A DNA stretch of 64,000 nucleotides, from positions 111,185 to 175,184 of IMG/VR virus record IMGVR_UViG_3300042935_001174. One strand, 5' to 3'. Origin of the DNA: a virus. The notes below the pieces were generated by a model that ran no database searches, was not told the origin of the DNA, and saw only the letters and a program-made list of their open reading frames with translations. Shown here in pieces: positions 1 to 64,000 of this stretch; the stretch's first letter is position 1; each line of letters opens with the position of its first letter. The position numbers and the translations under genes are program-made.

Positions 1-822
1 TTTCTTGTTATTCGCAGTAGCACAACTGGTGTAGTGGTTGAAGAACGAATTGCTCAAGCAAGTTGGAATGGAGATACCTTAAATGGTGCTGGATCAAGTG
101 GTATAACATTAGATCCAACATTAACACAAATCTTTTGGAATGATGTTGAATGGTTAGGTGTAGGTAATGTAAGAGCAGGATTTGTTATTAACGGTGAATT
201 CATTGTGTGTCACACATTCCAACATGCCAATCAGCCGGGCAACACCACGGTGTACATGACCACTGCCACACTAAATCCACGCTATGAAATAACCAACACT
301 GGTGCTACCTCAGGCGCCAGTACCATGAAACAAATTTGTAGCACGGTGATAAGCGAAGGCGGTTATACACCCTCTACCAAAATAGGTTATGTAACCAACA
401 ACACAGTTCCAACTCGAGTCAGTTCGGCCAACACCGTCACAGCCTTGTGCAGTATCCGATTGAATCCGGCTTATCCTGACGCAGTAGTTGTGCCAGCGCA
501 ATTGGATCTTCTGTTAATTGATGTTAGATACGGCCAGTTCCAACTGATTGAAAATGCCACCTTTACAACCAGCTGGAGTAATGTTGCTGGATCAGTGGTA
601 CAAACAGCCATACACAGCAATGTGATCACAGATGGCACCGTGGTCTATTCTGGTCTGACCAGCAGCCGAGACGAAGTAGAAATTGGCGATGATGTTAAAA
701 AACGAATTCAATTATGGAGAACAGCGGCTGGAACACCCAGCACCTTGACTCTAGCAGTGGCCTACACAGCCGCCAACGCTGACCTGCTTTGGAAAATGGG
801 CTGGGAAGAACTAACTAACTAA
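1..822 (+). CDS. Virion structural protein, 5' end outside window
   Basis: The frame is open from base 1, so the start lies upstream; the GTG at 34 is internal. The visible part is about 273 residues rich in Thr, Asn, Val and Gly, with alternating polar and hydrophobic residues typical of beta-rich virion or tail proteins. It has no signal peptide or catalytic motif that I can see. It lies just upstream of the terminase region. I recognise its general look from T4-like aquatic phage virion proteins but cannot assign a specific part of the particle. Confidence 0.6.
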   Translation, partial: FLVIRSSTTGVVVEERIAQASWNGDTLNGAGSSGITLDPTLTQIFWNDVEWLGVGNVRAGFVINGEFIVCHTFQHANQPGNTTVYMTTATLNPRYEITNTGATSGASTMKQICSTVISEGGYTPSTKIGYVTNNTVPTRVSSANTVTALCSIRLNPAYPDAVVVPAQLDLLLIDVRYGQFQLIENATFTTSWSNVAGSVVQTAIHSNVITDGTVVYSGLTSSRDEVEIGDDVKKRIQLWRTAAGTPSTLTLAVAYTAANADLLWKMGWEELTN

Positions 823-826
823 AATT

Positions 827-1264
827 ATGAAAAAACTCTTAACTCTCTTACTCATTGTGCCATGCTTGGCCTTTGCACAACCCAAACAAAAACCTGGTGT
901 TGTTTATGATGCTGTGATCACCAGAGTCATAGACGGCGACACAGTGGGTATTCAGGCCACCTGGTTACCTGCACCACTCAAACAGGAACTCAGTATTCGT
1001 GTGTTTGGAGTTGATACTCCTGAAAAAGGACATAGAGCCATGTGTCCTAGTGAAGCTCAACGTGGTGAGGCAGCTTCGGCGTTTACTAAACAAATGATTG
1101 CCAACAGCCAAAAGCGACAGATTGTGCTTATGGACTGGGACAAGTATGGCGGCCGTGTGCTGGGCGATGTCATACTAAACGGTGTCAGTCTACGTCAGCA
1201 ATTGATTGCCAATGGTTTTGCACGTGAATACTACGGCGAAGCCAAAACTAGTTGGTGTAATTAA
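827..1264 (+). CDS. Secreted staphylococcal-nuclease-like (thermonuclease) protein
   Basis: A 145-residue protein. Residues 1-17 form a signal peptide (KK, a leucine-rich core, then AFA before Gln18). The rest is an SNase domain: VIDGDTV, then a strand with RVFGVDTPEKG (metal-binding Asp and catalytic-type Arg/Glu region), an E-A-rich helix, and DKYGGRVLGDV, which matches the second catalytic Arg segment. Family members cleave DNA and RNA with calcium. The signal peptide suggests export to the periplasm. It starts four bases after the preceding gene, so the two are probably co-transcribed. A periplasmic role, such as degrading incoming or released DNA, is inference. Confidence 0.85.
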   Translation: MKKLLTLLLIVPCLAFAQPKQKPGVVYDAVITRVIDGDTVGIQATWLPAPLKQELSIRVFGVDTPEKGHRAMCPSEAQRGEAASAFTKQMIANSQKRQIVLMDWDKYGGRVLGDVILNGVSLRQQLIANGFAREYYGEAKTSWCN

Positions 1265-1302
1265 AACTCTGGCTCAACTGCCTTTTTACCATATATATTG
1301 AT

Positions 1303-2871
1303 ATGAGTAAGTCTTTAGAAGGCGTTTTAATCAAGCCACCCCATCTACGTGTTAACTATACCGAGCAACAGCTTGATGAATTCATTGCCTGTGCCGATCC
1401 TGCTAGTGGTCCACTTTATTTTATGGACCACTTTTTCTACATACAACACCCTACCCAAGGTCGAATGTTGTATCATCCATTTGAATATCAACGCAGGCTA
1501 ATTCACACTTATCATAATTATCGATACAGCATTAGTTTAATGCCTCGACAAACTGGTAAGTCAACATCAGCCGCAGGCTATCTACTCTGGTACGCAATGT
1601 TTGTACCTGATTCAACCATATTAGTTGCGGCACACAAATACACAGGCGCACAAGAGATCATGCAACGTGTGAGGTACGCCTATGAATCAGTACCTGATCA
1701 TATTCGTGCTGGTGTCACCAGCTACAACAAAGGTAGTTTGGAATTTGACAACGGCTCACGTATAGTGTCGGCAACAACCACAGAAAATACCGGTCGTGGT
1801 ATGAGTATATCATTACTATACGCAGACGAATTTGCATTTGTTCGACCCACAATTGCCACAGAGTTTTGGACTTCTATCAGTCCCACACTGGCCACTGGTG
1901 GTAAAGCAATTATCACAAGTACTCCCAACAGTGACGAAGACCAGTTTGCTCTGTTATGGAAAGGCGCCAATCGTTGTGAAGACGAATTTGGTAATCCTAC
2001 TGAAATTGGTGTCAATGGCTTCAAAGCCTATCGTAGCTTCTGGAATGAGCATCCTGACCGTGACGAATCTTGGGCAACACAACAACGTGCGGCCTTAGGG
2101 TCAGATCGTTTCCGACGTGAAATGGATTGTGAATTCATCATCAATGATGAAACGCTGATTGCCCCAACCACATTAATTGACTTACAAGGTGTAGACCCAG
2201 TTTATAAAACTGGTGAAGTCAGATGGTATCAACGAATAGATCCTGAAAAAATCTATGTTGTTGCACTTGATCCTAGTCTGGGCACCGGCGGTGATCCAGC
2301 GGCAATTCAGATATTTGATGCAAACTCTACACTACAGGTTGGAGAGTGGAGACATAATAAAACTGACATTCCTGGACAGGTTAGAATACTAGCTGATATT
2401 ATTCGACACATTAACGAAACTGTGCGAGATCCAAAAAGTATATATTTTTCAGTAGAAAATAACACCATTGGAGAAGCCGCACTAATTTCTATTGCTGAAT
2501 ACGGAGAAGAAAACATACAAGGCTATTTCCTTAGTGAACCTGGAGTTAGTGTTAGTCGTAGATTCCGTAAAGGATTTAACACAACCAACAAGTCAAAGCT
2601 ATCTGCTTGCGCCAAGTTAAAACATCTGGTTGAATCAAAGCGCATGAAAATCAACAGTAAAAGCCTGATCAGCGAACTTAAAAACTTTGTTGCGTCGGGC
2701 GCAAGCTATGCGGCAAAACTGGGAGAAACAGACGATCTAGTGATGTCAACCTTGCTGGTGGTTAGAATGATGCAGTTATTGCAGAGTTATCACCAGAATC
2801 TTGATGATCAAATGCGCGATCACCAGGACGTGGTAATCGAACCGCTGCCGTTTGTTATGACAATGATGTAA
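1303..2871 (+). CDS. terL: Terminase large subunit (gp17-like packaging motor)
   Basis: A 522-residue protein that translocates DNA into the prohead and cuts concatemers. The ATPase domain has a Walker A-type motif, MPRQTGKST, at residues 80-88 and a Walker B, LLYADE, at 171-176. The C-terminal RNase H-like nuclease domain begins near residue 320 with the metal-binding Asp323 in VALDPSLGTGGD. A later acidic motif, ETDDLVMSTLL, lies near residue 480. Length and order match T4 gp17 (about 610 aa), slightly shortened. No small terminase is visible next to it in this window. Confidence 0.95.
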   Translation: MSKSLEGVLIKPPHLRVNYTEQQLDEFIACADPASGPLYFMDHFFYIQHPTQGRMLYHPFEYQRRLIHTYHNYRYSISLMPRQTGKSTSAAGYLLWYAMFVPDSTILVAAHKYTGAQEIMQRVRYAYESVPDHIRAGVTSYNKGSLEFDNGSRIVSATTTENTGRGMSISLLYADEFAFVRPTIATEFWTSISPTLATGGKAIITSTPNSDEDQFALLWKGANRCEDEFGNPTEIGVNGFKAYRSFWNEHPDRDESWATQQRAALGSDRFRREMDCEFIINDETLIAPTTLIDLQGVDPVYKTGEVRWYQRIDPEKIYVVALDPSLGTGGDPAAIQIFDANSTLQVGEWRHNKTDIPGQVRILADIIRHINETVRDPKSIYFSVENNTIGEAALISIAEYGEENIQGYFLSEPGVSVSRRFRKGFNTTNKSKLSACAKLKHLVESKRMKINSKSLISELKNFVASGASYAAKLGETDDLVMSTLLVVRMMQLLQSYHQNLDDQMRDHQDVVIEPLPFVMTMM

Positions 2872-2883
2872 TAAATATAAGAT

Positions 2884-5346
2884 ATGAATCAGAATACGCC
2901 AGCTACAGAACTTAACGACTTACTAGTCACACGCAACCTTGATCCTGAATTACTGGATAATTCAGGCAAGCCTGTTTCTGACCCTAATCAAACAGAGATC
3001 TTTAGCTTTGATTGGAAAACAGAAAATAAAAACTACGGAACTGTGGTTGTTTTACTAGGCCCTAACAATACACTACAGGTGTTTTTTGGGGACAATGTTG
3101 GCCGCACCATGGAAGGTGATGATAAATCTGATTGGTACAAGTTCCTAGAACAGCTTAAAAATTTTGCAACTAGAAATTTATTAAGTTTTGAGTTGAACAA
3201 TCTAAGCAGATTAAAGTACACCATGCAAGGTATGGCAGCCATCAAAGAAGGCTTGTTTGAAGGCTACTACGGTAAAAAGAACATAAGCTACAGTGACCAG
3301 CCTATGGAAGCACGACTAATGATCAAGCACAGCCGTGACATTGCAGAAGGCGAAGCACGATTCCGGGCCATTGAAAGTTTGTTTGTGGAAACAGCAGATG
3401 GCAGTCGATACAAGTTGCCACATAAGAATCTCATGTGCGGCAAGGTCATGGCCAGACATTGTTCCGAAGGCGGCCATCCTTACGATGCACTTGGACAGCA
3501 CATCAACGGCATGGTAGTAGAACTAAACACTTTAGGTAGATTTATTCGTGCCGCACGACACAAAAACCTAAACAATGATGCCATTGGTATGGTTGAGTCG
3601 GCAGTAAGACATTATACTGAACTCAAGAACAAAGCCAAACACATGATCAGCCGTCGTGGATATTTAGAAACACGTGACACATTTGACCCTGCTGAAATTA
3701 GCGAAAAAGATCATGCAGTAGAATCCATACGTGACCTGTTTGTTGAACAATCAATAGACCAGCGCATAGAAGAAGCGTTACCAATTCTGGCAAAATTAGC
3801 CAATAAGGAAGATAAAATGAAAGAAGTAGATCAATTTGAATCATGGGCCGACAACGTCATGGAGGGCACCTGGGCATTACCTGACACGCCTGAATCAGAC
3901 GCAAAACTTAAAGAATTAATGAGTAAGCCGTTGATTGTGGGTGCTGATGCAACCAATGCAACAGAACAATTGTATGACCTAGTTGGTGATGACATCTTGT
4001 TTGATCGTTTGAATGACCTAGCTGACCGAGACCCCAATGCTGACTGCTGGGAAGATCCCGAAGTTATCAATCGTCTAGGTGAGCTTGGTATTGATATTAC
4101 CGCTACAGTGGGTCCAGACTCTGGTGAACAAGGTGTGGCGGAAGGAACCAGACAAGGTATCATGCTCAACGGTAAAGAAGTTGACATGCGTAGCTTAGAA
4201 ATTGAAAACGTTGATTCTAGAGACTATCCAGATTTTAGTGATGCATATATTGGCCGTGCTTCATTTACTGACGGAACAGATCTAAGTGATCAAGAAATGG
4301 ACCAACTAAACGACGAGCATGGCGATCTTGTACATGAGTTGGCCTACGACAGTTTGCATGAATCAGATCTTGGCGAAGACATTGACACCGATGGCGTAAT
4401 GATGACCAAGTCCAGCAACATGAGCAGTGAAAGCGTTGAACGTATGCGTCAGTTGTCAGGATTAAACGAAGGTTGGAAAGGCGAACTTGCAGGCGGAACA
4501 GCCGGCGGTGTCAGCGGAACAGTTGCTGGATCAGCACTGGGTGCATTAGCAGGTGGACCAGTTGGCGCCGCAATTGGTGGTGTAATTGGCGGTGCCGCTG
4601 GCGGAACAGCTGGACAAATGGCCGGTAGAGAACTAAGCAAAGAAAACAAACTGTCAGAAGCACAGCTTGATGAGATTGCTCCTATTGTTCCTGCATTGGC
4701 CGCAGGTGCAAGAATGTTGCTACCAATACTGTCTCGTGTTGGCCCGGCACTGGGTCGTATGGCATCCAAAACAGGCAAAGCTGGTGCTGATGTTGCTGGA
4801 AAAGCAGCCACAGGAGTTGGTAAAGGTGCTGTGGAAGTTGGTAAATCAGCCGCACAAGCAACAGCTCAAAATGCCGGCAAGGTTGGTGTTGGCGCCGGCA
4901 TATATTCCATAGCAGATGAAATTGCTAAATCCATTCCACAAGGAATGAACAAAGTTTATACAGATGCAAAAGATGCTGCCAGCGCATTAACCAGTATTGT
5001 TGGCAATGCAGTTGACAGTAAAACTATTGGTGAGCTAGCAATGGCCGCCGCCAAGTATGCAATACCATTAGGTTTGCTATTGGCTGTACTGTACGGTGGC
5101 AAGAAACTTATTGATCAGGTAATGAGCGAAGGTGCCGATGACACCAATATGGGTGCTCTTGGCAAAATGGTTGGCTCGGGCACTCCAAACCCAAGTGACT
5201 TTGTACAAGGATTTAAGAAAACATTTGAAGAATCAACATCACTACAAGGCCAATACGGACACTCTGGTAAACTACAGAAGTTTGATGATATGGAGCAAGA
5301 TGTTCTAAGCCGATTGCGTCAACTGTCTGGCATGATGAAATCATAA
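2884..5346 (+). CDS. Large glycine-zipper protein with candidate prohead-protease sites
   Basis: An 820-residue protein of unknown function, starting 12 bases after the terminase. Residues 1-430 are acidic and mostly helical. Residues 530-592 form a glycine zipper (repeated GG, GxxxG and AGG with small residues), which usually means membrane insertion or tight helix packing. A hydrophobic stretch near residues 720-740 (YAIPLGLLLAVLYGG) could span a membrane. The motif RMRQLSGLNEG (520-530) resembles the C-terminal RLRQLSGMMKS. LNE-G (527-530) and LSE-A (590-593) fit the T4 gp21 cleavage rule (L/I)xE followed by G/A/S. A head-interior or ejected protein is plausible but unproved. Confidence 0.6.
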   Translation: MNQNTPATELNDLLVTRNLDPELLDNSGKPVSDPNQTEIFSFDWKTENKNYGTVVVLLGPNNTLQVFFGDNVGRTMEGDDKSDWYKFLEQLKNFATRNLLSFELNNLSRLKYTMQGMAAIKEGLFEGYYGKKNISYSDQPMEARLMIKHSRDIAEGEARFRAIESLFVETADGSRYKLPHKNLMCGKVMARHCSEGGHPYDALGQHINGMVVELNTLGRFIRAARHKNLNNDAIGMVESAVRHYTELKNKAKHMISRRGYLETRDTFDPAEISEKDHAVESIRDLFVEQSIDQRIEEALPILAKLANKEDKMKEVDQFESWADNVMEGTWALPDTPESDAKLKELMSKPLIVGADATNATEQLYDLVGDDILFDRLNDLADRDPNADCWEDPEVINRLGELGIDITATVGPDSGEQGVAEGTRQGIMLNGKEVDMRSLEIENVDSRDYPDFSDAYIGRASFTDGTDLSDQEMDQLNDEHGDLVHELAYDSLHESDLGEDIDTDGVMMTKSSNMSSESVERMRQLSGLNEGWKGELAGGTAGGVSGTVAGSALGALAGGPVGAAIGGVIGGAAGGTAGQMAGRELSKENKLSEAQLDEIAPIVPALAAGARMLLPILSRVGPALGRMASKTGKAGADVAGKAATGVGKGAVEVGKSAAQATAQNAGKVGVGAGIYSIADEIAKSIPQGMNKVYTDAKDAASALTSIVGNAVDSKTIGELAMAAAKYAIPLGLLLAVLYGGKKLIDQVMSEGADDTNMGALGKMVGSGTPNPSDFVQGFKKTFEESTSLQGQYGHSGKLQKFDDMEQDVLSRLRQLSGMMKS

Positions 5347-5370
5347 AATAGTTATTAGAGCAAATGCGTC

Positions 5371-5377
5371 ATAAATA
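5371..5377 (+). promoter_or_regulatory. Candidate late promoter upstream of gene 32
   Basis: ATAAATA resembles the T4 late -10 element (TATAAATA). It lies about 110 bases before the gp32 start and before the terminator hairpin at 5395-5430. A sigma70-like pair, TTGACG (5381-5386) and TACACT (5404-5409) with a 17-base spacer, overlaps that hairpin. Either could serve gene 32. This rests on motif matching only. Confidence 0.3.
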
Positions 5378-5394
5378 TCATTGACGCTGACACT

Positions 5395-5430
5395 AAAAGC
5401 GTGTACACTACAACAGTGACACGCTTTTTT
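5395..5430 (+). terminator. Rho-independent terminator after the terminase operon
   Basis: AAAAGCGTGT (5395-5404) pairs with ACACGCTTTT (5419-5428). CACT/AGTG adds an inner stem (5406-5409 with 5415-5418), and a T run follows. It separates the terminase operon from gene 32. Confidence 0.75.
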
Positions 5431-5487
5431 ATTAGCATCACAGGCAACTTAGAAAACATTTTATAACACTTAGAAAGGCAACTTAAA

Positions 5488-6477
5488 ATGGCATCATTAT
5501 CAGAAATCCGCGCACGTCTCTCAGCCGCAGAGTCAAACAAAGGCGGTCAATCATCAGGCGGCGACAACGCAATCTACCCACACTGGAACATGGACGAAGG
5601 AGCAAATGCTACTATTCGATTCTTACCAGACGCAAACTCTAAAAACACATTCTTCTGGGCCGAACGAGCCATGATTCGACTGCCATTCAATGGCATCAAA
5701 GGAGAAATGGATTCTAAACAGGTCATGGTACAAGTGCCCTGTGTTGAGATGTGGGGCGACGCTTGCCCAATCCTGGCAGAAGTACGCACATGGTTCAAGG
5801 ACAAGAGCCTTGAAGACATGGGTCGTAAGTACTGGAAAAAACGCAGTTACATTTTCCAAGGCTTTGTTCGTGAGAACCCAATTGGTGACGACAAGACACC
5901 AGAAAATCCTATCCGTAGATTTATCATTGGTCCTCAAATCTTTAACATTATTAAAGGTGCATTGATGGATCCTGAACTAGAAGAAATCCCAACAGATTTA
6001 ATGCGTGGCCTAGACTTCCGTGTTAGTAAAACCAGCAAAGGCGGTTACGCTGACTACAGTACGTCTAAGTGGGCACGTAAAGAATCTGCACTGACAGAAG
6101 CAGAACAAACTGCCCTTGAATCACACGGATTGTTTGATCTTGCCAGCTTTTTACCCAAGAAGCCTGGTGAAGTTGAATTGAAAGTAATGAAGGAAATGTT
6201 TGAAGCAAGTGTAGATGGCAAGCCATACGATCTCGAACGTTGGGGTCAATACTTCCGTCCAGCAGGTGTACAAGCACCTGCAGGTAGTTCTACTGAAGTC
6301 GATGAGGATACACCTGCTCCGGTAGCAAAGGCAGCACCTGCTCCAGCACCTACTGCTGGTTCATCTCCGTTTGACGACGAAGACACACCGATTGCCACAG
6401 CACCTGTTGCTAAACCTGCAGGCGGACAAAATGCACAAGACATTTTGGCAATGATTCGCTCACGTCAACAAAAGTAA
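5488..6477 (+). CDS. 32: Single-stranded DNA-binding protein (gp32-like)
   Basis: A 329-residue protein that coats single-stranded DNA during replication and recombination. The N-terminal segment (MASLSEIRARL) would be the cooperativity region. The core keeps IYPHWNMDEGANATIRFLPD, the cysteines C85 and C93 in the zinc region (VPCVEMWGDACP), KYWKKRSYIFQGFV and RRFIIGPQIF, all typical of T4-like gp32. The C-terminus is an Ala/Pro-rich linker with acidic clusters (DEDTP, FDDEDTP) ending in ILAMIRSRQQ. The acidic linker matches the protein-contact tail of gp32. A strong GAAAGGCAACTT leader precedes the start. Confidence 0.93.
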   Translation: MASLSEIRARLSAAESNKGGQSSGGDNAIYPHWNMDEGANATIRFLPDANSKNTFFWAERAMIRLPFNGIKGEMDSKQVMVQVPCVEMWGDACPILAEVRTWFKDKSLEDMGRKYWKKRSYIFQGFVRENPIGDDKTPENPIRRFIIGPQIFNIIKGALMDPELEEIPTDLMRGLDFRVSKTSKGGYADYSTSKWARKESALTEAEQTALESHGLFDLASFLPKKPGEVELKVMKEMFEASVDGKPYDLERWGQYFRPAGVQAPAGSSTEVDEDTPAPVAKAAPAPAPTAGSSPFDDEDTPIATAPVAKPAGGQNAQDILAMIRSRQQK

Positions 6478-6489
6478 TAAATTCTCATA

Positions 6490-7215
6490 ATGAGGGGCAA
6501 TTTATCAATTGGTTGCACTGATACATCGTGTATCCCCCTAGTTAGTAAATTATTTGAGCTTGGATATAGACCTGAAGAAATTCAGGTCTATCATCCGCCT
6601 AATCAGTTGCTGTTAACAAAATTTTGTGACCAATTGTTAATACAGCACACATCAATTTCAGATAACAACGACTTTAATAAGTATGTTACACAATCTGCAG
6701 AGTTGATGTTAAACATCAGTGGTATTCCTTTTTTAATATCTGAAGATAATATTAAAAAATTTCCAAATGGCATTATAAATTTACATACAGGGTTGCTTGA
6801 AGAATATCGAGGACGATGGATGTCAAGCTGGGCATTAATTAACAATGAAAAATTTACCGGCTATACCTGGCACTATGTTAACAGTCAATTTGATGCTGGC
6901 AATATTATATTTCAACAGAAATTTTTAATCTCCAAACAAGACACAGCATTTAGTTTAAATTTTAAAATACTAAACCATGCAATTGAATCAATTGAGCATG
7001 TATTAACAAAGAATTTAGGAACACCTCCAACAAAACTTGGACGTTATTATAATAAAGAAAAACCATTTAACGGAATTATACAGGATGGTTGGTCCAACAA
7101 TCAAATTAACCAATTTATTAAAGCAATGTACTATCCTCCGTATGAGCCAGCTATATTTTTAAAAAATAATGTTAAACATTATGTAAATACCTTTGATGAA
7201 TACAAAAATATATGA
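6490..7215 (+). CDS. Formyltransferase-family protein (sugar N-formyltransferase-like)
   Basis: A 241-residue protein with the formyltransferase N-domain signature: INLHTGLLEEYRG (Asn and His of the Asn-His-Asp set), then WALINNEKFTGYTWHYVNSQFDAGNII supplying the Asp. It lacks the C-terminal tRNA-binding domain of methionyl-tRNA formyltransferase, so a nucleotide-sugar or other small amine acceptor is more likely. It heads an AT-rich three-gene block overlapping the next gene by four bases (ATGA). A link to the GDP-mannose dehydratase downstream (N-formyl deoxyamino sugars) is inference. Confidence 0.75.
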   Translation: MRGNLSIGCTDTSCIPLVSKLFELGYRPEEIQVYHPPNQLLLTKFCDQLLIQHTSISDNNDFNKYVTQSAELMLNISGIPFLISEDNIKKFPNGIINLHTGLLEEYRGRWMSSWALINNEKFTGYTWHYVNSQFDAGNIIFQQKFLISKQDTAFSLNFKILNHAIESIEHVLTKNLGTPPTKLGRYYNKEKPFNGIIQDGWSNNQINQFIKAMYYPPYEPAIFLKNNVKHYVNTFDEYKNI

Positions 7216-8171
7216 TATCATTGCCCCCTCGTGTTTATGATAAAATATTACAAGACCCAAGTTGGGTACCTGATAAATTTTTATTCAACGACCACATGGG
7301 CGGATTTGATATTAATTTGCAAAATAAAATCCTAAAAAGATTAAATGATTTTGCCAGTCAAGAGAATAAGATTTTTGACATCACAGTCCATCAAATTTTT
7401 ACCAACAACATAACATCAACGTACCCAAATCTTAAAATTACATTTTCAATAGAAAATCAGGAAAGAATTAATACTGGTCATTTTTATAATTATAATATGC
7501 ATCCGGAACTGAATTATAAAAATTTTGTTTGTAGTTTTAATGGATCACCACACGTTGGTAGAACATTACTAGTTTCAATACTAGATAAATTTAAATGGTT
7601 TACTCCTGAGTATTGCAGTAAGAATTTTCAATTTACATCTGACAACATTGATGGGAACTTATTGGATTATCTAACTCCTGACCAAGCTCGTGTTAGTGGT
7701 AAATTTTTTGTAAACAACAGTAATTTTCAAGAAACCGTATATAGTTTTGGACACGTTAGATTTGCTCATGCAGACAACATATATAATCTTGAAAGTAAAT
7801 TAACACAAAGTTTTTTACATATAGTAAGCGAAACCTTGGCCACAAGTTATTATCCATTTGTAACAGAAAAATTTTTATACAGCGTAGTAACCAGAGGATT
7901 GTTCTTGACATACGCACAACCTGGCTGGCATGATTATGTGGAAAAATACTATGGATTCAAAAAATACACTAAATTATTTGATTATCAATTTGACACAATT
8001 CAGAATCCAGTTATTAGATTACTAGAACTAGCATCAATGATATCAAAGTTTAGTTTATTGTCAGTAGAGGATTGGCAAGATTTATATCTATTAGAGCATG
8101 ATACCATTGAGTATAATTACGATCACTATTTCAGCAAGAATTATTTAAAAGTATTTCATGATCAAATCTGA
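7212..8171 (+). CDS. Putative phage glycosyltransferase-like protein
   Basis: A 319-residue AT-rich gene. The C-terminal half has VSETLATSYYPFVTEKF, then VTRGLFLTYAQPG and YYGFKKYTKLFDYQFD. This resembles the sugar-nucleotide-binding C-terminal half of fucosyltransferase-like (GT10-type) proteins and a family of uncharacterised cyanophage proteins I recall with the same ETL...TEK...GF pattern. The N-terminal half is not recognisable. It overlaps the flanking genes at both ends (7212-7215 and 8158-8171), so the three were probably acquired and expressed together. Donor and acceptor are unknown. Confidence 0.5.
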   Translation: MISLPPRVYDKILQDPSWVPDKFLFNDHMGGFDINLQNKILKRLNDFASQENKIFDITVHQIFTNNITSTYPNLKITFSIENQERINTGHFYNYNMHPELNYKNFVCSFNGSPHVGRTLLVSILDKFKWFTPEYCSKNFQFTSDNIDGNLLDYLTPDQARVSGKFFVNNSNFQETVYSFGHVRFAHADNIYNLESKLTQSFLHIVSETLATSYYPFVTEKFLYSVVTRGLFLTYAQPGWHDYVEKYYGFKKYTKLFDYQFDTIQNPVIRLLELASMISKFSLLSVEDWQDLYLLEHDTIEYNYDHYFSKNYLKVFHDQI

Positions 8172-8988
8172 GCCACACAATTTTGTAATTATAAGATATC
8201 CTGCATTTACCGGCGGGAATTTTATTTGCAATTCTTTAACTCTAAGTCGTCACACGTTGGTTAAAAATCCTAATTTCAATAAACATTTACTAAGGTACCC
8301 TGATGATTATGAGTACAGATTAAACGCAGTACTTACAACATTGCCTCCAAACAAGAGTGAAATGTTAAAGTGGGTGCCTAGATATCCCCAGGATGGATAC
8401 GAGTGGAAAAATAGTGATTTATTCTGCAGGCAAGATATAACAGATTGGTCTCTTAGAGGGCAACGATCAATCACTGGTGATTTTATATGGGAACAGTTGA
8501 ACAGCGGGCTTGATTTATTTTTGACATTTCATCCTTATCAATTGAATCCTAGCAAAAAAGTTTTAACTGCTTGGCCAAACGCTCGAATTATTAATTTAGT
8601 AAATTTTGAAAAATTTTGGGCTATTGCATCAGCATTAAAACAAACCGTTGGAGATCGTGTGTTAGGATACGGATACAACGAATCAAAAGAAAAATATGCA
8701 ATTCTTGCCAGTGAAAATTGGCCAAGCTGGAAAGAATTTGAACGTTCAGGATTTGATATAAAGAAATTTTCAAATTTGCCTGATAACATTCGAGAAGAAA
8801 TAACAGAATTTTATCCACTACATACAAATAAAATTTTATCATTTGACATTGATAATAATATTTTTGTCAAAGAAAACTATCTTAATGCAATGAAAGAATT
8901 GTATTTAAAAATGGGCTACGATGATTTTAACTCTGACATAGTCTCTGCGTTTTGGCAAAAATACATACAATTACACATTGACATTTGA
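8158..8988 (+). CDS. P-loop-like protein, possibly sulfotransferase-related
   Basis: A 276-residue protein of unknown function. The N-terminus, IIRYPAFTGGNFICNSL, has a strand, a Gly-rich loop and a helix, as in sulfotransferase and other P-loop folds, but no clear GxxxxGK[ST]. The middle has a strand-rich segment (NARIINLVNFEKFWAIASALK) that could be the second nucleotide-binding element. It is strongly AT-rich like its two upstream partners and unlike uvsX downstream. Similar N-terminal loops occur in the genes at 25421 and 44651. Confidence 0.4.
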   Translation: MIKSEPHNFVIIRYPAFTGGNFICNSLTLSRHTLVKNPNFNKHLLRYPDDYEYRLNAVLTTLPPNKSEMLKWVPRYPQDGYEWKNSDLFCRQDITDWSLRGQRSITGDFIWEQLNSGLDLFLTFHPYQLNPSKKVLTAWPNARIINLVNFEKFWAIASALKQTVGDRVLGYGYNESKEKYAILASENWPSWKEFERSGFDIKKFSNLPDNIREEITEFYPLHTNKILSFDIDNNIFVKENYLNAMKELYLKMGYDDFNSDIVSAFWQKYIQLHIDI

Positions 8989-9006
8989 CTTAATTTTTAG
9001 TATAAT
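8978..9006 (+). promoter_or_regulatory. Promoter of uvsX
   Basis: TTGACA (8978-8983), a 17-base spacer and TATAAT (9001-9006) form a perfect sigma70 consensus 27 bases before the uvsX start. It overlaps the 3' end of the preceding gene. It implies recognition by host RNA polymerase. Confidence 0.8.
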
Positions 9007-9032
9007 TAACTTTACATTTTTAGGAAAACATA

Positions 9033-10091
9033 ATGGCAAAACCATTTGACGTAAGCAAGTTCCGTAAGGAAATCACAAAAAGCATTGACGGCCTTTCAAT
9101 TGGCTTCAATGATCCCACAGATTGGATCAGCACAGGCAACTATGCCTTAAACTATCTTATCTCTGGTGACTTCAACCGCGGCATTCCGCTGGGCAAGGTA
9201 ACAGTATTTGCTGGCGACTCGGGTGCAGGCAAGAGTTATATCTGTTCGGGCAACATTGTCAAGAACGCACAAGAACAAGGTATCTTTGTAGTGCTAATCG
9301 ACAGTGAGAATGCATTGGATGAAGACTGGCTCAAAGCACTAGGTGTTGACACCAGTGATAGTAAACTGCTCAAGTTAAGTATGGCCATGATTGATGATGT
9401 TGCTAAAACAATCTCAACATTCATGAGTGACTACAAAGCCCTGCCCGATGGTGAACGTCCCAAGGTCATGTTTGTAATTGACTCATTGGGTATGTTGTTG
9501 ACTCCCACAGACGTTAACCAATTTGACGCAGGCGAAATGAAAGGTGACTTGGGTCGTAAACCCAAAGCACTCACAGCACTTGTTCGTAATTGTGTAAACA
9601 TGTTTGGTAGCTACAATGTTGGTCTGGTATGTACCAATCACACATACGCAAGTCAAGACATGTTTGATCCAGATGACAAGATCTCAGGTGGACAAGGCTT
9701 TATCTATGCCAGTTCAATTGTGGTTGCTATGAAGAAGATGAAACTCAAAGAAGATGAAGACGGCAACAAAGTATCCGAAGTAAACGGCATTCGCGCTGGT
9801 TGCAAAGTTATGAAAACACGCTATGCCAAGCCTTTTGAAGGCGTTCAGGTTAAAATCCCTTACACAACAGGCATGAGCCCTTACTCAGGTCTTACTGATT
9901 TGATTGAGAAAAAGGGTCTGCTTAAAAAAGAAGGCAACAGCCTTGTGTTTACCACCAGTGCTGGAGAGATCATCAAGAAGTTCCGTAAAGGTTGGGAACG
10001 CAACGATGACTCATGCTTGGATGTTGTGATGAAAGACTTTGGTAATCAGACAGAAACGGTAAGTACTGAAGAATCTGATCAGGGAGAATAA
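9033..10091 (+). CDS. uvsX: UvsX RecA-like recombinase
   Basis: A 352-residue RecA-family strand-exchange protein. Walker A is GDSGAGKS (61-68). A Walker B-like VMFVIDSLGML lies near 145-155, and the loop region with CTNHTYASQDMFDPDDKISGG follows the T4 UvsX pattern. The C-terminus is acidic (TEESDQGE), as in UvsX, where it modulates DNA binding. Its own consensus promoter precedes it. uvsY follows after one small gene, recreating the UvsX-UvsY-gp32 recombination set in a single locus. Confidence 0.95.
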   Translation: MAKPFDVSKFRKEITKSIDGLSIGFNDPTDWISTGNYALNYLISGDFNRGIPLGKVTVFAGDSGAGKSYICSGNIVKNAQEQGIFVVLIDSENALDEDWLKALGVDTSDSKLLKLSMAMIDDVAKTISTFMSDYKALPDGERPKVMFVIDSLGMLLTPTDVNQFDAGEMKGDLGRKPKALTALVRNCVNMFGSYNVGLVCTNHTYASQDMFDPDDKISGGQGFIYASSIVVAMKKMKLKEDEDGNKVSEVNGIRAGCKVMKTRYAKPFEGVQVKIPYTTGMSPYSGLTDLIEKKGLLKKEGNSLVFTTSAGEIIKKFRKGWERNDDSCLDVVMKDFGNQTETVSTEESDQGE

Positions 10092-10096
10092 TACAA

Positions 10097-10354
10097 ATGC
10101 ATTTAGATTTAGTAGCAGAAATTTGGAGCGAATTAAAACGCTATATTGGTACAATTGATCGCAGTGAAGCGGCAGATAGTTTTATCAATATGCTAATTGA
10201 CCACGACTATTCTCCAGAAGACATTCGAACAACATTTAAATCAGACAGCGATATTAAAAAAGCACTAGTCAACTATATTCAAAACGATTCTGAAGAACAG
10301 GATGAAGACGAAGAGTATGAAGAAGAAGAGGACTGGGACGGTGAAGATTATTAA
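10097..10354 (+). CDS. Small acidic protein between uvsX and uvsY
   Basis: An 85-residue protein. The first 60 residues are predicted helical (LVAEIWSELKRYIGTIDRSEAADSF). The last 25 are almost entirely Asp/Glu with Tyr and Trp. It starts six bases after uvsX and ends three bases before uvsY, so it belongs to the same operon. Similar small acidic proteins occur beside recombination genes in T4-like aquatic phages as I recall. The acidic tail may mimic DNA or contact the recombinase, which is inference. Confidence 0.7.
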   Translation: MHLDLVAEIWSELKRYIGTIDRSEAADSFINMLIDHDYSPEDIRTTFKSDSDIKKALVNYIQNDSEEQDEDEEYEEEEDWDGEDY

Positions 10355-10356
10355 TC

Positions 10357-10809
10357 ATGTACTATAGCAAGGTAGTAGCAAGTCTTTCGGCTATTCCGGA
10401 TTTTATTGCACATTATGAACGAGAGCTAGGCTTGGCCAAGAGAGAATGTGTAATAGGCGGACTAGTTGAAAAAAATATTAAAGAATTGCCGGGTATTACG
10501 GAACATCGTTTTAATCAGCTTCAGGAAATAGAAGCAGTACTCAATCTTCTTAATATACAATTACGCAAAATCCGTCGACGCCATTTCCAAAAATATCTGG
10601 AAGGATATGCTCGTGCATTAACATCTCGAGACGCTGAAAAATATGTAGATGGTGAGGATGAGGTTATTGATTTTGAAACTATTATCAACGAAGTGGCTCT
10701 ATTGCGTAATAAATGGCTGGGTATTATGAAAGGACTTGATACTAAACAATGGCAAATGGGCCATATTGTTAGATTACGAACGTCCGGTATGGAAGACATT
10801 CAAGTATGA
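10357..10809 (+). CDS. uvsY: UvsY-like recombination mediator
   Basis: A 150-residue basic helical protein close to the T4 UvsY length (137 aa). It has the conserved pattern LPGITEHRFNQLQEIEAVLN, IQLRKIRRRHFQKYLEGY and ALLRNKWLGIMKGLDTKQWQ, which I recognise from UvsY of marine T4-like phages. UvsY loads UvsX onto gp32-covered DNA. Position immediately downstream of uvsX supports the call. It overlaps the next gene by four bases. Confidence 0.85.
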   Translation: MYYSKVVASLSAIPDFIAHYERELGLAKRECVIGGLVEKNIKELPGITEHRFNQLQEIEAVLNLLNIQLRKIRRRHFQKYLEGYARALTSRDAEKYVDGEDEVIDFETIINEVALLRNKWLGIMKGLDTKQWQMGHIVRLRTSGMEDIQV

Positions 10810-11570
10810 ACAAAACTTATTTTATTTCTCCAGAAGAGAGTCATCAACACAGTTTGCAAACATTAAATCAGTTATATGCATATGATGACTTTATGGAAAG
10901 TATTACCACAGTAGCCGACATGGGTTGCGGACGTGGATTAGACATTGAATGGTGGGCCACCAGAACCACCAGGGATGAACGTGCTGACCCTTTAAATATT
11001 AAATGTTACGGAATTGATCAATTTGAACAATTTCCAATGGCTAGAAAATATCACAATACACAATATCAACGACAAGACTTTGAAGACCCAATTACAATAC
11101 ACAAAACAATGTTTGATGTGATTTGGTCGCATGACTCATTTCAGTATGTTATAAACCCGTTTCGAACATTGACCAACTGGAAAAAAGTCATGAATCCAAA
11201 TGCCACATTGGTCATAATCTTGCCCCAGACTACCAACATGGAATTTAATACACAGGCGTTTGATCAGTTAGATTTTCAATATTACAATTGGACAATGGTC
11301 AGCCTAATTCATACCCTGGCAGTTTCGGGATTTGATTGCAGAGATGGTTATTTTTTAAAACAGCCAGATAGTCCCTGGTTACATGCAGTTGTGTACAACA
11401 GTGATCAATCTCCAAAAAATCCAAAAACCACTACCTGGTATGAATTAGCCGAGGCAAAGTTATTGCCAGTCACGGCTGTTGATAGCATAAACAAATATGG
11501 GTACGTAAAACAACGAGACCTAACACTACCCTGGATTAACAAAGCGTTAACCTGGTTAGGTAAAGAATAA
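10806..11570 (+). CDS. Class I SAM-dependent methyltransferase
   Basis: A 254-residue protein with motif I, VADMGCGRGLDIEWW (residues 38-52), an acidic motif II position in CYGIDQFEQF, and DVIWSHDSFQYVINP as motif IV. This is the layout of SAM-binding Rossmann methyltransferases of the type acting on small molecules or sugars. It begins the glycan island and lies ten bases upstream of GDP-mannose dehydratase, so a sugar or glycan substrate is plausible. The substrate cannot be read from the sequence. Confidence 0.75.
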   Translation: MNKTYFISPEESHQHSLQTLNQLYAYDDFMESITTVADMGCGRGLDIEWWATRTTRDERADPLNIKCYGIDQFEQFPMARKYHNTQYQRQDFEDPITIHKTMFDVIWSHDSFQYVINPFRTLTNWKKVMNPNATLVIILPQTTNMEFNTQAFDQLDFQYYNWTMVSLIHTLAVSGFDCRDGYFLKQPDSPWLHAVVYNSDQSPKNPKTTTWYELAEAKLLPVTAVDSINKYGYVKQRDLTLPWINKALTWLGKE

Positions 11571-11579
11571 GAGGAACCA

Positions 11580-12557
11580 ATGAAAAAAACTGCTTTTGTT
11601 ACCGGAATGACCGGCCAGGATGGTCCGTACTTGGCAAAGTTATTGCTTGAAAAAGATTATCAAGTGTTTGGACTAGTTAAAAGATATAGCAATCCAAATC
11701 TTGACAATATTAAATGGTTAGGAATTGAAAATGATATTGAACTAGTAACTGGTGACATCACCGACGAAAACTCAATGAATCATCTGATTAGAAGTTTAAA
11801 GCCAGTGGAAATATATAATCTTGCGGCACAGAGCTTTGTTGGAATTAGTTGGGATTTGAACAAGTTAACTACAGAAGTCAATTCAATAGGCCCTCTTAAT
11901 ATCCTTAACGCAATTAAAACGCATAGTCCAAATAGTCGTTTTTATCAAGCAAGCACCAGCGAAATGTTTGGTAATGCTATAACAAACACTCAAAACGAAA
12001 CCACACCATTTACTCCTCGTAGTCCGTATGGGGTTAGTAAATTGTATAGTCACTGGATGACTGTGAACTTTCGAGAAAGCTATAGTCTCTATGCTTGCTC
12101 AGGAGTATTATTCAATCACGAAAGCCCATTACGTGGGAAAGAATTTGTTACACGCAAAGTTACAGATGCAGTGGCCCGTATTAAACTAGGATTGCAGGAA
12201 ACAATTACACTGGGTAACATTGACAGTCGTCGGGATTGGGGCTTTGCTGGAGACTTTGTTGAAGCAATGTGGCTAATGTTACAGCAAGCCGAAGCTAAAG
12301 ATTACGTTATTGCCACAGGAGAACAACATACTATTCGAGAACTATTAGATGTTGCGTTTAATTATGTCAATATTCCTGACTGGGAATCCAAAGTACTAAC
12401 TGATCCACGATTTAAAAGACCTGCTGAGTTGTATAGTCTGTGCGGGGACAGTACCAGAGCCCGCAGTTTATTAGATTGGAAACCAAAAACAACATTTAAA
12501 CAAATGATTGAAGATATGGTTAATGCAGATCTACAGAGATACCAAGTTCGGCAATAA
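11580..12557 (+). CDS. gmd: GDP-mannose 4,6-dehydratase
   Basis: A 325-residue extended short-chain dehydrogenase. The NADP-binding motif TGMTGQDGPYLAKLL is at the N-terminus. The catalytic segment STSEMFG and YGVSK (the Tyr-x3-Lys pair) are present, as are NHESPLRG and RRDWGFAGDFVEAMW, all characteristic of GMD. It converts GDP-mannose to GDP-4-keto-6-deoxymannose, the precursor of fucose, rhamnose and perosamine. No reductase or aminotransferase partner is visible here, so later steps may use host enzymes. AGAGGAACC precedes the start. Its 3' end overlaps the convergent gene by 27 bases. Confidence 0.93.
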   Translation: MKKTAFVTGMTGQDGPYLAKLLLEKDYQVFGLVKRYSNPNLDNIKWLGIENDIELVTGDITDENSMNHLIRSLKPVEIYNLAAQSFVGISWDLNKLTTEVNSIGPLNILNAIKTHSPNSRFYQASTSEMFGNAITNTQNETTPFTPRSPYGVSKLYSHWMTVNFRESYSLYACSGVLFNHESPLRGKEFVTRKVTDAVARIKLGLQETITLGNIDSRRDWGFAGDFVEAMWLMLQQAEAKDYVIATGEQHTIRELLDVAFNYVNIPDWESKVLTDPRFKRPAELYSLCGDSTRARSLLDWKPKTTFKQMIEDMVNADLQRYQVRQ

Positions 12558-13358
12558 ACGTTGAATAGGATAGCCCTTGGCAATCTCGTCCAAGGTCCAT
12601 TCAGAATGTGCTATCATATTCAACCAACTACTACGATCCGGCATTGCCGGATTTTCTATTTCTGCTAGATTAAATCCAGCAATTGGTGCAGCCAAACTGC
12701 TAGGGCCAACAAACGCAGGCACACCATTTATAATTGATTGCGGTCCAGGTCCGCTACTCCAGTTAATAACTGCCCATGCGTTTTCCAATGATTGATCAAA
12801 ATCAAAACAATCGTAGGAATTGGCAATTTTATTTGGAGAAATAGCTGTTGATATTATTTTTTGTCTTGGGTGGGATCTAATAACAATTGGACGATTTGTG
12901 TATTTTTTTAAACGACTGCACACATCATTGACCCATGTTTGTGTATCCGGTAATCCAACCCATTGTTGACTGTCCTGACGTTGTAATGCAATCACAATGT
13001 GATCACCTGAGGTTCTCCAGGGCACTGGTGTTAATCCAAGATCCAGCGTCCTTGATTCAGTTAAATCAATAAAATTATAACAAGATATTCCAGTACCGTT
13101 TAGTCCAATTTTCCATGTGTCTCCCCGACGCAACATTCCAATTTCAGCAACAATAACAGGCTTGTGCTGATATGCTTTCCATACATCTCGATTGCCTTGC
13201 ATCCGACCTGTCCATAACATCGACCATATCACAGCGACATCAGCATCATACTCGTTGTGGACCACTTGATGGCCGAGAGATTTCAGACCTTGTTCTATGG
13301 CAGCAAATACTGGTGCCGAGTTCAATGCACCAAAGTTATTAAATAGACTAAATTTCAT
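12531..13358 (-). CDS. Capsule-type glycosyltransferase-like protein, paralog A
   Basis: A 275-residue protein, one of three paralogs in the island (also 16259-17221 and 17218-18027). Shared features are a strand with VIALQRQ, WVNDVCSRLKKYTNRPIVIRSHP, WAVINWSSGPGPQSIINGVPAFV, and a C-terminal IENPAMPDRSSWLNMIAHSEW. The pattern HP...N.S.....I..G.P.FV resembles Kdo/capsule polysaccharide transferases (GT-B fold). Substrate is unknown. It is on the minus strand, converging on gmd and diverging from the FkbM methyltransferase. Confidence 0.6.
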   Translation of the reverse strand: MKFSLFNNFGALNSAPVFAAIEQGLKSLGHQVVHNEYDADVAVIWSMLWTGRMQGNRDVWKAYQHKPVIVAEIGMLRRGDTWKIGLNGTGISCYNFIDLTESRTLDLGLTPVPWRTSGDHIVIALQRQDSQQWVGLPDTQTWVNDVCSRLKKYTNRPIVIRSHPRQKIISTAISPNKIANSYDCFDFDQSLENAWAVINWSSGPGPQSIINGVPAFVGPSSLAAPIAGFNLAEIENPAMPDRSSWLNMIAHSEWTLDEIAKGYPIQRLLPNLVSL

Positions 13359-13376
13359 TTGTGTAAATAGTTATAT

Positions 13377-14024
13377 ATGTATAAAATCAATTCACTCTGG
13401 TATTCTCCCGAACCTCTTAATGGATTCTTTAGCGAGCGTTTGCAGGATGCTGTAGACGTTCATTATCAGCAACGCTACAGGTATTATGTATTTCAAAATA
13501 TTCCACGCAAAAGAACCATGATTGACATTGGCGCCAATATTGGCATATTTGCTAGACCTAGTGCAGAACATTTTGAACATGTAATATGTTTTGAACCAGT
13601 GCTTAAAAACTTCGAAGTCCTGCAAAAAAATCTAGAAAATTATAAAAATGTGGAATTGCATAACCTGGGTCTTGGCGATAGAGATCAGACAGCAATATTT
13701 GAATTACAAACTCTCAAGTGTGGGCATACCAAACAAGTGGCAGAGTTTGTGCCCAACCCAGAGTTTGAACAACACACTGGAGTGTTGACCACACTGGATC
13801 GATTCAATTTTCAATCTGTTGACTGGATCAAGATTGATGTTGAAGGTTTTGAAAATGCAGTCCTTGAAGGAAGTCGCAATACTATACGTCAGAACAGACC
13901 TTGGTTGTTAATTGAGGACAACGGCCAACGAGATCAACACAGGCAATGGCTCAATGATTTATGCGGACCATATGAATCCGCGCCAGTTAAAAGTAAGAGC
14001 AACACAATTTGGACCCCATTATGA
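13377..14024 (+). CDS. FkbM-family methyltransferase
   Basis: A 215-residue protein. Motif I is MIDIGANIGIFARP. VICFEPVLKNFEVLQKNL carries the acidic residue of motif II, and the FkbM-characteristic VDWIKIDVEGFENAVLEG follows. These enzymes O-methylate sugars and other small hydroxyl groups, which suits a glycan island. It has a four-base ATGA overlap with the next gene. The short divergent gap to paralog A (13359-13376) must hold both leaders. Confidence 0.85.
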   Translation: MYKINSLWYSPEPLNGFFSERLQDAVDVHYQQRYRYYVFQNIPRKRTMIDIGANIGIFARPSAEHFEHVICFEPVLKNFEVLQKNLENYKNVELHNLGLGDRDQTAIFELQTLKCGHTKQVAEFVPNPEFEQHTGVLTTLDRFNFQSVDWIKIDVEGFENAVLEGSRNTIRQNRPWLLIEDNGQRDQHRQWLNDLCGPYESAPVKSKSNTIWTPL

Positions 14025-14737
14025 AACATTTACCGTATGAACGACAAGGTTTTAGTCAACATGACGAAACTGGAATTATTGAATATATGTTGGCAGGAAT
14101 ATCTGACCCAAAAAAAACTTTTGTAGAGATTGGCTTTGGCGACGGAACACAAAATATGACTCTGGATTTGCTACATCAAGGGTATTGTGGTGTTGGCATA
14201 GACGGATGGGACTGGGATCCATCCGTGATCGAACGGTGGCCAGATCAATTGATTAAAATACAGAGAATGATTTCTCCAGACGATGTTGTACAATACATAC
14301 CAGAACAGTATTGGCAACCGGACTTTTTTAGCCTAGACATTGACAGTTTTGATTATGAAGTAGCGTCAGTCCTATTGCAATCAGGATTCTGCCCGGCCAC
14401 TGTGTGTTGCGAGATCAACAAGAACTTTGGTAACGACTGGGCCAGTTTTCCTTATGTTGAAAAAACAATGAAAAAAGGCACATACAATAGGAAGTTTCAT
14501 TATGGCTGTTCACTGTCAAAGTACAAAGACTTGTGGTCACAATATGGCTATGAGTTTTTTACATTTGACACAAGAGCAGTAAACGCATTTTGGTTTCACC
14601 CAGACCGAGTTGATATAAATTTAGATGTTCCTAGAAATCAAACACTTGATCAGATAGATACCTCTATTATAAAACAACAAATTTCCGATCACCAGTATTG
14701 GAACAATAAAGAAAAAGAAATTTATCAAACACTATGA
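14021..14737 (+). CDS. Methyltransferase-like protein, FkbM-related
   Basis: I chose the ATG at 14021 (ATGA overlap with the upstream stop) over an in-frame ATG at 14009. The product is 238 residues. TFVEIGFGDGTQNMTLDLL is motif I, VGIDGWDWD is the acidic motif II region, and FFSLDIDSFDYEVASVLL parallels the FkbM IDVEGxE segment, with Asp-Ser replacing Glu-Gly. It probably binds SAM. The changed motif suggests a different acceptor from its upstream neighbour. It overlaps the next gene by four bases. Confidence 0.65.
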   Translation: MKHLPYERQGFSQHDETGIIEYMLAGISDPKKTFVEIGFGDGTQNMTLDLLHQGYCGVGIDGWDWDPSVIERWPDQLIKIQRMISPDDVVQYIPEQYWQPDFFSLDIDSFDYEVASVLLQSGFCPATVCCEINKNFGNDWASFPYVEKTMKKGTYNRKFHYGCSLSKYKDLWSQYGYEFFTFDTRAVNAFWFHPDRVDINLDVPRNQTLDQIDTSIIKQQISDHQYWNNKEKEIYQTL

Positions 14738-15561
14738 AATATTCAGTACTAACAACATTCCATGCCACTGGTTATCAAAAATATGCTAGCCGCATGATTG
14801 ATACATTTTTACAAAATTGGCCTCAAGAAGTTGACCTATATGTTTACACAGAAGATTGCACTATTACCCAATCTGCACCTAACTTATATGTGAGAGACCT
14901 GCATGCTGTGAGTCCAGAGATTGTAGCATTTAAACAGCGTTGGGGCAATGATCCACGAGCCAACGGTTTAGTTGCCACAGGTCCTGTAGATCACAAAGGC
15001 AAGGCTCCTGGCCTGGGATTTAGATGGGATGCAATTCGTTTTAGTCATAAAATTTATTCTGTGTGCCACGCCGCGAAAAATACCAATGCTGATATACTGT
15101 TTTGGATGGACGCTGACATGGTATGTCATACTCCTATCACAATAGATTTTATCAACAAACAAATCACACCAGATGTAGGCCTGGCGTTTTTAGGTCGCGA
15201 AAAGAAATTTACAGAATGTGGATTGTATGCAATGAATTTAAAAAACTCAACCACACAAGAATGGCTTAAAGAATTCCAGTTGGCATACGACTCGGACCGA
15301 GTTATGACCATGGCTGAATACAACGACTGTTGGGTATTTGATGAAACACGCAAAGAAGTACAGGTAAAGCATCCGGACTGGAAACAACTAAATTGGTCCA
15401 AGGGATTGATCAAGGGCGAAGGGCACCCGTTGATTAATACACCCTGGGGAGCATATCTTGATCATCTTAAAGGCAAGCGTAAAGACGTAGGACGTAGTAA
15501 TCTTAAAGATTTGGTACGTCCTAGAAGTGAATCTTATTGGTCCTCGTCGGTACCAGTCTGA
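14734..15561 (+). CDS. Glycosyltransferase (GT-A-like, DxD)
   Basis: A 275-residue protein. The N-terminal strand YSVLTTFHATGY and the motif LFWMDADMVCH near residues 115-130 carry the metal-binding DxD of GT-A enzymes. It shares this architecture with the convergent gene at 15534-16262 (WIDADV), and the two look like distant paralogs facing each other with a 28-base tail overlap. It forms an ATGA-linked chain with the two methyltransferases upstream. Donor sugar is unknown. Confidence 0.7.
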   Translation: MKYSVLTTFHATGYQKYASRMIDTFLQNWPQEVDLYVYTEDCTITQSAPNLYVRDLHAVSPEIVAFKQRWGNDPRANGLVATGPVDHKGKAPGLGFRWDAIRFSHKIYSVCHAAKNTNADILFWMDADMVCHTPITIDFINKQITPDVGLAFLGREKKFTECGLYAMNLKNSTTQEWLKEFQLAYDSDRVMTMAEYNDCWVFDETRKEVQVKHPDWKQLNWSKGLIKGEGHPLINTPWGAYLDHLKGKRKDVGRSNLKDLVRPRSESYWSSSVPV

Positions 15562-16262
15562 CTGTAGTGTTCTTTGCTGTGTTTGGCTTTGTGATGAGTC
15601 AGATACGGGCCGAGAACAGTATGTCTCATGGGTGTTTTATAAGGTTTAGCAAAGTCAGCGCATAGATCAGTGCAGTCGGCCTTGGACAATTTGATTGCCG
15701 CACCAAATACATCATTGTCATAGAATCGTCTGAGATCTTTGTAGTCTCTTTTCTTATATCTACGAATGTATTCAGATTTAAATAATTTAAATTTTGGATG
15801 ATGCGTATTAACAGCAAACACCCCAGTTTCGGGTACTAACCAATTGCCTGGATTGCCTTGTTTATCTTCGGTATATGATACTCCCAAATACAAAGATAAA
15901 TGTGACGGATCAAGAATTTTATTCCAAAAATCCCACGGCATGGTACTTTCCGTAATTACATCTGCGTCGATCCATAATATCCACTGTTTGTCAGTGTTAT
16001 TCATGGCATGGATAAAACTATATGCCTTCTTTGCAAATCTTTTAACACTTCTATGAAAGTCTTCTTGTTGTAATGCGTAATAGTCCTTGTCTAATTGATC
16101 AAATTGAATTTGTTTAATTCTGTAATTATTAGAAAATGAAAAATCCTCAACATAACAAGTGAGTTTATAATATGGGTTCCAATGTTTCAACCAGGAGTTG
16201 ACACAGTCTTTACCAATCAAATCATAATATCGTTGATCAAAACTAGTGATAATTTCTATCAT
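15534..16262 (-). CDS. Glycosyltransferase (GT-A-like, DxD), paralog of 14734 gene
   Basis: I chose the ATG at 16262, which overlaps the upstream stop as ATGA, over an in-frame ATG at 16295. The product is 242 residues: MIEIITSFDQRYYDLIG, then QWILWIDADVITESTMPWDFW with the DxD motif, and ETGVFAVNTHHPKF, where an acceptor-loop Gly-hydrophobic-Asn is usual in this fold. It is the last gene of a five-gene minus-strand operon (19456 to 15534) in which each gene overlaps the next by one to four bases. Confidence 0.7.
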   Translation of the reverse strand: MIEIITSFDQRYYDLIGKDCVNSWLKHWNPYYKLTCYVEDFSFSNNYRIKQIQFDQLDKDYYALQQEDFHRSVKRFAKKAYSFIHAMNNTDKQWILWIDADVITESTMPWDFWNKILDPSHLSLYLGVSYTEDKQGNPGNWLVPETGVFAVNTHHPKFKLFKSEYIRRYKKRDYKDLRRFYDNDVFGAAIKLSKADCTDLCADFAKPYKTPMRHTVLGPYLTHHKAKHSKEHYSQTGTDEDQ

Positions 16263-17221
16263 TTGTTGGCCCATCTTTTCATGTGTCTCCAGCAATGCCC
16301 AGATTTAAGTTCACTATGGCTCCAGTGGAATTGACTTATGCGTTTTATCCACGACTCTCGGTCGTACATAATAGGATTTTCTATATTTGCTAGATTAATG
16401 TTGGCAATTTCTTTGCACTGACTTCGGTCCGGATCAGTAACAAACACCGGAATGCCCTGTAATGCAGATGCAACTGCAGGACTACTGTTATGATTAACCA
16501 TGGCCCAACATCGATTAAGGTCATCTTCTAATCTTTCATTGGTGCTAAAATGAACATTAAGCAATGCTCTTCCTCTACAAAGTTTTAGTAGACGCTCGCA
16601 GTATTTTTTTGCTCGTTTGTCTCCAGGGTGAGCTCTTATACGAATACTTCTTTGTGTAAACTTTCTTAATGTTGTTATGACATTTAGTGCCCAATCAACC
16701 ACATTCCATCCTGCCATACTCCAACCACCATCTCGTTGAAGACAAATCAAAATATGGTCTCCATTTTTTCGCCAGGGGCTTAGTTCAACACCAATGGCTT
16801 GTTTTATAATCTCCCATCTGATGGGATCTGGTTCATGATCGCAATACTCGCCAGTGGTTGGAAAAACTCCATCGTAGCTATAACGCAACCAGTATCCAGG
16901 ATTGGTAGTGTTTTTGTACAAAAACAAATTGCTATCTGCAATAACAGTTCTACCACCAATGGCTTTTTGACGATCAATGATTTCTTGTCTAAACGCCAGA
17001 TGAGCACCAGTTTTACCGTTCTCGTGAACCCAGCCCAATATCATTGCAACATCGGCTGGTTCGTATTGCATAGTTTCAATCACCTGTCCTTCATCCCCGA
17101 CGTTAATTACCCCGTCGATAAAATATCTTAGTGTATTTGCCTTGTTATTTTGTTTTTGCAAAGACTCAGGTGTGGGCTCTTGTTTCTTAGGCAAGGTTGC
17201 TAGATAACTTATAACTTTCAT
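16259..17221 (-). CDS. Capsule-type glycosyltransferase-like protein, paralog B
   Basis: A 320-residue protein. It shares with paralogs A and C the segments HILICLQRDGGW, VITTLRKFTQRSIRIRAHPGDK, CWAMVNHNSSPAVASALQGIPVFV and IENPIMYDRESWIKRISQFHW. The His-Pro after the RIRA strand and the N.S......Q.G.P.FV motif match the nucleotide-sugar half of GT-B capsule transferases. It is longer at the N-terminus than A and C. Four-base overlaps on both sides place it in the minus-strand operon. Confidence 0.6.
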   Translation of the reverse strand: MKVISYLATLPKKQEPTPESLQKQNNKANTLRYFIDGVINVGDEGQVIETMQYEPADVAMILGWVHENGKTGAHLAFRQEIIDRQKAIGGRTVIADSNLFLYKNTTNPGYWLRYSYDGVFPTTGEYCDHEPDPIRWEIIKQAIGVELSPWRKNGDHILICLQRDGGWSMAGWNVVDWALNVITTLRKFTQRSIRIRAHPGDKRAKKYCERLLKLCRGRALLNVHFSTNERLEDDLNRCWAMVNHNSSPAVASALQGIPVFVTDPDRSQCKEIANINLANIENPIMYDRESWIKRISQFHWSHSELKSGHCWRHMKRWANK

Positions 17222-18027
17222 TTTGTCAAAATCCTAAATGCAGTACCATCTCGTAACTCGTCTACATGAAACTGCCCATAGGCAAGATGATGTGCCCATG
17301 CATGGAGTTTATCTCTATCAGGATAGTAGGGTGTTTCAATCTTGCTGAGATCTGTGTTGCCAACCGGCATTGCCGCATTTGATGGAGCCAACACAAATGC
17401 TGGAACTCCCTGCATGACTGCTTCTGTGGCCGCAACGCTGTTAAATGTTACTAATGCATGGACATCTCTTGCCAAGATAGCAGATAATGGATTCAATTGT
17501 ACACGGTCTATTCTTTTTGGCTCACGTTGTCTGATAATAATTGGCCGGTCTGTGTATTTTTTTAAAGTTGCCACAGTTTCAATGAGCCAGGTTTCCAAAT
17601 CAATTCCATAAAACTTGCAGGGTTTTTCGTCAGGCGCCGCAACAATTATTACTTTTCCATATTTTCTTGGGTGCAATTGAATTCGAAGTTTTTTCCATCT
17701 ATCATCAGGCCTGGGAACTATTTCGTTGTGTTGAAGATCATTTTTTACAATTCTGTGCCAATTCTTCCACCCTTGCGGATTCTGATCATTTGGTTGATTA
17801 CCAAAGTAGCCGCTGTCCATGTAATAGAATGTTTTATTATCTTCCCAGCAACTGCGCATAATTTTGTGTTTTAAAATCCCACGCAGTACCACGGGCCTAT
17901 CATCAACTACTACATCATAATAATAATCAAAGTCGTCGGAGTTGGTTATTTTTCCTCCGCATCCTTGGGCAAACATATTGATATATTCATCTTTGCCGTT
18001 CTTACTAAGAAATAACCACTCGCTCAT
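17218..18027 (-). CDS. Capsule-type glycosyltransferase-like protein, paralog C
   Basis: I chose the ATG at 18027, which forms TAATG with the upstream stop, over an in-frame ATG at 18048. The product is 269 residues. It shares TVATLKKYTDRPIIIRQ, VTFNSVAATEAVMQGVPAFVLAP and IETPYYPDRDKLHAWAHHLAYGQ with paralogs A and B, but the His-Pro after the IIIR strand is replaced (RQREPKR). This copy may therefore have a different donor or be degenerate. Tandem placement with B suggests local duplication followed by divergence. Confidence 0.58.
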   Translation of the reverse strand: MSEWLFLSKNGKDEYINMFAQGCGGKITNSDDFDYYYDVVVDDRPVVLRGILKHKIMRSCWEDNKTFYYMDSGYFGNQPNDQNPQGWKNWHRIVKNDLQHNEIVPRPDDRWKKLRIQLHPRKYGKVIIVAAPDEKPCKFYGIDLETWLIETVATLKKYTDRPIIIRQREPKRIDRVQLNPLSAILARDVHALVTFNSVAATEAVMQGVPAFVLAPSNAAMPVGNTDLSKIETPYYPDRDKLHAWAHHLAYGQFHVDELRDGTAFRILTK

Positions 18028-18704
18028 TATAATGTCCTTTGTAAACAATACTCAGTGAGTATGCGTTCTCTGTGCCACTCTTCACTTTGTGGTGTGTCAG
18101 CAAACTCGTGGAAGCATGGAGTGCCCAAGGTATAGTGCAAGAGCTTGGCCGCGGGGTTTGGCCCGTATTCATCGGGCAACCAATTCCATTCAGGCGGCAG
18201 TTCGCCAAGTCGTTCATCATCGATCCAGGTAAATCGATGTAGTTCAGCCCCTGTGGCTTTCTGTATAAATCCTGGGGTTAGCTTACGATTAGGAAAACTT
18301 CCGCAGTTCCACAAGATAACGCTACTCCAATTTTTTCTAGGATAATCTTCATTTTTTGATCCAAGATATTTCTCAGTCATCTTTGTTTTATAATCATGTT
18401 TGACTACCAATACATCCTTGTAGGGGTTCTGTAATTCCCATAATTTAGTAATGTCGTCACGCACAACCATATCACCATCTATAAAAATGGCCCACCCTGT
18501 AAATTGCATCAAGTGCGGCACAAGGAAACGACTGTAGATAAATTGATTGCTACCATCTGTGTGTGTTTCTTTATAGTCTTTAAATAAATTTAATGCCAGC
18601 GGGATAATCTGTACTGGTTGTGTTGCATGCCTAATAATACTATTAGCACAGGTATGAAACGCAATTGCTTCTCTAGGATCGTATCCTATGAAAATTGGAA
18701 TCAT
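18027..18704 (-). CDS. Glycosyltransferase (GT8-like)
   Basis: A 225-residue protein. IPIFIGYDPREAIAFHTCANSI is the usual opening of small phage and bacterial GT-A transferases. GWAIFIDGDMVVRDDI has the DxD at about residues 95-97. The C-terminal KLLHYTLGTPCFHE provides the second metal-binding His region seen in GT8 enzymes. It overlaps the preceding gene's stop by four bases (18701-18704). Acceptor and donor are unknown. Confidence 0.75.
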   Translation of the reverse strand: MIPIFIGYDPREAIAFHTCANSIIRHATQPVQIIPLALNLFKDYKETHTDGSNQFIYSRFLVPHLMQFTGWAIFIDGDMVVRDDITKLWELQNPYKDVLVVKHDYKTKMTEKYLGSKNEDYPRKNWSSVILWNCGSFPNRKLTPGFIQKATGAELHRFTWIDDERLGELPPEWNWLPDEYGPNPAAKLLHYTLGTPCFHEFADTPQSEEWHRERILTEYCLQRTL

Positions 18705-19456
18705 TTTCTTTCAATGTCCTCTTCGATACAGTTCTCACCGTATTGAATTTCAATTAATTTTAACGGCTGGTTGGTTTCGTTACACAGCATGTGCCATTGG
18801 CCTTTGTCGATAAACACATATTCGTGCAGACCGTATGTGCCAACCAGATCGTGATCACTGCTGGAGTCTAGTGTATAAACTGCGGCTTCACCTTCAGCAA
18901 CAAACCAAAACTCTGCACGTTGATCATGACGTTGCATGCTCAAACATGTCTTGGGCGTCACTGTTAGTTCTTTGAGTTTGGTGTTTGCGCCTACTTCGTG
19001 TAACACACGATAGTATCCCCAGGCACGTGAGGTCCGGGGCTTCTTCCAATCCTCGAGAATCCATGAACTAGAATTCTTCTTGTCCTCTCCACCAACACCA
19101 AACACAAACTCTACGTCATCGAACACCATTTCTGGAATGTTATTCTGGGTACGATCGCCGCCGTTGGCAAACACAATAGTATCAGTTGGGTAACGTTGTT
19201 TGATTAACTCAATTGCATTGCAACTGGAGTTGTCATCATCGTTGTAAACCACAACTTCGTCAACAATGCTCAACGCACTGATTAGTTCAAAACGTTCACT
19301 CATAGGCATAAAAGGCCTACCTTTTTTACGAGTAAGCCATTCATCAGAGTTGAGTCCGACAATCAATATGTCGCCTAGTTGTTTTGCTGATTTAAAGTAA
19401 GCAAGGTGCCCGGAGTGTATGGGATCAAACCCACCTGTAACAAGTACGATTTTCAT
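18701..19456 (-). CDS. Cytidylyltransferase-cupin fusion (sugar-nucleotide enzyme)
   Basis: A 251-residue two-domain protein. Residues 1-130 are a nucleotidyltransferase: VTGGFDPIHSGHLAYFKSAK with the HxGH signature and LIVGLNSDEW, most like HldE/RfaE or glycerol-phosphate cytidylyltransferases. Residues 150-245 are a cupin like the C-terminal type II phosphomannose isomerase domain of ManC (SRAWGYYRVLHE, SMQRHDQRAEFWFVAEGEA), keeping the His and Glu metal ligands. It heads the minus-strand operon. I recall similar fusions in marine phages. A role in making an activated sugar is likely but the sugar is unknown. Confidence 0.75.
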   Translation of the reverse strand: MKIVLVTGGFDPIHSGHLAYFKSAKQLGDILIVGLNSDEWLTRKKGRPFMPMSERFELISALSIVDEVVVYNDDDNSSCNAIELIKQRYPTDTIVFANGGDRTQNNIPEMVFDDVEFVFGVGGEDKKNSSSWILEDWKKPRTSRAWGYYRVLHEVGANTKLKELTVTPKTCLSMQRHDQRAEFWFVAEGEAAVYTLDSSSDHDLVGTYGLHEYVFIDKGQWHMLCNETNQPLKLIEIQYGENCIEEDIERK

Positions 19457-19493
19457 AGAAATATTTATCTATGTATATTATGGTAAATATAAT

Positions 19494-20075
19494 ATGGACC
19501 ACTTTTATCAAGACATAGACGGATTTATGAGCGTTAGAAACACAATCATGCTTGACATGGTGTTAGAACAATTTCCTAAAAAAGGCACATGGGTTGAGCT
19601 AGGATCATGGACAGGTCGTAGCGCGGCATATTGTGTGGTTGAGTTAATCAATCGAGATAAACTAGGTGAATTCTATTGTGTAGACAGCTGGCAGGGCGAA
19701 ACTGACATAGCATACGATCAAGGCGTGATACAGGACATGGAAAATATTTTCCGTAAAAATGTCAATCCAGTGATAGATTCAATTACCATGTTGACCATGA
19801 TGAGTTGGGCCGCCGCAGAAAAATTCAAAGATGAATCTGTGGATTTTTGTTATGTGGATGCTGGACATAGTTACGAAGCAGTAACAAAAGATCTCACTGC
19901 ATGGTGGCCAAAACTGTGCCCTGGTGCCATGTTTGGTGGTGATGACTACACAAAAGGTTATCCAGGAGTGCAACAAGCAGTTTGGGACTTTTTTGGACCA
20001 ATGAATATAAAAGTACGCAGATCAGGACGTTGTTGGTTGGTCACAAAACCAACAGCCGGTAATAATTTAATTTAA
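19494..20075 (+). CDS. Class I SAM methyltransferase (Methyltransf_24-like)
   Basis: I chose the ATG at 19494 over an in-frame ATG at 19419, which lies inside the divergent gene. The product is 193 residues. TWVELGSWTGRSAAYCVVEL is motif I, FYCVDSWQGE is motif II, and VDFCYVDAGHSYEAVTKDL with GGDDY is the acidic and His segment of the Methyltransf_24 group, whose members often act in polysaccharide loci. The 37-base divergent gap (19457-19493) is very AT-rich and must carry promoters for both directions. Confidence 0.75.
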   Translation: MDHFYQDIDGFMSVRNTIMLDMVLEQFPKKGTWVELGSWTGRSAAYCVVELINRDKLGEFYCVDSWQGETDIAYDQGVIQDMENIFRKNVNPVIDSITMLTMMSWAAAEKFKDESVDFCYVDAGHSYEAVTKDLTAWWPKLCPGAMFGGDDYTKGYPGVQQAVWDFFGPMNIKVRRSGRCWLVTKPTAGNNLI

Positions 20076-20082
20076 ATAAAGA

Positions 20083-20721
20083 ATGAAACAAGACTGGTTA
20101 GAGTTTTACCGAAAAAACTATTACAATTTATTAAACCCACGTGTTAGCGCAATAAAGCGAGGGTTAGTCGATGGCTTATATCAAAGAGCACACGGATTTA
20201 ACATTATGTTTGCTGAACTGGTAACACGCGGTCAAGATCAGTATCATATAATTGAAACTGGCACTCTACGAAATCCCGGAAACTGGAAAGACGGCCAGAG
20301 TGCAAAATTATTCACTGAATTTGTGGACATTCACAACGGATCTGTAAGGTCAGTAGATATTGATCCGGGTGCATGTTCCTCAGCATCAGCCGCAATACGG
20401 TCCAAGAACTTTACAGTTACCTGTAGTGACAGCGTAACTTGGTTAAGCAAACAACCAGATTTATCTACAGTTGATTTGTTCTACTTAGATTCGTGGGACG
20501 TCAAGTGGGAAAATGATCTGGACAGCGCCGAGCACCATTTAAGCGAATTTAAGGCAATTGAACCTTACTTGAAATCTGGATGTATTGTGGCCATAGATGA
20601 CAACAGTAGATTCAAAAACACAAACCAAAGAACTGGCAAAGGTCGTAGGATTGTTGAATACCTTGAGTCAAAAGGTAAACACCCTGTATACGACGAATAC
20701 CAAATAATTTATAAGTTTTAA
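20083..20721 (+). CDS. Putative SAM-binding methyltransferase-like protein
   Basis: A 212-residue protein. HIIETGTLRNPGNWKDGQSAKL is a variant motif I, VRSVDIDPGACSSASAAI is a motif II with Asp, and VDLFYLDSWDVKWENDLDSAEHHLSEFKAI plus CIVAIDDN follow as in Rossmann methyltransferases acting on glycans. The Gly-rich loop is less canonical than in neighbouring methyltransferases. It is co-directional and closely spaced between a methyltransferase and a GT17 gene. Confidence 0.6.
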   Translation: MKQDWLEFYRKNYYNLLNPRVSAIKRGLVDGLYQRAHGFNIMFAELVTRGQDQYHIIETGTLRNPGNWKDGQSAKLFTEFVDIHNGSVRSVDIDPGACSSASAAIRSKNFTVTCSDSVTWLSKQPDLSTVDLFYLDSWDVKWENDLDSAEHHLSEFKAIEPYLKSGCIVAIDDNSRFKNTNQRTGKGRRIVEYLESKGKHPVYDEYQIIYKF

Positions 20722-20722
20722 A

Positions 20723-21514
20723 ATGATCATCGATACCTTATTGTTTAACAACGAATTTGACATGCTAGACATACATCTAGCCATTACCAACCACTATGTA
20801 GATCGCTGGATAGTGTTGGAAGCAAGTAGAACATTCAGTGGCATTGAAAAACCCTACCACCTGACTGACAATTTGAAAAAGTACAATGAAAAGTATCCGG
20901 GAAGAATACAAGTAATTCAACAACCACTGACTGCTGATCAAACCAACCTAATCTGCGAAACCACAATGAGACAAGGATTTAAAACTGCACTCAGCAGTTG
21001 CAGTTTGGATGATATTGTTATTCACGGAGACCTTGACGAAGTCATTGATCCAACCAAGTGGAGTAAAATTCTTAATCAGATGGATCAACATAATCGGCCA
21101 GTGAGTTGTGGATTTGATATGTATATGTACCGAGTTGATCAACGTGCAGATCGTGGCTGGAAAGGTAGTGTAGTTGCCAGGCGGCGCATGTTTGAAACAC
21201 CACATGACTTATACAAAGGCGACCGAGCAGTGGTCAAAAGAAAAAACCGCAATCATTGTGTTGGCATAAACGAATCAGTTGGTTGGCATTGGACCTGGAT
21301 GGGCAGTGACGATCTAATAAAAAACAAAGTGATTAGCTGTATTGAAAGTCAGCACAGAGATCCCGAACAAGTACTACATGCTTTTAAACAGTTAGACACA
21401 ATATCAGCTATCAATCACAAGTGTACTACTCATGTTGTGCCTACTGTGTATCCTGATCCTGTACAACAAGTATTACAACAATATCCACACTTCTGGCATA
21501 ACCCACCTTTATGA
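20723..21514 (+). CDS. Glycosyltransferase family 17-like protein
   Basis: A 263-residue protein. The N-terminus, IIDTLLFNNEFDMLDIHLAI, followed by VDRWIVLEASRTFSG and DDIVIHGDLDEVIDP, matches the GT17 family (relatives of beta-1,4-mannosyl-glycoprotein N-acetylglucosaminyltransferase). GDLDEV supplies the acidic metal site. The His-rich HCVGINESVGWHWTWMG is also typical. It overlaps the next glycosyltransferase by four bases. Confidence 0.8.
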   Translation: MIIDTLLFNNEFDMLDIHLAITNHYVDRWIVLEASRTFSGIEKPYHLTDNLKKYNEKYPGRIQVIQQPLTADQTNLICETTMRQGFKTALSSCSLDDIVIHGDLDEVIDPTKWSKILNQMDQHNRPVSCGFDMYMYRVDQRADRGWKGSVVARRRMFETPHDLYKGDRAVVKRKNRNHCVGINESVGWHWTWMGSDDLIKNKVISCIESQHRDPEQVLHAFKQLDTISAINHKCTTHVVPTVYPDPVQQVLQQYPHFWHNPPL

Positions 21515-22230
21515 CCACAGTTGACTGTGCATGTTTGATACATGGAGACAAATATAACTGGTCCTATGTTGATACTTTATACCATATGATCTGTAGAAAC
21601 GTCAGCATGGACGTACGGTTTCATGTTTACACAGAAGCTTCTCGTGGTGTACCGTCACCTTTTATCAAACACGAATTAATAGATTGGCCAGGAGTTTCTG
21701 GACCTAGACAAAGTTGGTGGTACAAGTTACAACTTTTTAACCCTGAACATTTTCAAGGCAGAATGTTGTACCTAGATCTTGACACCGTTATATTTGAAAA
21801 CATAGACTGTTTATGGAGCGATAGTAGCAAGTATTTTTGGACAATTAAAGATTTTAAATACCTATGGCGTGATTGGGCAGGAATTAACTCAAGTTTAATG
21901 CTTTGGGACACAGTTAAATTTAGCTACATCTGGAACGATTTTTTGACACAAGATCTGTCAGACGTAATAAAAAAATACCCAGGAGACCAAGATTATTTGT
22001 CCGCAATATTAAACCCAAGAGACATACGGTTTTTTGACAGTAATTTAATTAAAAGCTGGCGCTGGCAGTTGTTGGACGGAGGACTTGATTTTAAAACAAG
22101 AAAATACCGTCGACCAGGCGCAGGCACATTGTTAGACCCCACAACACGTATTGCTATTTTTCACGGAAATCCCAAACCTCATGAAATTACTGACCCGGTT
22201 GTGCAGAAGTTCTGGATCAAGTATAAATAA
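21511..22230 (+). CDS. Glycosyltransferase (GT-A-like)
   Basis: A 239-residue protein. RMLYLDLDTVIFENI carries the DxD metal motif near residues 90-95. WAGINSSLMLWD is the acceptor-side loop, PGDQDYLSAIL follows, and IAIFHGNPKPHEI gives the late His-Gly element, the same order as in small phage and bacterial GT-A transferases. It is the last gene of the glycan island. A TATAAATA late-promoter sequence overlaps its stop codon. Confidence 0.75.
   Translation: MTTVDCACLIHGDKYNWSYVDTLYHMICRNVSMDVRFHVYTEASRGVPSPFIKHELIDWPGVSGPRQSWWYKLQLFNPEHFQGRMLYLDLDTVIFENIDCLWSDSSKYFWTIKDFKYLWRDWAGINSSLMLWDTVKFSYIWNDFLTQDLSDVIKKYPGDQDYLSAILNPRDIRFFDSNLIKSWRWQLLDGGLDFKTRKYRRPGAGTLLDPTTRIAIFHGNPKPHEITDPVVQKFWIKYK
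22222..22229 (+). promoter_or_regulatory. Candidate late promoter (exact TATAAATA)
   Basis: TATAAATA is an exact match to the T4 late promoter -10 element, 22 bases before the start of the virion-type gene at 22251. It implies gp55/gp33-like late transcription, although neither factor is encoded in this window. Confidence 0.6.
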
Positions 22231-22250
22231 CTATAATTGGAGATAACACA

Positions 22251-22817
22251 ATGGCTACACGCACATTTAAGTTTTATGGCAAAGCATTCACTACAGGTGG
22301 TCCTGTAACAGTGAGTTTAAATTTTAACAATCAACCAGTGTTTACAGGCGCTGTTTCTGCATCAACAGGAGCAACCCCTGGGAATAATAACGAAGGCCTA
22401 TCAGAACTGTTTACATTTGAAGCAGACACTTCTGTATATGGTGACATTCCTTTGACTTTAACTGTGACCGGTGGTGATTTATTCTACGGCAGAATTACTG
22501 CTAATTACGGCGGCGACGTATACACAGTAGATCCAAGTCGTTTACCAGACAGAAACAATCCCGACTCTATTCCTGCTGGACCAATTTTTAGTGCTGATGA
22601 TCCAGGAAGAACCTTTGTAACTGCATCTGTGGATAATTATGTACCAGTAGATTATAATGTCACCGATGGAAGAGAAAACGTTCAGATTAACGGAGTAGCG
22701 GTTCCTGATAAAAATCCAACTGACCCTGCACAAGTTGGTAGATGGCAATATTTAATTACTAACGAAAGCACATTGACTTGCACACAGAAAGTTGTTAGGG
22801 CATTGCCTATTGAATAA
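22251..22817 (+). CDS. Putative virion or carbohydrate-binding beta protein
   Basis: A 188-residue protein, Thr/Val/Gly-rich and beta-type. It opens with ATRTFKFYGKAFTTGGPVTV and has a repeated Greek-key-like rhythm. The pattern FTFEADTSVYGDIPLTLTVTGG recalls carbohydrate-binding or adhesin domains and virion proteins I have seen in T4-like aquatic phages. It has an exact late-promoter match and a GGAGAT ribosome site upstream and a strong terminator downstream, so it is a monocistronic late unit. Confidence 0.6.
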   Translation: MATRTFKFYGKAFTTGGPVTVSLNFNNQPVFTGAVSASTGATPGNNNEGLSELFTFEADTSVYGDIPLTLTVTGGDLFYGRITANYGGDVYTVDPSRLPDRNNPDSIPAGPIFSADDPGRTFVTASVDNYVPVDYNVTDGRENVQINGVAVPDKNPTDPAQVGRWQYLITNESTLTCTQKVVRALPIE

Positions 22818-22846
22818 ATGCTTAAAAATTAAGCAGTTTTCTTATC

Positions 22847-22874
22847 AAACCCTACTACTAGTAGGGTTTTTCTT
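22847..22874 (+). terminator. Rho-independent terminator
   Basis: AAACCCTAC (22847-22855) pairs with GTAGGGTTT (22861-22869) around a five-base loop, followed by TTCTTTT. The stem shares its AAACCCTA core with the terminator at 54956. Confidence 0.85.
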
Positions 22875-22930
22875 TTGTTGCACAAAAACAACACCCAAAA
22901 ACTGCTTAAAAAATAGGCAAAAAATCCTGG

Positions 22931-22959
22931 TTGACCATTAAATAGGGTTTTGCTATAAT
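22931..22959 (+). promoter_or_regulatory. Strong sigma70-type promoter, copy 1 of a repeated family
   Basis: TTGACC (22931-22936), a 17-base spacer ending TTTTGC, and TATAAT (22954-22959). The TGC just before the -10 gives an extended -10. First of two promoters in tandem before the AAA ATPase gene. Confidence 0.85.
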
Positions 22960-23022
22960 TATACAATAATAAGTAGCAAGGAATACAAGTTTTGTATTGT
23001 TTGCAACAAGATCAACTAACAG

Positions 23023-23051
23023 TTGACCGGTAATTCACAGTTTGCTATAAT
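23023..23051 (+). promoter_or_regulatory. Strong sigma70-type promoter, copy 2
   Basis: TTGACC (23023-23028), a 17-base spacer with TAATT and TTTGC, and TATAAT (23046-23051), 34 bases before the ATPase start. It resembles the promoters at 54990, 55595 and 56076 more closely than copy 1 does. Confidence 0.88.
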
Positions 23052-23084
23052 ATAGCATAACTTAACAAAACAGGAGCCAGATCA

Positions 23085-24116
23085 ATGACGCAAGTACTCG
23101 TTCGTAGCGGTAACTACCGCAAACAAACTGTTCGTGGTGTTACTTTTACACTAGTTAAAGACTACACACAAGGCGCTCGAGGTGGCTTTGTGACAGTAGA
23201 AAGCAATGGCTACTTTGGCGCAGAACACAATGTGGTACGCATCAAAGTTGATAGCATTCAAGATATAGAAATTGTTGGAGATAACATGCCCAGTGTAAAA
23301 GAAACTAAGGTAGTAGAATTTAAACATACTGCTCCGGTGGAAACCGAAGAGCAAGCAATGGATCGTATTCGTGAGCGATTTGATATCCTGCACGACATGA
23401 CCAAAGCCTGTGTCAGCGGCGATATCCGTGCTATGATTGTGAGCGGCCCACCCGGCGTAGGCAAAAGCTTTGGTGTGGAGCAAGAAATTGACAAGGCCTG
23501 CTTGTTTGACAAATTGGCTAGCAAACGACTTCGTGCCGAGGTAGTTAAAGGTAGTGCCACTCCAATTGGTTTGTATCAAACACTTTACAAATTTAGTGAC
23601 GCCAATTGCGTAGTTGTTTTTGACGACTGTGACAGCATCTTGTTAGATGACGTTGCTCTTAACTTGCTCAAGGGTGCCCTGGACTCCGGCAAGAAGCGTA
23701 CTATTTCATGGCTGTCAGAGTCTAGTGCTTTGCGTCGTGAAGGTATCCCAGACCGTTTTGAGTTTAAAGGTAGTGTTATCTTTATTACAAACTTAAAGTT
23801 TGACCAAATGAAATCGCAAAAATTGCGGGATCACTTGGACGCATTGCAAAGTCGTTGCCACTATCTGGACTTGACCCTGGACACCATGCGTGACAAACTG
23901 TTGCGCATCAAACAGATTGCCAAAGATGGTGTGTTGTTTGCAGACTACGACTTTAACGAGTATGCACAAGATGACATTATTGACTTTATGCATGTCAACA
24001 AAGAACGCCTGCGTGAGGTAAGTCTGCGTATGGCGCTGAAGATTGCAGACTTGCGCAAGAGCTTTCCTAACAACTGGAAGCGCATGAGCGAGACAACATG
24101 TATGAAGAGTGCCTAA
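23085..24116 (+). CDS. AAA-family ATPase
   Basis: A 343-residue protein. Walker A is SGPPGVGKSFG near residues 119-128, Walker B is CVVVFDDCDSILLDD near 173-187, and the sensor-type segment VIFITNL follows near 230. The N-terminal 90 residues are a separate beta-rich part. A short lid-like region ends the protein. Two strong tandem promoters and a good AGGAGCC ribosome site imply abundant early expression. The substrate is not evident: remodelling of host or replication proteins is possible. Confidence 0.8.
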   Translation: MTQVLVRSGNYRKQTVRGVTFTLVKDYTQGARGGFVTVESNGYFGAEHNVVRIKVDSIQDIEIVGDNMPSVKETKVVEFKHTAPVETEEQAMDRIRERFDILHDMTKACVSGDIRAMIVSGPPGVGKSFGVEQEIDKACLFDKLASKRLRAEVVKGSATPIGLYQTLYKFSDANCVVVFDDCDSILLDDVALNLLKGALDSGKKRTISWLSESSALRREGIPDRFEFKGSVIFITNLKFDQMKSQKLRDHLDALQSRCHYLDLTLDTMRDKLLRIKQIAKDGVLFADYDFNEYAQDDIIDFMHVNKERLREVSLRMALKIADLRKSFPNNWKRMSETTCMKSA

Positions 24117-24133
24117 TTAGCAGGTAAGGTTAC

Positions 24134-24169
24134 CGGATCATCATTTTAGTCTAGCTCCTAGATGATCCG
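24134..24169 (+). other. Inverted repeat after the ATPase gene
   Basis: CGGATCATC (24134-24142) pairs perfectly with GATGATCCG (24161-24169) across an 18-base loop. No T run follows, so it is not itself a terminator. The terminator hairpin begins five bases later. It may protect the mRNA end or be a protein-binding site. Confidence 0.5.
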
Positions 24170-24173
24170 TTTA

Positions 24174-24201
24174 AGGGGTACCTTAGGGTACCTCTTTTTT
24201 T
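24174..24201 (+). terminator. Rho-independent terminator after the ATPase gene
   Basis: GGGGTACC (24175-24182) pairs with GGTACCTC (24187-24194), with one G-T pair, around the loop TTAG. An A-T pair extends the stem and seven T residues follow. Confidence 0.85.
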
Positions 24202-24240
24202 ATTTGTATGTGTTGACGAGTGCCGTAAATACAAAATCTT

Positions 24241-24771
24241 ATGAATATTACGTTTGAAAAACATCCTAAAGTATGGCGACACCCAAATTGGGGAAGACTA
24301 CAGCTACGACTATTTGCAGAGGAGTGCAAAATTCGCAGGGAAAAGAACATTGAGGATTATATCATTAACAATGGTATCAGCAAAGTTCATGTACTCAAAG
24401 ATAATAAAATATTGGATAAGTTTTTTGATAAACACAATGTTCAACTGGTATCACCAGGTGACGCTGAACTAGTTGTCATCACTGACCAACGATTTAGCAG
24501 GCTCACAGTAAAAAATATGATTACAGAACTAAATTTGTTATTGGATTTATGTCCTAGGATTTACTTTTGTTTAAACCGTTATTATTTAAATGCCGCAGAA
24601 ACATTTGTTGACCCAGGGTTACCTGAGCATTTTGATACAGCTATTGTTAAATGGTTAGAAAACAATCTTCGAGATACTGTTGTATTAAATCGTAGCGAAA
24701 TATTTGTCGAAGACGGTAGTTGTTTTACCTGGGTAGTGCCATCATGTGAGTTATTATTATGTCGAAAGTAA
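24241..24771 (+). CDS. Hypothetical protein, first of an orphan trio
   Basis: A 176-residue protein I do not recognise. The middle has alternating strands and helices (DAELVVITDQRF, ITELNLLLDLCPRIYFCLNRYYL), suggesting an alpha/beta fold. It opens a run of three overlapping AT-rich genes (24241, 24759, 25421) placed between the ATPase terminator and uvsW. No signal peptide or membrane segment is visible. Confidence 0.6.
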   Translation: MNITFEKHPKVWRHPNWGRLQLRLFAEECKIRREKNIEDYIINNGISKVHVLKDNKILDKFFDKHNVQLVSPGDAELVVITDQRFSRLTVKNMITELNLLLDLCPRIYFCLNRYYLNAAETFVDPGLPEHFDTAIVKWLENNLRDTVVLNRSEIFVEDGSCFTWVVPSCELLLCRK

Positions 24772-25424
24772 TTGGAAAATATGCAGACGCAGTTCTAAGA
24801 ACAGACTTTAGAACCAGTTACACAAGATGGAAATTTAGCAAACCTAAACATAACTATTTTGTAAGAAATCGTCATTCAAAAGAAATCATACTTGACAACT
24901 ACGACAAGTACATCATTGATCATCTGAGTCCAGGTAAGACTATTACATATGATGGTGCTGGATATTATCTTGACCCTGCAATTGACAATTTAACAGTAAT
25001 CGAACTAGTACCTTTGGTACTGTCCTGGTATCCAAAGGCCGTTATTGACACAGGAGAAGATTCTGTTAAACATTTGTACAACCAAGCTGACAATTTTATT
25101 GTTAACAACACCATAAGACTAAGGTGGAAAACATTTGATGAGTATACCGAGTATTGGCAATTCCAAACTAGGTTCTTTAAGCCAGGCACACAAATATTTT
25201 TCTCTTTTAGGGATATCTTTATTTTTCATAATCGATTAAAACACAATTTTAGCATATTACTGCAAGCCTGGTTGTTAAGTATGGAACAATACGGATTTAA
25301 GTTGTTGTGGGTCAATTATGATCTGATTAAAATAAATGACACTCTTGTTGATTACACCTGGCTACCTGAGGTTGATGATATGATCAATGGCAATGTTAAA
25401 ATACATTGGGAGTATTGTCCGTGA
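24759..25424 (+). CDS. Hypothetical protein, possibly methyltransferase-like
   Basis: A 221-residue protein overlapping the previous gene by 13 bases. ITYDGAGYYLDPAIDNLTVIELVP could be a degenerate SAM-binding motif I/II, and RFFKPGTQIFFSFRDI resembles the post-catalytic strand of Rossmann methyltransferases. Key glycine-loop residues are not clearly kept, so the assignment is weak. It sits in the same AT-rich trio, with a GTGA overlap to the next gene. Confidence 0.5.
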   Translation: MSKVIGKYADAVLRTDFRTSYTRWKFSKPKHNYFVRNRHSKEIILDNYDKYIIDHLSPGKTITYDGAGYYLDPAIDNLTVIELVPLVLSWYPKAVIDTGEDSVKHLYNQADNFIVNNTIRLRWKTFDEYTEYWQFQTRFFKPGTQIFFSFRDIFIFHNRLKHNFSILLQAWLLSMEQYGFKLLWVNYDLIKINDTLVDYTWLPEVDDMINGNVKIHWEYCP

Positions 25425-25966
25425 ACATTATTTGTTACACAGGAGGAACTTGCGGTCATGTGTTAGCGGCCATAATAGATTCCACCAACTGCAAATTATC
25501 AAAAACAGCAGTTAGGATGCCTGCAGAAAGATGTCGTCTAAATAAACCTCACACCTTTTTAAATGATTTAGAAAAAACTCAGTATGTACAAAACATTAGT
25601 TTAGTGTATAATAGCTTACCCAGTCATGATTTAACCTATCATGTTAGTGCTGGTCAAGATTTTATTACTGTTACTGTAAATAAATTTGACACAGCATTGT
25701 GGGCCGCAGAAAGATTTAAACAGTTGCACAGACCAAATGTGTGGGAAGAGATGCAACAGTTTTGCGGTGCAAATGACGTTGCAGGATATGCAAAAACATT
25801 AATAGACTACTCTAATATGGTAAAGACACATACAAAAAAGATTGTTACACTTGAACGCATACTATCGGGGTATGCCGTTGAGGATCTTGCTAACTATGTA
25901 GAATCACCTGAACTGGATAATAACTTTTACCAAGAATGGCTGAAACTACAAAACTATGCAGGCTAA
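25421..25966 (+). CDS. Small protein with N-terminal P-loop-like motif
   Basis: I chose the GTG at 25421 (GTGA overlap) over in-frame codons further upstream. The product is 181 residues. The N-terminus, VNIICYTGGTCGHVLAAIID, is a strand, a Gly-rich loop and a helix, as in sulfotransferase or kinase-like folds, without a classical Lys-Ser/Thr. It resembles the starts of the genes at 8158 and 44651. The C-terminal half is helical. It overlaps uvsW by 11 bases. Function unknown. Confidence 0.55.
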   Translation: MNIICYTGGTCGHVLAAIIDSTNCKLSKTAVRMPAERCRLNKPHTFLNDLEKTQYVQNISLVYNSLPSHDLTYHVSAGQDFITVTVNKFDTALWAAERFKQLHRPNVWEEMQQFCGANDVAGYAKTLIDYSNMVKTHTKKIVTLERILSGYAVEDLANYVESPELDNNFYQEWLKLQNYAG

Positions 25967-27422
25967 ATTAATAATCAGAGACGAAGTAAATTTAAAGATT
26001 GAAGGACTTGATTTAACTGCTAGGCGTGCCTTAGTAAATAAATTCAAGTTTGATGTTCCTTATGCACGATATCTACCAGCGGTAAGACTGGGCAGATGGG
26101 ATGGTAAGGTCAGCTTCTTCCAACTAGGTGGCAGTACCTATGTAAATCTACTGCCTGAGATCATTCCCATCCTAGAAGACTACAACTACGACATTGACGT
26201 AGAGGATTTGCGCGAATATCGTACCACCTTTGATTTTACGCTAGTCAAGGAAGATACCTTTGCTGAAACAAATTGGCCCAAGAATCATCCGATGGAAGGC
26301 CAACCAATTATGTTGCGTGACTATCAGGTAGAGATAGTCAACAACTTTTTACAAAACCCACAATGCATACAAGAAGTGGCCACAGGCGCAGGCAAGACAA
26401 TTATGACTGCGGCTATGAGTTACAGCATACAACAATACGGACGTAGTATTATCATTGTTCCCAACAAAGACCTAGTGAGACAAACAGAAAAAGATTACAT
26501 TAATCTTGGACTTGACGTTGGAGTATATTTTGGAGACCGAAAAGAGTATAACAAGACACACACAATCTGTACCTGGCAGAGTCTAAACAACATGATGAAG
26601 AACACCAAGTCCGGCGAAGCAGAAGTTAGCATTGGGGATTTCATTGAGGGTGTGGTGTGCGTTATTGTAGATGAAGTACACATGGCCAAAGCAGATGCAC
26701 TAAAAACGTTGTTGACCAGTGTTATGTCTGAAGTGCCAATTCGGTGGGGATTAACCGGTACAGTTCCCAAGGAACGATTTGAATTTGAAGCATTGCATGT
26801 TAGCCTTGGACCAGTTATTAGTAAGTTGGCCGCCAGTGAATTGCAAGACAGGGGTGTGCTGGCACAATGTCATGTGAACATTGTACAGCTAGTTGATCAT
26901 GTTGAATACAGCAATTACCAAAGTGAGTTAAAATACCTACTAGAAGAATCAGGCAGGCTAGATACAATTGCCAGCTTAGTTAAACAGGTCAACGAGACTG
27001 GTAACACATTGGTTCTGGTTGACCGTATCAGTGCAGGACAATCACTGGCCGATCGTCTTGGGGACAAAGCAGTATTTGTTTCGGGCGCAACCAAAGGTAC
27101 AAAAAGGCAAGAACACTATGATGAAATTGCAGAATCAACAGGCAAAATTATTGTTGCCACTTACGGGGTGGCGGCGGTTGGTATTAATATACCACGAATC
27201 TTTAACTTGGTGCTGATTGAGCCCGGAAAAAGTTTTGTAAGGGTTATCCAATCAATTGGTAGGGGCATTAGAAAAGCAGAAGATAAAGACCATGTTCAAA
27301 TTTGGGACATAACCAGTACCTGCAAATTTGCAAAGCGGCACATGACCAAACGAAAACAGTTTTACAAAGAAGCCAACTACCCATTCTCTGCTGAAAAATT
27401 AGAATGGATGACCATCAAGTAA
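25956..27422 (+). CDS. uvsW: UvsW-like DNA/RNA helicase
   Basis: A 488-residue superfamily 2 helicase. The N-terminal domain has RYLPAVRLGRWDGKVSFF, as in UvsW. Motif I is ATGAGKT near residue 141, motif II is VDEVHMAKA near 238, motif III is GLTGT near 268, and motif VI is QSIGRGIRK. UvsW processes branched DNA and R-loops, moving T4 from origin-dependent to recombination-dependent replication. Its place among replication genes fits. Confidence 0.93.
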   Translation: MQAKLIIRDEVNLKIEGLDLTARRALVNKFKFDVPYARYLPAVRLGRWDGKVSFFQLGGSTYVNLLPEIIPILEDYNYDIDVEDLREYRTTFDFTLVKEDTFAETNWPKNHPMEGQPIMLRDYQVEIVNNFLQNPQCIQEVATGAGKTIMTAAMSYSIQQYGRSIIIVPNKDLVRQTEKDYINLGLDVGVYFGDRKEYNKTHTICTWQSLNNMMKNTKSGEAEVSIGDFIEGVVCVIVDEVHMAKADALKTLLTSVMSEVPIRWGLTGTVPKERFEFEALHVSLGPVISKLAASELQDRGVLAQCHVNIVQLVDHVEYSNYQSELKYLLEESGRLDTIASLVKQVNETGNTLVLVDRISAGQSLADRLGDKAVFVSGATKGTKRQEHYDEIAESTGKIIVATYGVAAVGINIPRIFNLVLIEPGKSFVRVIQSIGRGIRKAEDKDHVQIWDITSTCKFAKRHMTKRKQFYKEANYPFSAEKLEWMTIK

Positions 27423-27425
27423 CTG

Positions 27426-27453
27426 TTGACTTTCTGCAATAATACTGTATAAT
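27426..27453 (+). promoter_or_regulatory. Sigma70-type promoter
   Basis: TTGACT (27426-27431), a 16-base spacer and TATAAT (27448-27453), eight bases before the ATG at 27461. The start is so close to the -10 that a nearly leaderless transcript, or use for downstream genes, must be assumed. Confidence 0.6.
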
Positions 27454-27460
27454 ACTTACT

Positions 27461-27961
27461 ATGAGAATACTAACACTAGATAATGCCTGCTACGATTTAG
27501 ACACATTGCCTGACGAAGTCGATGACATGCGTTTTGCAATACTAGATAACAGCGATCCATCAAACCCAGATTATCATTATATTCCTTTGATCTTTTTGGA
27601 AAGTTTTAATAGTCCAGCACTGGTATTACGTATTGGTGAAAATCAAATTCGTATGCCAGTTGATTGGCAAATTTTAATTGGAGAACCCGACATAGGAGAC
27701 CTCGAGGTACTGCCTCTGACGTCTATTAATGATCGTGGCTTCAAAGCCTTCCAGTTTAACCCACTGACCAGTTTTAGACCTAGTTTTCCTGATATTGAAA
27801 TCATTGATGTTTACCACGAAGTTGCTTGGTATGCGCCTAAACTCAAGAATGGGCAAATGCTAGCAGTTCCAATTCAGGATGGAGAAAATCCTGAGTGCAT
27901 ATATTTTGTAAAGGATGTTAGTCGCAACTGTGAAATTGTTGACTACAACAAAGCTTGGTAA
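27461..27961 (+). CDS. Conserved phage hypothetical protein
   Basis: A 166-residue protein, beta-rich and acidic. The segment LEVLPLTSINDRGFKAFQFNPLTSFRP is the kind of strongly patterned core seen in a conserved but uncharacterised protein of T4-like aquatic phages, as I recall. No known catalytic motif is visible. It follows uvsW and begins a tight run of small genes leading to the DnaE-like gene. Confidence 0.65.
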   Translation: MRILTLDNACYDLDTLPDEVDDMRFAILDNSDPSNPDYHYIPLIFLESFNSPALVLRIGENQIRMPVDWQILIGEPDIGDLEVLPLTSINDRGFKAFQFNPLTSFRPSFPDIEIIDVYHEVAWYAPKLKNGQMLAVPIQDGENPECIYFVKDVSRNCEIVDYNKAW

Positions 27962-28165
27962 ATGAAACTGTTGATATTACAATTATTAACAAGTTTAACT
28001 GCAACCGGAATGATTACATTCACAGTTACTCACATGCACCAAGACTACTTTCACTTAGAAGCAATACTATGGGCAATACATTGGATAACAGCTTGGCCAA
28101 TTGCTTTTGTAACCATTCGGTGGATTTCTCCAGTGTACCAAAAATTTATTAATAGGTTTTATTAA
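27962..28165 (+). CDS. Small two-helix membrane protein (DUF2798-like)
   Basis: A 67-residue protein. Residues 1-22 and 36-56 are hydrophobic helices separated by a short polar loop with His residues. The layout ends with a basic tail (ISPVYQKFINRFY), as in the DUF2798 family. It directly abuts the previous stop (TAAATG). An inner-membrane location is expected; function unknown. Confidence 0.65.
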   Translation: MKLLILQLLTSLTATGMITFTVTHMHQDYFHLEAILWAIHWITAWPIAFVTIRWISPVYQKFINRFY

Positions 28166-28369
28166 ATGGAACAATACAAAGACGAATCAGACAGACCACG
28201 AGTGCCGGTTATTCTAAAAAAAGAAATCAACCCCATTGACACTCGGATCGCAGAACTAGAAGAAAAACTCAAACAACAGGCCAGCGAAATTGAACGTATT
28301 CATCGAGAGCATGGCCGTATGAAAAACCATATTAATATATTGTCAAAGGCAATTGGTAATGTCAGATAA
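28166..28369 (+). CDS. Small coiled-coil protein
   Basis: A 67-residue protein. Residues 27-63 form a heptad-repeat helix (IAELEEKLKQQASEIERIHREH), preceded by a proline-containing segment. It abuts the upstream gene and overlaps the next by 11 bases. A dimeric adaptor is plausible; no partner can be named. Confidence 0.65.
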   Translation: MEQYKDESDRPRVPVILKKEINPIDTRIAELEEKLKQQASEIERIHREHGRMKNHINILSKAIGNVR

Positions 28370-28802
28370 ACTAAACATCAATAATGAAATGCGCCAGCTT
28401 GATACCAAGAATCGTAATTTCTATGATAGTTTAACTCCGGAAGAATTAAAAAAGTTCAGCAACTATCTTATGATACGTTGGGGTAGTAGTGTTGAGGATA
28501 GCAGTGAGATACAAGCATACTATGTGCGTAGTTGTAATCATTACTTAAACAAACATTTTTTTGCTATAAACAAACATCCCAAACTTCAGTGGTTGTGTGC
28601 CACTGCTATTAGTCCTGACCTAGGAACACCACGACATCCTTGGATTGCTCCAAAGAAAAAAGAAGCAGGTGCTGGAAGTATTAAGAAGCAGTTGGCAGAA
28701 TTATATCCAACCAAAAAAATGGACGAGATAGAATTGCTTAGTAAGTTAATTACTAAAAAAGAACTAGATGAATACGTTAAAGATCACGGTCAGGAAAAAT
28801 GA
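28359..28802 (+). CDS. Hypothetical protein in replication operon
   Basis: I chose the ATG at 28359 over an upstream in-frame TTG at 28353. The product is 147 residues, mostly helical, with basic stretches (WIAPKKKEAGAGSIKKQL) and a C-terminal LITKKELDEYVKDHG. The size and helical layout loosely recall a clamp-loader small subunit (gp62), but I see no diagnostic motif and leave it unnamed. A four-base overlap with the zinc-finger gene indicates a shared operon. Confidence 0.6.
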   Translation: MSDKLNINNEMRQLDTKNRNFYDSLTPEELKKFSNYLMIRWGSSVEDSSEIQAYYVRSCNHYLNKHFFAINKHPKLQWLCATAISPDLGTPRHPWIAPKKKEAGAGSIKKQLAELYPTKKMDEIELLSKLITKKELDEYVKDHGQEK

Positions 28803-29473
28803 CATACCAATGCCAGTATTGTAAAAAAGACTTTTCTAGAGAAAGTAGTTTGGCAGTACACGTCTGTGAACAAAAGAAACGTAGACAAGATCAGAATGAA
28901 CGTGGAGTCCAACTGGGATTTCAAGCATATTTAAAATTCTACGAAGTCACACAAGGGTCAGCTAAATTAAAAACATTTGATGACTTTGCTGATAGTTCGT
29001 ATTATCGAGCATTTGCTAAGTTTGGCAGATACTGTGTAGATATTCGAGCAATCAATCCTGCAAGGTTCACCGAATGGGTGGTTAAACAAAATAAAAAACT
29101 TGATTATTGGTGCAAGGATACTATCTACACAGAATACCTGTTATGGTATCTTAAAATTGAGTCTGTTAATGATGCATTGGCCAGGTCTATTGAACATAGT
29201 ATTGACTGGGAAGAGAAGAATGGTCATGCATCAAAAGATTATCTAAGATACGGTAACACTAATATAATTTGTCATGCAATTACTACTGGCAAGATCAGTC
29301 CCTGGGTAATTTACAACTGTGACAGTGGCCGGGAGTTCTTAAACGGACTTGATGAAAAACAAATTGCAATGATATGGTCATACATTGACGCAGATGTATG
29401 GCAACAAAAATTTAAAGATTATATGGCAGATCAAGAATACGCCAAGGACATTTTATCAAAGGCAGGATGGTAA
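28799..29473 (+). CDS. Zinc-finger protein upstream of the DnaE-like gene
   Basis: A 224-residue protein. The N-terminus is a C2HC-type finger: Cys5, Cys8, His21 and Cys23 in CQYCKKDFSRESSLAVHVC. The remaining 200 residues form a helical domain with conserved-looking aromatic segments (FAKFGRYCVDI, KLDYWCKDTIYTEYLLWYL, KISPWVIYN). As I recall it, this domain is kept in T4-like cyanophages in the same order before the DnaE-like gene. The stop overlaps the next start (TAATG), suggesting translational coupling and a physical partnership. Confidence 0.7.
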   Translation: MTYQCQYCKKDFSRESSLAVHVCEQKKRRQDQNERGVQLGFQAYLKFYEVTQGSAKLKTFDDFADSSYYRAFAKFGRYCVDIRAINPARFTEWVVKQNKKLDYWCKDTIYTEYLLWYLKIESVNDALARSIEHSIDWEEKNGHASKDYLRYGNTNIICHAITTGKISPWVIYNCDSGREFLNGLDEKQIAMIWSYIDADVWQQKFKDYMADQEYAKDILSKAGW

Positions 29474-30072
29474 TGAGCGCAGATATCGACATTGACTTTG
29501 CTGACAGAGAAACAGTATTAAAATTAGTAAAGCACATTCCTGCACGACAATCAGTTAATGAACAAGTGCGTCGACACAACAGTGGTGTTTACGTTACTGA
29601 TATTCCATTCGATCCAGTGAATCAGTGTGCTGCCATAGACTATGAAGAAGCCGAACAACGTGGTTACTTTAAGATAGACTTTTTAAACATGAGTGTTTAT
29701 CAGTTGGTTAAAAGTCCTGAACATTATGATCAAATGATCAAAACTGCACCTCCATGGACAAGACTATGGACAGATAACGCATGGGCTTCTCGGTTGGTAC
29801 ACGTCGGAAACTATACAGAATTGTTAAAGTCGATGCAACCAGATTCAATAGCTAGGATGGCTGCGTTTATCAGTATTATTAGGCCAGGAAAAGCACACTT
29901 ACAAAATAAAGATTGGAACACAGTCTTTGCTGGTGTGTGGGACGGAGATGATAGTCGCGGGTACACGTTTAAAAAATCACATGCAATTAGCTATGCTGTG
30001 TTAGTTGCCCTACACATGAATTTGCTACACGAAGCAGATCAACTTGAAAAATTAATCAATCTTTCTGACTAG
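29473..30072 (+). CDS. Miniature DNA polymerase III alpha (DnaE)-like palm protein
   Basis: I chose the ATG at 29473 (TAATG overlap) over the ATG at 29467. The product is 199 residues. It follows the order of the DnaE catalytic core: DIDIDFADR (4-12) matches the segment holding catalytic Asp401/Asp403 of E. coli DnaE. RHNSGVYVTDIP (34-45) matches HAAGVVI. GYFKIDFLN (64-72) matches the segment with Asp555. MQPDSIARMAAFISIIRPGK (121-140) matches the KP...ALFRPGP motif, and FKKSHAISYAVLV (166-178) matches FNKSHSAAYA. All three candidate catalytic Asp (6, 8, 69) are kept. PHP, beta-binding, OB and HhH domains are missing. Activity is unproved. Confidence 0.7.
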   Translation: MSADIDIDFADRETVLKLVKHIPARQSVNEQVRRHNSGVYVTDIPFDPVNQCAAIDYEEAEQRGYFKIDFLNMSVYQLVKSPEHYDQMIKTAPPWTRLWTDNAWASRLVHVGNYTELLKSMQPDSIARMAAFISIIRPGKAHLQNKDWNTVFAGVWDGDDSRGYTFKKSHAISYAVLVALHMNLLHEADQLEKLINLSD

Positions 30073-30429
30073 TGTAATTGATTTACGTTTACTTTTTCTG
30101 CGAGTGATATCACTTAAACTGCAAACAGGTCCGTGTAATATTTCAAGGTCTTTGTTGGCAAAAGTTCTTAAATATGGCTTAAATGGAGTCCACTCTGCTT
30201 TTAAGTATATGTTAATAGGTATACTGTGGTTACTTTCCCACCACCAATCATTGGCCAACTCAATAAACAGCTTTTTTAGTTCAGGGTCAGTAACATCACC
30301 AAAGTCGTAGATTGTTGTAATCGCGTCATCTCGATTTTGTATAATTCCCACGTATTCCGTCCCTGCATACAAGCACAGAGTTATAAACGGATACTTTTCA
30401 GTCAATTTTGTAAAGATATTATCACCCAT
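30052..30429 (-). CDS. Conserved phage hypothetical protein
   Basis: I chose the ATG at 30429 over 30450, which would run through the divergent promoter. The product is 125 residues. The segments YPFITLCLYAGTEYVGIIQ, NDWWWESNHSIPINIYLK and RTFANKDLEILHGPVCSL, plus the basic end ITRRKSKRKSITLVRKID, look strongly constrained. I recall relatives in aquatic T4-like phages. Function unknown. It is a lone minus-strand gene whose 3' end overlaps the DnaE-like gene by 21 bases. Confidence 0.65.
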   Translation of the reverse strand: MGDNIFTKLTEKYPFITLCLYAGTEYVGIIQNRDDAITTIYDFGDVTDPELKKLFIELANDWWWESNHSIPINIYLKAEWTPFKPYLRTFANKDLEILHGPVCSLSDITRRKSKRKSITLVRKID

Positions 30430-30434
30430 AAATA
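30428..30434 (+). promoter_or_regulatory. Candidate late promoter
   Basis: ATAAATA (preceded by C) lies 17 bases before the virion-type gene at 30451 and overlaps the divergent gene's start codon. It resembles the T4 late element. Confidence 0.45.
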
Positions 30435-30450
30435 TTAGTTGGAGATCCAA

Positions 30451-31242
30451 ATGTATTCAACCACTGCCTATTTATATCAGCAAATCCAACAGGTAATTCT
30501 GATTGACACGTCAGGCATTGGCTCAACTTTTGATAGAAGGTGGCAACCAGTGTACGCAAAAGACTTAAAATTAAATTTAGGAGTGGATAATGTTATTTTA
30601 TTCCAGTTCCTAAACCAGGACCAAAAACCTGTAAACATCACAGGCGCAACGTTTACGTTCCGTATGATTAGTCAAAACGGAGAAAATTTGTTATATGCCA
30701 AAGAGCTTGTGACACTTAATGCACCAACAGGCAGAGCTAAAGTAACTGTCACTGCCGAAGAGACAACATATTTCCAAGCACAACCCGCTAGTTGGAGTTT
30801 AGAAATTACGTCAGGTGTTTTAAATCAAGCAGTATTCACAGACGACTATGCCGGCGCCCGTGGTAATATTGATATTGTAGACAGCGTATTTCCAGCTTTT
30901 GTTGCCAGCCAAGAATTAACTATCCCAAGCCAAGCCCCTGACAGTTCTATCCATTACACCAGTACAATTACCACAAATGGTACACGTATTACTACATTTC
31001 AAATTGATCCAGTGGACTTTACTGGCACACTTCAAGTACAAGGGTCATCAGATGCCACAGCTAATACTGTTGAGTGGTATGACGTGGACTTTGAAGATTT
31101 AAAAACAGGTAATACTGTTTCAGAAATAAACTTCATTCATGCAATTGAAAGATTGGGTATCAATGTTGAAGGATATCATCCTTATCTAAGATTATCATTT
31201 GGCATGTCCGACGGGAACATTGATTTAATACAGTACCGATGA
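30451..31242 (+). CDS. Putative baseplate or tail structural protein
   Basis: I chose the ATG at 30451, preceded by TTGGAGATCC, over 30439. The product is 263 residues. Residues 40-130 have the BppU-like pattern (NVILFQFLNQDQKPVNITGATFTFRM, AKVTVTAEET, ASWSLEITSG) seen at the N-terminus of baseplate or neck-fibre proteins. The C-terminal half is beta-rich (GTLQVQGSS, PYLRLSFGM), like virion interaction domains. It has a late-type promoter and is coupled by overlap to an SGNH hydrolase gene. Confidence 0.6.
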   Translation: MYSTTAYLYQQIQQVILIDTSGIGSTFDRRWQPVYAKDLKLNLGVDNVILFQFLNQDQKPVNITGATFTFRMISQNGENLLYAKELVTLNAPTGRAKVTVTAEETTYFQAQPASWSLEITSGVLNQAVFTDDYAGARGNIDIVDSVFPAFVASQELTIPSQAPDSSIHYTSTITTNGTRITTFQIDPVDFTGTLQVQGSSDATANTVEWYDVDFEDLKTGNTVSEINFIHAIERLGINVEGYHPYLRLSFGMSDGNIDLIQYR

Positions 31243-31976
31243 AATTTAAAAAAATTGTTGGATTTGGGGACAGTTGGGTCTGGGGCGACGAGTTAATTGA
31301 TCCAGAGTTGTTAAAACACAATTCTGATGCGCATCCAAGTCTAGTAGAGAATACGTCTTATCGTGAACGAAAATGCTTCCTGGGATTACTTGGTAGACAT
31401 TATCAATTGCCCACAAAAAACTTTGGCATACCCGGCGGCAGTTTACAAAGCACCATGTGGACTTTTTTGTGGTGGTTACGCAACGAACCCAGTCCCGAAG
31501 AATGTATTGTTCTAGTAGGATTAACCGAAGGTAGTCGAATGAGTTTTTATAACCCTAGTCATGAAACTTACCCTAATGCTCCTACGTGGGATAGATTTGT
31601 TCACAGTTCGTGGGTACATGCTGGAGTCCAAGACGGTGCTGTGACTCGCGAATGGACCGATATGATTAAACGATACATGGTACTGAGTGAAAGTGATCCA
31701 TTGTCAATGCTAAACTACGAACAAGCGTTGTACTTTTTTGATGGTGTGGCAGCCAGAAGAAATCTACCAATGTTGATCTGGGACATAAGCCCGCCACAAG
31801 AAGAAATTACAGTTCCTTCTAAGATATTGCCAGGATTTAATTTTGTACATTGGCTACGACGACATCCAAACGAAATGGAATTAACGTTTCCGGGCGGCCA
31901 CCCTAATGAAAACGGACACATAATACTGCGAGATATGTTGCAACAAGAGATAGATTGTGTTATAATGTCTAAGTGA
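31239..31976 (+). CDS. SGNH/GDSL-type hydrolase
   Basis: A 245-residue protein. FGDSWVWGDEL has the nucleophile in GDS (residues 10-12). KNFGIPGGSLQST is block II, ECIVLVGLTEG is the block III region, and FPGGHPNENGH holds the catalytic His with the usual Pro-Asn context; the Asp usual three residues before that His is not obvious. Such proteins remove acyl groups from sugars or lipids. No signal peptide is present. Coupling to a tail-type gene suggests either a virion-borne deacetylase or a glycan-modifying enzyme. Confidence 0.7.
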   Translation: MKFKKIVGFGDSWVWGDELIDPELLKHNSDAHPSLVENTSYRERKCFLGLLGRHYQLPTKNFGIPGGSLQSTMWTFLWWLRNEPSPEECIVLVGLTEGSRMSFYNPSHETYPNAPTWDRFVHSSWVHAGVQDGAVTREWTDMIKRYMVLSESDPLSMLNYEQALYFFDGVAARRNLPMLIWDISPPQEEITVPSKILPGFNFVHWLRRHPNEMELTFPGGHPNENGHIILRDMLQQEIDCVIMSK

Positions 31977-32962
31977 TAGACATAATCAATTACCTGCCTG
32001 CTAAAAGAAAAACTAGTCCACAGGGCTGGACTAGTTTTAATGCTGTGTGTTGCACCCATAATGGTAACTCACAAGACAAACGTGGCCGAGGCGGCATCAA
32101 AGTCACCGACCAAGGTTGGAGTTACCACTGCTTCAATTGCGGCTACACAGCTAGCTTTGTACTAGGGCGTACTTTAAGTTTTAAAGCCAAACGATTGCTA
32201 GGTTGGATGGGTGTGCCGGACAACGAGATTGAAATGCTCAATCTTGAAAGTCTAAGACATCGCAACATACACGGAATTTTAGAAGATAGACAACGAGTAT
32301 CCAACACACTGAGCGCAATTGAGTTTGGTGAGTCCGATGACTTTCCGCCTTACGCAGAAGTAGTTACTCCAGAATTTCCAACATACTGGGACTACATCCG
32401 CCATCGCGGCGTGCCAGAAGATTTTCCTGTAATGACTTCTATCAAGACTGATGGAGTTCATTGGACCAGACCGTATGTGTTGATACCGTTTACATACGAC
32501 AACAAAGTAATAGGTTGGTGTGCTAGATTCTTAGATAACAAGATTCCCAAGTATATCAATCATAGCCAACCGGGCTATGTATTTGGCACAGACCTACAAC
32601 ATAATGACTGGCAGTATGTGATTGTTACAGAAGGTATATTTGATGCACTAAGCATTAGCGGCCTTGCACTAATGCACAACACCATCAGCGACAGTCAAGC
32701 TAGACTGATACGTAGCTTGGGCAAGGAAGTAGTTGTGGTTCCGGACCAAGACACAGCAGGTGTAGAACTGATTGACCGTGCTGTAGAATTAGGATATAGT
32801 GTTAGTATACCTACATGGCCAGACGACTGTAAAGACGTTAATGATGCAGTGATAAAGTTGGGCAAGTTAGGAGCCTTGCTAACTATTATGCAAGCAAAAG
32901 AGACCAGTAAGATAAAAATTGAAATAAGGAAAAAGCAACTTGTTAAAAGATTACGGACTTGA
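31973..32962 (+). CDS. 61: DNA primase (gp61-like)
   Basis: A 329-residue protein starting at a GTG that overlaps the previous stop (GTGA). The zinc-binding region lies in residues 20-60 (CCTHNGN, then YHCFNCGYTASF). The Toprim domain has VTEGIFDALSI and VVVPDQDTAGVELI with the acidic metal residues. It makes RNA primers for lagging-strand synthesis with the helicase encoded next, and the two genes overlap by 23 bases. Confidence 0.92.
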   Translation: MIDIINYLPAKRKTSPQGWTSFNAVCCTHNGNSQDKRGRGGIKVTDQGWSYHCFNCGYTASFVLGRTLSFKAKRLLGWMGVPDNEIEMLNLESLRHRNIHGILEDRQRVSNTLSAIEFGESDDFPPYAEVVTPEFPTYWDYIRHRGVPEDFPVMTSIKTDGVHWTRPYVLIPFTYDNKVIGWCARFLDNKIPKYINHSQPGYVFGTDLQHNDWQYVIVTEGIFDALSISGLALMHNTISDSQARLIRSLGKEVVVVPDQDTAGVELIDRAVELGYSVSIPTWPDDCKDVNDAVIKLGKLGALLTIMQAKETSKIKIEIRKKQLVKRLRT

Positions 32963-34382
32963 TGTCCAACGATTATTCCTAGAGATGATGTTAGAAGACG
33001 CATCGAGTTATGTGCGTGTTCAAAATATTTATAACCCAGCAAACTTTGACAAGAGTTTGAGACCTGCGGCTGAGTTCATTAAAGAACACTCAGACAAGCA
33101 CAAGACCATGCCAGACAGGCTGCAGATTTCAGCCACCACAGGCGTTAAACTTGCACCAGTGCCGGACTTGAACGAAGGTCATTACGATTGGTTCATGGGC
33201 GAGTTTGAATTGTTTACTAAACGTCAGGAACTTGAACGTGCTATTCTTAAATCAGCAGACTTGTTAGAAAAAGGCGAGTTTGAACCAGTTGAGAAACTGA
33301 TCAAAGATGCTGTGCAGATTAGTTTAACCAAAGACATGGGCACAGACTACTTTGCTGATCCTGCGGCTCGCATCAACAAATACTTTAATTCAGGTGGACA
33401 AGTGTCAACAGGATGGCCACAACTGGACAAGTTGTTGTATGGTGGATTCAGTCGCGGTGAACTAAACATCTTTGCAGGTGGATCAGGATCTGGCAAATCA
33501 CTTGTGATGATGAACATTGCATTAAACTGGTTGCAACAAGGTCTCAGTGGAGTATACATTACACTAGAACTTTCGGAAGAGCTTACTAGTTTAAGAACAG
33601 ATGCTATGTTAACCAGCATGAGTACCAAAGACATCCGCAAAGACATTGACACTACTACAATGAAGGTTCGCCTGGTCAGTAAAAAATCTGGTCAATATCG
33701 AGTCAAGGCATTGCCGGCACAGAGCAACATTAATGATATCCGCAGTTATGTCAAAGAAGTGCAGATACAAACAGGTATCAAAATTGACTTTATGATGATT
33801 GACTATCTGGACTTGTTGATGCCTGTTAGTGCAAAGGTCAGTCCAAACGATTTGTTTGTAAAAGACAAGTATGTGAGTGAAGAACTACGAAACTTGGCCA
33901 AAGAGCTAGGTATGTTAATGGTAACAGCGTCACAGTTGAATCGTAGTGCTGTGGAAGAAATTGAGTTTGATCACTCGCACATTTCAGGTGGTATTTCCAA
34001 GATTAATACTGCTGACAACGTGTTTGGTATCTTTACGTCACGTGCTATGAAAGAGCGTGGCAAGTATCAGATCCAGTGTATGAAAAGTCGTAGTTCTACA
34101 GGCGTAGGACAAAAGATTGATTTGGAATACAACATTGAAACCATGCGTATTACTGACCCAGGAGTGTCTGACAACGATAATTTCCGTGGCGGTGCAAAAC
34201 CTAGTATCATGGACTCATTCAAAACAAAAAGTACAGTAACTGACAATACGGCTGAAACCACATCATCAACTAAATGGGAAAGGCCTACAGGAACACCAGC
34301 ATGGGAACAACCACCTAAGGTATCAGCTGATGTGCAAAGTGCCAAATTAAAACAACTGTTGGGACAAATTAAACAGTCATGA
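32940..34382 (+). CDS. 41: Replicative DNA helicase (gp41/DnaB-like)
   Basis: A 480-residue protein. The start is a TTG at 32940 with an AAGGAAA ribosome site about ten bases upstream, inside the primase gene. DYGLDVQRLFLEMML at the N-terminus matches T4-like gp41. Walker A is FAGGSGSGKSLVM near residues 178-190, Walker B is DFMMIDYLDLL near 280-290, and VTASQLNRSAV is the H3-type motif. The C-terminal 60 residues are a Thr/Pro-rich linker ending in a basic helix, possibly for primase contact. Confidence 0.93.
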   Translation: MLKDYGLDVQRLFLEMMLEDASSYVRVQNIYNPANFDKSLRPAAEFIKEHSDKHKTMPDRLQISATTGVKLAPVPDLNEGHYDWFMGEFELFTKRQELERAILKSADLLEKGEFEPVEKLIKDAVQISLTKDMGTDYFADPAARINKYFNSGGQVSTGWPQLDKLLYGGFSRGELNIFAGGSGSGKSLVMMNIALNWLQQGLSGVYITLELSEELTSLRTDAMLTSMSTKDIRKDIDTTTMKVRLVSKKSGQYRVKALPAQSNINDIRSYVKEVQIQTGIKIDFMMIDYLDLLMPVSAKVSPNDLFVKDKYVSEELRNLAKELGMLMVTASQLNRSAVEEIEFDHSHISGGISKINTADNVFGIFTSRAMKERGKYQIQCMKSRSSTGVGQKIDLEYNIETMRITDPGVSDNDNFRGGAKPSIMDSFKTKSTVTDNTAETTSSTKWERPTGTPAWEQPPKVSADVQSAKLKQLLGQIKQS

Positions 34383-35515
34383 AATACTGCCCGGATGTTT
34401 GGAAAAGTTTATACATAGAGAAAAAATCTAAAAATACAATCGGTGTGGGATTTTGTTGTCAAAATCAGGTTGTTTACATTCCGGCCAATATAGAAGAGCT
34501 TCGCTCAACTATAGAAAAAAAACAACACGATTTTAAAAACAATTCAGAACCGACGCAATGTAACAATTGCTGGAGAATTGAAAAAACTGGATCACCCAGT
34601 CGCAGGCATGCTTCGATTGATTGGTTTGATAATAATCAGATAGATAATAATACCGACAACAAACTAATATCTCTAGATTGGAATAGTGAAAATGTTTGCA
34701 ATCTTGCATGTATTTCCTGTGGCCCAAAGTATAGCAGTCGCTGGCGTCAAGAAATTTTAAATTATAGTTTTAACAACCTGTCGTCAGAAAAATATATTAA
34801 CAATCTTAAAGATAATAAATTTTGGAAATCGTTAGATTTGCGCCATCTTAAAAGATTATATTTTAACGGAGGCGAACCGTTGATGAATTCTGATCACAAA
34901 GAAATATTGTCTCATCTAAGAGAGATAGGACAGTTATCAGAACTTGAGCTTTCTTATAATACCAACGGAACAATTATTCCCAACGACGAAGTATTAGATT
35001 ATTGGAAAAATGTTGGACTACTGAGAATTTCTATTAGCATAGATGCAACTACTCAAGCTTTTGATTTTATACGTTGGCCCGCCAAATGGGAGCAAATTTT
35101 AACTTTTATTGAATTTATAAATCAGCAATCATTTAATATCATTATTGATATAACTTGCACAGTTGGCATCCACAATATTTTAGAAGTTGATAAATTAATT
35201 GCATGGCAAAAAACTAATTTATCAACCAATGCGCAAGGAGATCCAGTAGGTCTTAATTTTCAAATGGCTGGCCCAATCAGCCACGGTGGAACTGTACTAA
35301 AATTAAATACTATCAGTAAAAATCTTGCCACATGCATATTACCGCAATTAATTGAAATAAAAAAATACGGCATCTGGTCAGCCATTGAGAATAGCTTATT
35401 AAATGCCAACGGTAATGACTTGTGGGTTGAGTACTTAGATGAACTGTCTGCTCGACGACATATTAACTGGAAAGATCAGTTACCAACATTGGCAGAATCA
35501 TTGAGAATTTCTTAA
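34379..35515 (+). CDS. Radical SAM protein with N-terminal auxiliary cysteines (twitch type)
   Basis: A 378-residue protein. The cluster motif CNLACISC has Cys107, Cys111 and Cys114 (Cx3Cx2C). YFNGGEPLMN (161-170) is the GGEP SAM-binding motif. The N-terminal region has Cys4, Cys26, Cys27 and CNNC (61-64), the arrangement expected of an auxiliary Fe-S site in twitch-domain radical SAM proteins. ISISIDATTQAFDFIRW follows as a core strand. Substrate unknown. It is AT-rich, overlaps gp41 by four bases and converges on a second radical SAM gene. Confidence 0.85.
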   Translation: MKYCPDVWKSLYIEKKSKNTIGVGFCCQNQVVYIPANIEELRSTIEKKQHDFKNNSEPTQCNNCWRIEKTGSPSRRHASIDWFDNNQIDNNTDNKLISLDWNSENVCNLACISCGPKYSSRWRQEILNYSFNNLSSEKYINNLKDNKFWKSLDLRHLKRLYFNGGEPLMNSDHKEILSHLREIGQLSELELSYNTNGTIIPNDEVLDYWKNVGLLRISISIDATTQAFDFIRWPAKWEQILTFIEFINQQSFNIIIDITCTVGIHNILEVDKLIAWQKTNLSTNAQGDPVGLNFQMAGPISHGGTVLKLNTISKNLATCILPQLIEIKKYGIWSAIENSLLNANGNDLWVEYLDELSARRHINWKDQLPTLAESLRIS

Positions 35516-35519
35516 ATTA

Positions 35520-36581
35520 TCAAAACAAATTAACAAGTTCTGGCAGATAGTCTTTGATTAAGATATTCTTTGAAGAATCTTGTAATTTGATATTTTCCAA
35601 CATTAAATTAAAATTTTGTTGGTCTTGGTCTGTGTGTACTGCCCCCACAAACATGTTATAGTCCATTGGTCTGAGCTTTTCTTTAAGCACTTGTTTGATG
35701 TCTGCGGACAAGGCTCTCGGTTGTAACCATTTTGGATTATAAATTGGATTTACAGAATATACTATATTATTTTGGTCAAACCATTTTTTTGTTTGGTTAT
35801 GGTACAGCACATTCAAGTTACTTAATGTGTAATTTGAACTAACATTTTTTGAAATTTCTTTAAAGAATTGAAGATTTTGGTTCAGCTGGTCCCATTTCAA
35901 TGGAAATCTGAGATACTCGAACACAGGTCCGACTCCGTCGATACTGAGAGAAAAATTAAGATTTTTAAATTTTGACAGTATTCTTTTTTGTTTATCTGAC
36001 AGTACAACACTTCCGTTTGTTATCATACTTACAAATAGTTGATCGTTACCTGTATCAATTAAATGTTCTAATAATTCGAAGTTTTTCTTTTCGTACAGCG
36101 GTTCACCACCTAGCAAACTTAGCATTTTTAATTCTTTAAAATCTACATCTTGTTTGATTTTTTCTATGTCAATGAATTTGTATTTTTTAATTGGTATAGT
36201 TGGGTCTGTCTGACGATCGAGTTGTGCCCAACTACTACTGGCTCCGGCGCCACAGCTTACACAGGTAGCATTACAGGTGTAACTGGTTGTTAATTTTAGT
36301 ATGCGGGTAGGAGTAATACCGTGTGTGGCATCTTGTATGATTTTTGTTAAGTCTTTATCCCAATAAAAATCTAAAGATTTGTTTTTAACCTGACGATCAC
36401 TTTTTAAACCTTGATCTTCCAATGACCAGCATTTTTGACAAGCAGATGATCTTTGACCAGATAATAAATCTTTTTTAATTTCTTCAAGATTGTGATTCTT
36501 GGGCAATAAACAACAGGGTGTTTTGTTATTGTTATAATCAATTTCTTTACTAAACCACGGTAATACGCAAAATGTATCCAT
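35520..36581 (-). CDS. Radical SAM protein, second of a convergent pair
   Basis: A 353-residue protein. CNATCVSC has Cys103, Cys107 and Cys110. LLGGEPLYE is the GGEP motif and FSLSIDGVGPVFEYLRFP the core strand. The N-terminus FCVLPWFS, Cys23-Cys24 and CQKC (48-51) with WSLEDQG matches the twitch radical SAM pattern more exactly than its partner. It is a paralog of the gene at 34379; their stops are four bases apart. Such proteins often modify peptides or sugars by radical chemistry. The substrate here is unknown. Confidence 0.85.
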   Translation of the reverse strand: MDTFCVLPWFSKEIDYNNNKTPCCLLPKNHNLEEIKKDLLSGQRSSACQKCWSLEDQGLKSDRQVKNKSLDFYWDKDLTKIIQDATHGITPTRILKLTTSYTCNATCVSCGAGASSSWAQLDRQTDPTIPIKKYKFIDIEKIKQDVDFKELKMLSLLGGEPLYEKKNFELLEHLIDTGNDQLFVSMITNGSVVLSDKQKRILSKFKNLNFSLSIDGVGPVFEYLRFPLKWDQLNQNLQFFKEISKNVSSNYTLSNLNVLYHNQTKKWFDQNNIVYSVNPIYNPKWLQPRALSADIKQVLKEKLRPMDYNMFVGAVHTDQDQQNFNLMLENIKLQDSSKNILIKDYLPELVNLF

Positions 36582-36582
36582 A

Positions 36583-36611
36583 TTGTATTTACAGACAAAC
36601 TATGTTATAAT
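36583..36611 (+). promoter_or_regulatory. Promoter of the 36645 operon
   Basis: TTGTAT (36583-36588), a 17-base spacer and TATAAT (36606-36611). It lies in the divergent gap next to the minus-strand radical SAM gene start at 36581. Confidence 0.55.
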
Positions 36612-36644
36612 CAAATAAATAATATCAAAGGTCCTGAGCAAATT

Positions 36645-36905
36645 ATGCAAAAGAAAACACGTAGCATTCTTGAAGAATTAGATGGTTTATACAATGATCG
36701 ACATAAAGATCAGGATAAACGCTATATCATTGAAAGCCGAGCTGACCATGTTATAGCATCTGCTATAAGATTGATTGAACAAATCGAGTCATCATTTACG
36801 CCTGAGCAGTCAGAAAATCTAATTCGTAAACTGTTCAATGCTATGCGGGACAAAGACCCAAGTAAATTTACTAGAACAGTGAGAAGAACAAATGCAGATT
36901 CATGA
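36645..36905 (+). CDS. Small helical protein
   Basis: An 86-residue, highly charged helical protein (ILEELDGLYNDRHKDQDKRYIIESRADHV...). It resembles helper proteins that sit just before head-region genes in aquatic T4-like phages, but I cannot name it. The end overlaps the next gene by 14 bases. Confidence 0.6.
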   Translation: MQKKTRSILEELDGLYNDRHKDQDKRYIIESRADHVIASAIRLIEQIESSFTPEQSENLIRKLFNAMRDKDPSKFTRTVRRTNADS

Positions 36906-37890
36906 GCTAACAAAACTTACCGAAGCAGGTGTTATGGATTATTTAAAAGCGGCTGTGAGCCGTGATCCTGCATTGGCAAACATGAGCTACGATCAAAAAA
37001 TCAAAGCCATGCAAAACGACGAGTCAATGAAAAAGTTAGCACAAGTTGCCTCTCAAAATTGGATTAACAAAACTGTAAATCTGCAACGTGCTAATATGGG
37101 ACAACCCATTAGTGATCAGGAATATACTGCTAACCTTACTGATTTTGTTAACAAAGTTATGCTAGGTGGTCAAATGAATCAACTTGACCCAACCAGCAAA
37201 GCCCGTGTAGATCAAGCCATTCAGTATGTTGCATCTAAGAAAAATACTCCCAAGGAGTTACCTGCGGCATTTCAGTCGTTGGCAGTTAGAACTAGTGCCG
37301 CACGTATGCAACAAAGACAACCCAAAGGTCAACGCGGCGGAAATAATCCTGCAAAGCCACCAGCAACAACACCAACAACAGCTACTACTCCAACAACAGC
37401 TACTACTCCAGCAACGCCACCGGCTACTACTCCAGCAACACCAACAACAGCTACTACTCCGGCAACGCCTGCTCAACCAACACCTGCACAAATTAGACAA
37501 CAAAAGCAAGCGTCCGCTGCCACCACTGCACAACAACAAATGGCGCCTAATCCAACTACTACACCAGCACAAACACCTGCACAAATTAGACAACAAAAGC
37601 AAACCGCTGCCGCCGGTACCGCACAGCAACAAATGGCAAGCGGCACAACTCCAACGGCAACTCCTGCGTCTGCCCCGGCAGCACCAGTAAAACCAAATTC
37701 AAATGAGTTTGCAGAAAAGATTACCAAGATGTTTGATGAGTTTGCAGATGCTGATGGATCCACTGGCTCTCCAGCTGTGAGATCAGCCATACGAAATATG
37801 TGGATGCGCACAGGAGGTACTGACTTAAAAGAGAGTAGAGTCAAGAAAAAGAAAAAAACAACAGTGGTTGAATCTAAAGGTAAAAAATGA
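36892..37890 (+). CDS. Pro/Thr/Ala-rich repeat protein, possible head-core protein
   Basis: A 332-residue protein. Residues 1-140 are helical and begin MQIHELTKLTEAG, where LTE-A (9-12) fits a prohead-protease site. Residues 155-205 are a low-complexity Pro/Thr/Ala linker (TTPATP, TTATTP). Residues 196-245 contain an imperfect duplicated segment TPAQIRQQKQ...AQQQMA. The C-terminus is basic (SRVKKKKKTT, ESKGKK), suggesting DNA binding. It overlaps the next gene by four bases. A capsid-interior or scaffold-associated protein is possible but unproved. Confidence 0.6.
   Translation: MQIHELTKLTEAGVMDYLKAAVSRDPALANMSYDQKIKAMQNDESMKKLAQVASQNWINKTVNLQRANMGQPISDQEYTANLTDFVNKVMLGGQMNQLDPTSKARVDQAIQYVASKKNTPKELPAAFQSLAVRTSAARMQQRQPKGQRGGNNPAKPPATTPTTATTPTTATTPATPPATTPATPTTATTPATPAQPTPAQIRQQKQASAATTAQQQMAPNPTTTPAQTPAQIRQQKQTAAAGTAQQQMASGTTPTATPASAPAAPVKPNSNEFAEKITKMFDEFADADGSTGSPAVRSAIRNMWMRTGGTDLKESRVKKKKKTTVVESKGKK
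37479..37637 (+). repeat. Direct repeat inside the Pro/Thr-rich gene
   Basis: A 31-base perfect direct repeat (37479-37509 and 37572-37602), 93 bases apart, followed by imperfect similarity for about 35 bases more. It encodes the duplicated TPAQIRQQKQ...AQQQMA segment. It is the kind of in-frame repeat that can expand or contract by slippage. Confidence 0.8.
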
Positions 37891-39839
37891 TCAACAGGTT
37901 GCTAGAAGGCGGCAACGTGTTTAAAGATGCACAGGGTCAGCCATTAACACAGCGTATTAGTCAAGGTGATGTTCCAGCAACCATTAAATGGTTAGAAGGA
38001 GTCACAGGTCTTGATCTAAGCGACGACAAAGATCCATCCACTGGATATCCGCGACGCTGGTTGGGCAGTACAGGAAAAAAACCCACATCCGGAGACCTGG
38101 ACCTTGCAGTTGATAGCAACGAAATCAGTAAACCACAGTTAAAAGCAAATCTAGACCAGTTCATTATTAAAATGAAACAAGACCCAAAAGAATGGGTAAA
38201 ATTAAGCGGCGAAGCAGTACATTTTAAAACTCCTATTGCAGGAGACCCAACAAAAGGATTTGTGCAAACGGACTTTATGTTAATGCCCAATCTCAATTGG
38301 GGTACTTTTTGGTTAGGTGGAGGCGCCGGTTCAGAATACAAAGGCATGTATAGAAATGTCTTGATGAGTAGCGTGGCCAAAGCATTGGGACTCAAGGCCA
38401 GTGCCAAAGGAATCATTAGTCGTGCCACAGAAAATGTGTTAACTCTGGATCCTGATCAAGCGGCAAAAAGTTTACTTGGCCCCACAGCTACTGCCAAAGA
38501 TCTAGCCACAGTTGAAAATATCTATGCCGCATTGTCTAAAGATCCTGACCGTGAAGCCAAGTTACAGGACTTTAGAGAATACCTAGCTAGGGACGGCCTT
38601 CAAGAGCCAGGGCAAGTGCAAGAAAGTGATGTAAGTTTTATTGCAAAACTTCGTGACAGAATTGTTAATCAAGGCATGCAACCCTTGGTTGAAGCCGACA
38701 CAACAATGCCTGCCAAGAAAGATCCAAGAATTCCGCACCCCGAAGATGCTTTCTTTATGGGCAATAGCCAAGCCGCATCTCGAGCCATACAAGGCCTAGA
38801 AGCTGCCGCTAGCAATGACAAAAATATCACAATCAAATGGGACGGTAAACCTGCATTGGTCTTTGGGCGCTTGCCCAATGGACGTCTGTCTATAATGGAC
38901 AAGTACATGTTCGACGCTGGCTATGCCGCACAAAGCCCTGAAGATTGGATCAAATACGATCAACAAAAGAAAAGTGGCAATTTAAGAACAGATTTATATC
39001 CTAAGTTAAAAGCTATTTGGCCAGGTCTAGATGCGGCTACTAAAGGTTCAGGATTTTACTGGGGCGATTTGTTGTGGGCAGGCCAGCTAACACCCACCAG
39101 CGGTGAATATCAGTTCAGACCCAATTTGGTTCAATATTCTATTCCAGCCAACAGCCCCGAAGGGCAAATTATCAATGGCAAGTCGGGAGGCATTGTTGTG
39201 CATCAACACTTTAACAAGCTGGGTGATAAAACAGCACAAGTATGGGACGGACAAGGATTAGAGAATGTACCGGGTGGAGTGGCTATATTAACACCGACCC
39301 TGGGTACAAAATTCAAACTGTCTAAGCCCAATCTTTCGGCGGCCAAAAAAGCAGTATCCGCATACGGCACAGCAGTAGACGAATTGTTGAACTCGCTTCC
39401 TGGCTCTGTCAGACAGAGAATTCAAACCTACTTCAATCAGCGCATCATTGGCGGCACAACGCTGAGCCTACACAACTGGCTCAAAGTCAATACCAGCGGC
39501 AAACAATATGCTGAGTTAGTGGCTGGCAATCCGGATGTTCAAGGACAATACAATGCTAAAACTGACAACCTGCCAGGCAAATTGTTCACTTTAGATCGAG
39601 CAGGTAAAATTGTCCCTAGTCCTGCATACACAGGCCTACAACAAATTTGGGATGGCATTTATAATGCCAAGCTTGGCATGGCACAACAGCTTGAACAACA
39701 AGTCAATGGATTAAAACAAACCACAGCTGGTAAAGCCGAAGGCGAAGGGTTTGTAGTCAACACCCCGCACGGACTGGTCAAGCTGGTAAACCGTGGAGTT
39801 TTTTCAGCTGGGAACGCCCAACAAAACAATCCCAGATAA
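37887..39839 (+). CDS. Fusion of Pol-beta-like nucleotidyltransferase and ligase-like domains
   Basis: A 650-residue protein. Residues 55-80 have GSTGKKPTSGDLDLAVD, the GS...DxD signature of Pol-beta-type nucleotidyltransferases. Residues 310-330 have ITIKWDGKPALVFG with K317-W-D-G, the motif I of DNA/RNA ligases and mRNA-capping enzymes. Near the C-terminus EGEGFVV and LVKLVNR resemble ligase motifs IV and V. The N-terminus RLLEGG fits a prohead-protease site. I recall cyanophage proteins with the KWDG part. A nucleic-acid repair or RNA-modifying role is inference. Confidence 0.6.
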   Translation: MINRLLEGGNVFKDAQGQPLTQRISQGDVPATIKWLEGVTGLDLSDDKDPSTGYPRRWLGSTGKKPTSGDLDLAVDSNEISKPQLKANLDQFIIKMKQDPKEWVKLSGEAVHFKTPIAGDPTKGFVQTDFMLMPNLNWGTFWLGGGAGSEYKGMYRNVLMSSVAKALGLKASAKGIISRATENVLTLDPDQAAKSLLGPTATAKDLATVENIYAALSKDPDREAKLQDFREYLARDGLQEPGQVQESDVSFIAKLRDRIVNQGMQPLVEADTTMPAKKDPRIPHPEDAFFMGNSQAASRAIQGLEAAASNDKNITIKWDGKPALVFGRLPNGRLSIMDKYMFDAGYAAQSPEDWIKYDQQKKSGNLRTDLYPKLKAIWPGLDAATKGSGFYWGDLLWAGQLTPTSGEYQFRPNLVQYSIPANSPEGQIINGKSGGIVVHQHFNKLGDKTAQVWDGQGLENVPGGVAILTPTLGTKFKLSKPNLSAAKKAVSAYGTAVDELLNSLPGSVRQRIQTYFNQRIIGGTTLSLHNWLKVNTSGKQYAELVAGNPDVQGQYNAKTDNLPGKLFTLDRAGKIVPSPAYTGLQQIWDGIYNAKLGMAQQLEQQVNGLKQTTAGKAEGEGFVVNTPHGLVKLVNRGVFSAGNAQQNNPR

Positions 39840-39859
39840 GCCATTTTTTCTGAATCGAC

Positions 39860-39866
39860 ATAAATA
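39860..39866 (+). promoter_or_regulatory. Candidate late promoter
   Basis: ATAAATA, 42 bases before the structural gene at 39909, with a GC-rich inverted GGCC...GGCC and an AAGGAGAT ribosome site between. It resembles the T4 late element. Confidence 0.45.
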
Positions 39867-39908
39867 AAAGCAGGCCCAACAAGGCCACAAACATAAGGAG
39901 ATTTTAAA

Positions 39909-40376
39909 ATGGCATATTTTCCACCATTCAACGGTACTGCGCAACCGGTATTTGCGTTAGACATCAACAACGGTTCACAAACTGGCACAATTTCAGCTGA
40001 TGCACTAGTGCAGATGCAAGGTCCAAAACTAGACTTTTTCAAAGTTCTAGTTAAAGACGGCTCAGCAAGTGCAATTGACCTACGTCCACAACTGGGTAAC
40101 TACAGTGGCGGCGGCACAGTATTCAACCCAGGTGTTGTTGTTCAACTCAACCAGTCAATCCAGACTACAGCTACTATTGCTATCTACCAAGTAGAAGGCG
40201 ACAACACAGGTCAAATCAGCTATGCTGTTTACCCAAGTGGCGCTTATACTGCCGCAGACTTGCAGACACAATTGCAAGCTCTTGGCAACGTTCAAATTAC
40301 AGCATCAGACGGTACTGTAACTGGTGTTAGCGTTGCAGGTACACTTGTTACTAACCCAGGCTTCAAGTTGGCCTAA
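39909..40376 (+). CDS. Putative abundant virion protein
   Basis: A 155-residue protein rich in Gly, Thr, Gln and Val, with beta-strand rhythm and no Cys. Its codon use is less AT-rich than that of neighbours. It is a monocistronic unit with a late-type promoter, a strong AAGGAGAT ribosome site and its own terminator, which points to high late expression, as for a decoration, tube-associated or tail protein. No specific homolog recognised. Confidence 0.6.
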   Translation: MAYFPPFNGTAQPVFALDINNGSQTGTISADALVQMQGPKLDFFKVLVKDGSASAIDLRPQLGNYSGGGTVFNPGVVVQLNQSIQTTATIAIYQVEGDNTGQISYAVYPSGAYTAADLQTQLQALGNVQITASDGTVTGVSVAGTLVTNPGFKLA

Positions 40377-40398
40377 TCAACACTCACCGTGTAAAACT

Positions 40399-40426
40399 AC
40401 CCTGGATTTATTCCAGGGTTTTTTTT
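40399..40426 (+). terminator. Rho-independent terminator
   Basis: ACCCTGGA (40399-40406) pairs with TCCAGGGT (40412-40419) around a five-base loop, followed by an eight-T run. Confidence 0.88.
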
Positions 40427-40431
40427 GGCCG

Positions 40432-40438
40432 TTAAATA
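40432..40438 (+). promoter_or_regulatory. Candidate late promoter
   Basis: TTAAATA directly follows the terminator and lies only about five bases before the ATG at 40443. The short distance makes its role for that gene doubtful. It may serve downstream genes or be chance. Confidence 0.25.
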
Positions 40439-40442
40439 CCAT

Positions 40443-40868
40443 ATGATAAGATTGAGATGTTATACGTATTTTGACATTACGCCAACTGGTATAAAAAGTC
40501 ATTTTAAAGCCTCACAGATACCGTTAACAACAAAAACAGGTACAACTGTCAACAGTCAAAGCGACTGGCACCATGCTAGAAATCAACAGAGAAACTGGGA
40601 AACAGTTAATCAAATCATTAGTCTTAGAACCTCTCCTGTGGACATTACTGATCCTGTGACAGTGACAGAAGATGGCAAAAAAATCTGGGAATTTGAATTC
40701 ACGGTCGAACAACCAACAGCCTTACAATTAGGCAACGACAGCGTTGGCGCCCTATACTATGACTGTAATGGTGTTCCTATGCTGGTTAATCTAGAAGAAA
40801 CAGATAGATTTGATGGTGTGTTAATCCCTAGAACAAACATTGTTTTTGAGTCTGCACACAATAAATAA
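40443..40868 (+). CDS. Conserved phage hypothetical protein
   Basis: I chose the ATG at 40443, since the in-frame TTG at 40425 lies in the terminator. The product is 141 residues. RCYTYFDITPTGIKSHF, RNQQRNWETVNQIISLRTSP and WEFEFTVEQPTALQ form a patterned core that I recall from an uncharacterised but widespread T4-like phage protein. Its fold is mixed alpha/beta with no catalytic motif. It lies at the start of a run leading to the membrane and core-type genes. Confidence 0.6.
   Translation: MIRLRCYTYFDITPTGIKSHFKASQIPLTTKTGTTVNSQSDWHHARNQQRNWETVNQIISLRTSPVDITDPVTVTEDGKKIWEFEFTVEQPTALQLGNDSVGALYYDCNGVPMLVNLEETDRFDGVLIPRTNIVFESAHNK
40861..40867 (+). promoter_or_regulatory. Candidate late promoter
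   Basis: ATAAATA overlaps the stop of the 40443 gene and lies 19 bases before the ATG at 40887. It resembles the T4 late element. Confidence 0.4.
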
Positions 40869-40886
40869 CGTATTGGGGAAACAATC

Positions 40887-41147
40887 ATGGATACAACTGA
40901 TATTGAAAAGAAAAGTTTAGAAGCGCACGTTGAACTGTGCGCAGAACGCTACAATGCATTGGAAACTCGCATAGACAGCATGATTGTTTGCATAGACGAA
41001 ATTAAAAATGACATTAAAGAAATGCATGTCATGATTCAGACAATGGCAGAAAAACGAAACTCTCAGTTGATCAATTGGGGCTTAGGAATTATTGGAACAC
41101 TAACTGCTACAGTGGCTTGGTTAGTGACACAGTATATACTTAAATGA
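40887..41147 (+). CDS. Small XhlA-like membrane protein
   Basis: An 86-residue protein. Residues 1-60 form a charged coiled-coil-type helix (IDSMIVCIDEIKNDIKEMHVMIQTM). Residues 62-84 form one membrane helix (LINWGLGIIGTLTATVAWLVTQYIL). This layout matches XhlA/hemolysin-type phage proteins associated with lysis or membrane anchoring. No endolysin or classical holin is beside it, so a lysis role is only possible. It overlaps the next gene by four bases. Confidence 0.65.
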   Translation: MDTTDIEKKSLEAHVELCAERYNALETRIDSMIVCIDEIKNDIKEMHVMIQTMAEKRNSQLINWGLGIIGTLTATVAWLVTQYILK

Positions 41148-41671
41148 AAAAACAAACAATAAAAAACGCACTGGTTCGTCTTGAGCAACTGGTTCAGCCT
41201 GAACTGGATTTGTTGAAAAACAATATGATTATTCCATTAGACGGAAGCAATCAATACCAGGTGTTTGACAAATACTTTATCTTTAAAGAAAACAACGTAT
41301 TTGTAGTTAAAATAAGAGATACTGTTTGTGGGGAGTTTTCAACCATGCGCTATGCTATCAGTTGGTGCATCTCAGACAAATACAATCAGTATAACTTATC
41401 TAATACTATAAAAATGCTAGATGAAAAAATCACACATTTATCTAGGGACGTCAGTGTACGTGAATTACTGGCTCGAAGTTTTAAAGATCAAAATCATAGA
41501 GAAATTGCATATCTTAAAGTTCAAAACAAAAAGATGCACATAGTATCTATAAAAGAACAGCTAGACAAATGTGTAAATCTGGCTAAATACTGGCAAATTA
41601 GAGGATTCAATAATGAAACTGCAAGAACTGGACGCACGTCAAATTTCAAAACAGACCGAAAAGGTACTTGA
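41144..41671 (+). CDS. Conserved hypothetical protein upstream of core-type gene
   Basis: A 175-residue protein. The N-terminal half has beta strands (YQVFDKYFIFKENNVFVVKI). The C-terminal half is coiled-coil-like and ends in KCVNLAKYWQIRGFNNETARTGR, a pattern I recall from head-region proteins of T4-like aquatic phages. Its last 59 bases overlap the next gene in another frame. That overlap is long and may couple their expression. Confidence 0.6.
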   Translation: MKKQTIKNALVRLEQLVQPELDLLKNNMIIPLDGSNQYQVFDKYFIFKENNVFVVKIRDTVCGEFSTMRYAISWCISDKYNQYNLSNTIKMLDEKITHLSRDVSVRELLARSFKDQNHREIAYLKVQNKKMHIVSIKEQLDKCVNLAKYWQIRGFNNETARTGRTSNFKTDRKGT

Positions 41672-42506
41672 AAACCGTTTAGGTTATTCTGTACACTTTG
41701 ACCGGTTGAACACTGGCCAAACACGCCAGATGCTCGCACAGGTTAGAAACCTAATCAAGGAGCATCAAAGCACTCCTGCTTTTCACAAGAGTGAAAGACA
41801 GCCCGCTTACCTAAAGCTGATCATGCTTGAGCAAGGACTTGCTAGTAAACTTTCAGAGCAAATTCCTCCAGCACCTGGCACAGCCGGGGCTGTCCCTGGT
41901 CAGCCAGCAGTTAATCCTGCACAGATGGGTATGCAAATTGCCAAGCAGAAAAAAGCTCTACAAGATCAACTGAAGGCAGCGCAGGAGCAAGTTCGTAATA
42001 TTCAAAAGCAAATAAGCCAACCTAATCTAGGCATGGCAGAGACAACAAGAATTGCAAAACGTCGATTAAGAGAAAGCGAAATTCAACAAGCTCAGGTTGT
42101 TTTAGCCGCACAGGACATGGTTGACCAGATTCAGAAAATGCTTGAACAGATCTCTGAAATGCAGTTCAAAGACTTACCAGCATTAACTGACAGCATTCGT
42201 AATGACATGGGTGTTGATCAAGCCACCAAGTTCCAAGCTGATGCCACAGCCGCATTGAGCACATTACTAGGTGCTGTGCAAGCAGGCAAAACTCAACTCG
42301 AAGGCGCCCAAGCCGTATTAACTGGACAAGCACCTGTTGTTCCTGGCGAAGAAGATTTAGCCGCTGACCCAGCTGCCGATCTTGATGCTAGTGCTGACCT
42401 AGATGGCGATGCCGCTGATCTTGACGCAGATGCCGCAGACTTAGATGTCGACGCTGCCGAAGATGATTTACCTCCAGCGTCGTCACTGGGTCGTGATCGT
42501 CGATAA
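41613..42506 (+). CDS. Putative scaffold or head-core protein
   Basis: A 297-residue protein. It begins MKLQELDARQISKQTEKVLE. Residues 30-75 (QMLAQVRNLIKEHQS, HKSERQPAYLKLIMLEQGL) look conserved. The middle, 100-235, is helical and Gln/Lys/Glu-rich like phage scaffolds. The C-terminus is a tandem Asp-rich repeat (ADLDGDAADLDADAADLDVD), giving a strongly acidic tail. Location between small head-type genes and the resemblance to T4 gp22-like core proteins in composition suggest an assembly-core role, not proven. Confidence 0.55.
   Translation: MKLQELDARQISKQTEKVLENRLGYSVHFDRLNTGQTRQMLAQVRNLIKEHQSTPAFHKSERQPAYLKLIMLEQGLASKLSEQIPPAPGTAGAVPGQPAVNPAQMGMQIAKQKKALQDQLKAAQEQVRNIQKQISQPNLGMAETTRIAKRRLRESEIQQAQVVLAAQDMVDQIQKMLEQISEMQFKDLPALTDSIRNDMGVDQATKFQADATAALSTLLGAVQAGKTQLEGAQAVLTGQAPVVPGEEDLAADPAADLDASADLDGDAADLDADAADLDVDAAEDDLPPASSLGRDRR
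42376..42465 (+). repeat. Asp-rich tandem repeat in core-type gene
   Basis: Tandem in-frame units encode variants of AADLDxD (GCTGATCTTGAC-like cores). They give the acidic C-terminal tail of the gene at 41613. The units are imperfect at the DNA level. Confidence 0.65.
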
Positions 42507-42841
42507 TGCGACTAGACGAGATTGAACAAGGTGTTAATAATTCTGAACTTGAAGCGTTAACACAATTTTTAATTGGTCGTGCGGGTGACACCAACGCCCA
42601 AAAACAAATATCAGTTGATGCCTTTTTAAGATTAGCCCAAAGTATGGGAATTAGTCTTAGTAAGGATCAATTGATAACAGCAATACAACAACCTCCCCTT
42701 AGTAATCTAATAGATAATATTCAGGGCAACGACATCGTTTTTGCAGGAGCACAAGTCCCAGACTCTACTATGTCTGTAGACAAGGCTAGAGACACAGTTG
42801 ACAAAATGGCCAAACGAGCTTTGAACAAAAAAGGTTTATAA
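42506..42841 (+). CDS. Small conserved hypothetical protein
   Basis: A 111-residue protein. It opens MRLDEIEQG, resembling the M-x-L/I-x-E-L/I starts of the genes at 36892 and 41613. The rest is helical (LTQFLIGRAGDTNAQKQISVDAFLRLAQSMG) and ends with a basic DKMAKRALNKKGL. It starts on the last base of the upstream stop region. A head-related role would fit its position; no domain recognised. Confidence 0.55.
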   Translation: MRLDEIEQGVNNSELEALTQFLIGRAGDTNAQKQISVDAFLRLAQSMGISLSKDQLITAIQQPPLSNLIDNIQGNDIVFAGAQVPDSTMSVDKARDTVDKMAKRALNKKGL

Positions 42842-42922
42842 AAGACTTGACTTAATCAGTTAAATCCTGTAAACTAATAACAGTTCTTAGGCGTTATATT
42901 ATAATACTTTTGGAGAAATGTT

Positions 42923-43237
42923 ATGAAAAAATTATTCATCACTCTGGCATTAGCCTGTGCAACATTGCCAGCTGTGGCACAACATCATGGATACCACGGT
43001 AAAGGGCTTGGATCTTACCACCACAGACACCACGGCGGATCAAGTATTGGTTGGTGGGTTGCACCTGTTGTAACAGGTATGATTGGTTATGAAATTGCCA
43101 AACAACAGCGTGTCATTGTTCAACAGCCGGTAATTGTACAAAATCCTCCAGTGGTTGCGCAACAAAGTTGTAGTCTGTGGACAGAAACACAACACTCTGA
43201 TGGAACAATCACACGCACACGGACCTGTTATCAATGA
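42923..43237 (+). CDS. Secreted His-rich protein
   Basis: A 104-residue protein. Residues 1-20 are a signal peptide (MKKLFITLALACATLPAVAQ, cleavage after AVA). Residues 21-40 are rich in His and Gly (HHGYHGKGLGSYHHRHHGG), suggesting metal binding. WWVAPVVTGMIGYEIA is a possible membrane or glycine-packed segment. The C-terminus has two Cys (QSCSLW, RTCYQ) that could form a disulfide in the periplasm. A TTGACT/TAAACT pair and GGAGAAA precede it. It resembles bacterial envelope proteins. Confidence 0.7.
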   Translation: MKKLFITLALACATLPAVAQHHGYHGKGLGSYHHRHHGGSSIGWWVAPVVTGMIGYEIAKQQRVIVQQPVIVQNPPVVAQQSCSLWTETQHSDGTITRTRTCYQ

Positions 43238-43353
43238 TAGAAAAATTATTACAAAACAAGATCCTGTTAGTAACAACAGGATTATTGAGCACATACTTAT
43301 TGTATAAGATAAGTTTAGAGCTATGGTGCATAGCCTACGGAATATTAAATTAA
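43234..43353 (+). CDS. Tiny membrane peptide
   Basis: A 39-codon frame beginning with an ATGA overlap to the previous gene. The peptide begins MIEKLLQNKILLVTTGLLS and continues as a single hydrophobic helix (about residues 9-35) with few charges. It is translationally coupled to the secreted protein upstream. Tail-end membrane peptides of this kind occur in lysis and envelope-modifying operons; function unknown. Confidence 0.45.
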   Translation: MIEKLLQNKILLVTTGLLSTYLLYKISLELWCIAYGILN

Positions 43354-43361
43354 GAAATCAC

Positions 43362-43748
43362 ATGGCGTACTCAAACAAGGTAATTGATCACTATGAAAAT
43401 CCCAGGAATGTCGGATCTTTTGACAAGGCTGATACTGATATTGGTACTGGTATGGTTGGCGCACCTGCTTGCGGTGACGTGATGAAACTACAGATAAAGG
43501 TTGATAATGATACAGGTATTATTACAGATGCAAAATTTAAAACGTATGGCTGCGGATCGGCTATTGCGAGTTCGAGCCTCGTTACAGAATGGGTCAAAGG
43601 CATGCACATCGACCAAGCCAGCCAACTCAAAAATTCCGAAATTGCCGAAGAACTAGCTCTGCCTCCTGTTAAGATTCACTGTAGTATTCTAGCTGAAGAC
43701 GCAATCAAAGCGGCTGTGGAAGATTATAAAAAAAGACATGCTAGATGA
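43362..43748 (+). CDS. iscU: Fe-S cluster scaffold protein IscU
   Basis: I chose the ATG at 43362 over 43323. The product is 128 residues, exactly the E. coli IscU length. The ligands Cys37, Cys64 and Cys107, Asp39 (in ACGDVMKLQIKV) and His106 are all present. The HscA-recognition motif LPPVK (100-104) is intact. The sequence looks near-identical to bacterial IscU over long stretches, so it is a recent capture or under strong constraint. IscU assembles [2Fe-2S] clusters on behalf of the cysteine desulfurase, which must come from the host. Confidence 0.95.
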   Translation: MAYSNKVIDHYENPRNVGSFDKADTDIGTGMVGAPACGDVMKLQIKVDNDTGIITDAKFKTYGCGSAIASSSLVTEWVKGMHIDQASQLKNSEIAEELALPPVKIHCSILAEDAIKAAVEDYKKRHAR

Positions 43749-44335
43749 TTTTAAGAAACATTCCAAATTTTTTAACAAAAGATGAATTAGATTTGGCCTG
43801 GGCAGAAATTACAAACAATCCAAAGTGGCAATATTCTAAGAGATGTTCTTTTGATAATAGTGTAACTAAAAATGTATGGCGTTATCGTGTGTTTTCTAGT
43901 TACTCAGGTAAAATATTACAATCAGACCCTAGCACATGGTTTGTAAATCAGCCCAATTGGCAGTCAACTATATCTCCAATCTGGGTTACAATTCTAGATA
44001 AAGTTATGCAGGCATATGGCCCAAATTTTCAAATATTTAATTTTGTGATTAACGGGCTAACAAAAGGACAGGATGATGTAATTCATAGAGACCTGGAAGA
44101 TGATATTTCCAGCTACGAATCAACTGTGATTTATTTAAACCCAACTTGGGAAAAAAGCTGGGGTGGCCCATTACTCTATTACGACACTGAGTTAAATGTT
44201 ACAGAAAGAATTTTACCCGAGCCGGGTCAGCTAGTTGGGCACAACGGCTCTTGCCTACACCAACCACTTGGCCCTGTGGTTGATGATATATTACGTGTTA
44301 GCTTTGCCTGCGGAGGTTATTTTAAAAATGATTAA
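43745..44335 (+). CDS. 2-oxoglutarate/Fe(II)-dependent oxygenase (prolyl hydroxylase-like)
   Basis: A 196-residue protein. VIHRDLEDD supplies the HxD iron pair, LHQPLGPV the distal His, and LRVSFACGG the Arg that binds 2-oxoglutarate. The fold order matches the small P4H-like oxygenases common in T4-like aquatic phages. It is wedged between iscU and iscA with four- and eight-base overlaps, so the three are one transcriptional and translational unit. Substrate unknown. Confidence 0.8.
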   Translation: MILRNIPNFLTKDELDLAWAEITNNPKWQYSKRCSFDNSVTKNVWRYRVFSSYSGKILQSDPSTWFVNQPNWQSTISPIWVTILDKVMQAYGPNFQIFNFVINGLTKGQDDVIHRDLEDDISSYESTVIYLNPTWEKSWGGPLLYYDTELNVTERILPEPGQLVGHNGSCLHQPLGPVVDDILRVSFACGGYFKND

Positions 44336-44651
44336 TATATCTGATGATGCTTCTCAAAAAATACAACAAGCACTAATCGGTCGAGGCAAAGGTCTAGGAA
44401 TACGAATAAGCGTACACACCACTGGGTGTAGTGGATTAGCTTACCGTGTCGAATTCGTTGACAACCCACTGGATGATGTAGTAGACTATGAAGATCCAAG
44501 CGGTTTTAAAGTTTATGTTAGTCCAAAAGATATGCCTTATTTAAATGGACTAACCATGGTATGGAAAAGCGATGGTCTCAAACAAGGCATGGATTTTATC
44601 AATCCCAATGAAAGAGATCGCTGTGGTTGTGGAGAAAGTTTCAGAGTGTAA
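44328..44651 (+). CDS. iscA: A-type Fe-S carrier (IscA-like)
   Basis: I chose the ATG at 44328, with an eight-base overlap with the oxygenase, over an in-frame start at 44235. The product is 107 residues, the usual IscA length. The cluster ligands Cys34 (TTGCSGLAY), Cys99 and Cys101 (CGCGESF) are all kept. A-type carriers deliver clusters from IscU to apo-enzymes. The iscU-oxygenase-iscA order is a compact Fe-S supply module. A TAATG overlap leads into the sulfotransferase-like gene. Confidence 0.92.
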   Translation: MINISDDASQKIQQALIGRGKGLGIRISVHTTGCSGLAYRVEFVDNPLDDVVDYEDPSGFKVYVSPKDMPYLNGLTMVWKSDGLKQGMDFINPNERDRCGCGESFRV

Positions 44652-45262
44652 TGAGTGTTGAGTACCTGGTTACATCTGCTGGCAGGTCCGGCAGTATATT
44701 TTTAAGCAAACTTATCGGATGTTGTGTTGACTGGCACCAAGTTACACATACACATGATCTTGTATTACCGACTATCAATAAAAATTCAGTTTTAGTAATC
44801 TGCGATCGCAGAGACCTTCTTGCATCTATTTTATCAATGTGTATTGCTAAACGAACAGACGAATATGTTGAATATTCAGGAAAAACTATAGAACCATTTG
44901 ATATTGATTGCAATGGTTCCAATTCAGAATTTGCATATCAGTTTAGTTGGCATCGTTGGTATCAACAAAGTTGCACAACTTCTGAAACTGCAAAATTATA
45001 CAAGAACATAGAAGTTTTTTATTTTGAAGATTTCATCAATAACCATCAAACAGTATTTGATAGACTAAACATTGTTCCAGTTAGAAAAATACAAGAAACT
45101 CCAAAATCCCCACATAATATTAAAACTTTAATTAAAAATTATAATCAGTGCAAAGACACGTTTGATTCATTAATGGAATCCGAAGTGTTCAGACCTCACA
45201 CAGCATACAATCCACTTAAAGAAAATCAACTTGATAAAATTTACAATGACAAAATTAATTAA
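44651..45262 (+). CDS. Sulfotransferase-like P-loop protein
   Basis: I chose the ATG at 44651 (TAATG) over an in-frame ATG at 44627. The product is 203 residues. The N-terminal YLVTSAGRSGSIFLSKLIG is a PAPS-binding 5'-phosphosulfate loop with Arg-Ser-Gly. VLVICDRRDLLASILSMCIAKR matches the 3'-phosphate binding region with Arg and Ser. The catalytic His is not clear. It may sulfate a glycan or peptide; relatives lie at 8158 and 25421. Confidence 0.65.
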   Translation: MSVEYLVTSAGRSGSIFLSKLIGCCVDWHQVTHTHDLVLPTINKNSVLVICDRRDLLASILSMCIAKRTDEYVEYSGKTIEPFDIDCNGSNSEFAYQFSWHRWYQQSCTTSETAKLYKNIEVFYFEDFINNHQTVFDRLNIVPVRKIQETPKSPHNIKTLIKNYNQCKDTFDSLMESEVFRPHTAYNPLKENQLDKIYNDKIN

Positions 45263-45965
45263 CCGATACAACTACCAACCAATTCCTCGAGTTACTGTTG
45301 ATGGTAAACGTTTTTATGCCACACCCGATGGCAAGAATCTTCCCAGTGTAACCACAATCTTAGACAAGACAAAACCACAAGAAAAAGTCGAAGCTCTAAA
45401 TCGTTGGCGCCGAAGTGTAGGGGTAGAAAAAGCACAGCAGATCACCACAGAAGCTGCCAATCGCGGCACTAGAATGCACACATATCTTGAACAGTATGTA
45501 CGTGATGGCACCATCAAAGAACCTGGTTCAAATCCTTACTCTTGGCCCAGTCATGCCATGGCCAAGGTTGTTGTGGACAATGGTTTAAAAAATGTCAATG
45601 AGTTCTGGGGAATCGAAGTACCCTTGTACTTTCCCAGCATCTACGCAGGCACAACAGACGGCGCCGGCATACACTTGAACGAAGAAGCTATTTTAGATTA
45701 CAAGCAAACCAACAAGCCCAAAAAGCGTGAATGGATTGACGACTATTTTGTGCAGTTGTGCGCTTATGCCGAAGCTCATAATGAAATACACGGCACAAAA
45801 ATACGCAAGGGTGTGGTGCTTATGTGCGTCAAACCCGATCTTGACGACCAATTCAATATCATTAAACCCCCAGAATACCAAGAGTTTGTGTTAGAAGGTG
45901 CAGAGTTTGACCGCTATCGAGATTTGTGGTGGCGCAAAGTAGAGCAATTTTATCTACAACAGTAA
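45246..45965 (+). CDS. PD-(D/E)XK exonuclease-like protein
   Basis: I chose the ATG at 45246 over 45231. The product is 239 residues. PSVTTILDKTKP at the N-terminus, RGTRMHTYLEQYV, then AGTTDGAGI and EAILDYKQT give the D...ExK-type catalytic core of the RecB/Cas4-like family. DDYFVQLCAYAEAHNEI is the QxxxY-like helix. Such enzymes resect DNA during phage recombination. It overlaps the previous gene by 17 bases. Confidence 0.8.
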   Translation: MTKLINRYNYQPIPRVTVDGKRFYATPDGKNLPSVTTILDKTKPQEKVEALNRWRRSVGVEKAQQITTEAANRGTRMHTYLEQYVRDGTIKEPGSNPYSWPSHAMAKVVVDNGLKNVNEFWGIEVPLYFPSIYAGTTDGAGIHLNEEAILDYKQTNKPKKREWIDDYFVQLCAYAEAHNEIHGTKIRKGVVLMCVKPDLDDQFNIIKPPEYQEFVLEGAEFDRYRDLWWRKVEQFYLQQ

Positions 45966-45979
45966 GCCTGCGATCCTGA

Positions 45980-45986
45980 ATAAATA
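45980..45986 (+). promoter_or_regulatory. Candidate late promoter for the tail spike
   Basis: ATAAATA (AATAAATA with the preceding base), 24 bases before the tail-spike start at 46011. It resembles the T4 late element and precedes a clear virion gene. Confidence 0.5.
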
Positions 45987-46010
45987 CTAGAACTAAACGG
46001 ATCTCACAAC

Positions 46011-47597
46011 ATGGCTATAGTACAAGTATCAAGAATTACAAATCGGAAAGGTCTCCAGGAGAACCTTCCACAGCTTTCAGGAGCTGAATTCGGCTGGTGT
46101 ATTGACAGTCGCCAACTTTTTATAGGCAACGGAACACCCGACGAAGGTGCCCCGGTCATCGGCAACACTGAAATTTTAACAGAATTCTCAGACATCACTG
46201 TTTTAAGTAATTACACTTATCAAGATATTGCTGTAGGGTATGCCGCACAGACTGGACCAACCCCCGACGATCCAACCATTAGAACGCTTCAGGCCAAGCT
46301 TGATGACATTGCTGACGTACGGGATTTTGGCGCAAAAGGCGACGGCGCCGCTGATGATACAGAAGCTATTAATCGAGCATTGTTCCAACTTTATTGTAGA
46401 GACACCAATAGCCAAATACGTCGAACTTTGTATTTTCCTGCCGGAACATATAGAATTACAGAATCACTGATTATTCCAACCTACGCAAAACTAGTTGGCG
46501 AAGGTGCCAACTGTTCTATTATTCAACTTGATATCTCTACTGATTTAAGTAGCTTATCTGCTTACGTTGCACGTTACGGTGATAGTCAGCAACAAACCGG
46601 TGCAAACATTGGAAACAACGGAGCAGTTGCTCCTCGCAACATTGAAATTTCTTCAATGACTTTTGAAAGTTCAGTGGTAACAGATATTTTCAATGTTGAA
46701 GATGCAACACAATGTTGGTTTGATAGTGTTAACTTTATTGGACCATTGTCAGACACTGACATTAGCACAAACCAAAGTCTTGATGATATTGCCGGCGTAA
46801 GATTTTACAGTACTACCAATTTAGTTTGCAATCAAATAGTATTTGATAAATGTCAATTCCAAGGCCTAACATATGGTATGAACACAGATTATCAAATCTC
46901 AGGTATAACAGTTAGCAACAGTAAGTTTGACACACTCTATAGGGGTATTGTGCTTGGAGAAGGAACACCTATCAATGGAGGTCCTACGGGCTTCCGTGCC
47001 GTACACAATATATTTGATAGAATCTATGCCGAAGGCATATATTATGACGAAGTCGGATTAAACGTTAGTGCATATAATGCATTCTTAGATGTTGGTAACA
47101 ATTACACAACTAGTCCAGCTTGCTCAGTTGTTAAATTTGGCAATGACAATAATATTTCAGTCAGTGATTTGTTTGCAAGAACAGATGCTGACAACAACAT
47201 CTACCCACGGATAGACATCATTGGCGGGTCAGTGGATACTACTACATTGATTCAGCTGGGTAGATATGCCAGAGAATCAGGAAAAACTTTTACGCTAGGT
47301 AATAATCAGTCCAACCAAACAATTTTTAGTGTCAATTCAATTGACACCAAGGCTTTTAGATTTGATTATACTATCTCTCGTTCTAGTTCGATTAGACACG
47401 GCACAATGATTGTTACTGCACAGATCAGCGATGACAGTAGTTTAACATTATCCTACAGTGATGACTACACTGAAAACTTAACTGCTGGTGTCACGCTTTC
47501 TGCAACACAGGTAGTTAATACTGTGTCTGTAAAATACACCACAACCAACACCGGGGATCCCGGAACACTAACTTATTCTATTGCTCACCTTGCTTAA
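46011..47597 (+). CDS. Tail-spike or fibre protein with pectate-lyase-like beta-helix
   Basis: A 528-residue protein. Residues 1-45 are a short attachment-type domain (LPQLSGAEFGWCIDSRQLFIGNG), common at the start of phage tail proteins. Residues 100-440 start with VRDFGAKGDGAADDTEAINRAL, the hallmark of right-handed beta-helix (pectate lyase-like) tail spikes, then repeated Asn-rich coils. The C-terminal 80 residues are a beta-rich trimerisation or binding cap. It probably binds or depolymerises host surface polysaccharide; the catalytic residues cannot be assigned by eye. Confidence 0.85.
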   Translation: MAIVQVSRITNRKGLQENLPQLSGAEFGWCIDSRQLFIGNGTPDEGAPVIGNTEILTEFSDITVLSNYTYQDIAVGYAAQTGPTPDDPTIRTLQAKLDDIADVRDFGAKGDGAADDTEAINRALFQLYCRDTNSQIRRTLYFPAGTYRITESLIIPTYAKLVGEGANCSIIQLDISTDLSSLSAYVARYGDSQQQTGANIGNNGAVAPRNIEISSMTFESSVVTDIFNVEDATQCWFDSVNFIGPLSDTDISTNQSLDDIAGVRFYSTTNLVCNQIVFDKCQFQGLTYGMNTDYQISGITVSNSKFDTLYRGIVLGEGTPINGGPTGFRAVHNIFDRIYAEGIYYDEVGLNVSAYNAFLDVGNNYTTSPACSVVKFGNDNNISVSDLFARTDADNNIYPRIDIIGGSVDTTTLIQLGRYARESGKTFTLGNNQSNQTIFSVNSIDTKAFRFDYTISRSSSIRHGTMIVTAQISDDSSLTLSYSDDYTENLTAGVTLSATQVVNTVSVKYTTTNTGDPGTLTYSIAHLA

Positions 47598-47600
47598 TTA

Positions 47601-48026
47601 ATGTGGCCTGTAAAATTTGAGGACCGTTTAGTACAATGGTCCATTCTTCGAGAAGAGGCTAAGAATCTTAGCCTTGAATCATCTTTAAACAAAATAAACC
47701 ATTGGTGGCAACAAACACCTTGGTCTCCGTACCACCTACATTGGGACGATCTGGAAACATGGCCAAATCCCTGGGAACTTTTGTCAGATAATCTGTTCTG
47801 TGATCTTGCAAGATCACTAGGAATAGTGTATACTACTATGATGATAGACCATCCAGATATTGACAAAATTGAATTGGCCAGTTGTGACGAGACTAATTTA
47901 GTCCTGATCAACCAAGGGAAATATATACTGAATTGGTCCCCGGAAGAGTTGTTAAATATCTCTACCGCAAACATCAAAATTAAAAAAACGCTTGACAGCG
48001 AAAAAGTACGCTATTTAATAGGTTAA
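47601..48026 (+). CDS. Conserved phage hypothetical protein
   Basis: A 141-residue protein. The Trp-rich HWWQQTPWSPYHLHWDDLETWPNPWELLSDN segment and CDLARSLGIVYT follow a strongly constrained pattern I recall from other T4-like aquatic phages. No catalytic residues are recognisable. It lies between the tail spike and nrdA; it starts three bases after the spike stop and ends three bases before nrdA. Confidence 0.6.
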   Translation: MWPVKFEDRLVQWSILREEAKNLSLESSLNKINHWWQQTPWSPYHLHWDDLETWPNPWELLSDNLFCDLARSLGIVYTTMMIDHPDIDKIELASCDETNLVLINQGKYILNWSPEELLNISTANIKIKKTLDSEKVRYLIG

Positions 48027-48029
48027 ACA

Positions 48030-50348
48030 ATGACACAAATACAAGTAACAAAAAGAGATGGTAATCGAGAACCACTCAATCTCGAAAAAATGCATAAAGT
48101 AGTTTTTTGGGCCACAGAAGGAATCACAGGAGTCAGTGCTAGTGAATTAGAAATCAAAAGCCATTTACAGTTTTACAACGGAATCCCAACTGCAAGCATT
48201 CAAGAAACTCTAATAAAAAGTGCCGCTGATCTAATCAGTGAAGAAACTCCAAATTATCAATATGTTGCTGGTCGGTTAATCAACTATCACTTGCGTAAAG
48301 AAGTCTATGGCAAATATGAACCATGTGATCTTTTTCAGTTGGTAGAACAAAATGTAGCTCGTGGGTTTTATGATCATGAGCTACTAGCTGATTATAGTTC
48401 AGAAGAGTGGGAACGTTTAAATGGACATGTTAAACATGATCGCGACGACCAATTGACCTATGCGGCTATGGAACAGTTCCGCGGCAAATATCTTGTACAA
48501 AATCGTGTGACCAAAGAGATATTAGAAACACCACAGGTTGCATACATGCTTATTGCGGCAACATTGTTTAGCAAATATCCCAAAGAAGCACGGATGATGT
48601 GGGTTAAGGATTACTACGATGCAATTAGCACACATCAAATTAGTTTGCCTACTCCAGTAATGGCTGGAGTTAGAACACCGCAACGTCAATTCAGTTCCTG
48701 CGTTCTCATTGAAACAGATGATAGCCTAGACAGCATCAACGCTACGACATCTAGTATTGTAAAATATGTAAGTCAAAAGGCCGGTATTGGCATCGGCGCC
48801 GGACGCATCCGTGCTATTGGTAGTCCCATCCGTAATGGAGATGCTTACCACACTGGTGTTATTCCCTTTTATAAAATGTTCCAGGCTGGCACACGCAGTT
48901 GTAGCCAAGGTGGCGTTCGTAATGGAGCGGCAACATTGTATTATCCAGTATGGCATTTAGAAGTTGAAGACCTGTTGGTTCTTAAAAACAACAAAGGCAC
49001 CGAAGACAATCGTGTTCGACACATGGACTACGGAGTACAGTTCAACAAAGTCATGTACGAACGATTACTCAGTGGAGGTGACATCACGTTGTTTAGTCCA
49101 CACGATGTTCCTGAAATGTTTGATGCGTTTTATGCTGATGTAGATCGTTTCAGAGAACTATACGAAACAGCCGAACGTAATACCAAGTTGCGTAAAAAGA
49201 AAGTCAAGGCAATTGATCTGTTTACTGCATTCATGCAAGAACGTAAAGATACAGGTCGTGTGTACTTGCAGAACGTTGACCACGCCAACAGTCACAGCAG
49301 TTTCAAACCTGAACTTGCACCAATTAAACAAAGCAATCTTTGCTGTGAAATTGATTTGCCGACTAAACCTCTTAAAGACATACACGACACCGAAGGCGAA
49401 ATTGCACTATGTACATTGAGTGCTATCAACTGGGGAGTGTTTAGAGAACCCGAAGACATGGAAAAAGCCTGTACACTTGCTGTTCGAGGACTAGACAATT
49501 TGTTATCCTATCAAAGTTATCCTATTATTGCTGCCGAACTTGCTACACAAAATCGCAGACCATTAGGCGTTGGCATTATTAATTTTGCCTACTGGTTAGC
49601 AAAAAATGATTTAACCTATACTGACCCAAGGGCATTACCAGTGGTTGACAAATGGGCACAGTACTGGAGTTATTACCTAATTAAAGCCAGCGCAGATCTT
49701 GCCAAGGAAAGAGGAGCATGTCCCAAGAACAATGAAACCAAATACGGTGATGGTATTCTTCCAATCGACACATATAAACATGAAGTTGACGAACTAGTCC
49801 CGCATGTTGACTATGTTAACTGGGAAGGTCTACGTAGTCAATTACGCGAGCATGGTATTCGTAATAGTACACTGATGGCTCTAATGCCAGCAGAGACTAG
49901 TGCGCAAATTAGCAACAGTACCAACGGGGTTGAACCACCTCGTAGCTATGTTTCTATTAAACAAAGTAAAGATGGTGTGCTCAAGCAGGTTGTACCAGAG
50001 TATCGTCGACTAAAAAACAAATATGAACTGCTATGGAGTCAAAAAAGCCCAGAGGGATATTTGAAAATTATGGCAGTCCTGCAAAAATATATTGATCAGG
50101 GTATTAGCGTTAACACAAGTTACAATCCACAATTTTTCGAAGATGAAAAGATTCCAATGAGCGAAATGCTCAAGCATCTTATCATGTTCTTTAAGTATGG
50201 TGGCAAACAGCTATACTATTTCAATACATACGATGGTAGCGGAGAAATTGACGCTGAAAGACTGTCGCAAGGAAAGTCAATACTGTTAGAAAGTGTTGAT
50301 ACTACTGTCGATCAATCTGCGGATGATTGTGACAGTTGCAAGATTTAA
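48030..50348 (+). CDS. nrdA: Ribonucleotide reductase class Ia, alpha subunit
   Basis: A 772-residue protein, close to the T4 NrdA length (754). Residues 1-95 are an ATP-cone. Active-site features include SSCVLIE (cysteine of the redox pair), NLCCEIDLPT (Cys/Glu catalytic pair), and PAETSAQISNSTNGVEPPRS. The C-terminal CDSCKI gives the CxxC tail that is reduced by glutaredoxin. It reduces NDPs to dNDPs. Its partners nrdB and a glutaredoxin gene follow directly. Confidence 0.96.
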   Translation: MTQIQVTKRDGNREPLNLEKMHKVVFWATEGITGVSASELEIKSHLQFYNGIPTASIQETLIKSAADLISEETPNYQYVAGRLINYHLRKEVYGKYEPCDLFQLVEQNVARGFYDHELLADYSSEEWERLNGHVKHDRDDQLTYAAMEQFRGKYLVQNRVTKEILETPQVAYMLIAATLFSKYPKEARMMWVKDYYDAISTHQISLPTPVMAGVRTPQRQFSSCVLIETDDSLDSINATTSSIVKYVSQKAGIGIGAGRIRAIGSPIRNGDAYHTGVIPFYKMFQAGTRSCSQGGVRNGAATLYYPVWHLEVEDLLVLKNNKGTEDNRVRHMDYGVQFNKVMYERLLSGGDITLFSPHDVPEMFDAFYADVDRFRELYETAERNTKLRKKKVKAIDLFTAFMQERKDTGRVYLQNVDHANSHSSFKPELAPIKQSNLCCEIDLPTKPLKDIHDTEGEIALCTLSAINWGVFREPEDMEKACTLAVRGLDNLLSYQSYPIIAAELATQNRRPLGVGIINFAYWLAKNDLTYTDPRALPVVDKWAQYWSYYLIKASADLAKERGACPKNNETKYGDGILPIDTYKHEVDELVPHVDYVNWEGLRSQLREHGIRNSTLMALMPAETSAQISNSTNGVEPPRSYVSIKQSKDGVLKQVVPEYRRLKNKYELLWSQKSPEGYLKIMAVLQKYIDQGISVNTSYNPQFFEDEKIPMSEMLKHLIMFFKYGGKQLYYFNTYDGSGEIDAERLSQGKSILLESVDTTVDQSADDCDSCKI

Positions 50349-50360
50349 AAGAGAAATAAC

Positions 50361-51488
50361 ATGTCAGTATTCAATCCAATAACAACAAAACATCACACGG
50401 AAAAATTAGCTTTTCTGGACCCTACTGGACCGGTTAATGTACAACGATACGAAACACTAAAGTACAAACAATTTGACAAGTTAACTGACAAACAATTGGG
50501 TTTCTTTTGGAGACCCGAAGAAGTTGATGTATTACGAGATGCCAAAGACTTTAAAGACTTGACTGATTTTGAACAACATATTTTTACTAGTAATTTAAAA
50601 CGACAGATCTTATTAGATAGTGTGCAAGGCCGTAGTCCTAATCTTGCTTTTTTACCATTGGTATCAATTCCAGAATTAGAAACTTGGATCGAGACCTGGG
50701 CATTCAGCGAAACCATTCACAGTCGTAGCTACACTCATATTATTCGAAATGTGTTTTCGGATCCGAGTACAGTATTTGATGACTTAACCAACGTCGACGA
50801 AATCATAGAATGCGCCAAGGATATTAGCAAGTACTATGATGACTGCATTGAAGCAAGTACTGCGTATCAATATTTAGGTGCAGGAAATCACGTTGTCAAT
50901 GGCAAAGATATTGTGGTGAATGAATATGAACTTAAGAAAAAACTATGGTTGGCTATTAATAGCGTCAATGCATTGGAAGGCATTCGTTTTTATGTTAGTT
51001 TTGCTTGTAGTTGGGCATTTGCAGAACTCAAGAAAATGGAAGGCAATGCCAAGATTATTAAATTAATTGCCCGCGACGAAAATCTGCACCTGGCATCTAC
51101 ACAAACATTAATTAAAATCCTACCTAAAGATGATCCTGACTTTGCTCGTATTAGAGAAGAAACCAAAGTTGAATGTGAAAAAATGTTTTTGGCCGCTGCC
51201 GCACAAGAAAAATCCTGGGCTCGTTATTTGTTTAAAGATGGGTCAATGATCGGACTCAATGAAAAACTGTTGTCTGATTATGTGGACTGGTTGACCTGTA
51301 AACGTATGACTGCAATAGGATTAGACTGTGGAATAAAAACAGGAAGTAATCCGTTGCCTTGGACTGCCAAATGGATTGCCGGCGCCGACGTACAAGTGGC
51401 ACCTCAGGAAACAGAAATTTCTAGTTATATTGTTGGTGGCACAAGACAAGATGTTGACTCAAACACATTTACAGGATTGAGTTTATAA
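50361..51488 (+). CDS. nrdB: Ribonucleotide reductase class Ia, beta subunit
   Basis: A 375-residue protein. The diiron site is built from Asp86 ([10 protein letters not shown]), Glu117 and His120 (SETIHSRSY) and RDENLHLA. Tyr124 in HSRSY corresponds to the radical-bearing tyrosine (Tyr122 of E. coli). The protein closely tracks bacterial NrdB. The AGAGAAATAAC leader lies 12 bases after nrdA. The diiron centre links it to the phage's iron use. Confidence 0.96.
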
Positions 51489-51514
51489 AATCAGTTTTAA
51501 TAAGGAAAACAATA

Positions 51515-51784
51515 ATGATAACAGTATATTCAAAAAATCATTGCCCGTTTTGCGATCAAGCAAAAGCACTATTAACAAAATGGGAAATTCCATTTGATGA
51601 AGTTAAAATTGACCAAGACACCAGTGCTCGTGAGTTCATTGTCAGTGAAGGACACCGCACAGTTCCGCAAATTTATAATGGTGACAAATTATTTGTTGAT
51701 GGTGGCTTTCAAGGTTTAAGTAAGCTTAACGCAGACGAAATTAAAACACGTTTGGGTATTACTAATAACCTAGGAACATTATGA
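51515..51784 (+). CDS. nrdC: Glutaredoxin
   Basis: An 89-residue protein. The redox motif CPFC (residues 11-14) is dithiol type. HRTVPQIYNGD carries the cis-proline, and VDGGFQGLSKL the glutathione-binding glycines. It likely reduces the C-terminal cysteine pair of NrdA. It directly follows nrdB and overlaps the next gene by four bases. Confidence 0.9.
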   Translation: MITVYSKNHCPFCDQAKALLTKWEIPFDEVKIDQDTSAREFIVSEGHRTVPQIYNGDKLFVDGGFQGLSKLNADEIKTRLGITNNLGTL

Positions 51785-52080
51785 AACCAGAAATTAACGA
51801 AACTTATACATTCAAACTTATCACCGGAGAAGAACTAGTTGCAAAAATACTTGAAATTCATGCTGATTACATGATTATCAAAGAACCAATTAGTTGCGTA
51901 CTAAGCCCACAAGGTTTACAAATGATGCCAACTTTGTTTAGTGCAAACAAGGACAAAGATATGCGACTAAATAATTCTAGTTGGGCAATGATTGCCGAAG
52001 CTCGTGAGGATGTTCGTAACAGTTACATTCAGGCTACTACTGGAATTGCGCCAATTAGCAAGCAAATTATCACAGGCTAA
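51781..52080 (+). CDS. Small conserved protein, Sm-like in appearance
   Basis: A 99-residue, strand-rich protein (YTFKLITGEELVAKILEIHADYMIIKEPISCVLSPQG). The alternation of strands with a Gly-rich turn resembles an Sm/SH3-like barrel. I recall relatives in T4-like aquatic phages at similar places. Function unknown. It is coupled to both neighbours by overlap. Confidence 0.6.
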   Translation: MKPEINETYTFKLITGEELVAKILEIHADYMIIKEPISCVLSPQGLQMMPTLFSANKDKDMRLNNSSWAMIAEAREDVRNSYIQATTGIAPISKQIITG

Positions 52081-52295
52081 TGCCTCATTGCTTTAAAATC
52101 ATGGTTAACGGGAAAGTCGATACCTATCTTAGATACGAAGACATTCCCGAAATTCTTGATCACGTTATTGAGTTTGACCCGGAGATTCCTCCGCCACCAC
52201 ACAATGACAAAGATCACGATGAAATTGATCTTTGGAAAAGTAGATTTAAAGATCTTATGGAGAGAGAACGTGCCAGCAGTAGCAAGAATCGGTGA
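52080..52295 (+). CDS. Small hypothetical protein
   Basis: A 71-residue protein starting within the previous stop (TAATG). It has an acidic, Pro-rich centre (EFDPEIPPPPHNDKDHDEID) and a basic C-terminus. The last 26 bases overlap the PAAR gene. I see no domain; it may be a small tail-assembly protein given its neighbour. Confidence 0.5.
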   Translation: MPHCFKIMVNGKVDTYLRYEDIPEILDHVIEFDPEIPPPPHNDKDHDEIDLWKSRFKDLMERERASSSKNR

Positions 52296-52560
52296 TAAAT
52301 GTGTGGTTGATTGTAGCCCGCCTACTTTAATATCAGGCAGTGGAGATGTAAAAGTAAACGGCGTTGGCGTTGTGCGCCAAGGAGACAGCACAGACCCACA
52401 CAAACTTAAAAAGGGCAGATGCCCCATCCACGAATCAAAAGTCACCGGTGGGTCAGGATCTGTGTTTGTGAACGGTAAACCCATTGCCAGAGTTGGCGAC
52501 GCCCTTGGTCCAGAATGCACACAAATTAGTCAGGGATCCGGCGATGTATTTGCAGGATAA
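52270..52560 (+). CDS. PAAR-domain tail-spike tip protein
   Basis: I chose the GTG at 52270, with GGAGAG five bases upstream, over an ATG at 52156 that gives an unrelated leader. The product is 96 residues: AVARIGDKCVVDCSPP, then repeated Gly-rich beta arcs (GSGDVKVNG, VVRQGDS, GSGSVFVNG, ARVGDALGP) as in PAAR proteins, which cap the membrane-piercing tip of contractile tails (T4 gp5.4-like). Cys and His residues could hold the metal ion at the point. Confidence 0.88.
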   Translation: MPAVARIGDKCVVDCSPPTLISGSGDVKVNGVGVVRQGDSTDPHKLKKGRCPIHESKVTGGSGSVFVNGKPIARVGDALGPECTQISQGSGDVFAG

Positions 52561-52563
52561 AAA

Positions 52564-54441
52564 ATGGGTCTAAGTCCTACTCAATTGATTGCCAGCGCAG
52601 GCCTTACAGAAAATCAAGGCATCACTGTCAGTGGCAATCTAACTTTGAATATTACCAATTACAACAACGTTGCTGTTGTTAAGCAGTTTATGGGTGTGGT
52701 GGCCAATGCCATTGCTGGCAATATTGGCAATGCCACAATAGCAGATCTTCAGACGCTGGGAGCATCAAACTTTCCTGCTGTTACCAATGCTATTCCATCA
52801 TCTGCGGCCAATGCATTAGGCAATACCTATACCACTGGGTTCACTGGCTATATCACAATGATTGCCAATACAGAAACGGGTAACAGTGATGTCAGCAAGT
52901 TCACACAAATTTTTTCTCAGTCACAGGGGTATATTTCACAGGCTAACCAATTCTTAAAAGCCAACGAAAAATCCAAAACACTTGCAACCACTTTTACCAA
53001 CATGGATGATCTGACCACTGGTGGATTTTCCAGTGTTAATTCAAATTTGCAAAAGTTTGGTGAAGATCTGCAAAAGCTTGGCAGCCTGATCAATCTTAAA
53101 GACCTTAATAGTCTTGGAAGTCCTGCCGCATTGCTAAAACAGTTTGTAAACGTAGCAGGACTAACACCTGCTATCCGTGCCATGGCCATTGCTGCCGGTG
53201 CCACTGACAGTCAATTAAACAGTATAGCCAAAGTCGAGTTCGCTGAAAATGTAAACAAAGCCTTGTACGAAGGCATGACAAAAATCACAGGTGATGCACT
53301 ATCACAGGTCAACGCTATTATGAAAGTTACCACAAGTAATATTTCAACAATGGCTGATTTACTAAATCCTGTCAAAATTTTTCCTACCAGCTTTGGCGGA
53401 TTTACTGCACCTACTGCCAACGGATTACAAAAAATTTATGTAGACCAGTCAGGCAGCGTTAATCAACAGTTGGCAACACTACTGCCACAGACATACATTG
53501 ATCTTTATAACACGTTACAAAAAATTATTCCGCAGGACCAGGCATTGGCCAACAAAGCACTGGTAGCATCGCTGATGCAGATTAAAGGGATTTTTAATTC
53601 CACGCTGGTATCAATGAGCAAAGCAGTTACCAGTCTAGAAACCAACACAGGTCTTGGAGATATAAATGCTTTAACAACTCCAGTGCCGGCTTCAGTTGGT
53701 TCTACATTACAATCACAACTGGGATCAGGAACAGGTCCAGGGAATACTCTTGTATTAAATGATGTGATTGGCACAGCTGCCGGAGCAGTACAAAATATAG
53801 AATTGCCAATTGTGACAGCAACCATGTCAAACCTTGCAACGGCAAATGCATTTTATACTCTGACATTTGACGACGGAAATCCAAATAGTGCTGTCAAACT
53901 TGGCGTGTTTACTGTGATGAATTATGTGTTAAACGGCGCCTACAATCAATCTAATCCAAATCCGTCGCCACCTCCGGCGGAACTGGGAGAAATTATAATA
54001 CCAGCACCACAGCCTGGTGCAGGAACGTATGGGCCAGCAAACTCTGCTCCAAGTTTGTATGCTAGTGTTTTTGATGTACTAATCCCAATTGCGGCCAGCG
54101 ATATTTCAAACATTGCCACAACAAATTCTACCAATGTTGCCATAACAACATCAGCATTTGGTAATATGGCAGCTCAGCTGGAAAGAGAAAAAACCAATCA
54201 AGCCAAAGCACAGATTGACTTTGCTAACCTACAGCCAAACGCAACATCTTCTGTACTGTCGTTTGCATCAAGTCTGGCCTCTTATGGCAAGGATGTAGAG
54301 CCCGGTCAGGCCGCAGACTATATCAACAGCGTGGCTGATGTCAGCAACCAAACAGGACAGGCAATTATTGCATCCATGCGTGAAGCTAGAAATATCGCCG
54401 CTTTAGGTGCTGTCGGTGTCCCCACAGATACCCAATTGTAA
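52564..54441 (+). CDS. Large tail or baseplate-type protein
   Basis: A 625-residue protein. It is Ala/Ser/Thr/Asn-rich, with long amphipathic helices and a Pro-rich segment (NPNPSPPPAELGE, near 460-475). It has no cysteine and no membrane segment. It follows the PAAR gene by three bases, which suggests a baseplate-hub or tape-measure-like role. It is too short for a T4-like tape measure by usual standards. No domain recognised. Confidence 0.55.
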   Translation: MGLSPTQLIASAGLTENQGITVSGNLTLNITNYNNVAVVKQFMGVVANAIAGNIGNATIADLQTLGASNFPAVTNAIPSSAANALGNTYTTGFTGYITMIANTETGNSDVSKFTQIFSQSQGYISQANQFLKANEKSKTLATTFTNMDDLTTGGFSSVNSNLQKFGEDLQKLGSLINLKDLNSLGSPAALLKQFVNVAGLTPAIRAMAIAAGATDSQLNSIAKVEFAENVNKALYEGMTKITGDALSQVNAIMKVTTSNISTMADLLNPVKIFPTSFGGFTAPTANGLQKIYVDQSGSVNQQLATLLPQTYIDLYNTLQKIIPQDQALANKALVASLMQIKGIFNSTLVSMSKAVTSLETNTGLGDINALTTPVPASVGSTLQSQLGSGTGPGNTLVLNDVIGTAAGAVQNIELPIVTATMSNLATANAFYTLTFDDGNPNSAVKLGVFTVMNYVLNGAYNQSNPNPSPPPAELGEIIIPAPQPGAGTYGPANSAPSLYASVFDVLIPIAASDISNIATTNSTNVAITTSAFGNMAAQLEREKTNQAKAQIDFANLQPNATSSVLSFASSLASYGKDVEPGQAADYINSVADVSNQTGQAIIASMREARNIAALGAVGVPTDTQL

Positions 54442-54460
54442 GCGGTTACTAACTTAGAGG

Positions 54461-54489
54461 TTGACACAAAATTGGAATTATTTTATAAT
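54461..54489 (+). promoter_or_regulatory. Sigma70-type promoter
   Basis: TTGACA (54461-54466), a 17-base spacer and TATAAT (54484-54489): a perfect consensus 40 bases before the ATG at 54529. It begins the run of early-type small genes. Confidence 0.85.
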
Positions 54490-54528
54490 TGCGTTATGTT
54501 TAAAACTTTAGAACATGGAGCCTATTAA

Positions 54529-54762
54529 ATGAGCAGACTAGCATTGCACGGTCGTCCCTGGGTTGTTTTTAACCCCTACAACAAAGAACATCGACAATGG
54601 TTTGCCGAGTTCAATCGCACAGCCAAATGGGGCGACTGTCCTGTTCGCTTTGTTGTCAACGAAGACCATGGTGATTTAATCACACAAATTCAACGAGAAC
54701 TAATCCAATTTTATGTTGACAAGGAGTTCCGAAATGGCCTGGGTAAAGTTTCAAAAGGATGA
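54529..54762 (+). CDS. Small early-type hypothetical protein
   Basis: A 77-residue protein of unknown function. It is basic and aromatic (RPWVVFNPYNKEHRQWFAEFNRTAKWGDCP), probably globular. A consensus promoter precedes it. The next gene starts 28 bases before its stop in another frame, so they are coupled. Confidence 0.6.
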   Translation: MSRLALHGRPWVVFNPYNKEHRQWFAEFNRTAKWGDCPVRFVVNEDHGDLITQIQRELIQFYVDKEFRNGLGKVSKG

Positions 54763-54934
54763 TCGCTTTTTGCCCCGCAAAGGGTTAGAAGGTCCGTTTC
54801 ATTATGTCAATGGCAGGGTATTGTACTATGACCCCAAAGCCGGTGAGTACTACGATAGTACTACAGATTTCTATGTTCCCCGCGAAGAAATCGACGATCT
54901 AAATTCCCAATTATTTCGTTGCTTGTCAACCTAA
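54734..54934 (+). CDS. Small early-type hypothetical protein
   Basis: I chose the ATG at 54734, with AAGGAG upstream, over an in-frame start at 54713. The product is 66 residues (MAWVKFQKDDRF...). It is Tyr/Asp-rich with no recognised domain. It overlaps the previous gene by 29 bases and ends just before a terminator. Confidence 0.6.
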   Translation: MAWVKFQKDDRFLPRKGLEGPFHYVNGRVLYYDPKAGEYYDSTTDFYVPREEIDDLNSQLFRCLST

Positions 54935-54955
54935 AATTGTGGCTTTTTTACAACA

Positions 54956-54987
54956 AAAACCCTAGTAATTCTAGGGTTTTTTCTTTT
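54956..54987 (+). terminator. Rho-independent terminator
   Basis: AAAACCCTAG (54956-54965) pairs with CTAGGGTTTT (54971-54980) around TAATT, followed by TTCTTTT. A new promoter begins at 54990, only three bases beyond the T run. Confidence 0.88.
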
Positions 54988-54989
54988 GG

Positions 54990-55018
54990 TTGACCGATAA
55001 TTTCTCTTTTGCTATAAT
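54990..55018 (+). promoter_or_regulatory. Repeated-family promoter, copy 3
   Basis: TTGACC (54990-54995), spacer GATAATTTCTCTTTTGC (17 bases), TATAAT (55013-55018). A 5' leader with AATTAAAAAGGAG follows before the ATG at 55049. Confidence 0.9.
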
Positions 55019-55048
55019 ACTTGTATAGTAATTAAAAAGGAGTTAGAG

Positions 55049-55309
55049 ATGAAAGCACTTCAAGCATACATTGACCAAAAAAACAAATGGAATGCGATTT
55101 TTAATGGTCGTCAATATGAAATCACCACAGCCGCCGGTCGTCAGCAAGTTGCTGACAGTTTGGATGCAGATTTAAGTCCAGAGAACTTGACCTGCGATGG
55201 CGAACTGCCCCGTAGCCAGGTCCAAGCCCGCTATCGTCAATTGTCTGCCGCGGCACGTGAATTGCAGAAATTGGATGCCAGCGTTAAGTTTTACGAGTTT
55301 TCGGAGTAA
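55049..55309 (+). CDS. Small early-type hypothetical protein
   Basis: An 86-residue, mainly helical protein with a Gln/Arg-rich middle (SRQVQARYRQLSAAARELQKLDAS is typical in composition). It is preceded by promoter copy 3 and a strong AAGGAG ribosome site. No domain recognised. Strong expression and small size fit host-takeover genes. Confidence 0.6.
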   Translation: MKALQAYIDQKNKWNAIFNGRQYEITTAAGRQQVADSLDADLSPENLTCDGELPRSQVQARYRQLSAAARELQKLDASVKFYEFSE

Positions 55310-55313
55310 GATT

Positions 55314-55598
55314 ATGAATGGTTGGGAAAATAGTAGAGGGTATCTCACAACAATGAAAGCGGAGGCGCATGACCGCAATCCAAATCTCAGCCGTCGTAAT
55401 GCCAATCCCAAGGTACGACTACAGTTTGACCCCAAGGAGGATATTGGATGTTTCCATTGTGGCACTTTTCGCAGTTATAATTTTGAATTTGACAGCAATT
55501 ATTGTGACCCTTGCAACAAGTGGTTGGAAGGCACATGCAAGGATGCTGACTGTCCCTTCTGCCCCAAACGTCCCAAGTACCCCAAGTACCCTGGTTGA
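55314..55598 (+). CDS. Small cysteine-rich (zinc-ribbon-like) protein
   Basis: A 94-residue protein starting at the ATG at 55314, five bases after the previous stop. Cysteine pairs CxxC at 46-49, 64-67 and Cys75, Cys80, Cys83 could bind one or two zinc ions (GCFHCG, YCDPCNKW, CPFCPK). The N-terminal half is basic and Arg/Asn-rich. This suggests nucleic-acid or protein binding. Co-transcribed with the upstream gene. Confidence 0.6.
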   Translation: MNGWENSRGYLTTMKAEAHDRNPNLSRRNANPKVRLQFDPKEDIGCFHCGTFRSYNFEFDSNYCDPCNKWLEGTCKDADCPFCPKRPKYPKYPG

Positions 55599-55623
55599 CC
55601 GATAATTCCCGTTTTGTTATAAT
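55595..55623 (+). promoter_or_regulatory. Repeated-family promoter, copy 4
   Basis: TTGACC (55595-55600), spacer GATAATTCCCGTTTTGT, TATAAT (55618-55623). The last bases of the preceding gene overlap the -35. The leader ACTTGTATTGCAATTAAAAAGGA is almost the same as after copy 3. Confidence 0.9.
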
Positions 55624-55656
55624 ACTTGTATTGCAATTAAAAAGGAAGCTACCAAA

Positions 55657-56079
55657 ATGAAACACACTATCCTATTAGACAATGGTACCTACTTGCAGGT
55701 CAATGACATGGGCTGGACTGAGCGTAAGACGCCCAGGCAGTACAAGAATCTAGCAGAAGCCCAACATCATTTACAATGGGGAATTGACATGTGTCATACT
55801 AATGTTAAACTTAGGACAGACTACATTGCAACCTATCACAAAGACAAAACTAAATTTGAAAAGGCTGTGGCCAAAGAACAGTCCCTAATCAAAGAGCTAG
55901 AGACACAGCCGTATAACAAGGTAGCAGATCAGATTAAGAAAGCTCACTTTAATATTGATCAACTCACTGTCAAGTTTTATCCCGAAAGCCGTCTTGCAGA
56001 TTTTAAACGTGATACCAAATTCCTTGCAAGTGCCAAAAAGGTACTGGCCAACAATCCCAGGGTCATTCCTTTAGGTTGA
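55657..56079 (+). CDS. Early-type hypothetical protein
   Basis: A 140-residue protein. The first 30 residues are strand-rich (HTILLDNGTYLQVNDMGW) and the rest is a charged, helical region with a coiled-coil tendency (KDKTKFEKAVAKEQSLIKELE). It is basic overall. It has its own promoter of the repeated family. Function unknown. Confidence 0.6.
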   Translation: MKHTILLDNGTYLQVNDMGWTERKTPRQYKNLAEAQHHLQWGIDMCHTNVKLRTDYIATYHKDKTKFEKAVAKEQSLIKELETQPYNKVADQIKKAHFNIDQLTVKFYPESRLADFKRDTKFLASAKKVLANNPRVIPLG

Positions 56080-56104
56080 CCGATAATTCCCAATTTGCTA
56101 TAAT
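56076..56104 (+). promoter_or_regulatory. Repeated-family promoter, copy 5
   Basis: TTGACC (56076-56081), spacer GATAATTCCCAATTTGC, TATAAT (56099-56104). The -35 overlaps the preceding stop codon. The ATG at 56136 has AAAGGAGC upstream. Confidence 0.9.
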
Positions 56105-56135
56105 ATACATATACTGAAACACAAAGGAGCTTGAT

Positions 56136-56612
56136 ATGGGTACTCGTAGTCGCATTGCAGTTATGCATGGTGATAAATGTAAATCAGTTTACTGTCACTG
56201 GGATGGCTATCTCGAACACAATGGTCTTATTCTACAGGAACACTATGACTCAGCAAAAGCAAACCACCTTGTGGCCCTTGGGGACCTCAGTAGCCTCCGC
56301 CAGAACATCGGCGAAAAACATGCCTTCAGTCACTTTGACCTCACGCCAGCGGAACGTGAGCAATACAAGTTGGACCACGGAGATTCATGCACGTTCTACG
56401 GTCGTGACCGCGGAGAAGAAGGCTTCGACTTTGCAGTGGATTTAACCTTTGCCAAGTTCTTTGAACGTGCCGACGGATGCTGTGCAGAATGGTATTACAT
56501 TATGCAAGATGGGGTCTGGTATGTGGGTAACACTTACGAGAGTGATACAAAGTTTTACAAGAAACTGGTGTTGTTATCAGAAGCCTTGGAAACTGTAAAG
56601 GAAACAGCATAA
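56136..56612 (+). CDS. Conserved phage protein with GTRSRIAV opening
   Basis: A 158-residue protein. MGTRSRIAVMHGDKCKSVYCHWDGYLEHNG is the start of a widespread, uncharacterised phage protein family that I recognise. Further elements are LVALGDLSSL and WYVGNTY. It seems to be a small globular alpha/beta protein with a conserved His-Trp-Asp-Gly. Promoter copy 5 precedes it. Its stop overlaps the next start (TAATG). Confidence 0.7.
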   Translation: MGTRSRIAVMHGDKCKSVYCHWDGYLEHNGLILQEHYDSAKANHLVALGDLSSLRQNIGEKHAFSHFDLTPAEREQYKLDHGDSCTFYGRDRGEEGFDFAVDLTFAKFFERADGCCAEWYYIMQDGVWYVGNTYESDTKFYKKLVLLSEALETVKETA

Positions 56613-56764
56613 TGATTAGAATTATGATTGGGTTATTGATTGCCTTTGGTGCAGTTGGTGGCATTGAGCACAGTCAAACAGATCTTGATTTATTTTATGC
56701 CGCATTGACAGCATCATTTGGTCTAATGATAATGGCATCAGGTGTGTCGTTTGTTAAGGAATAA
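56612..56764 (+). CDS. Tiny membrane protein
   Basis: A 50-residue protein starting within the previous stop (TAATG). Residues 1-18 (MIRIMIGLLIAFGAVGGI) and 28-48 are hydrophobic helices, so it is a two-pass membrane peptide. Clearly coupled to the upstream gene. No function can be assigned. Confidence 0.5.
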   Translation: MIRIMIGLLIAFGAVGGIEHSQTDLDLFYAALTASFGLMIMASGVSFVKE

Positions 56765-56770
56765 TTTATA

Positions 56771-57265
56771 ATGAACTGTAGCCCTACACTCACTGCTGAA
56801 GAATTCAAGACTATACATAACGCCTTGTGGGAGTTGGATCAGGTCAGAACACAGCTTGAAGAAGTACTCAAACCTGAACTGTACATCAAGCTGGCCCGTG
56901 CCGCAACAGACATTCGCAAAGGTCTTACCAGTGCATACGAACAAGACAGCAAGTCGTTTGAACTTAAACAAGAGCATTATAGTGATGTTCAAAATCAACT
57001 AGGATTGTCAGCTGTCTGGAGTGTCTACGACGCAAACAATCTTGGCGATCGTCATCCCTTTGAAGGTGTGGATCGTGTGTTATACAAAGACCATTGGGGC
57101 GACGACACAGTGAGTTCTGAGATCAATGGACTAACTTGGTCGGCATTGTATGTTGCGGCCAATGCCTGTATCCGTGACAGCGGTGATGAACATCACATGT
57201 TCATTGAAGGTTTTAAAATTGCCAAAGATGATCCACGTACACTTATTCTTTCTACAGGAAGTTAA
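56771..57265 (+). CDS. Early-type hypothetical protein
   Basis: A 164-residue protein. Residues 1-70 are helical and charged. The second half has LSAVWSVYDANNLGDRHPFEG, then WSALYVAANACIRDSGDEHHMFIEGF, a pattern I recall from T4-like aquatic phages. No known catalytic motif. It sits six bases before DNA ligase and may be part of the same transcript. Confidence 0.6.
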   Translation: MNCSPTLTAEEFKTIHNALWELDQVRTQLEEVLKPELYIKLARAATDIRKGLTSAYEQDSKSFELKQEHYSDVQNQLGLSAVWSVYDANNLGDRHPFEGVDRVLYKDHWGDDTVSSEINGLTWSALYVAANACIRDSGDEHHMFIEGFKIAKDDPRTLILSTGS

Positions 57266-57270
57266 ATACT

Positions 57271-58644
57271 ATGCAAGATATTAATTTTAGCGACGAAAGG
57301 TTTGACAACACAATGGCCGCAGGCTGGATACGTGATCTGGAAAGTTCGGACAGTCGCATACACAAAGAAAAAACTATTGAAAAAGCACTAATGGCGGCAA
57401 GACTTGGTAGTGCCGATGCACAATGTTTCCTCTTTAATTGCTACCAGGCCTATAATCCTTTCTACACTTTTAACATCCGTCAGGTACCCGAGACCAACGG
57501 GCTGACTGGTATGCCTAACCCCTGGACTACATTTTGGGCCTTGTTAGAAAGTCTACGTACCAGAAGCGTCACCGGTAATCGTGCAAGAGAAGCAATCGAA
57601 ACTTGCAGTCAAATGTTTGACTCAGACGAGTGGAATAACTTGGCTCGACGGGTGTTGATCAAGGACTTGAGATGCGGTATCTCAGAGAAAACTCTAAACA
57701 AAGTACTGGGCAAGACTGAATGGAAGATACCAATCTTCAGTTGCCAACTGGCCCAGGATTCTACAGACCAGCCCAAAAAGTTAAAAGGTATCAAACGCCT
57801 GGAAGTCAAGCTGGATGGTGTGCGTGTGTTGGCAGTTGTGAATGGATCTGCTTGTACATTGTACAGCCGTAATGGCAAAGAGTTTGAGAACTTCCCACAG
57901 ATTGCAGACTTTATCGAAGAACATCGCAAAGCATTCCAGCGTGATTCTGCCTTTGGTGGACAGTTTGTGTTGGATGGCGAGATTGTGGGCAAGAATTTCC
58001 AGGACTTGATGAAGCAAGCACAACGCAAGAGCAATGCTAAAACAGACAACATGGTGTATCATGTGTTTGACATCTTGCCGTTGACAGAGTTCCGTGAAGG
58101 CTTTTGTAATTTGCAACAGCACAAGCGAATTGATCTCTTAAAACGTGCTCAAGCAATGTTACCAGAAAATGGGTGTGTGCAAATCATGCCCGGTATGGAT
58201 GTGGACTTGGACACAGCAGAAGGACATGATGTCATGCGCAGGTTTGCCGAAGCTTCAGTACAAGAAGGTTATGAAGGCATCATGATCAAGAACATGGATG
58301 CACCTTACGAGTGCAAACGTTCAGACTTTTGGATGAAATGGAAACCTACTATTACTGTTGATCTCGATATTGTGGGTTTCGAAGAAGGAACCGGTCGCAA
58401 TCTTGGCCGGTTGGGTGCTATAATTTGTGAAGGAGTCGATAATGACCGAAATATTAGGGTTAATGTTGGCAGTGGTTTGTCTGATAGCGATCGCGATGAG
58501 TATTGGACCGCTAGGGATAAACTTTTGGGGTGCGTGGTTGAAGTTGAAGCTGACGCAGTTACGCAAAACCAAGACGGATCGTATAGTTTGAGGTTTCCTC
58601 GATTTTTGCGATTCCGTGGATTTGAACAAGGAGAAAAATTATGA
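57271..58644 (+). CDS. 30: ATP-dependent DNA ligase (gp30-like)
   Basis: A 457-residue protein, near the T4 gp30 length (487). The adenylated lysine is K180 in KLDGVR (motif I). The N-terminal helical domain has TWALLESL-type and RCGISEKTLNKVL elements. Later motifs include DGEIVG, MVYHVFDILP (motif III/IIIa), EGIMIKN (motif IV) and WMKWKP (motif V). It seals nicks in lagging-strand DNA. The gene overlaps the next by four bases. Confidence 0.93.
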   Translation: MQDINFSDERFDNTMAAGWIRDLESSDSRIHKEKTIEKALMAARLGSADAQCFLFNCYQAYNPFYTFNIRQVPETNGLTGMPNPWTTFWALLESLRTRSVTGNRAREAIETCSQMFDSDEWNNLARRVLIKDLRCGISEKTLNKVLGKTEWKIPIFSCQLAQDSTDQPKKLKGIKRLEVKLDGVRVLAVVNGSACTLYSRNGKEFENFPQIADFIEEHRKAFQRDSAFGGQFVLDGEIVGKNFQDLMKQAQRKSNAKTDNMVYHVFDILPLTEFREGFCNLQQHKRIDLLKRAQAMLPENGCVQIMPGMDVDLDTAEGHDVMRRFAEASVQEGYEGIMIKNMDAPYECKRSDFWMKWKPTITVDLDIVGFEEGTGRNLGRLGAIICEGVDNDRNIRVNVGSGLSDSDRDEYWTARDKLLGCVVEVEADAVTQNQDGSYSLRFPRFLRFRGFEQGEKL

Positions 58645-58856
58645 CTATGCATGAAAATTTTATTAAAATTGCTGATAATGCTTTTAAAGAAAAACTCAAC
58701 GAAGAGGACTTTCTTGATGCATTTAAAGCAAACCCAAGTTTATTCTGTGCCTTGCGCCTGGATGAATTACAGTTATTTGCTGAAGGCATTGTTCGAGAAT
58801 GTGCCACAGTATCCGGTAAGGAAAAAGCTTTACTCAAACATTTTGGATTAGAATAA
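58641..58856 (+). CDS. Small helical protein after DNA ligase
   Basis: A 71-residue, acidic helical protein (MTMHENFIKIADNAFKEKLN...). It overlaps ligase by four bases (ATGA), so it is translated after it. An alternative frame at 58651 is less likely because of the overlap. Function unknown. Confidence 0.6.
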   Translation: MTMHENFIKIADNAFKEKLNEEDFLDAFKANPSLFCALRLDELQLFAEGIVRECATVSGKEKALLKHFGLE

Positions 58857-58864
58857 TATAGCCA

Positions 58865-58881
58865 TTCTTCATTATGAAGAA
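58865..58881. repeat. Short perfect inverted repeat
   Basis: TTCTTCAT (58865-58872) and ATGAAGAA (58874-58881) around one base. No T run follows, so it is not a standard terminator. Possible protein-binding site in the 64-base gap before the next gene. Confidence 0.5.
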
Positions 58882-58920
58882 ACTTTATTATCTTAAAGAA
58901 GGTCGCAGATAAAGATATGG

Positions 58921-59190
58921 ATGGAAAATAAAAAATCCCACAAGTTTTATTTTGCAATAAAAAACTCTCAGCAATGGTATAATGTCATGGCTGAGTGTCG
59001 CCGCTTGTTTGGTAAAGAATGGTCTTGCCAGGGAAAGGTACGGCGTAAACTTGATAAAATTAGATGGTCAGATAACCCTCGAGTTGATGTTTGGTTTGAA
59101 GTGCCTGATTCTAAATTTGGCGTGTGGATTACGCTCAAAACAGGAGTTGAGTTGATCAAACAAGAGATTAAAAAACCGGTAAATAACTAA
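58921..59190 (+). CDS. Small basic protein
   Basis: An 89-residue, basic and aromatic protein (KFYFAIKNSQQWYNVMAECRRLFG, GKVRRKLDKIRW). The gene is two bases before the membrane gene, suggesting an operon. The basic surface suggests nucleic-acid or membrane contact. Not recognised. Confidence 0.6.
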   Translation: MENKKSHKFYFAIKNSQQWYNVMAECRRLFGKEWSCQGKVRRKLDKIRWSDNPRVDVWFEVPDSKFGVWITLKTGVELIKQEIKKPVNN

Positions 59191-59192
59191 CT

Positions 59193-60701
59193 ATGTTTTT
59201 GTCACTACTAACTTTAGCAATAGCCCTGTCTTTATCTGCCATTGCCGCTTTCTATTCAATTGCAGGTCTTGCGGCTATATTTGCCGCGGCAGTAGTGCCT
59301 ATCATGATTATGGGGTCGATACTTGAGGTTGCTAAACTAGTTGTAACAGTCTGGCTACACGAATACTGGCACCGTTGCCGGTTAACCATGAAATTGTATC
59401 TAGTGCCTGCAGTTGGTATATTGATGATAATAACATCAATGGGTATTTTTGGCTTCTTGTCAAAAGCCCACAGTGATCAAAGCCTAGTATCAGGTGATGT
59501 GCAGGCCAAGATTGCAGTCTACGATGAAAAAATTAAAACAGCCAAAGAGAACATAGATGCAAACCGCAAAGCTCTTAAACAAATGGATGAGGCAGTGGAC
59601 CAGGTCATGGGCCGAAGCACTTCAGAAACAGGTGCAGATAAAGCCGTGGCTCTCCGTAGGACGCAACAAAAGGAACGTGGGCGTCTCCTTGCTGAAATCG
59701 AAGCCGAACAGAAAAGAATTAGCATATTTGCTGAAGAGCGAGCGCCGATTGCCGCCGAGGTTAGAAAAGTAGAAGCCGAAGTAGGACCAATAAAATACAT
59801 TGCTTCATTTATCTATGGTGATAACCCTGATGCCAACTTGCTGGAAAAAGCAGTGACCTGGGTGATCATTATCATTGTTGCTGTGTTTGATCCCTTGGCT
59901 ATCATGATGTTGTTGGCCGCAACTGAAAGTTTAAAGTGGCGTAGAGAAGATTTAGAAAAAACACCAGCATACGAAGAAGACGATGGGCCGTTAACCAACG
60001 ATCAAATTGATCAAATCAAAGAATCAGCCAACGAAGATTTGCCCACTGGTGACTTGATAATCAAAGACGAGTTATTTCCGAACAACCTACATCCTCCAGG
60101 TTGGATGTTTACAAATCCAGAAACCCATCCAGTTGAAACACTATCAATTGAATCAGATCCTATACCTTGTGTAAAATGTGGTACACCACTGGTCGATGTA
60201 CCCAGCATAGGATTAGTTTGTGCTAACCCGGATTGTGACCCAGTTAATGAAGAGGTCGAAGAAGAGGTCGAAGAAGAGGTCGAAAACGATTCAGACGCAG
60301 TCAAAGAAGCTAAACGTCGTTGGAAAGCAGATAACCCCAATGAAACTTTAAAAAATCAACGGCGATTAGTTGACGCAGGCTTTATCGATCATTACCCATG
60401 GGAAGATTACTTAGATATTGGCAATGAAGATTTAGACATTCCTTATGGAGACCAATTACCCGAGTCTTCTGCAAAAGGAGAAATGTATCTTAACACAGCA
60501 TACCAACCAACCAAGTTATTTAAATACAATGGACAAAAATGGATTGAAGTTGATAAAAAATTAACCGACAGATATGTATATAATGACTCTTACATTGATT
60601 ATTTAATTAGTAAAATAAGTTCAGGCGAGTACGACCCTGAACTGCTCAATGACAGTGAACGTTCCCAAATCGAAGAAAAACTTAAACAAGGACCAATTTA
60701 A
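59193..60701 (+). CDS. Multi-pass membrane/coiled-coil protein
   Basis: A 502-residue protein. Hydrophobic helices lie near 1-20, 25-50, 65-90 and 215-245. Residues 100-205 are a long charged coiled coil. The cytoplasmic tail has a possible zinc site ([23 protein letters not shown], near 325-350) and a tandem [11 protein letters not shown] run. The C-terminal 140 residues are acidic and mixed. I recall similar membrane-coil proteins in uncultured aquatic phage genomes. An inner-membrane scaffold is plausible; function unknown. The stop shares one base with the clpX start (TAATG). Confidence 0.7.
60249..60283 (+). repeat. Tandem 12-base repeat
   Basis: About three copies of GAAGAGGTCGAA in frame, encoding the [11 protein letters not shown] run in the membrane/coiled-coil gene. 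Copy number may vary by slippage. Confidence 0.8.
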
Positions 60702-61897
60702 TGACTGCTGTACTGCAACAACACAAACACGCCTGTAGCTTTTGTGGCAAAGAAAAAGACGTAGTAAAAAAACTAATTGTCAGTGACGATGTTGCAATCT
60801 GCAACGAATGTGTCACATTATGCCAGGACTTGTTAGAAGACCAGCCACCTGCAGAAATTGTTAATGACGTAGAACGCATGGATCCCATGAAACTCAAAGA
60901 ATTTCTTGATCAATACGTCATTGGTCAAGATCGTGCAAAAGTTGTTCTTAGCGTTGCAATTGTTAATCATTACAAACGACTACAAAACATAGGAACAGAA
61001 ATTGAACTATCCAAAGCCAACATCCTCATGCTTGGCCCAACTGGATCGGGTAAAACACTTCTGGCCAAGACAGTGGCAAGATATTTAGATGTTCCTTTTG
61101 TTATTGCAGATGCTACCAGTATTACTGAAGCAGGCTATGTTGGTGACGACGTTGAAATGTTGATTAGTCGGTTATATGCGGCATCGGGCAATGACGTTGA
61201 AAAAGCACAGCGTGGAATTGTATTTGTAGATGAGATTGACAAAATTGCACGTAAAAGTGAAAGCACCAGTATCACTCGGGATGTGTCGGGCGAGGGCGTT
61301 CAACAGGCATTGCTAAAGTTAGTTGAAGGTACTGTATGTCGTATTCCAAACTCCGGTGGTAGAAAACACCCTGGCGGCGAGATGATTGAAATCGACACTA
61401 GTAAAATTTTGTTTATTACCGGTGGTGCATTTGTTGGACTTGACAGCATTTTAAAAAATCGTATCAACGGATCAAATATTGGATTTAACACAGAAATGAT
61501 TTCTAAGAGAGATGCTGACCTAACTCAAGTTACTCCTGATGATCTAGTGCGTTTTGGAATGATTCCTGAATTTGTAGGACGTTTTCCTAGTGTGGTTACC
61601 TTGGAAGAATTAGATGAGCACTCGATGACTCGTGTGCTAACCGAAGTAAAACACAATATCCTGGATCAATATCGTTGGATTTTTAAACAAGATCAAGTGG
61701 AATTAAATTTTGAATCTAGCAGTATTGACGCAATTGTAAAACGTGCAATTAATTCAGGAACTGGAGCAAGAGCTTTGCAATCAGAAGTTGAAAGAGCACT
61801 AATGCCACACATGTTTAAACTAAGAGACTATGTCAAACGAGAAATTAAATGCGTGAATATCAATGCGGACCTAATAAATAATCCTGATAACATATAA
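60701..61897 (+). CDS. clpX: ClpX-like AAA+ unfoldase
   Basis: A 398-residue protein, slightly shorter than E. coli ClpX (424). The zinc-binding domain has Cys12, Cys15, Cys34 and Cys37. Walker A is GPTGSGKT (112-119), the pore loop is GYVG, Walker B is [10 protein letters not shown], and RKH (221-223) is the substrate loop. The IGF tripeptide (260-262) that docks ClpX on ClpP is present in NIGFNTEM. The protein therefore looks able to work with host ClpP. It overlaps the membrane gene and is followed by rpsU after 10 bases. Confidence 0.93.
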
Positions 61898-61907
61898 GGG
61901 AGATATT

Positions 61908-62120
61908 TTGGGGAAAGCAATGATTGTCACAGACGGCAACATCGAAAAAGCACTAAGAAAGTTCAAGAAAAAAATAGCCAACTCGGGACTATTACTCGAA
62001 CTTCGCGAACGTGAACACTATACAAAGCCAACAGAAGAAAAAAAACTTAAAAAAAGTCAGGCTAAAGCACGTTGGCGTAAACATCTACAAACCCAAGAGC
62101 TTCCAAAAAAACTTTATTAA
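61908..62120 (+). CDS. rpsU: Ribosomal protein bS21
   Basis: A 70-residue protein. I chose the TTG at 61908, five bases after AAGGGAG; the ATG at 61920 would leave a 17-base gap. It matches bacterial bS21: IEKALRKFKKKIANSGLL, then LREREHYTKPTEEKK and the basic end, finishing in KKLY like E. coli RLY. bS21 sits near the mRNA exit of the 30S subunit and affects initiation. Phage copies are thought to redirect host ribosomes. Confidence 0.9.
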   Translation: MGKAMIVTDGNIEKALRKFKKKIANSGLLLELREREHYTKPTEEKKLKKSQAKARWRKHLQTQELPKKLY

Positions 62121-62347
62121 TGTACATTGAATTTGATATTTTAAAAGCAATGGACAATTTTGATGACCTTGAAGATGCAGTTGCTCTTTGGGCAAAAAAA
62201 CACAACATACCTTATACAACTAAAGTGGCCAAGGGTTTAAAATATCGACTCGGATTAAATCAAGCCGAGCATTTTACGTTATTTTTTATTACCTGGTCAG
62301 CCTGCGAATATCAAGTCAAAAACGTCAAGAACAATGCCGGAGAATAA
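62120..62347 (+). CDS. Small hypothetical protein
   Basis: A 75-residue protein starting on the last base of the rpsU stop. DNFDDLEDAVALWAKKHNIPYTTK looks like a helical domain, followed by LNQAEHFTLFFITWS. Not recognised. It is in the same operon as rpsU and the thioesterase, with a three-base gap to the latter. Confidence 0.6.
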   Translation: MYIEFDILKAMDNFDDLEDAVALWAKKHNIPYTTKVAKGLKYRLGLNQAEHFTLFFITWSACEYQVKNVKNNAGE

Positions 62348-62350
62348 TCA

Positions 62351-62806
62351 GTGACCATTTGGAAAAAACCCATATCTTTGGATTTACTTAATGCGTTGAG
62401 TAAAGGAAATAGTGGAGAACATGTGGGGATTGAATTTACAGAAATTGGTGACAATTATGTAACTGCACGTATTCCTGTTGATCATAGAACTATGCAACCG
62501 TGGGGTGTTATAAACGGCGGCATAAATGTGGTATTGGCAGAGACTGTGGCATCTTATGCTGCCTATCATGCAATTGACCCTGGCTTTCGATGTGTAGGAC
62601 TAGATGTTAATGCCAACCACATTGCTCCAGCAAACAGAGGATGGGTAACTGCAACAGCTCGTCCAATTCAATTGGGCAATTCTATTCAGGTGTGGGCTAT
62701 TGATTTAAAAAATGATGCTGGCAAATTGACTTGTGTGGCTCGTCTTACTCTTTCTGTTTTTAAAGACAAGCGCACCTGTACATCTAACATAGCCGAACAA
62801 CATTGA
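62351..62806 (+). CDS. Hotdog-fold thioesterase (PaaI/YbdB-like)
   Basis: A 151-residue protein starting at a GTG. The core motif WGVINGGINVVLAETVASYAA matches the active-site helix of hotdog thioesterases, where the Glu is the catalytic base; the usual His-Gly-Gly is changed to Asn-Gly-Gly. GLDVNANHIAPANRG and ARLTLSVF complete the fold. Family members hydrolyse acyl-CoA or acyl carrier thioesters. Its role in a phage is unclear: perhaps membrane lipid or siderophore metabolism. Confidence 0.82.
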   Translation: MTIWKKPISLDLLNALSKGNSGEHVGIEFTEIGDNYVTARIPVDHRTMQPWGVINGGINVVLAETVASYAAYHAIDPGFRCVGLDVNANHIAPANRGWVTATARPIQLGNSIQVWAIDLKNDAGKLTCVARLTLSVFKDKRTCTSNIAEQH

Positions 62807-62833
62807 CTTATCTAGATATTTCCTGTATAAATA
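62803..62833 (+). promoter_or_regulatory. Promoter of hsp20 (sigma70-type and late-type overlap)
   Basis: TTGACT (62803-62808), a 17-base spacer and TATAAA (62826-62831). The same bases read TATAAATA (62826-62833), an exact T4 late element. The overlap would permit use both early and late. It starts inside the thioesterase stop region. Confidence 0.6.
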
Positions 62834-62837
62834 TAGT

Positions 62838-62863
62838 TTGTAGCGCCGATGGTCGGGCTACAA
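62838..62863 (+). promoter_or_regulatory. 5' leader hairpin of hsp20
   Basis: TTGTAGC (62838-62844) pairs with GCTACAA (62857-62863), and CCGA (62846-62849) with TCGG (62853-62856), with one bulged G and the loop TGG. It lies at or near the expected 5' end of the transcript. The ribosome site AAAGGAG is outside the hairpin. A stability or regulatory element is likely. Confidence 0.6.
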
Positions 62864-62898
62864 CGTATAGTCAACTTGCTTAATAAAGGAGAAATGAC

Positions 62899-63333
62899 AT
62901 GACTAAAATCACATCTTTTGATATTACCCCCTTCTATCGTAACGCTATTGGCGTTGATAGACTATTTGATCGTATTGTTAATCAAATCGATCACGCCGCA
63001 ACTAATTACCCTCCATACAACATTGTAGAAACAGGTGAAAACACCTACGAAGTACAGGTTGCTGTGGCTGGATTTAATCAAGGCGATCTTGAAATTATTG
63101 TTAAAGACGGTGAGCTAATTATCACCGGCGAAAAAACAGAAACAACGCCCGAAGGATATATCTTCCGTCATCAAGGCATTAGTGCTCGTAAGTTTATTCG
63201 CATATTTAGTCTAGGTGATTATGTTGAAGTTAAGGATGCTGTGGCCAAGGACGGAATCTTATCTGTCAAGCTAGAGCGTGTAATTCCTGACTCAGCCAAG
63301 CCAAAGACTATTGCAATTAACTACGCTTCATAA
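62899..63333 (+). CDS. hsp20: Small heat-shock protein (Hsp20/IbpA-like)
   Basis: A 144-residue protein. The alpha-crystallin domain spans about 40-130: PYNIVETGENTYEVQVAVAGF, LEIIVKDGELIITGEK, and a late DAVAKDGILSVKLERV with the A-x-x-x-G-x-L motif. A C-terminal I-x-I-like segment (KTIAIN) is present. It binds unfolded proteins and holds them for refolding. Hsp20 genes are known in T4-like cyanophages. Its own promoter and leader hairpin precede it. Confidence 0.92.
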   Translation: MTKITSFDITPFYRNAIGVDRLFDRIVNQIDHAATNYPPYNIVETGENTYEVQVAVAGFNQGDLEIIVKDGELIITGEKTETTPEGYIFRHQGISARKFIRIFSLGDYVEVKDAVAKDGILSVKLERVIPDSAKPKTIAINYAS

Positions 63334-63347
63334 TATAATAGTTAATG

Positions 63348-63354
63348 TTAAATA
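63348..63354 (+). promoter_or_regulatory. Candidate late promoter of clpS
   Basis: TTAAATA lies 48 bases before the clpS ATG and two bases before the leader hairpin. It resembles the late element but is less exact than at hsp20. Confidence 0.4.
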
Positions 63355-63356
63355 CT

Positions 63357-63377
63357 TGTAGGGCACGGTGCCCTACA
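63357..63377 (+). promoter_or_regulatory. 5' leader hairpin of clpS
   Basis: TGTAGGGCA (63357-63365) pairs perfectly with TGCCCTACA (63369-63377) around CGG. It lies at the expected transcript start. It resembles the hsp20 leader hairpin in position and outer stem (TTGTAG...CTACA). AAAGGAAG, the ribosome site, lies downstream and free. No T run follows, so it is not a terminator. Confidence 0.6.
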
Positions 63378-63402
63378 GTATCCGCAAAGGAAGATAATAA
63401 CA

Positions 63403-63705
63403 ATGGCCGACATTAAAAATAGAATTAAACCAAACGTAAAACTGGCAGAGCCTCCAATGTTTAAGGTTATCTATATCAACGACAATCAAACATCTATGGA
63501 ATTTGTGATTGAAAGTTTAATTCAATATTTCGAATATAACGCAGTTACCGCTGAAAAAATCACAACAGATATTCATGACGCTGGATCTGCGTGTGTTGCA
63601 GTTTTGCCATATGAAATTGCTGAGCAAAAGGGAATTGAAATTACTATTAGTGCTAGAACCGAAGGGTATCCCTTGCAGATTAAATTAGAACCCGAGACTG
63701 CTTAA
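63403..63705 (+). CDS. clpS: ClpS-like protease adaptor
   Basis: A 100-residue protein, similar in length to E. coli ClpS (106). PMFKVIYINDNQTSMEFVIESLIQYF matches the ClpS start, with the Asn-Asp loop before the helix that forms the N-degron pocket (E. coli YNDDYTPMEFV). EKITTDIHDAGSACVAVLPYEIAEQK corresponds to the later helix-strand, with HDAGSACV like HYQGKAIC. ClpS normally gives N-end-rule substrates to ClpAP. Near the phage clpX it suggests altered proteolysis. It converges on the gene on the other strand with a three-base overlap. Confidence 0.85.
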   Translation: MADIKNRIKPNVKLAEPPMFKVIYINDNQTSMEFVIESLIQYFEYNAVTAEKITTDIHDAGSACVAVLPYEIAEQKGIEITISARTEGYPLQIKLEPETA

Positions 63706-64000
63706 AAATTAACTTCAATTCGTAGAGGATGATACACTGACTTTTTCCATTGTGTATCGCCTCTTCCTCTACAGTTGTTAACATATCGTATTCCGTCAAT
63801 CACACGATCAACGCTGCCATGATAATGTCCAAAGCACCAATGGCTAATCTTGTTTTCCGAATCTTCGTGTAGTATTTGTTGAATAAAACTATTGCCCATG
63901 GTATTGTATCTATGTGTTCCAACTAATTCAATGTCATGGCTAATCAAATCTTTAGACGGTACTGTATGTGTAACAACAATAATTTTTTTAACATCGCTAT
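63702..64000 (-). CDS. Calcineurin-like metallophosphoesterase, 5' end outside window
   Basis: The minus-strand frame is open to base 64000, so only the C-terminal 98 residues are visible; the TTG at 63947 is internal. KKIIVVTHTVPS is the strand with the metal-binding His, and HWCFGHYHGSVDRVIDGIRYVNNCRG is the GHxH motif and the following strand. These mark the metallophosphoesterase fold (phosphodiesterase, nucleotidase or diadenosine tetraphosphatase activities). The N-terminal DxH/GD motifs would lie beyond the edge. Substrate unknown. Confidence 0.8.
   Translation of the reverse strand, partial: SDVKKIIVVTHTVPSKDLISHDIELVGTHRYNTMGNSFIQQILHEDSENKISHWCFGHYHGSVDRVIDGIRYVNNCRGRGDTQWKKSVYHPLRIEVNF

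Follow-up and report, generated by a model that had tools for sequence, protein, structure and literature searches.

A split, minimal form of the alpha subunit of DNA polymerase III (Pol III alpha) was described, as a prediction, in the 'group 2.2' jumbo phages, one of which is named as Atu_ph07 (Iyer et al. 2021, PMC7824862). According to that description, the other Pol III domains are absent, a family-B polymerase is encoded alongside, and the two pieces are expected to reconstitute an enzyme, perhaps devoted to the synthesis of one strand or to repair, which the authors use as a model for the ancestral enzyme (PMC7824862). A truncated Pol III alpha of 172 aa was noticed in the genome paper of CBB (PMC5259590), and gp316 is listed in the paper on Atu_ph07 (PMC6102473), a phage that is among the relatives analyzed here. 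Both halves are labelled DNA polymerase in PHROGs. A literature search whose scope excluded most subscription papers and all preprints found no experimental test of the split polymerase and, for later work on it, returned the 2021 paper only.

In Escherichia coli Pol III alpha, D401, D403 and D555 are given as the catalytic metal-binding aspartates and H760 as a proposed steric gate, which is described there as conserved without exception among Pol III alpha proteins (PMC8485763). With the bacterial DnaE and PolC enzymes, the phage form shares the palm strands that carry D401, D403 and D555, the GS motif (located in the partner protein) and the finger segments with H760. In contrast to them, it consists of two polypeptides, lacks the PHP, OB, HhH and clamp-binding regions, and has a much shortened thumb and fingers. 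The phage DnaE families phrog_405 and phrog_11165 (1190 and 782 profile positions, respectively) are single chains, unlike the split halves. Another viral polymerase of the nucleotidyltransferase fold, Pol X of African swine fever virus (ASFV), is described as a minimal repair enzyme that retains only this fold and the fingers (PMC11646218), but it belongs to the X family and is made of one chain.

The window analyzed here, a stretch of 64,000 nucleotides, corresponds to the last 64 kb of a 175,184-base viral record (G000). It carries a gene for a 199-residue protein that does not differ in kind from the group 2.2 proteins; like theirs, this C-terminal protein has the Mg-binding aspartates and the finger segments. 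This kind of system is thus already published, and the window gene is an added metagenomic member of the group 2.2-type split Pol III alpha. New here are this member, the exact split point, the co-occurrence counts, the conservation of the steric gate and an estimate of selection. The features of the locus are collected in Table 1.

Table 1. Features of the window around the gene for the C-terminal half (positions are those of the window).
Feature	Position	Strand	Evidence
DNA helicase, UvsW-like judging from its place in relatives with annotations	25956-27422	+	phrog_16, E 7.1e-74
phrog_11058 neighbor with a C2H2 zinc-finger-like N-terminus, candidate partner only	28799-29473	+	Pfam, PHROGs
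C-terminal half (199 aa, phrog_11778) of the proposed minimal split polymerase of the C family	29473-30072	+	ORF call, PHROGs, profile, model, invariant residues
D-x-D strand, codons 4-6; D4 = E. coli D401, D6 = D403 (metal ligands)	29482-29490	+	Alignment; invariant in 84/84; roles from PMC8485763
D69 (codon 69), matching E. coli D555, the third of the metal ligands	29677-29679	+	Alignment, invariance; role from PMC8485763
Codon 170; H170 = E. coli H760, proposed steric gate of the fingers	29980-29982	+	Alignment, invariance; role from PMC8485763
phrog_11637 convergent neighbor, candidate partner only	30052-30450	-	PHROGs; no Pfam match
DNA primase	31973-32962	+	phrog_47, E 7.8e-35
DnaB-like replicative helicase	32940-34382	+	phrog_19, E 3.1e-68

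The reading frame given in the preliminary description was confirmed on the letters; a second in-frame start lies 6 bases upstream of 29473, at 29467, and gives a protein of 201 aa. In PHROGs, the window protein falls into phrog_11778, 'DNA polymerase' (E 3.8e-55); phrog_405, a family of phage DnaE proteins, was matched as well (E 7.4e-8). The general models matched weakly, with an E-value of 0.073, under the cut-off, for the Pfam Pol III finger domain and values of 0.03 to 0.5 for the NCBIfam Pol III alpha models. The protein alone, searched against the PDB by phmmer, returned an unrelated chain only, and a profile of 76 relatives placed solved Pol III alpha subunits at the top with an E-value of 0.021, which is not significant alone. 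In this profile, positions 4-25, 54-73, 112-139 and 153-177 are collinear with E. coli residues 401-424, 540-559, 614-641 and 742-767. The homology proposed in the preliminary description, from core segments of DnaE occurring in order, was thus right, as borne out by these four collinear pieces and by the model fold presented below. Its assignment of the aspartates was correct for residue 69 (D555) and off by two residues for the other two: it had placed D401 and D403 at residues 6 and 8, which are really residues 4 and 6, residue 8 being D405. The remaining correspondences are K67 with K553, R137 with R639 and H170 with H760.

The window protein comprises only the C-terminal part of the palm and reduced fingers. 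As previously claimed, the PHP, OB, HhH and beta-binding parts are missing: a Pfam scan and the spacing of the motifs revealed no PHP, thumb, OB, HhH or clamp-binding part in the protein, and the part of the palm with the GS motif is absent too. The interval between D8 and H35, where the thumb lies, measures 27 residues versus 106 in E. coli, and the R137-H170 interval of the fingers measures 33 residues versus 121.

An AlphaFold2 model of the C-terminal half, built on 71 sequences taken from the window and from IMG/VR, had a mean pLDDT of 89.2. The best 14 chains found by Foldseek were all C-family polymerases, with a top E-value of 8.5e-4, the only one below 0.001. With VIA-align, the first 15 entries were of the C family (Z 8.8 to 5.6), with 184-197 residues aligned, nearly end to end, and the next entry was unrelated (Z 3.0). 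For 9qrn, 9qpc and 9qrl, the title reads 'DNA polymerase' and no more; they were taken for PolC from their numbering. The model thus matches DnaE and PolC structures, the comparison proposed earlier for a C-family palm. Taken together, the collinear profile matches and the near end-to-end alignment of the model place the homology to the C family beyond chance.

The palm of C-family polymerases also holds a GS motif, which precedes the DxD strand and is absent from the window protein. A search for the corresponding Pfam family, PF07733, gave one match in each of six long relatives, over profile positions 16-98, in a separate gene; no match was obtained in the window's own record. This gene, hereafter the N-terminal half, encodes 169-181 aa in the six genomes and matches PF07733 with an E-value of 1.1e-7, above the cut-off. 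In the near relative G001, whose copy of the window gene is 93% identical, the C-terminus of the N-terminal half reads ...WGVGRGSSVASYVLY...EFLR-stop, and its profile matches DnaE, weakly, over E. coli residues 323-393 (E 0.0023). The AlphaFold model of this protein (pLDDT 80.9) aligned by VIA-align over residues ~73-174 with 13 C-family entries (Z 12.2 to 7.6), ahead of a next row at 2.1. By Foldseek alone, C-family chains also came first, but with E-values of 0.025 or worse. Residues 1-72 lie outside all polymerase matches.

The two models tile the same solved chains, with boundaries at 393|399 (4jom), 413|418 (5lew), 455|460 (3e0d) and 965|970 (3f2b), the ranges being those of the first and last aligned residues only. 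The gap between them on these polymerases is 4-5 residues: the N-terminal half terminates at the position matching E. coli 393 and the C-terminal half starts at the DxD strand (D401). This tiling identifies the window protein as the second half of one palm. Both halves also match, in order, the contiguous phage DnaE families phrog_405 and phrog_11165. Among other phage DnaE families, the GS half matches near the C-terminal ends of phrog_13169 (463 positions) and phrog_7513 (461 positions), as if these proteins also stopped close to the split point. phrog_11165 (782 positions) contains the GS half at 37-111 and resembles a contiguous DnaE that lacks a PHP domain.

The window gene is therefore the metal-binding and finger half of a C-family (DnaE/PolC) palm, and not a complete miniature polymerase. 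The preliminary description had missed the partner, as well as the published account of the split form, and considered the protein as a possible stripped-down C-family nucleotidyltransferase; with the GS motif located in a separate gene, a nucleotidyltransferase sufficient by itself was rejected.

An error of gene calling or sequencing was rejected as the origin of the split: in 28 records (19 from IMG/VR and 9 named), the halves are separated by 11-256 kb of the record, and no ORF of the loci analyzed holds both. No fused form was present among 191 loci of the C-terminal half and 119 phage loci of the N-terminal half, which are partly redundant; this absence also speaks against a joint enzyme. 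Pol III alpha is also encoded in pieces in cyanobacteria, where DnaE is split by an intein (PMC3919608), but the phage halves have no intein-like extension. Splitting by an intein was rejected, the N-terminal half ending in EFLR/K-stop in most members and the C-terminal half starting at the DxD strand.

In Pol III alpha, epsilon, beta and tau are bound by the PHP domain and the C-terminal region. The absence of these two parts from both phage proteins argues against the idea that the C-terminal half, as a homolog of the host DnaE, mimics host Pol III alpha so as to bind or divert parts of the host replisome. The phrog_405 profile detected the N-terminal half in six of six relatives and the C-terminal half in five of them and in G000; it missed that of PBECO4, which indicates a limited sensitivity. 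With this modest sensitivity, it revealed no other convincing Pol III domain in the six relatives and G000, apart from one 27-position match in Phosso (E 0.01). As an intact active site would moreover be needless for a decoy, we regard such mimicry as highly improbable. An epsilon-type exonuclease (PF00929), sought as a third Pol III part, was found in 4 of 13 records, G000 and G001 not being among them.

On the basis of these matches and models, we consider it probable that the window protein and the N-terminal half form a split minimal C-family DNA polymerase, assembling in trans and predicted to be active. The N-terminal half (~170-180 aa), encoded by a distant gene, would hold the incoming nucleotide triphosphate with its GxGRGS loop and a helix. 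In the C-terminal half, the three aspartates would hold the metals, and the shortened fingers, with the steric-gate histidine, would select the dNTP. The two halves would then associate in trans to constitute one complete active site able to extend a primer 3' end. Such an arrangement would follow the general logic of the nucleotidyltransferase fold, in which the triphosphate and metal parts are both needed for the site (PMC11646218).

The residues involved are strictly conserved. In the 84 relatives aligned, including the diverged Slicko01, D4, D6, D8, K67, D69, R137, P138, K167, H170 and Y174 are identical. The retention of the three metal aspartates announced in the preliminary description therefore holds for D4, D6 and D69 in 84/84 sequences, and the free variation that it had named as contrary evidence was not seen. 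On the partner side, GxGRGS is present in 119/119 matches of the N-terminal half (91 distinct). A core of 13 residues of the C-terminal half is entirely invariant (13/13), among 26 invariant positions out of 199; the associated p of 1e-13 is only descriptive, because the set was picked after the invariant columns had been seen. A fairer set is formed by D401, D403, D555 and H760, named in PMC8485763, a source consulted after the alignment. Median pairwise dN/dS values of 0.11 for the C-terminal half (418 pairs) and 0.21 for the N-terminal half (201 pairs) were obtained with dS near saturation (medians of 1.6 and 1.7). Both halves are under purifying selection.

A decaying relic, as the preliminary description had envisaged for a non-catalytic protein, is disfavored by the dN/dS of 0.11 and the invariant active site, and was rejected. 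A related possibility is that the pair has no catalytic role and serves the phage replisome as a scaffold or DNA-binding part, being a former polymerase of which the shape was retained. The loss of the thumb and of much of the fingers, and the presence of a full family-B polymerase in the relatives, agree with this role, but a scaffold needs neither the three metal aspartates nor the GS motif nor the steric-gate histidine, all of which are invariant, and we find it unlikely.

The two halves of the putative polymerase mostly occur together. In the phage collection, the N-terminal half was detected in 60 records (E 1e-9 or better) and the C-terminal half in 63, three of which are taken to be CM1, RAS14 and Slickus01. 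All 60 records with the N-terminal half carry the C-terminal half, so that 60/63 records with the latter have both. Of the other three, the one covered by the profile search for the N-terminal half, Slicko01 (141 kb), is the 61st, its N-terminal half being detected at E 5.3e-18; the two others are Slickus01, a phage named like Slicko01 and with the same host, and PP728206.1 (109 kb). Among 32 IMG/VR records picked for holding one half, 19 hold both and 13 lack one. The C-terminal half is missing in 11 of these, ten of them under 240 kb and the other, G002 (262 kb), with an N-terminal half; the N-terminal half is missing in two, both under 100 kb. G002 and the other incomplete records weigh against the proposed pairing. 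All ten IMG/VR records of 290 kb or more possess both halves and a family-B polymerase. Evolutionary distances of the two halves in 22 genomes were correlated (r 0.887, 0/2000 permutations as high), a calculation without an unrelated control pair that shows shared inheritance only and not contact.

IMG/VR contains at least 600 stretches for each half, making this split-polymerase family a large one. Sharanji, a phage with E. coli K-12 MG1655 as its recorded host, has a member. The cyanophage relatives mentioned in the preliminary description were unsupported: judged by record name, none of the 63 phage-collection records with a relative of the C-terminal half is a cyanophage, and a cyanophage family was rejected. 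A scan of genome contigs identified the gene for the C-terminal half in eight MAG contigs (L300-L307) labelled as bacteria or archaea, which are probably phage contigs binned with the MAGs.

In the 175-kb fragment G000 itself, a profile search detected no N-terminal half. The last part of the window aligns colinearly with 91.5-94.4 kb of G001, which possesses both halves and a family-B polymerase. The N-terminal half of G001 is located at 29.2-29.7 kb, ~62 kb past the point where G000 ends and ~95 kb downstream of the gene for the C-terminal half; truncation of the record is therefore the simplest reason for its absence from G000.

Nor was a family-B polymerase found in the G000 fragment. It is present in six of six long relatives, in 25/33 records when fragments are counted, and in 4/4 further phages, in line with the use of a family-B polymerase that the preliminary description gives as normal for T4-like phages. 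This polymerase occupies two open frames in Paride, Atu_ph07, G015 and Slicko01, and a PolB split with an intein was published for the related phage MIJ3 (PMC6892783). Two separate family-B matches were observed in G016, at 200 kb (a frame of 890 aa) and at 52 kb (857 aa).

The window gene is set among replication genes, namely those for a primase and two helicases, one of them DnaB-like. Upstream, the phrog_11058 gene ends in a TAA stop that shares one base with the ATG at 29473 (TAATG). The zinc-finger-like start of its product has a Pfam E-value of 0.0004, under the cut-off, and the protein gives a weak helicase-loader match (phrog_269, E 0.0046). At the other end, the phrog_11637 gene overlaps the 3' end of the gene for the C-terminal half by 21 bases. 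Counted anywhere in the locus and not at the exact place, phrog_11058 is found in 167/174 and phrog_11637 in 168/170 relatives' loci with enough flank, these loci being redundant. Convergent genes stand at the same place in the annotations of Phosso, Paride, PBECO4, Atu_ph07, SCTP-2 and Slicko01; in the last of these, profiles detected neither phrog_11058 nor phrog_11637, though the convergent gene is there. Further downstream, two convergent Cys-rich ORFs (34379-35515 on the plus strand and 35520-36581 on the minus strand) each contain a CxxxCxxC segment, presumably reminiscent of radical-SAM enzymes.

These replication-gene neighbors also bear on a last alternative, according to which the pair transfers nucleotides in a non-templated manner, for example by 3' end addition or by nucleotidylation of protein or RNA. 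Many reactions of this type are carried out by proteins of the nucleotidyltransferase fold (PMC11646218), and the parts that hold DNA are reduced here. The finger motifs of the C family are nevertheless kept (RPG, K-x-x-H and the dNTP-selecting steric gate), and together with the neighbors they make this activity quite improbable.

For the split polymerase assembled in trans, a poor processivity is to be expected, because the thumb, OB, HhH and clamp-binding parts are missing, and this favors gap filling or repair over bulk replication. The pair may thus fill gaps or carry out repair synthesis over short stretches, alongside the family-B replicase, a role that we advance tentatively. It is conceivable, if somewhat doubtful, that the two proteins form an obligate heterodimer with one active site over two chains, which would be among the smallest working C-family polymerases and would be active only on expression of both genes, and that the phrog_11058 and phrog_11637 proteins replace the thumb and OB parts that hold DNA.

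If the proposed assembly is true, these phages would possess a C-family polymerase pared down to the palm and part of the fingers, its catalytic site being shared by two proteins, and this would indicate how small a portion of Pol III alpha is enough for synthesis. It would also bear on the suggestion that minimal forms of this kind resemble the ancestor of the bacterial replicases (PMC7824862).
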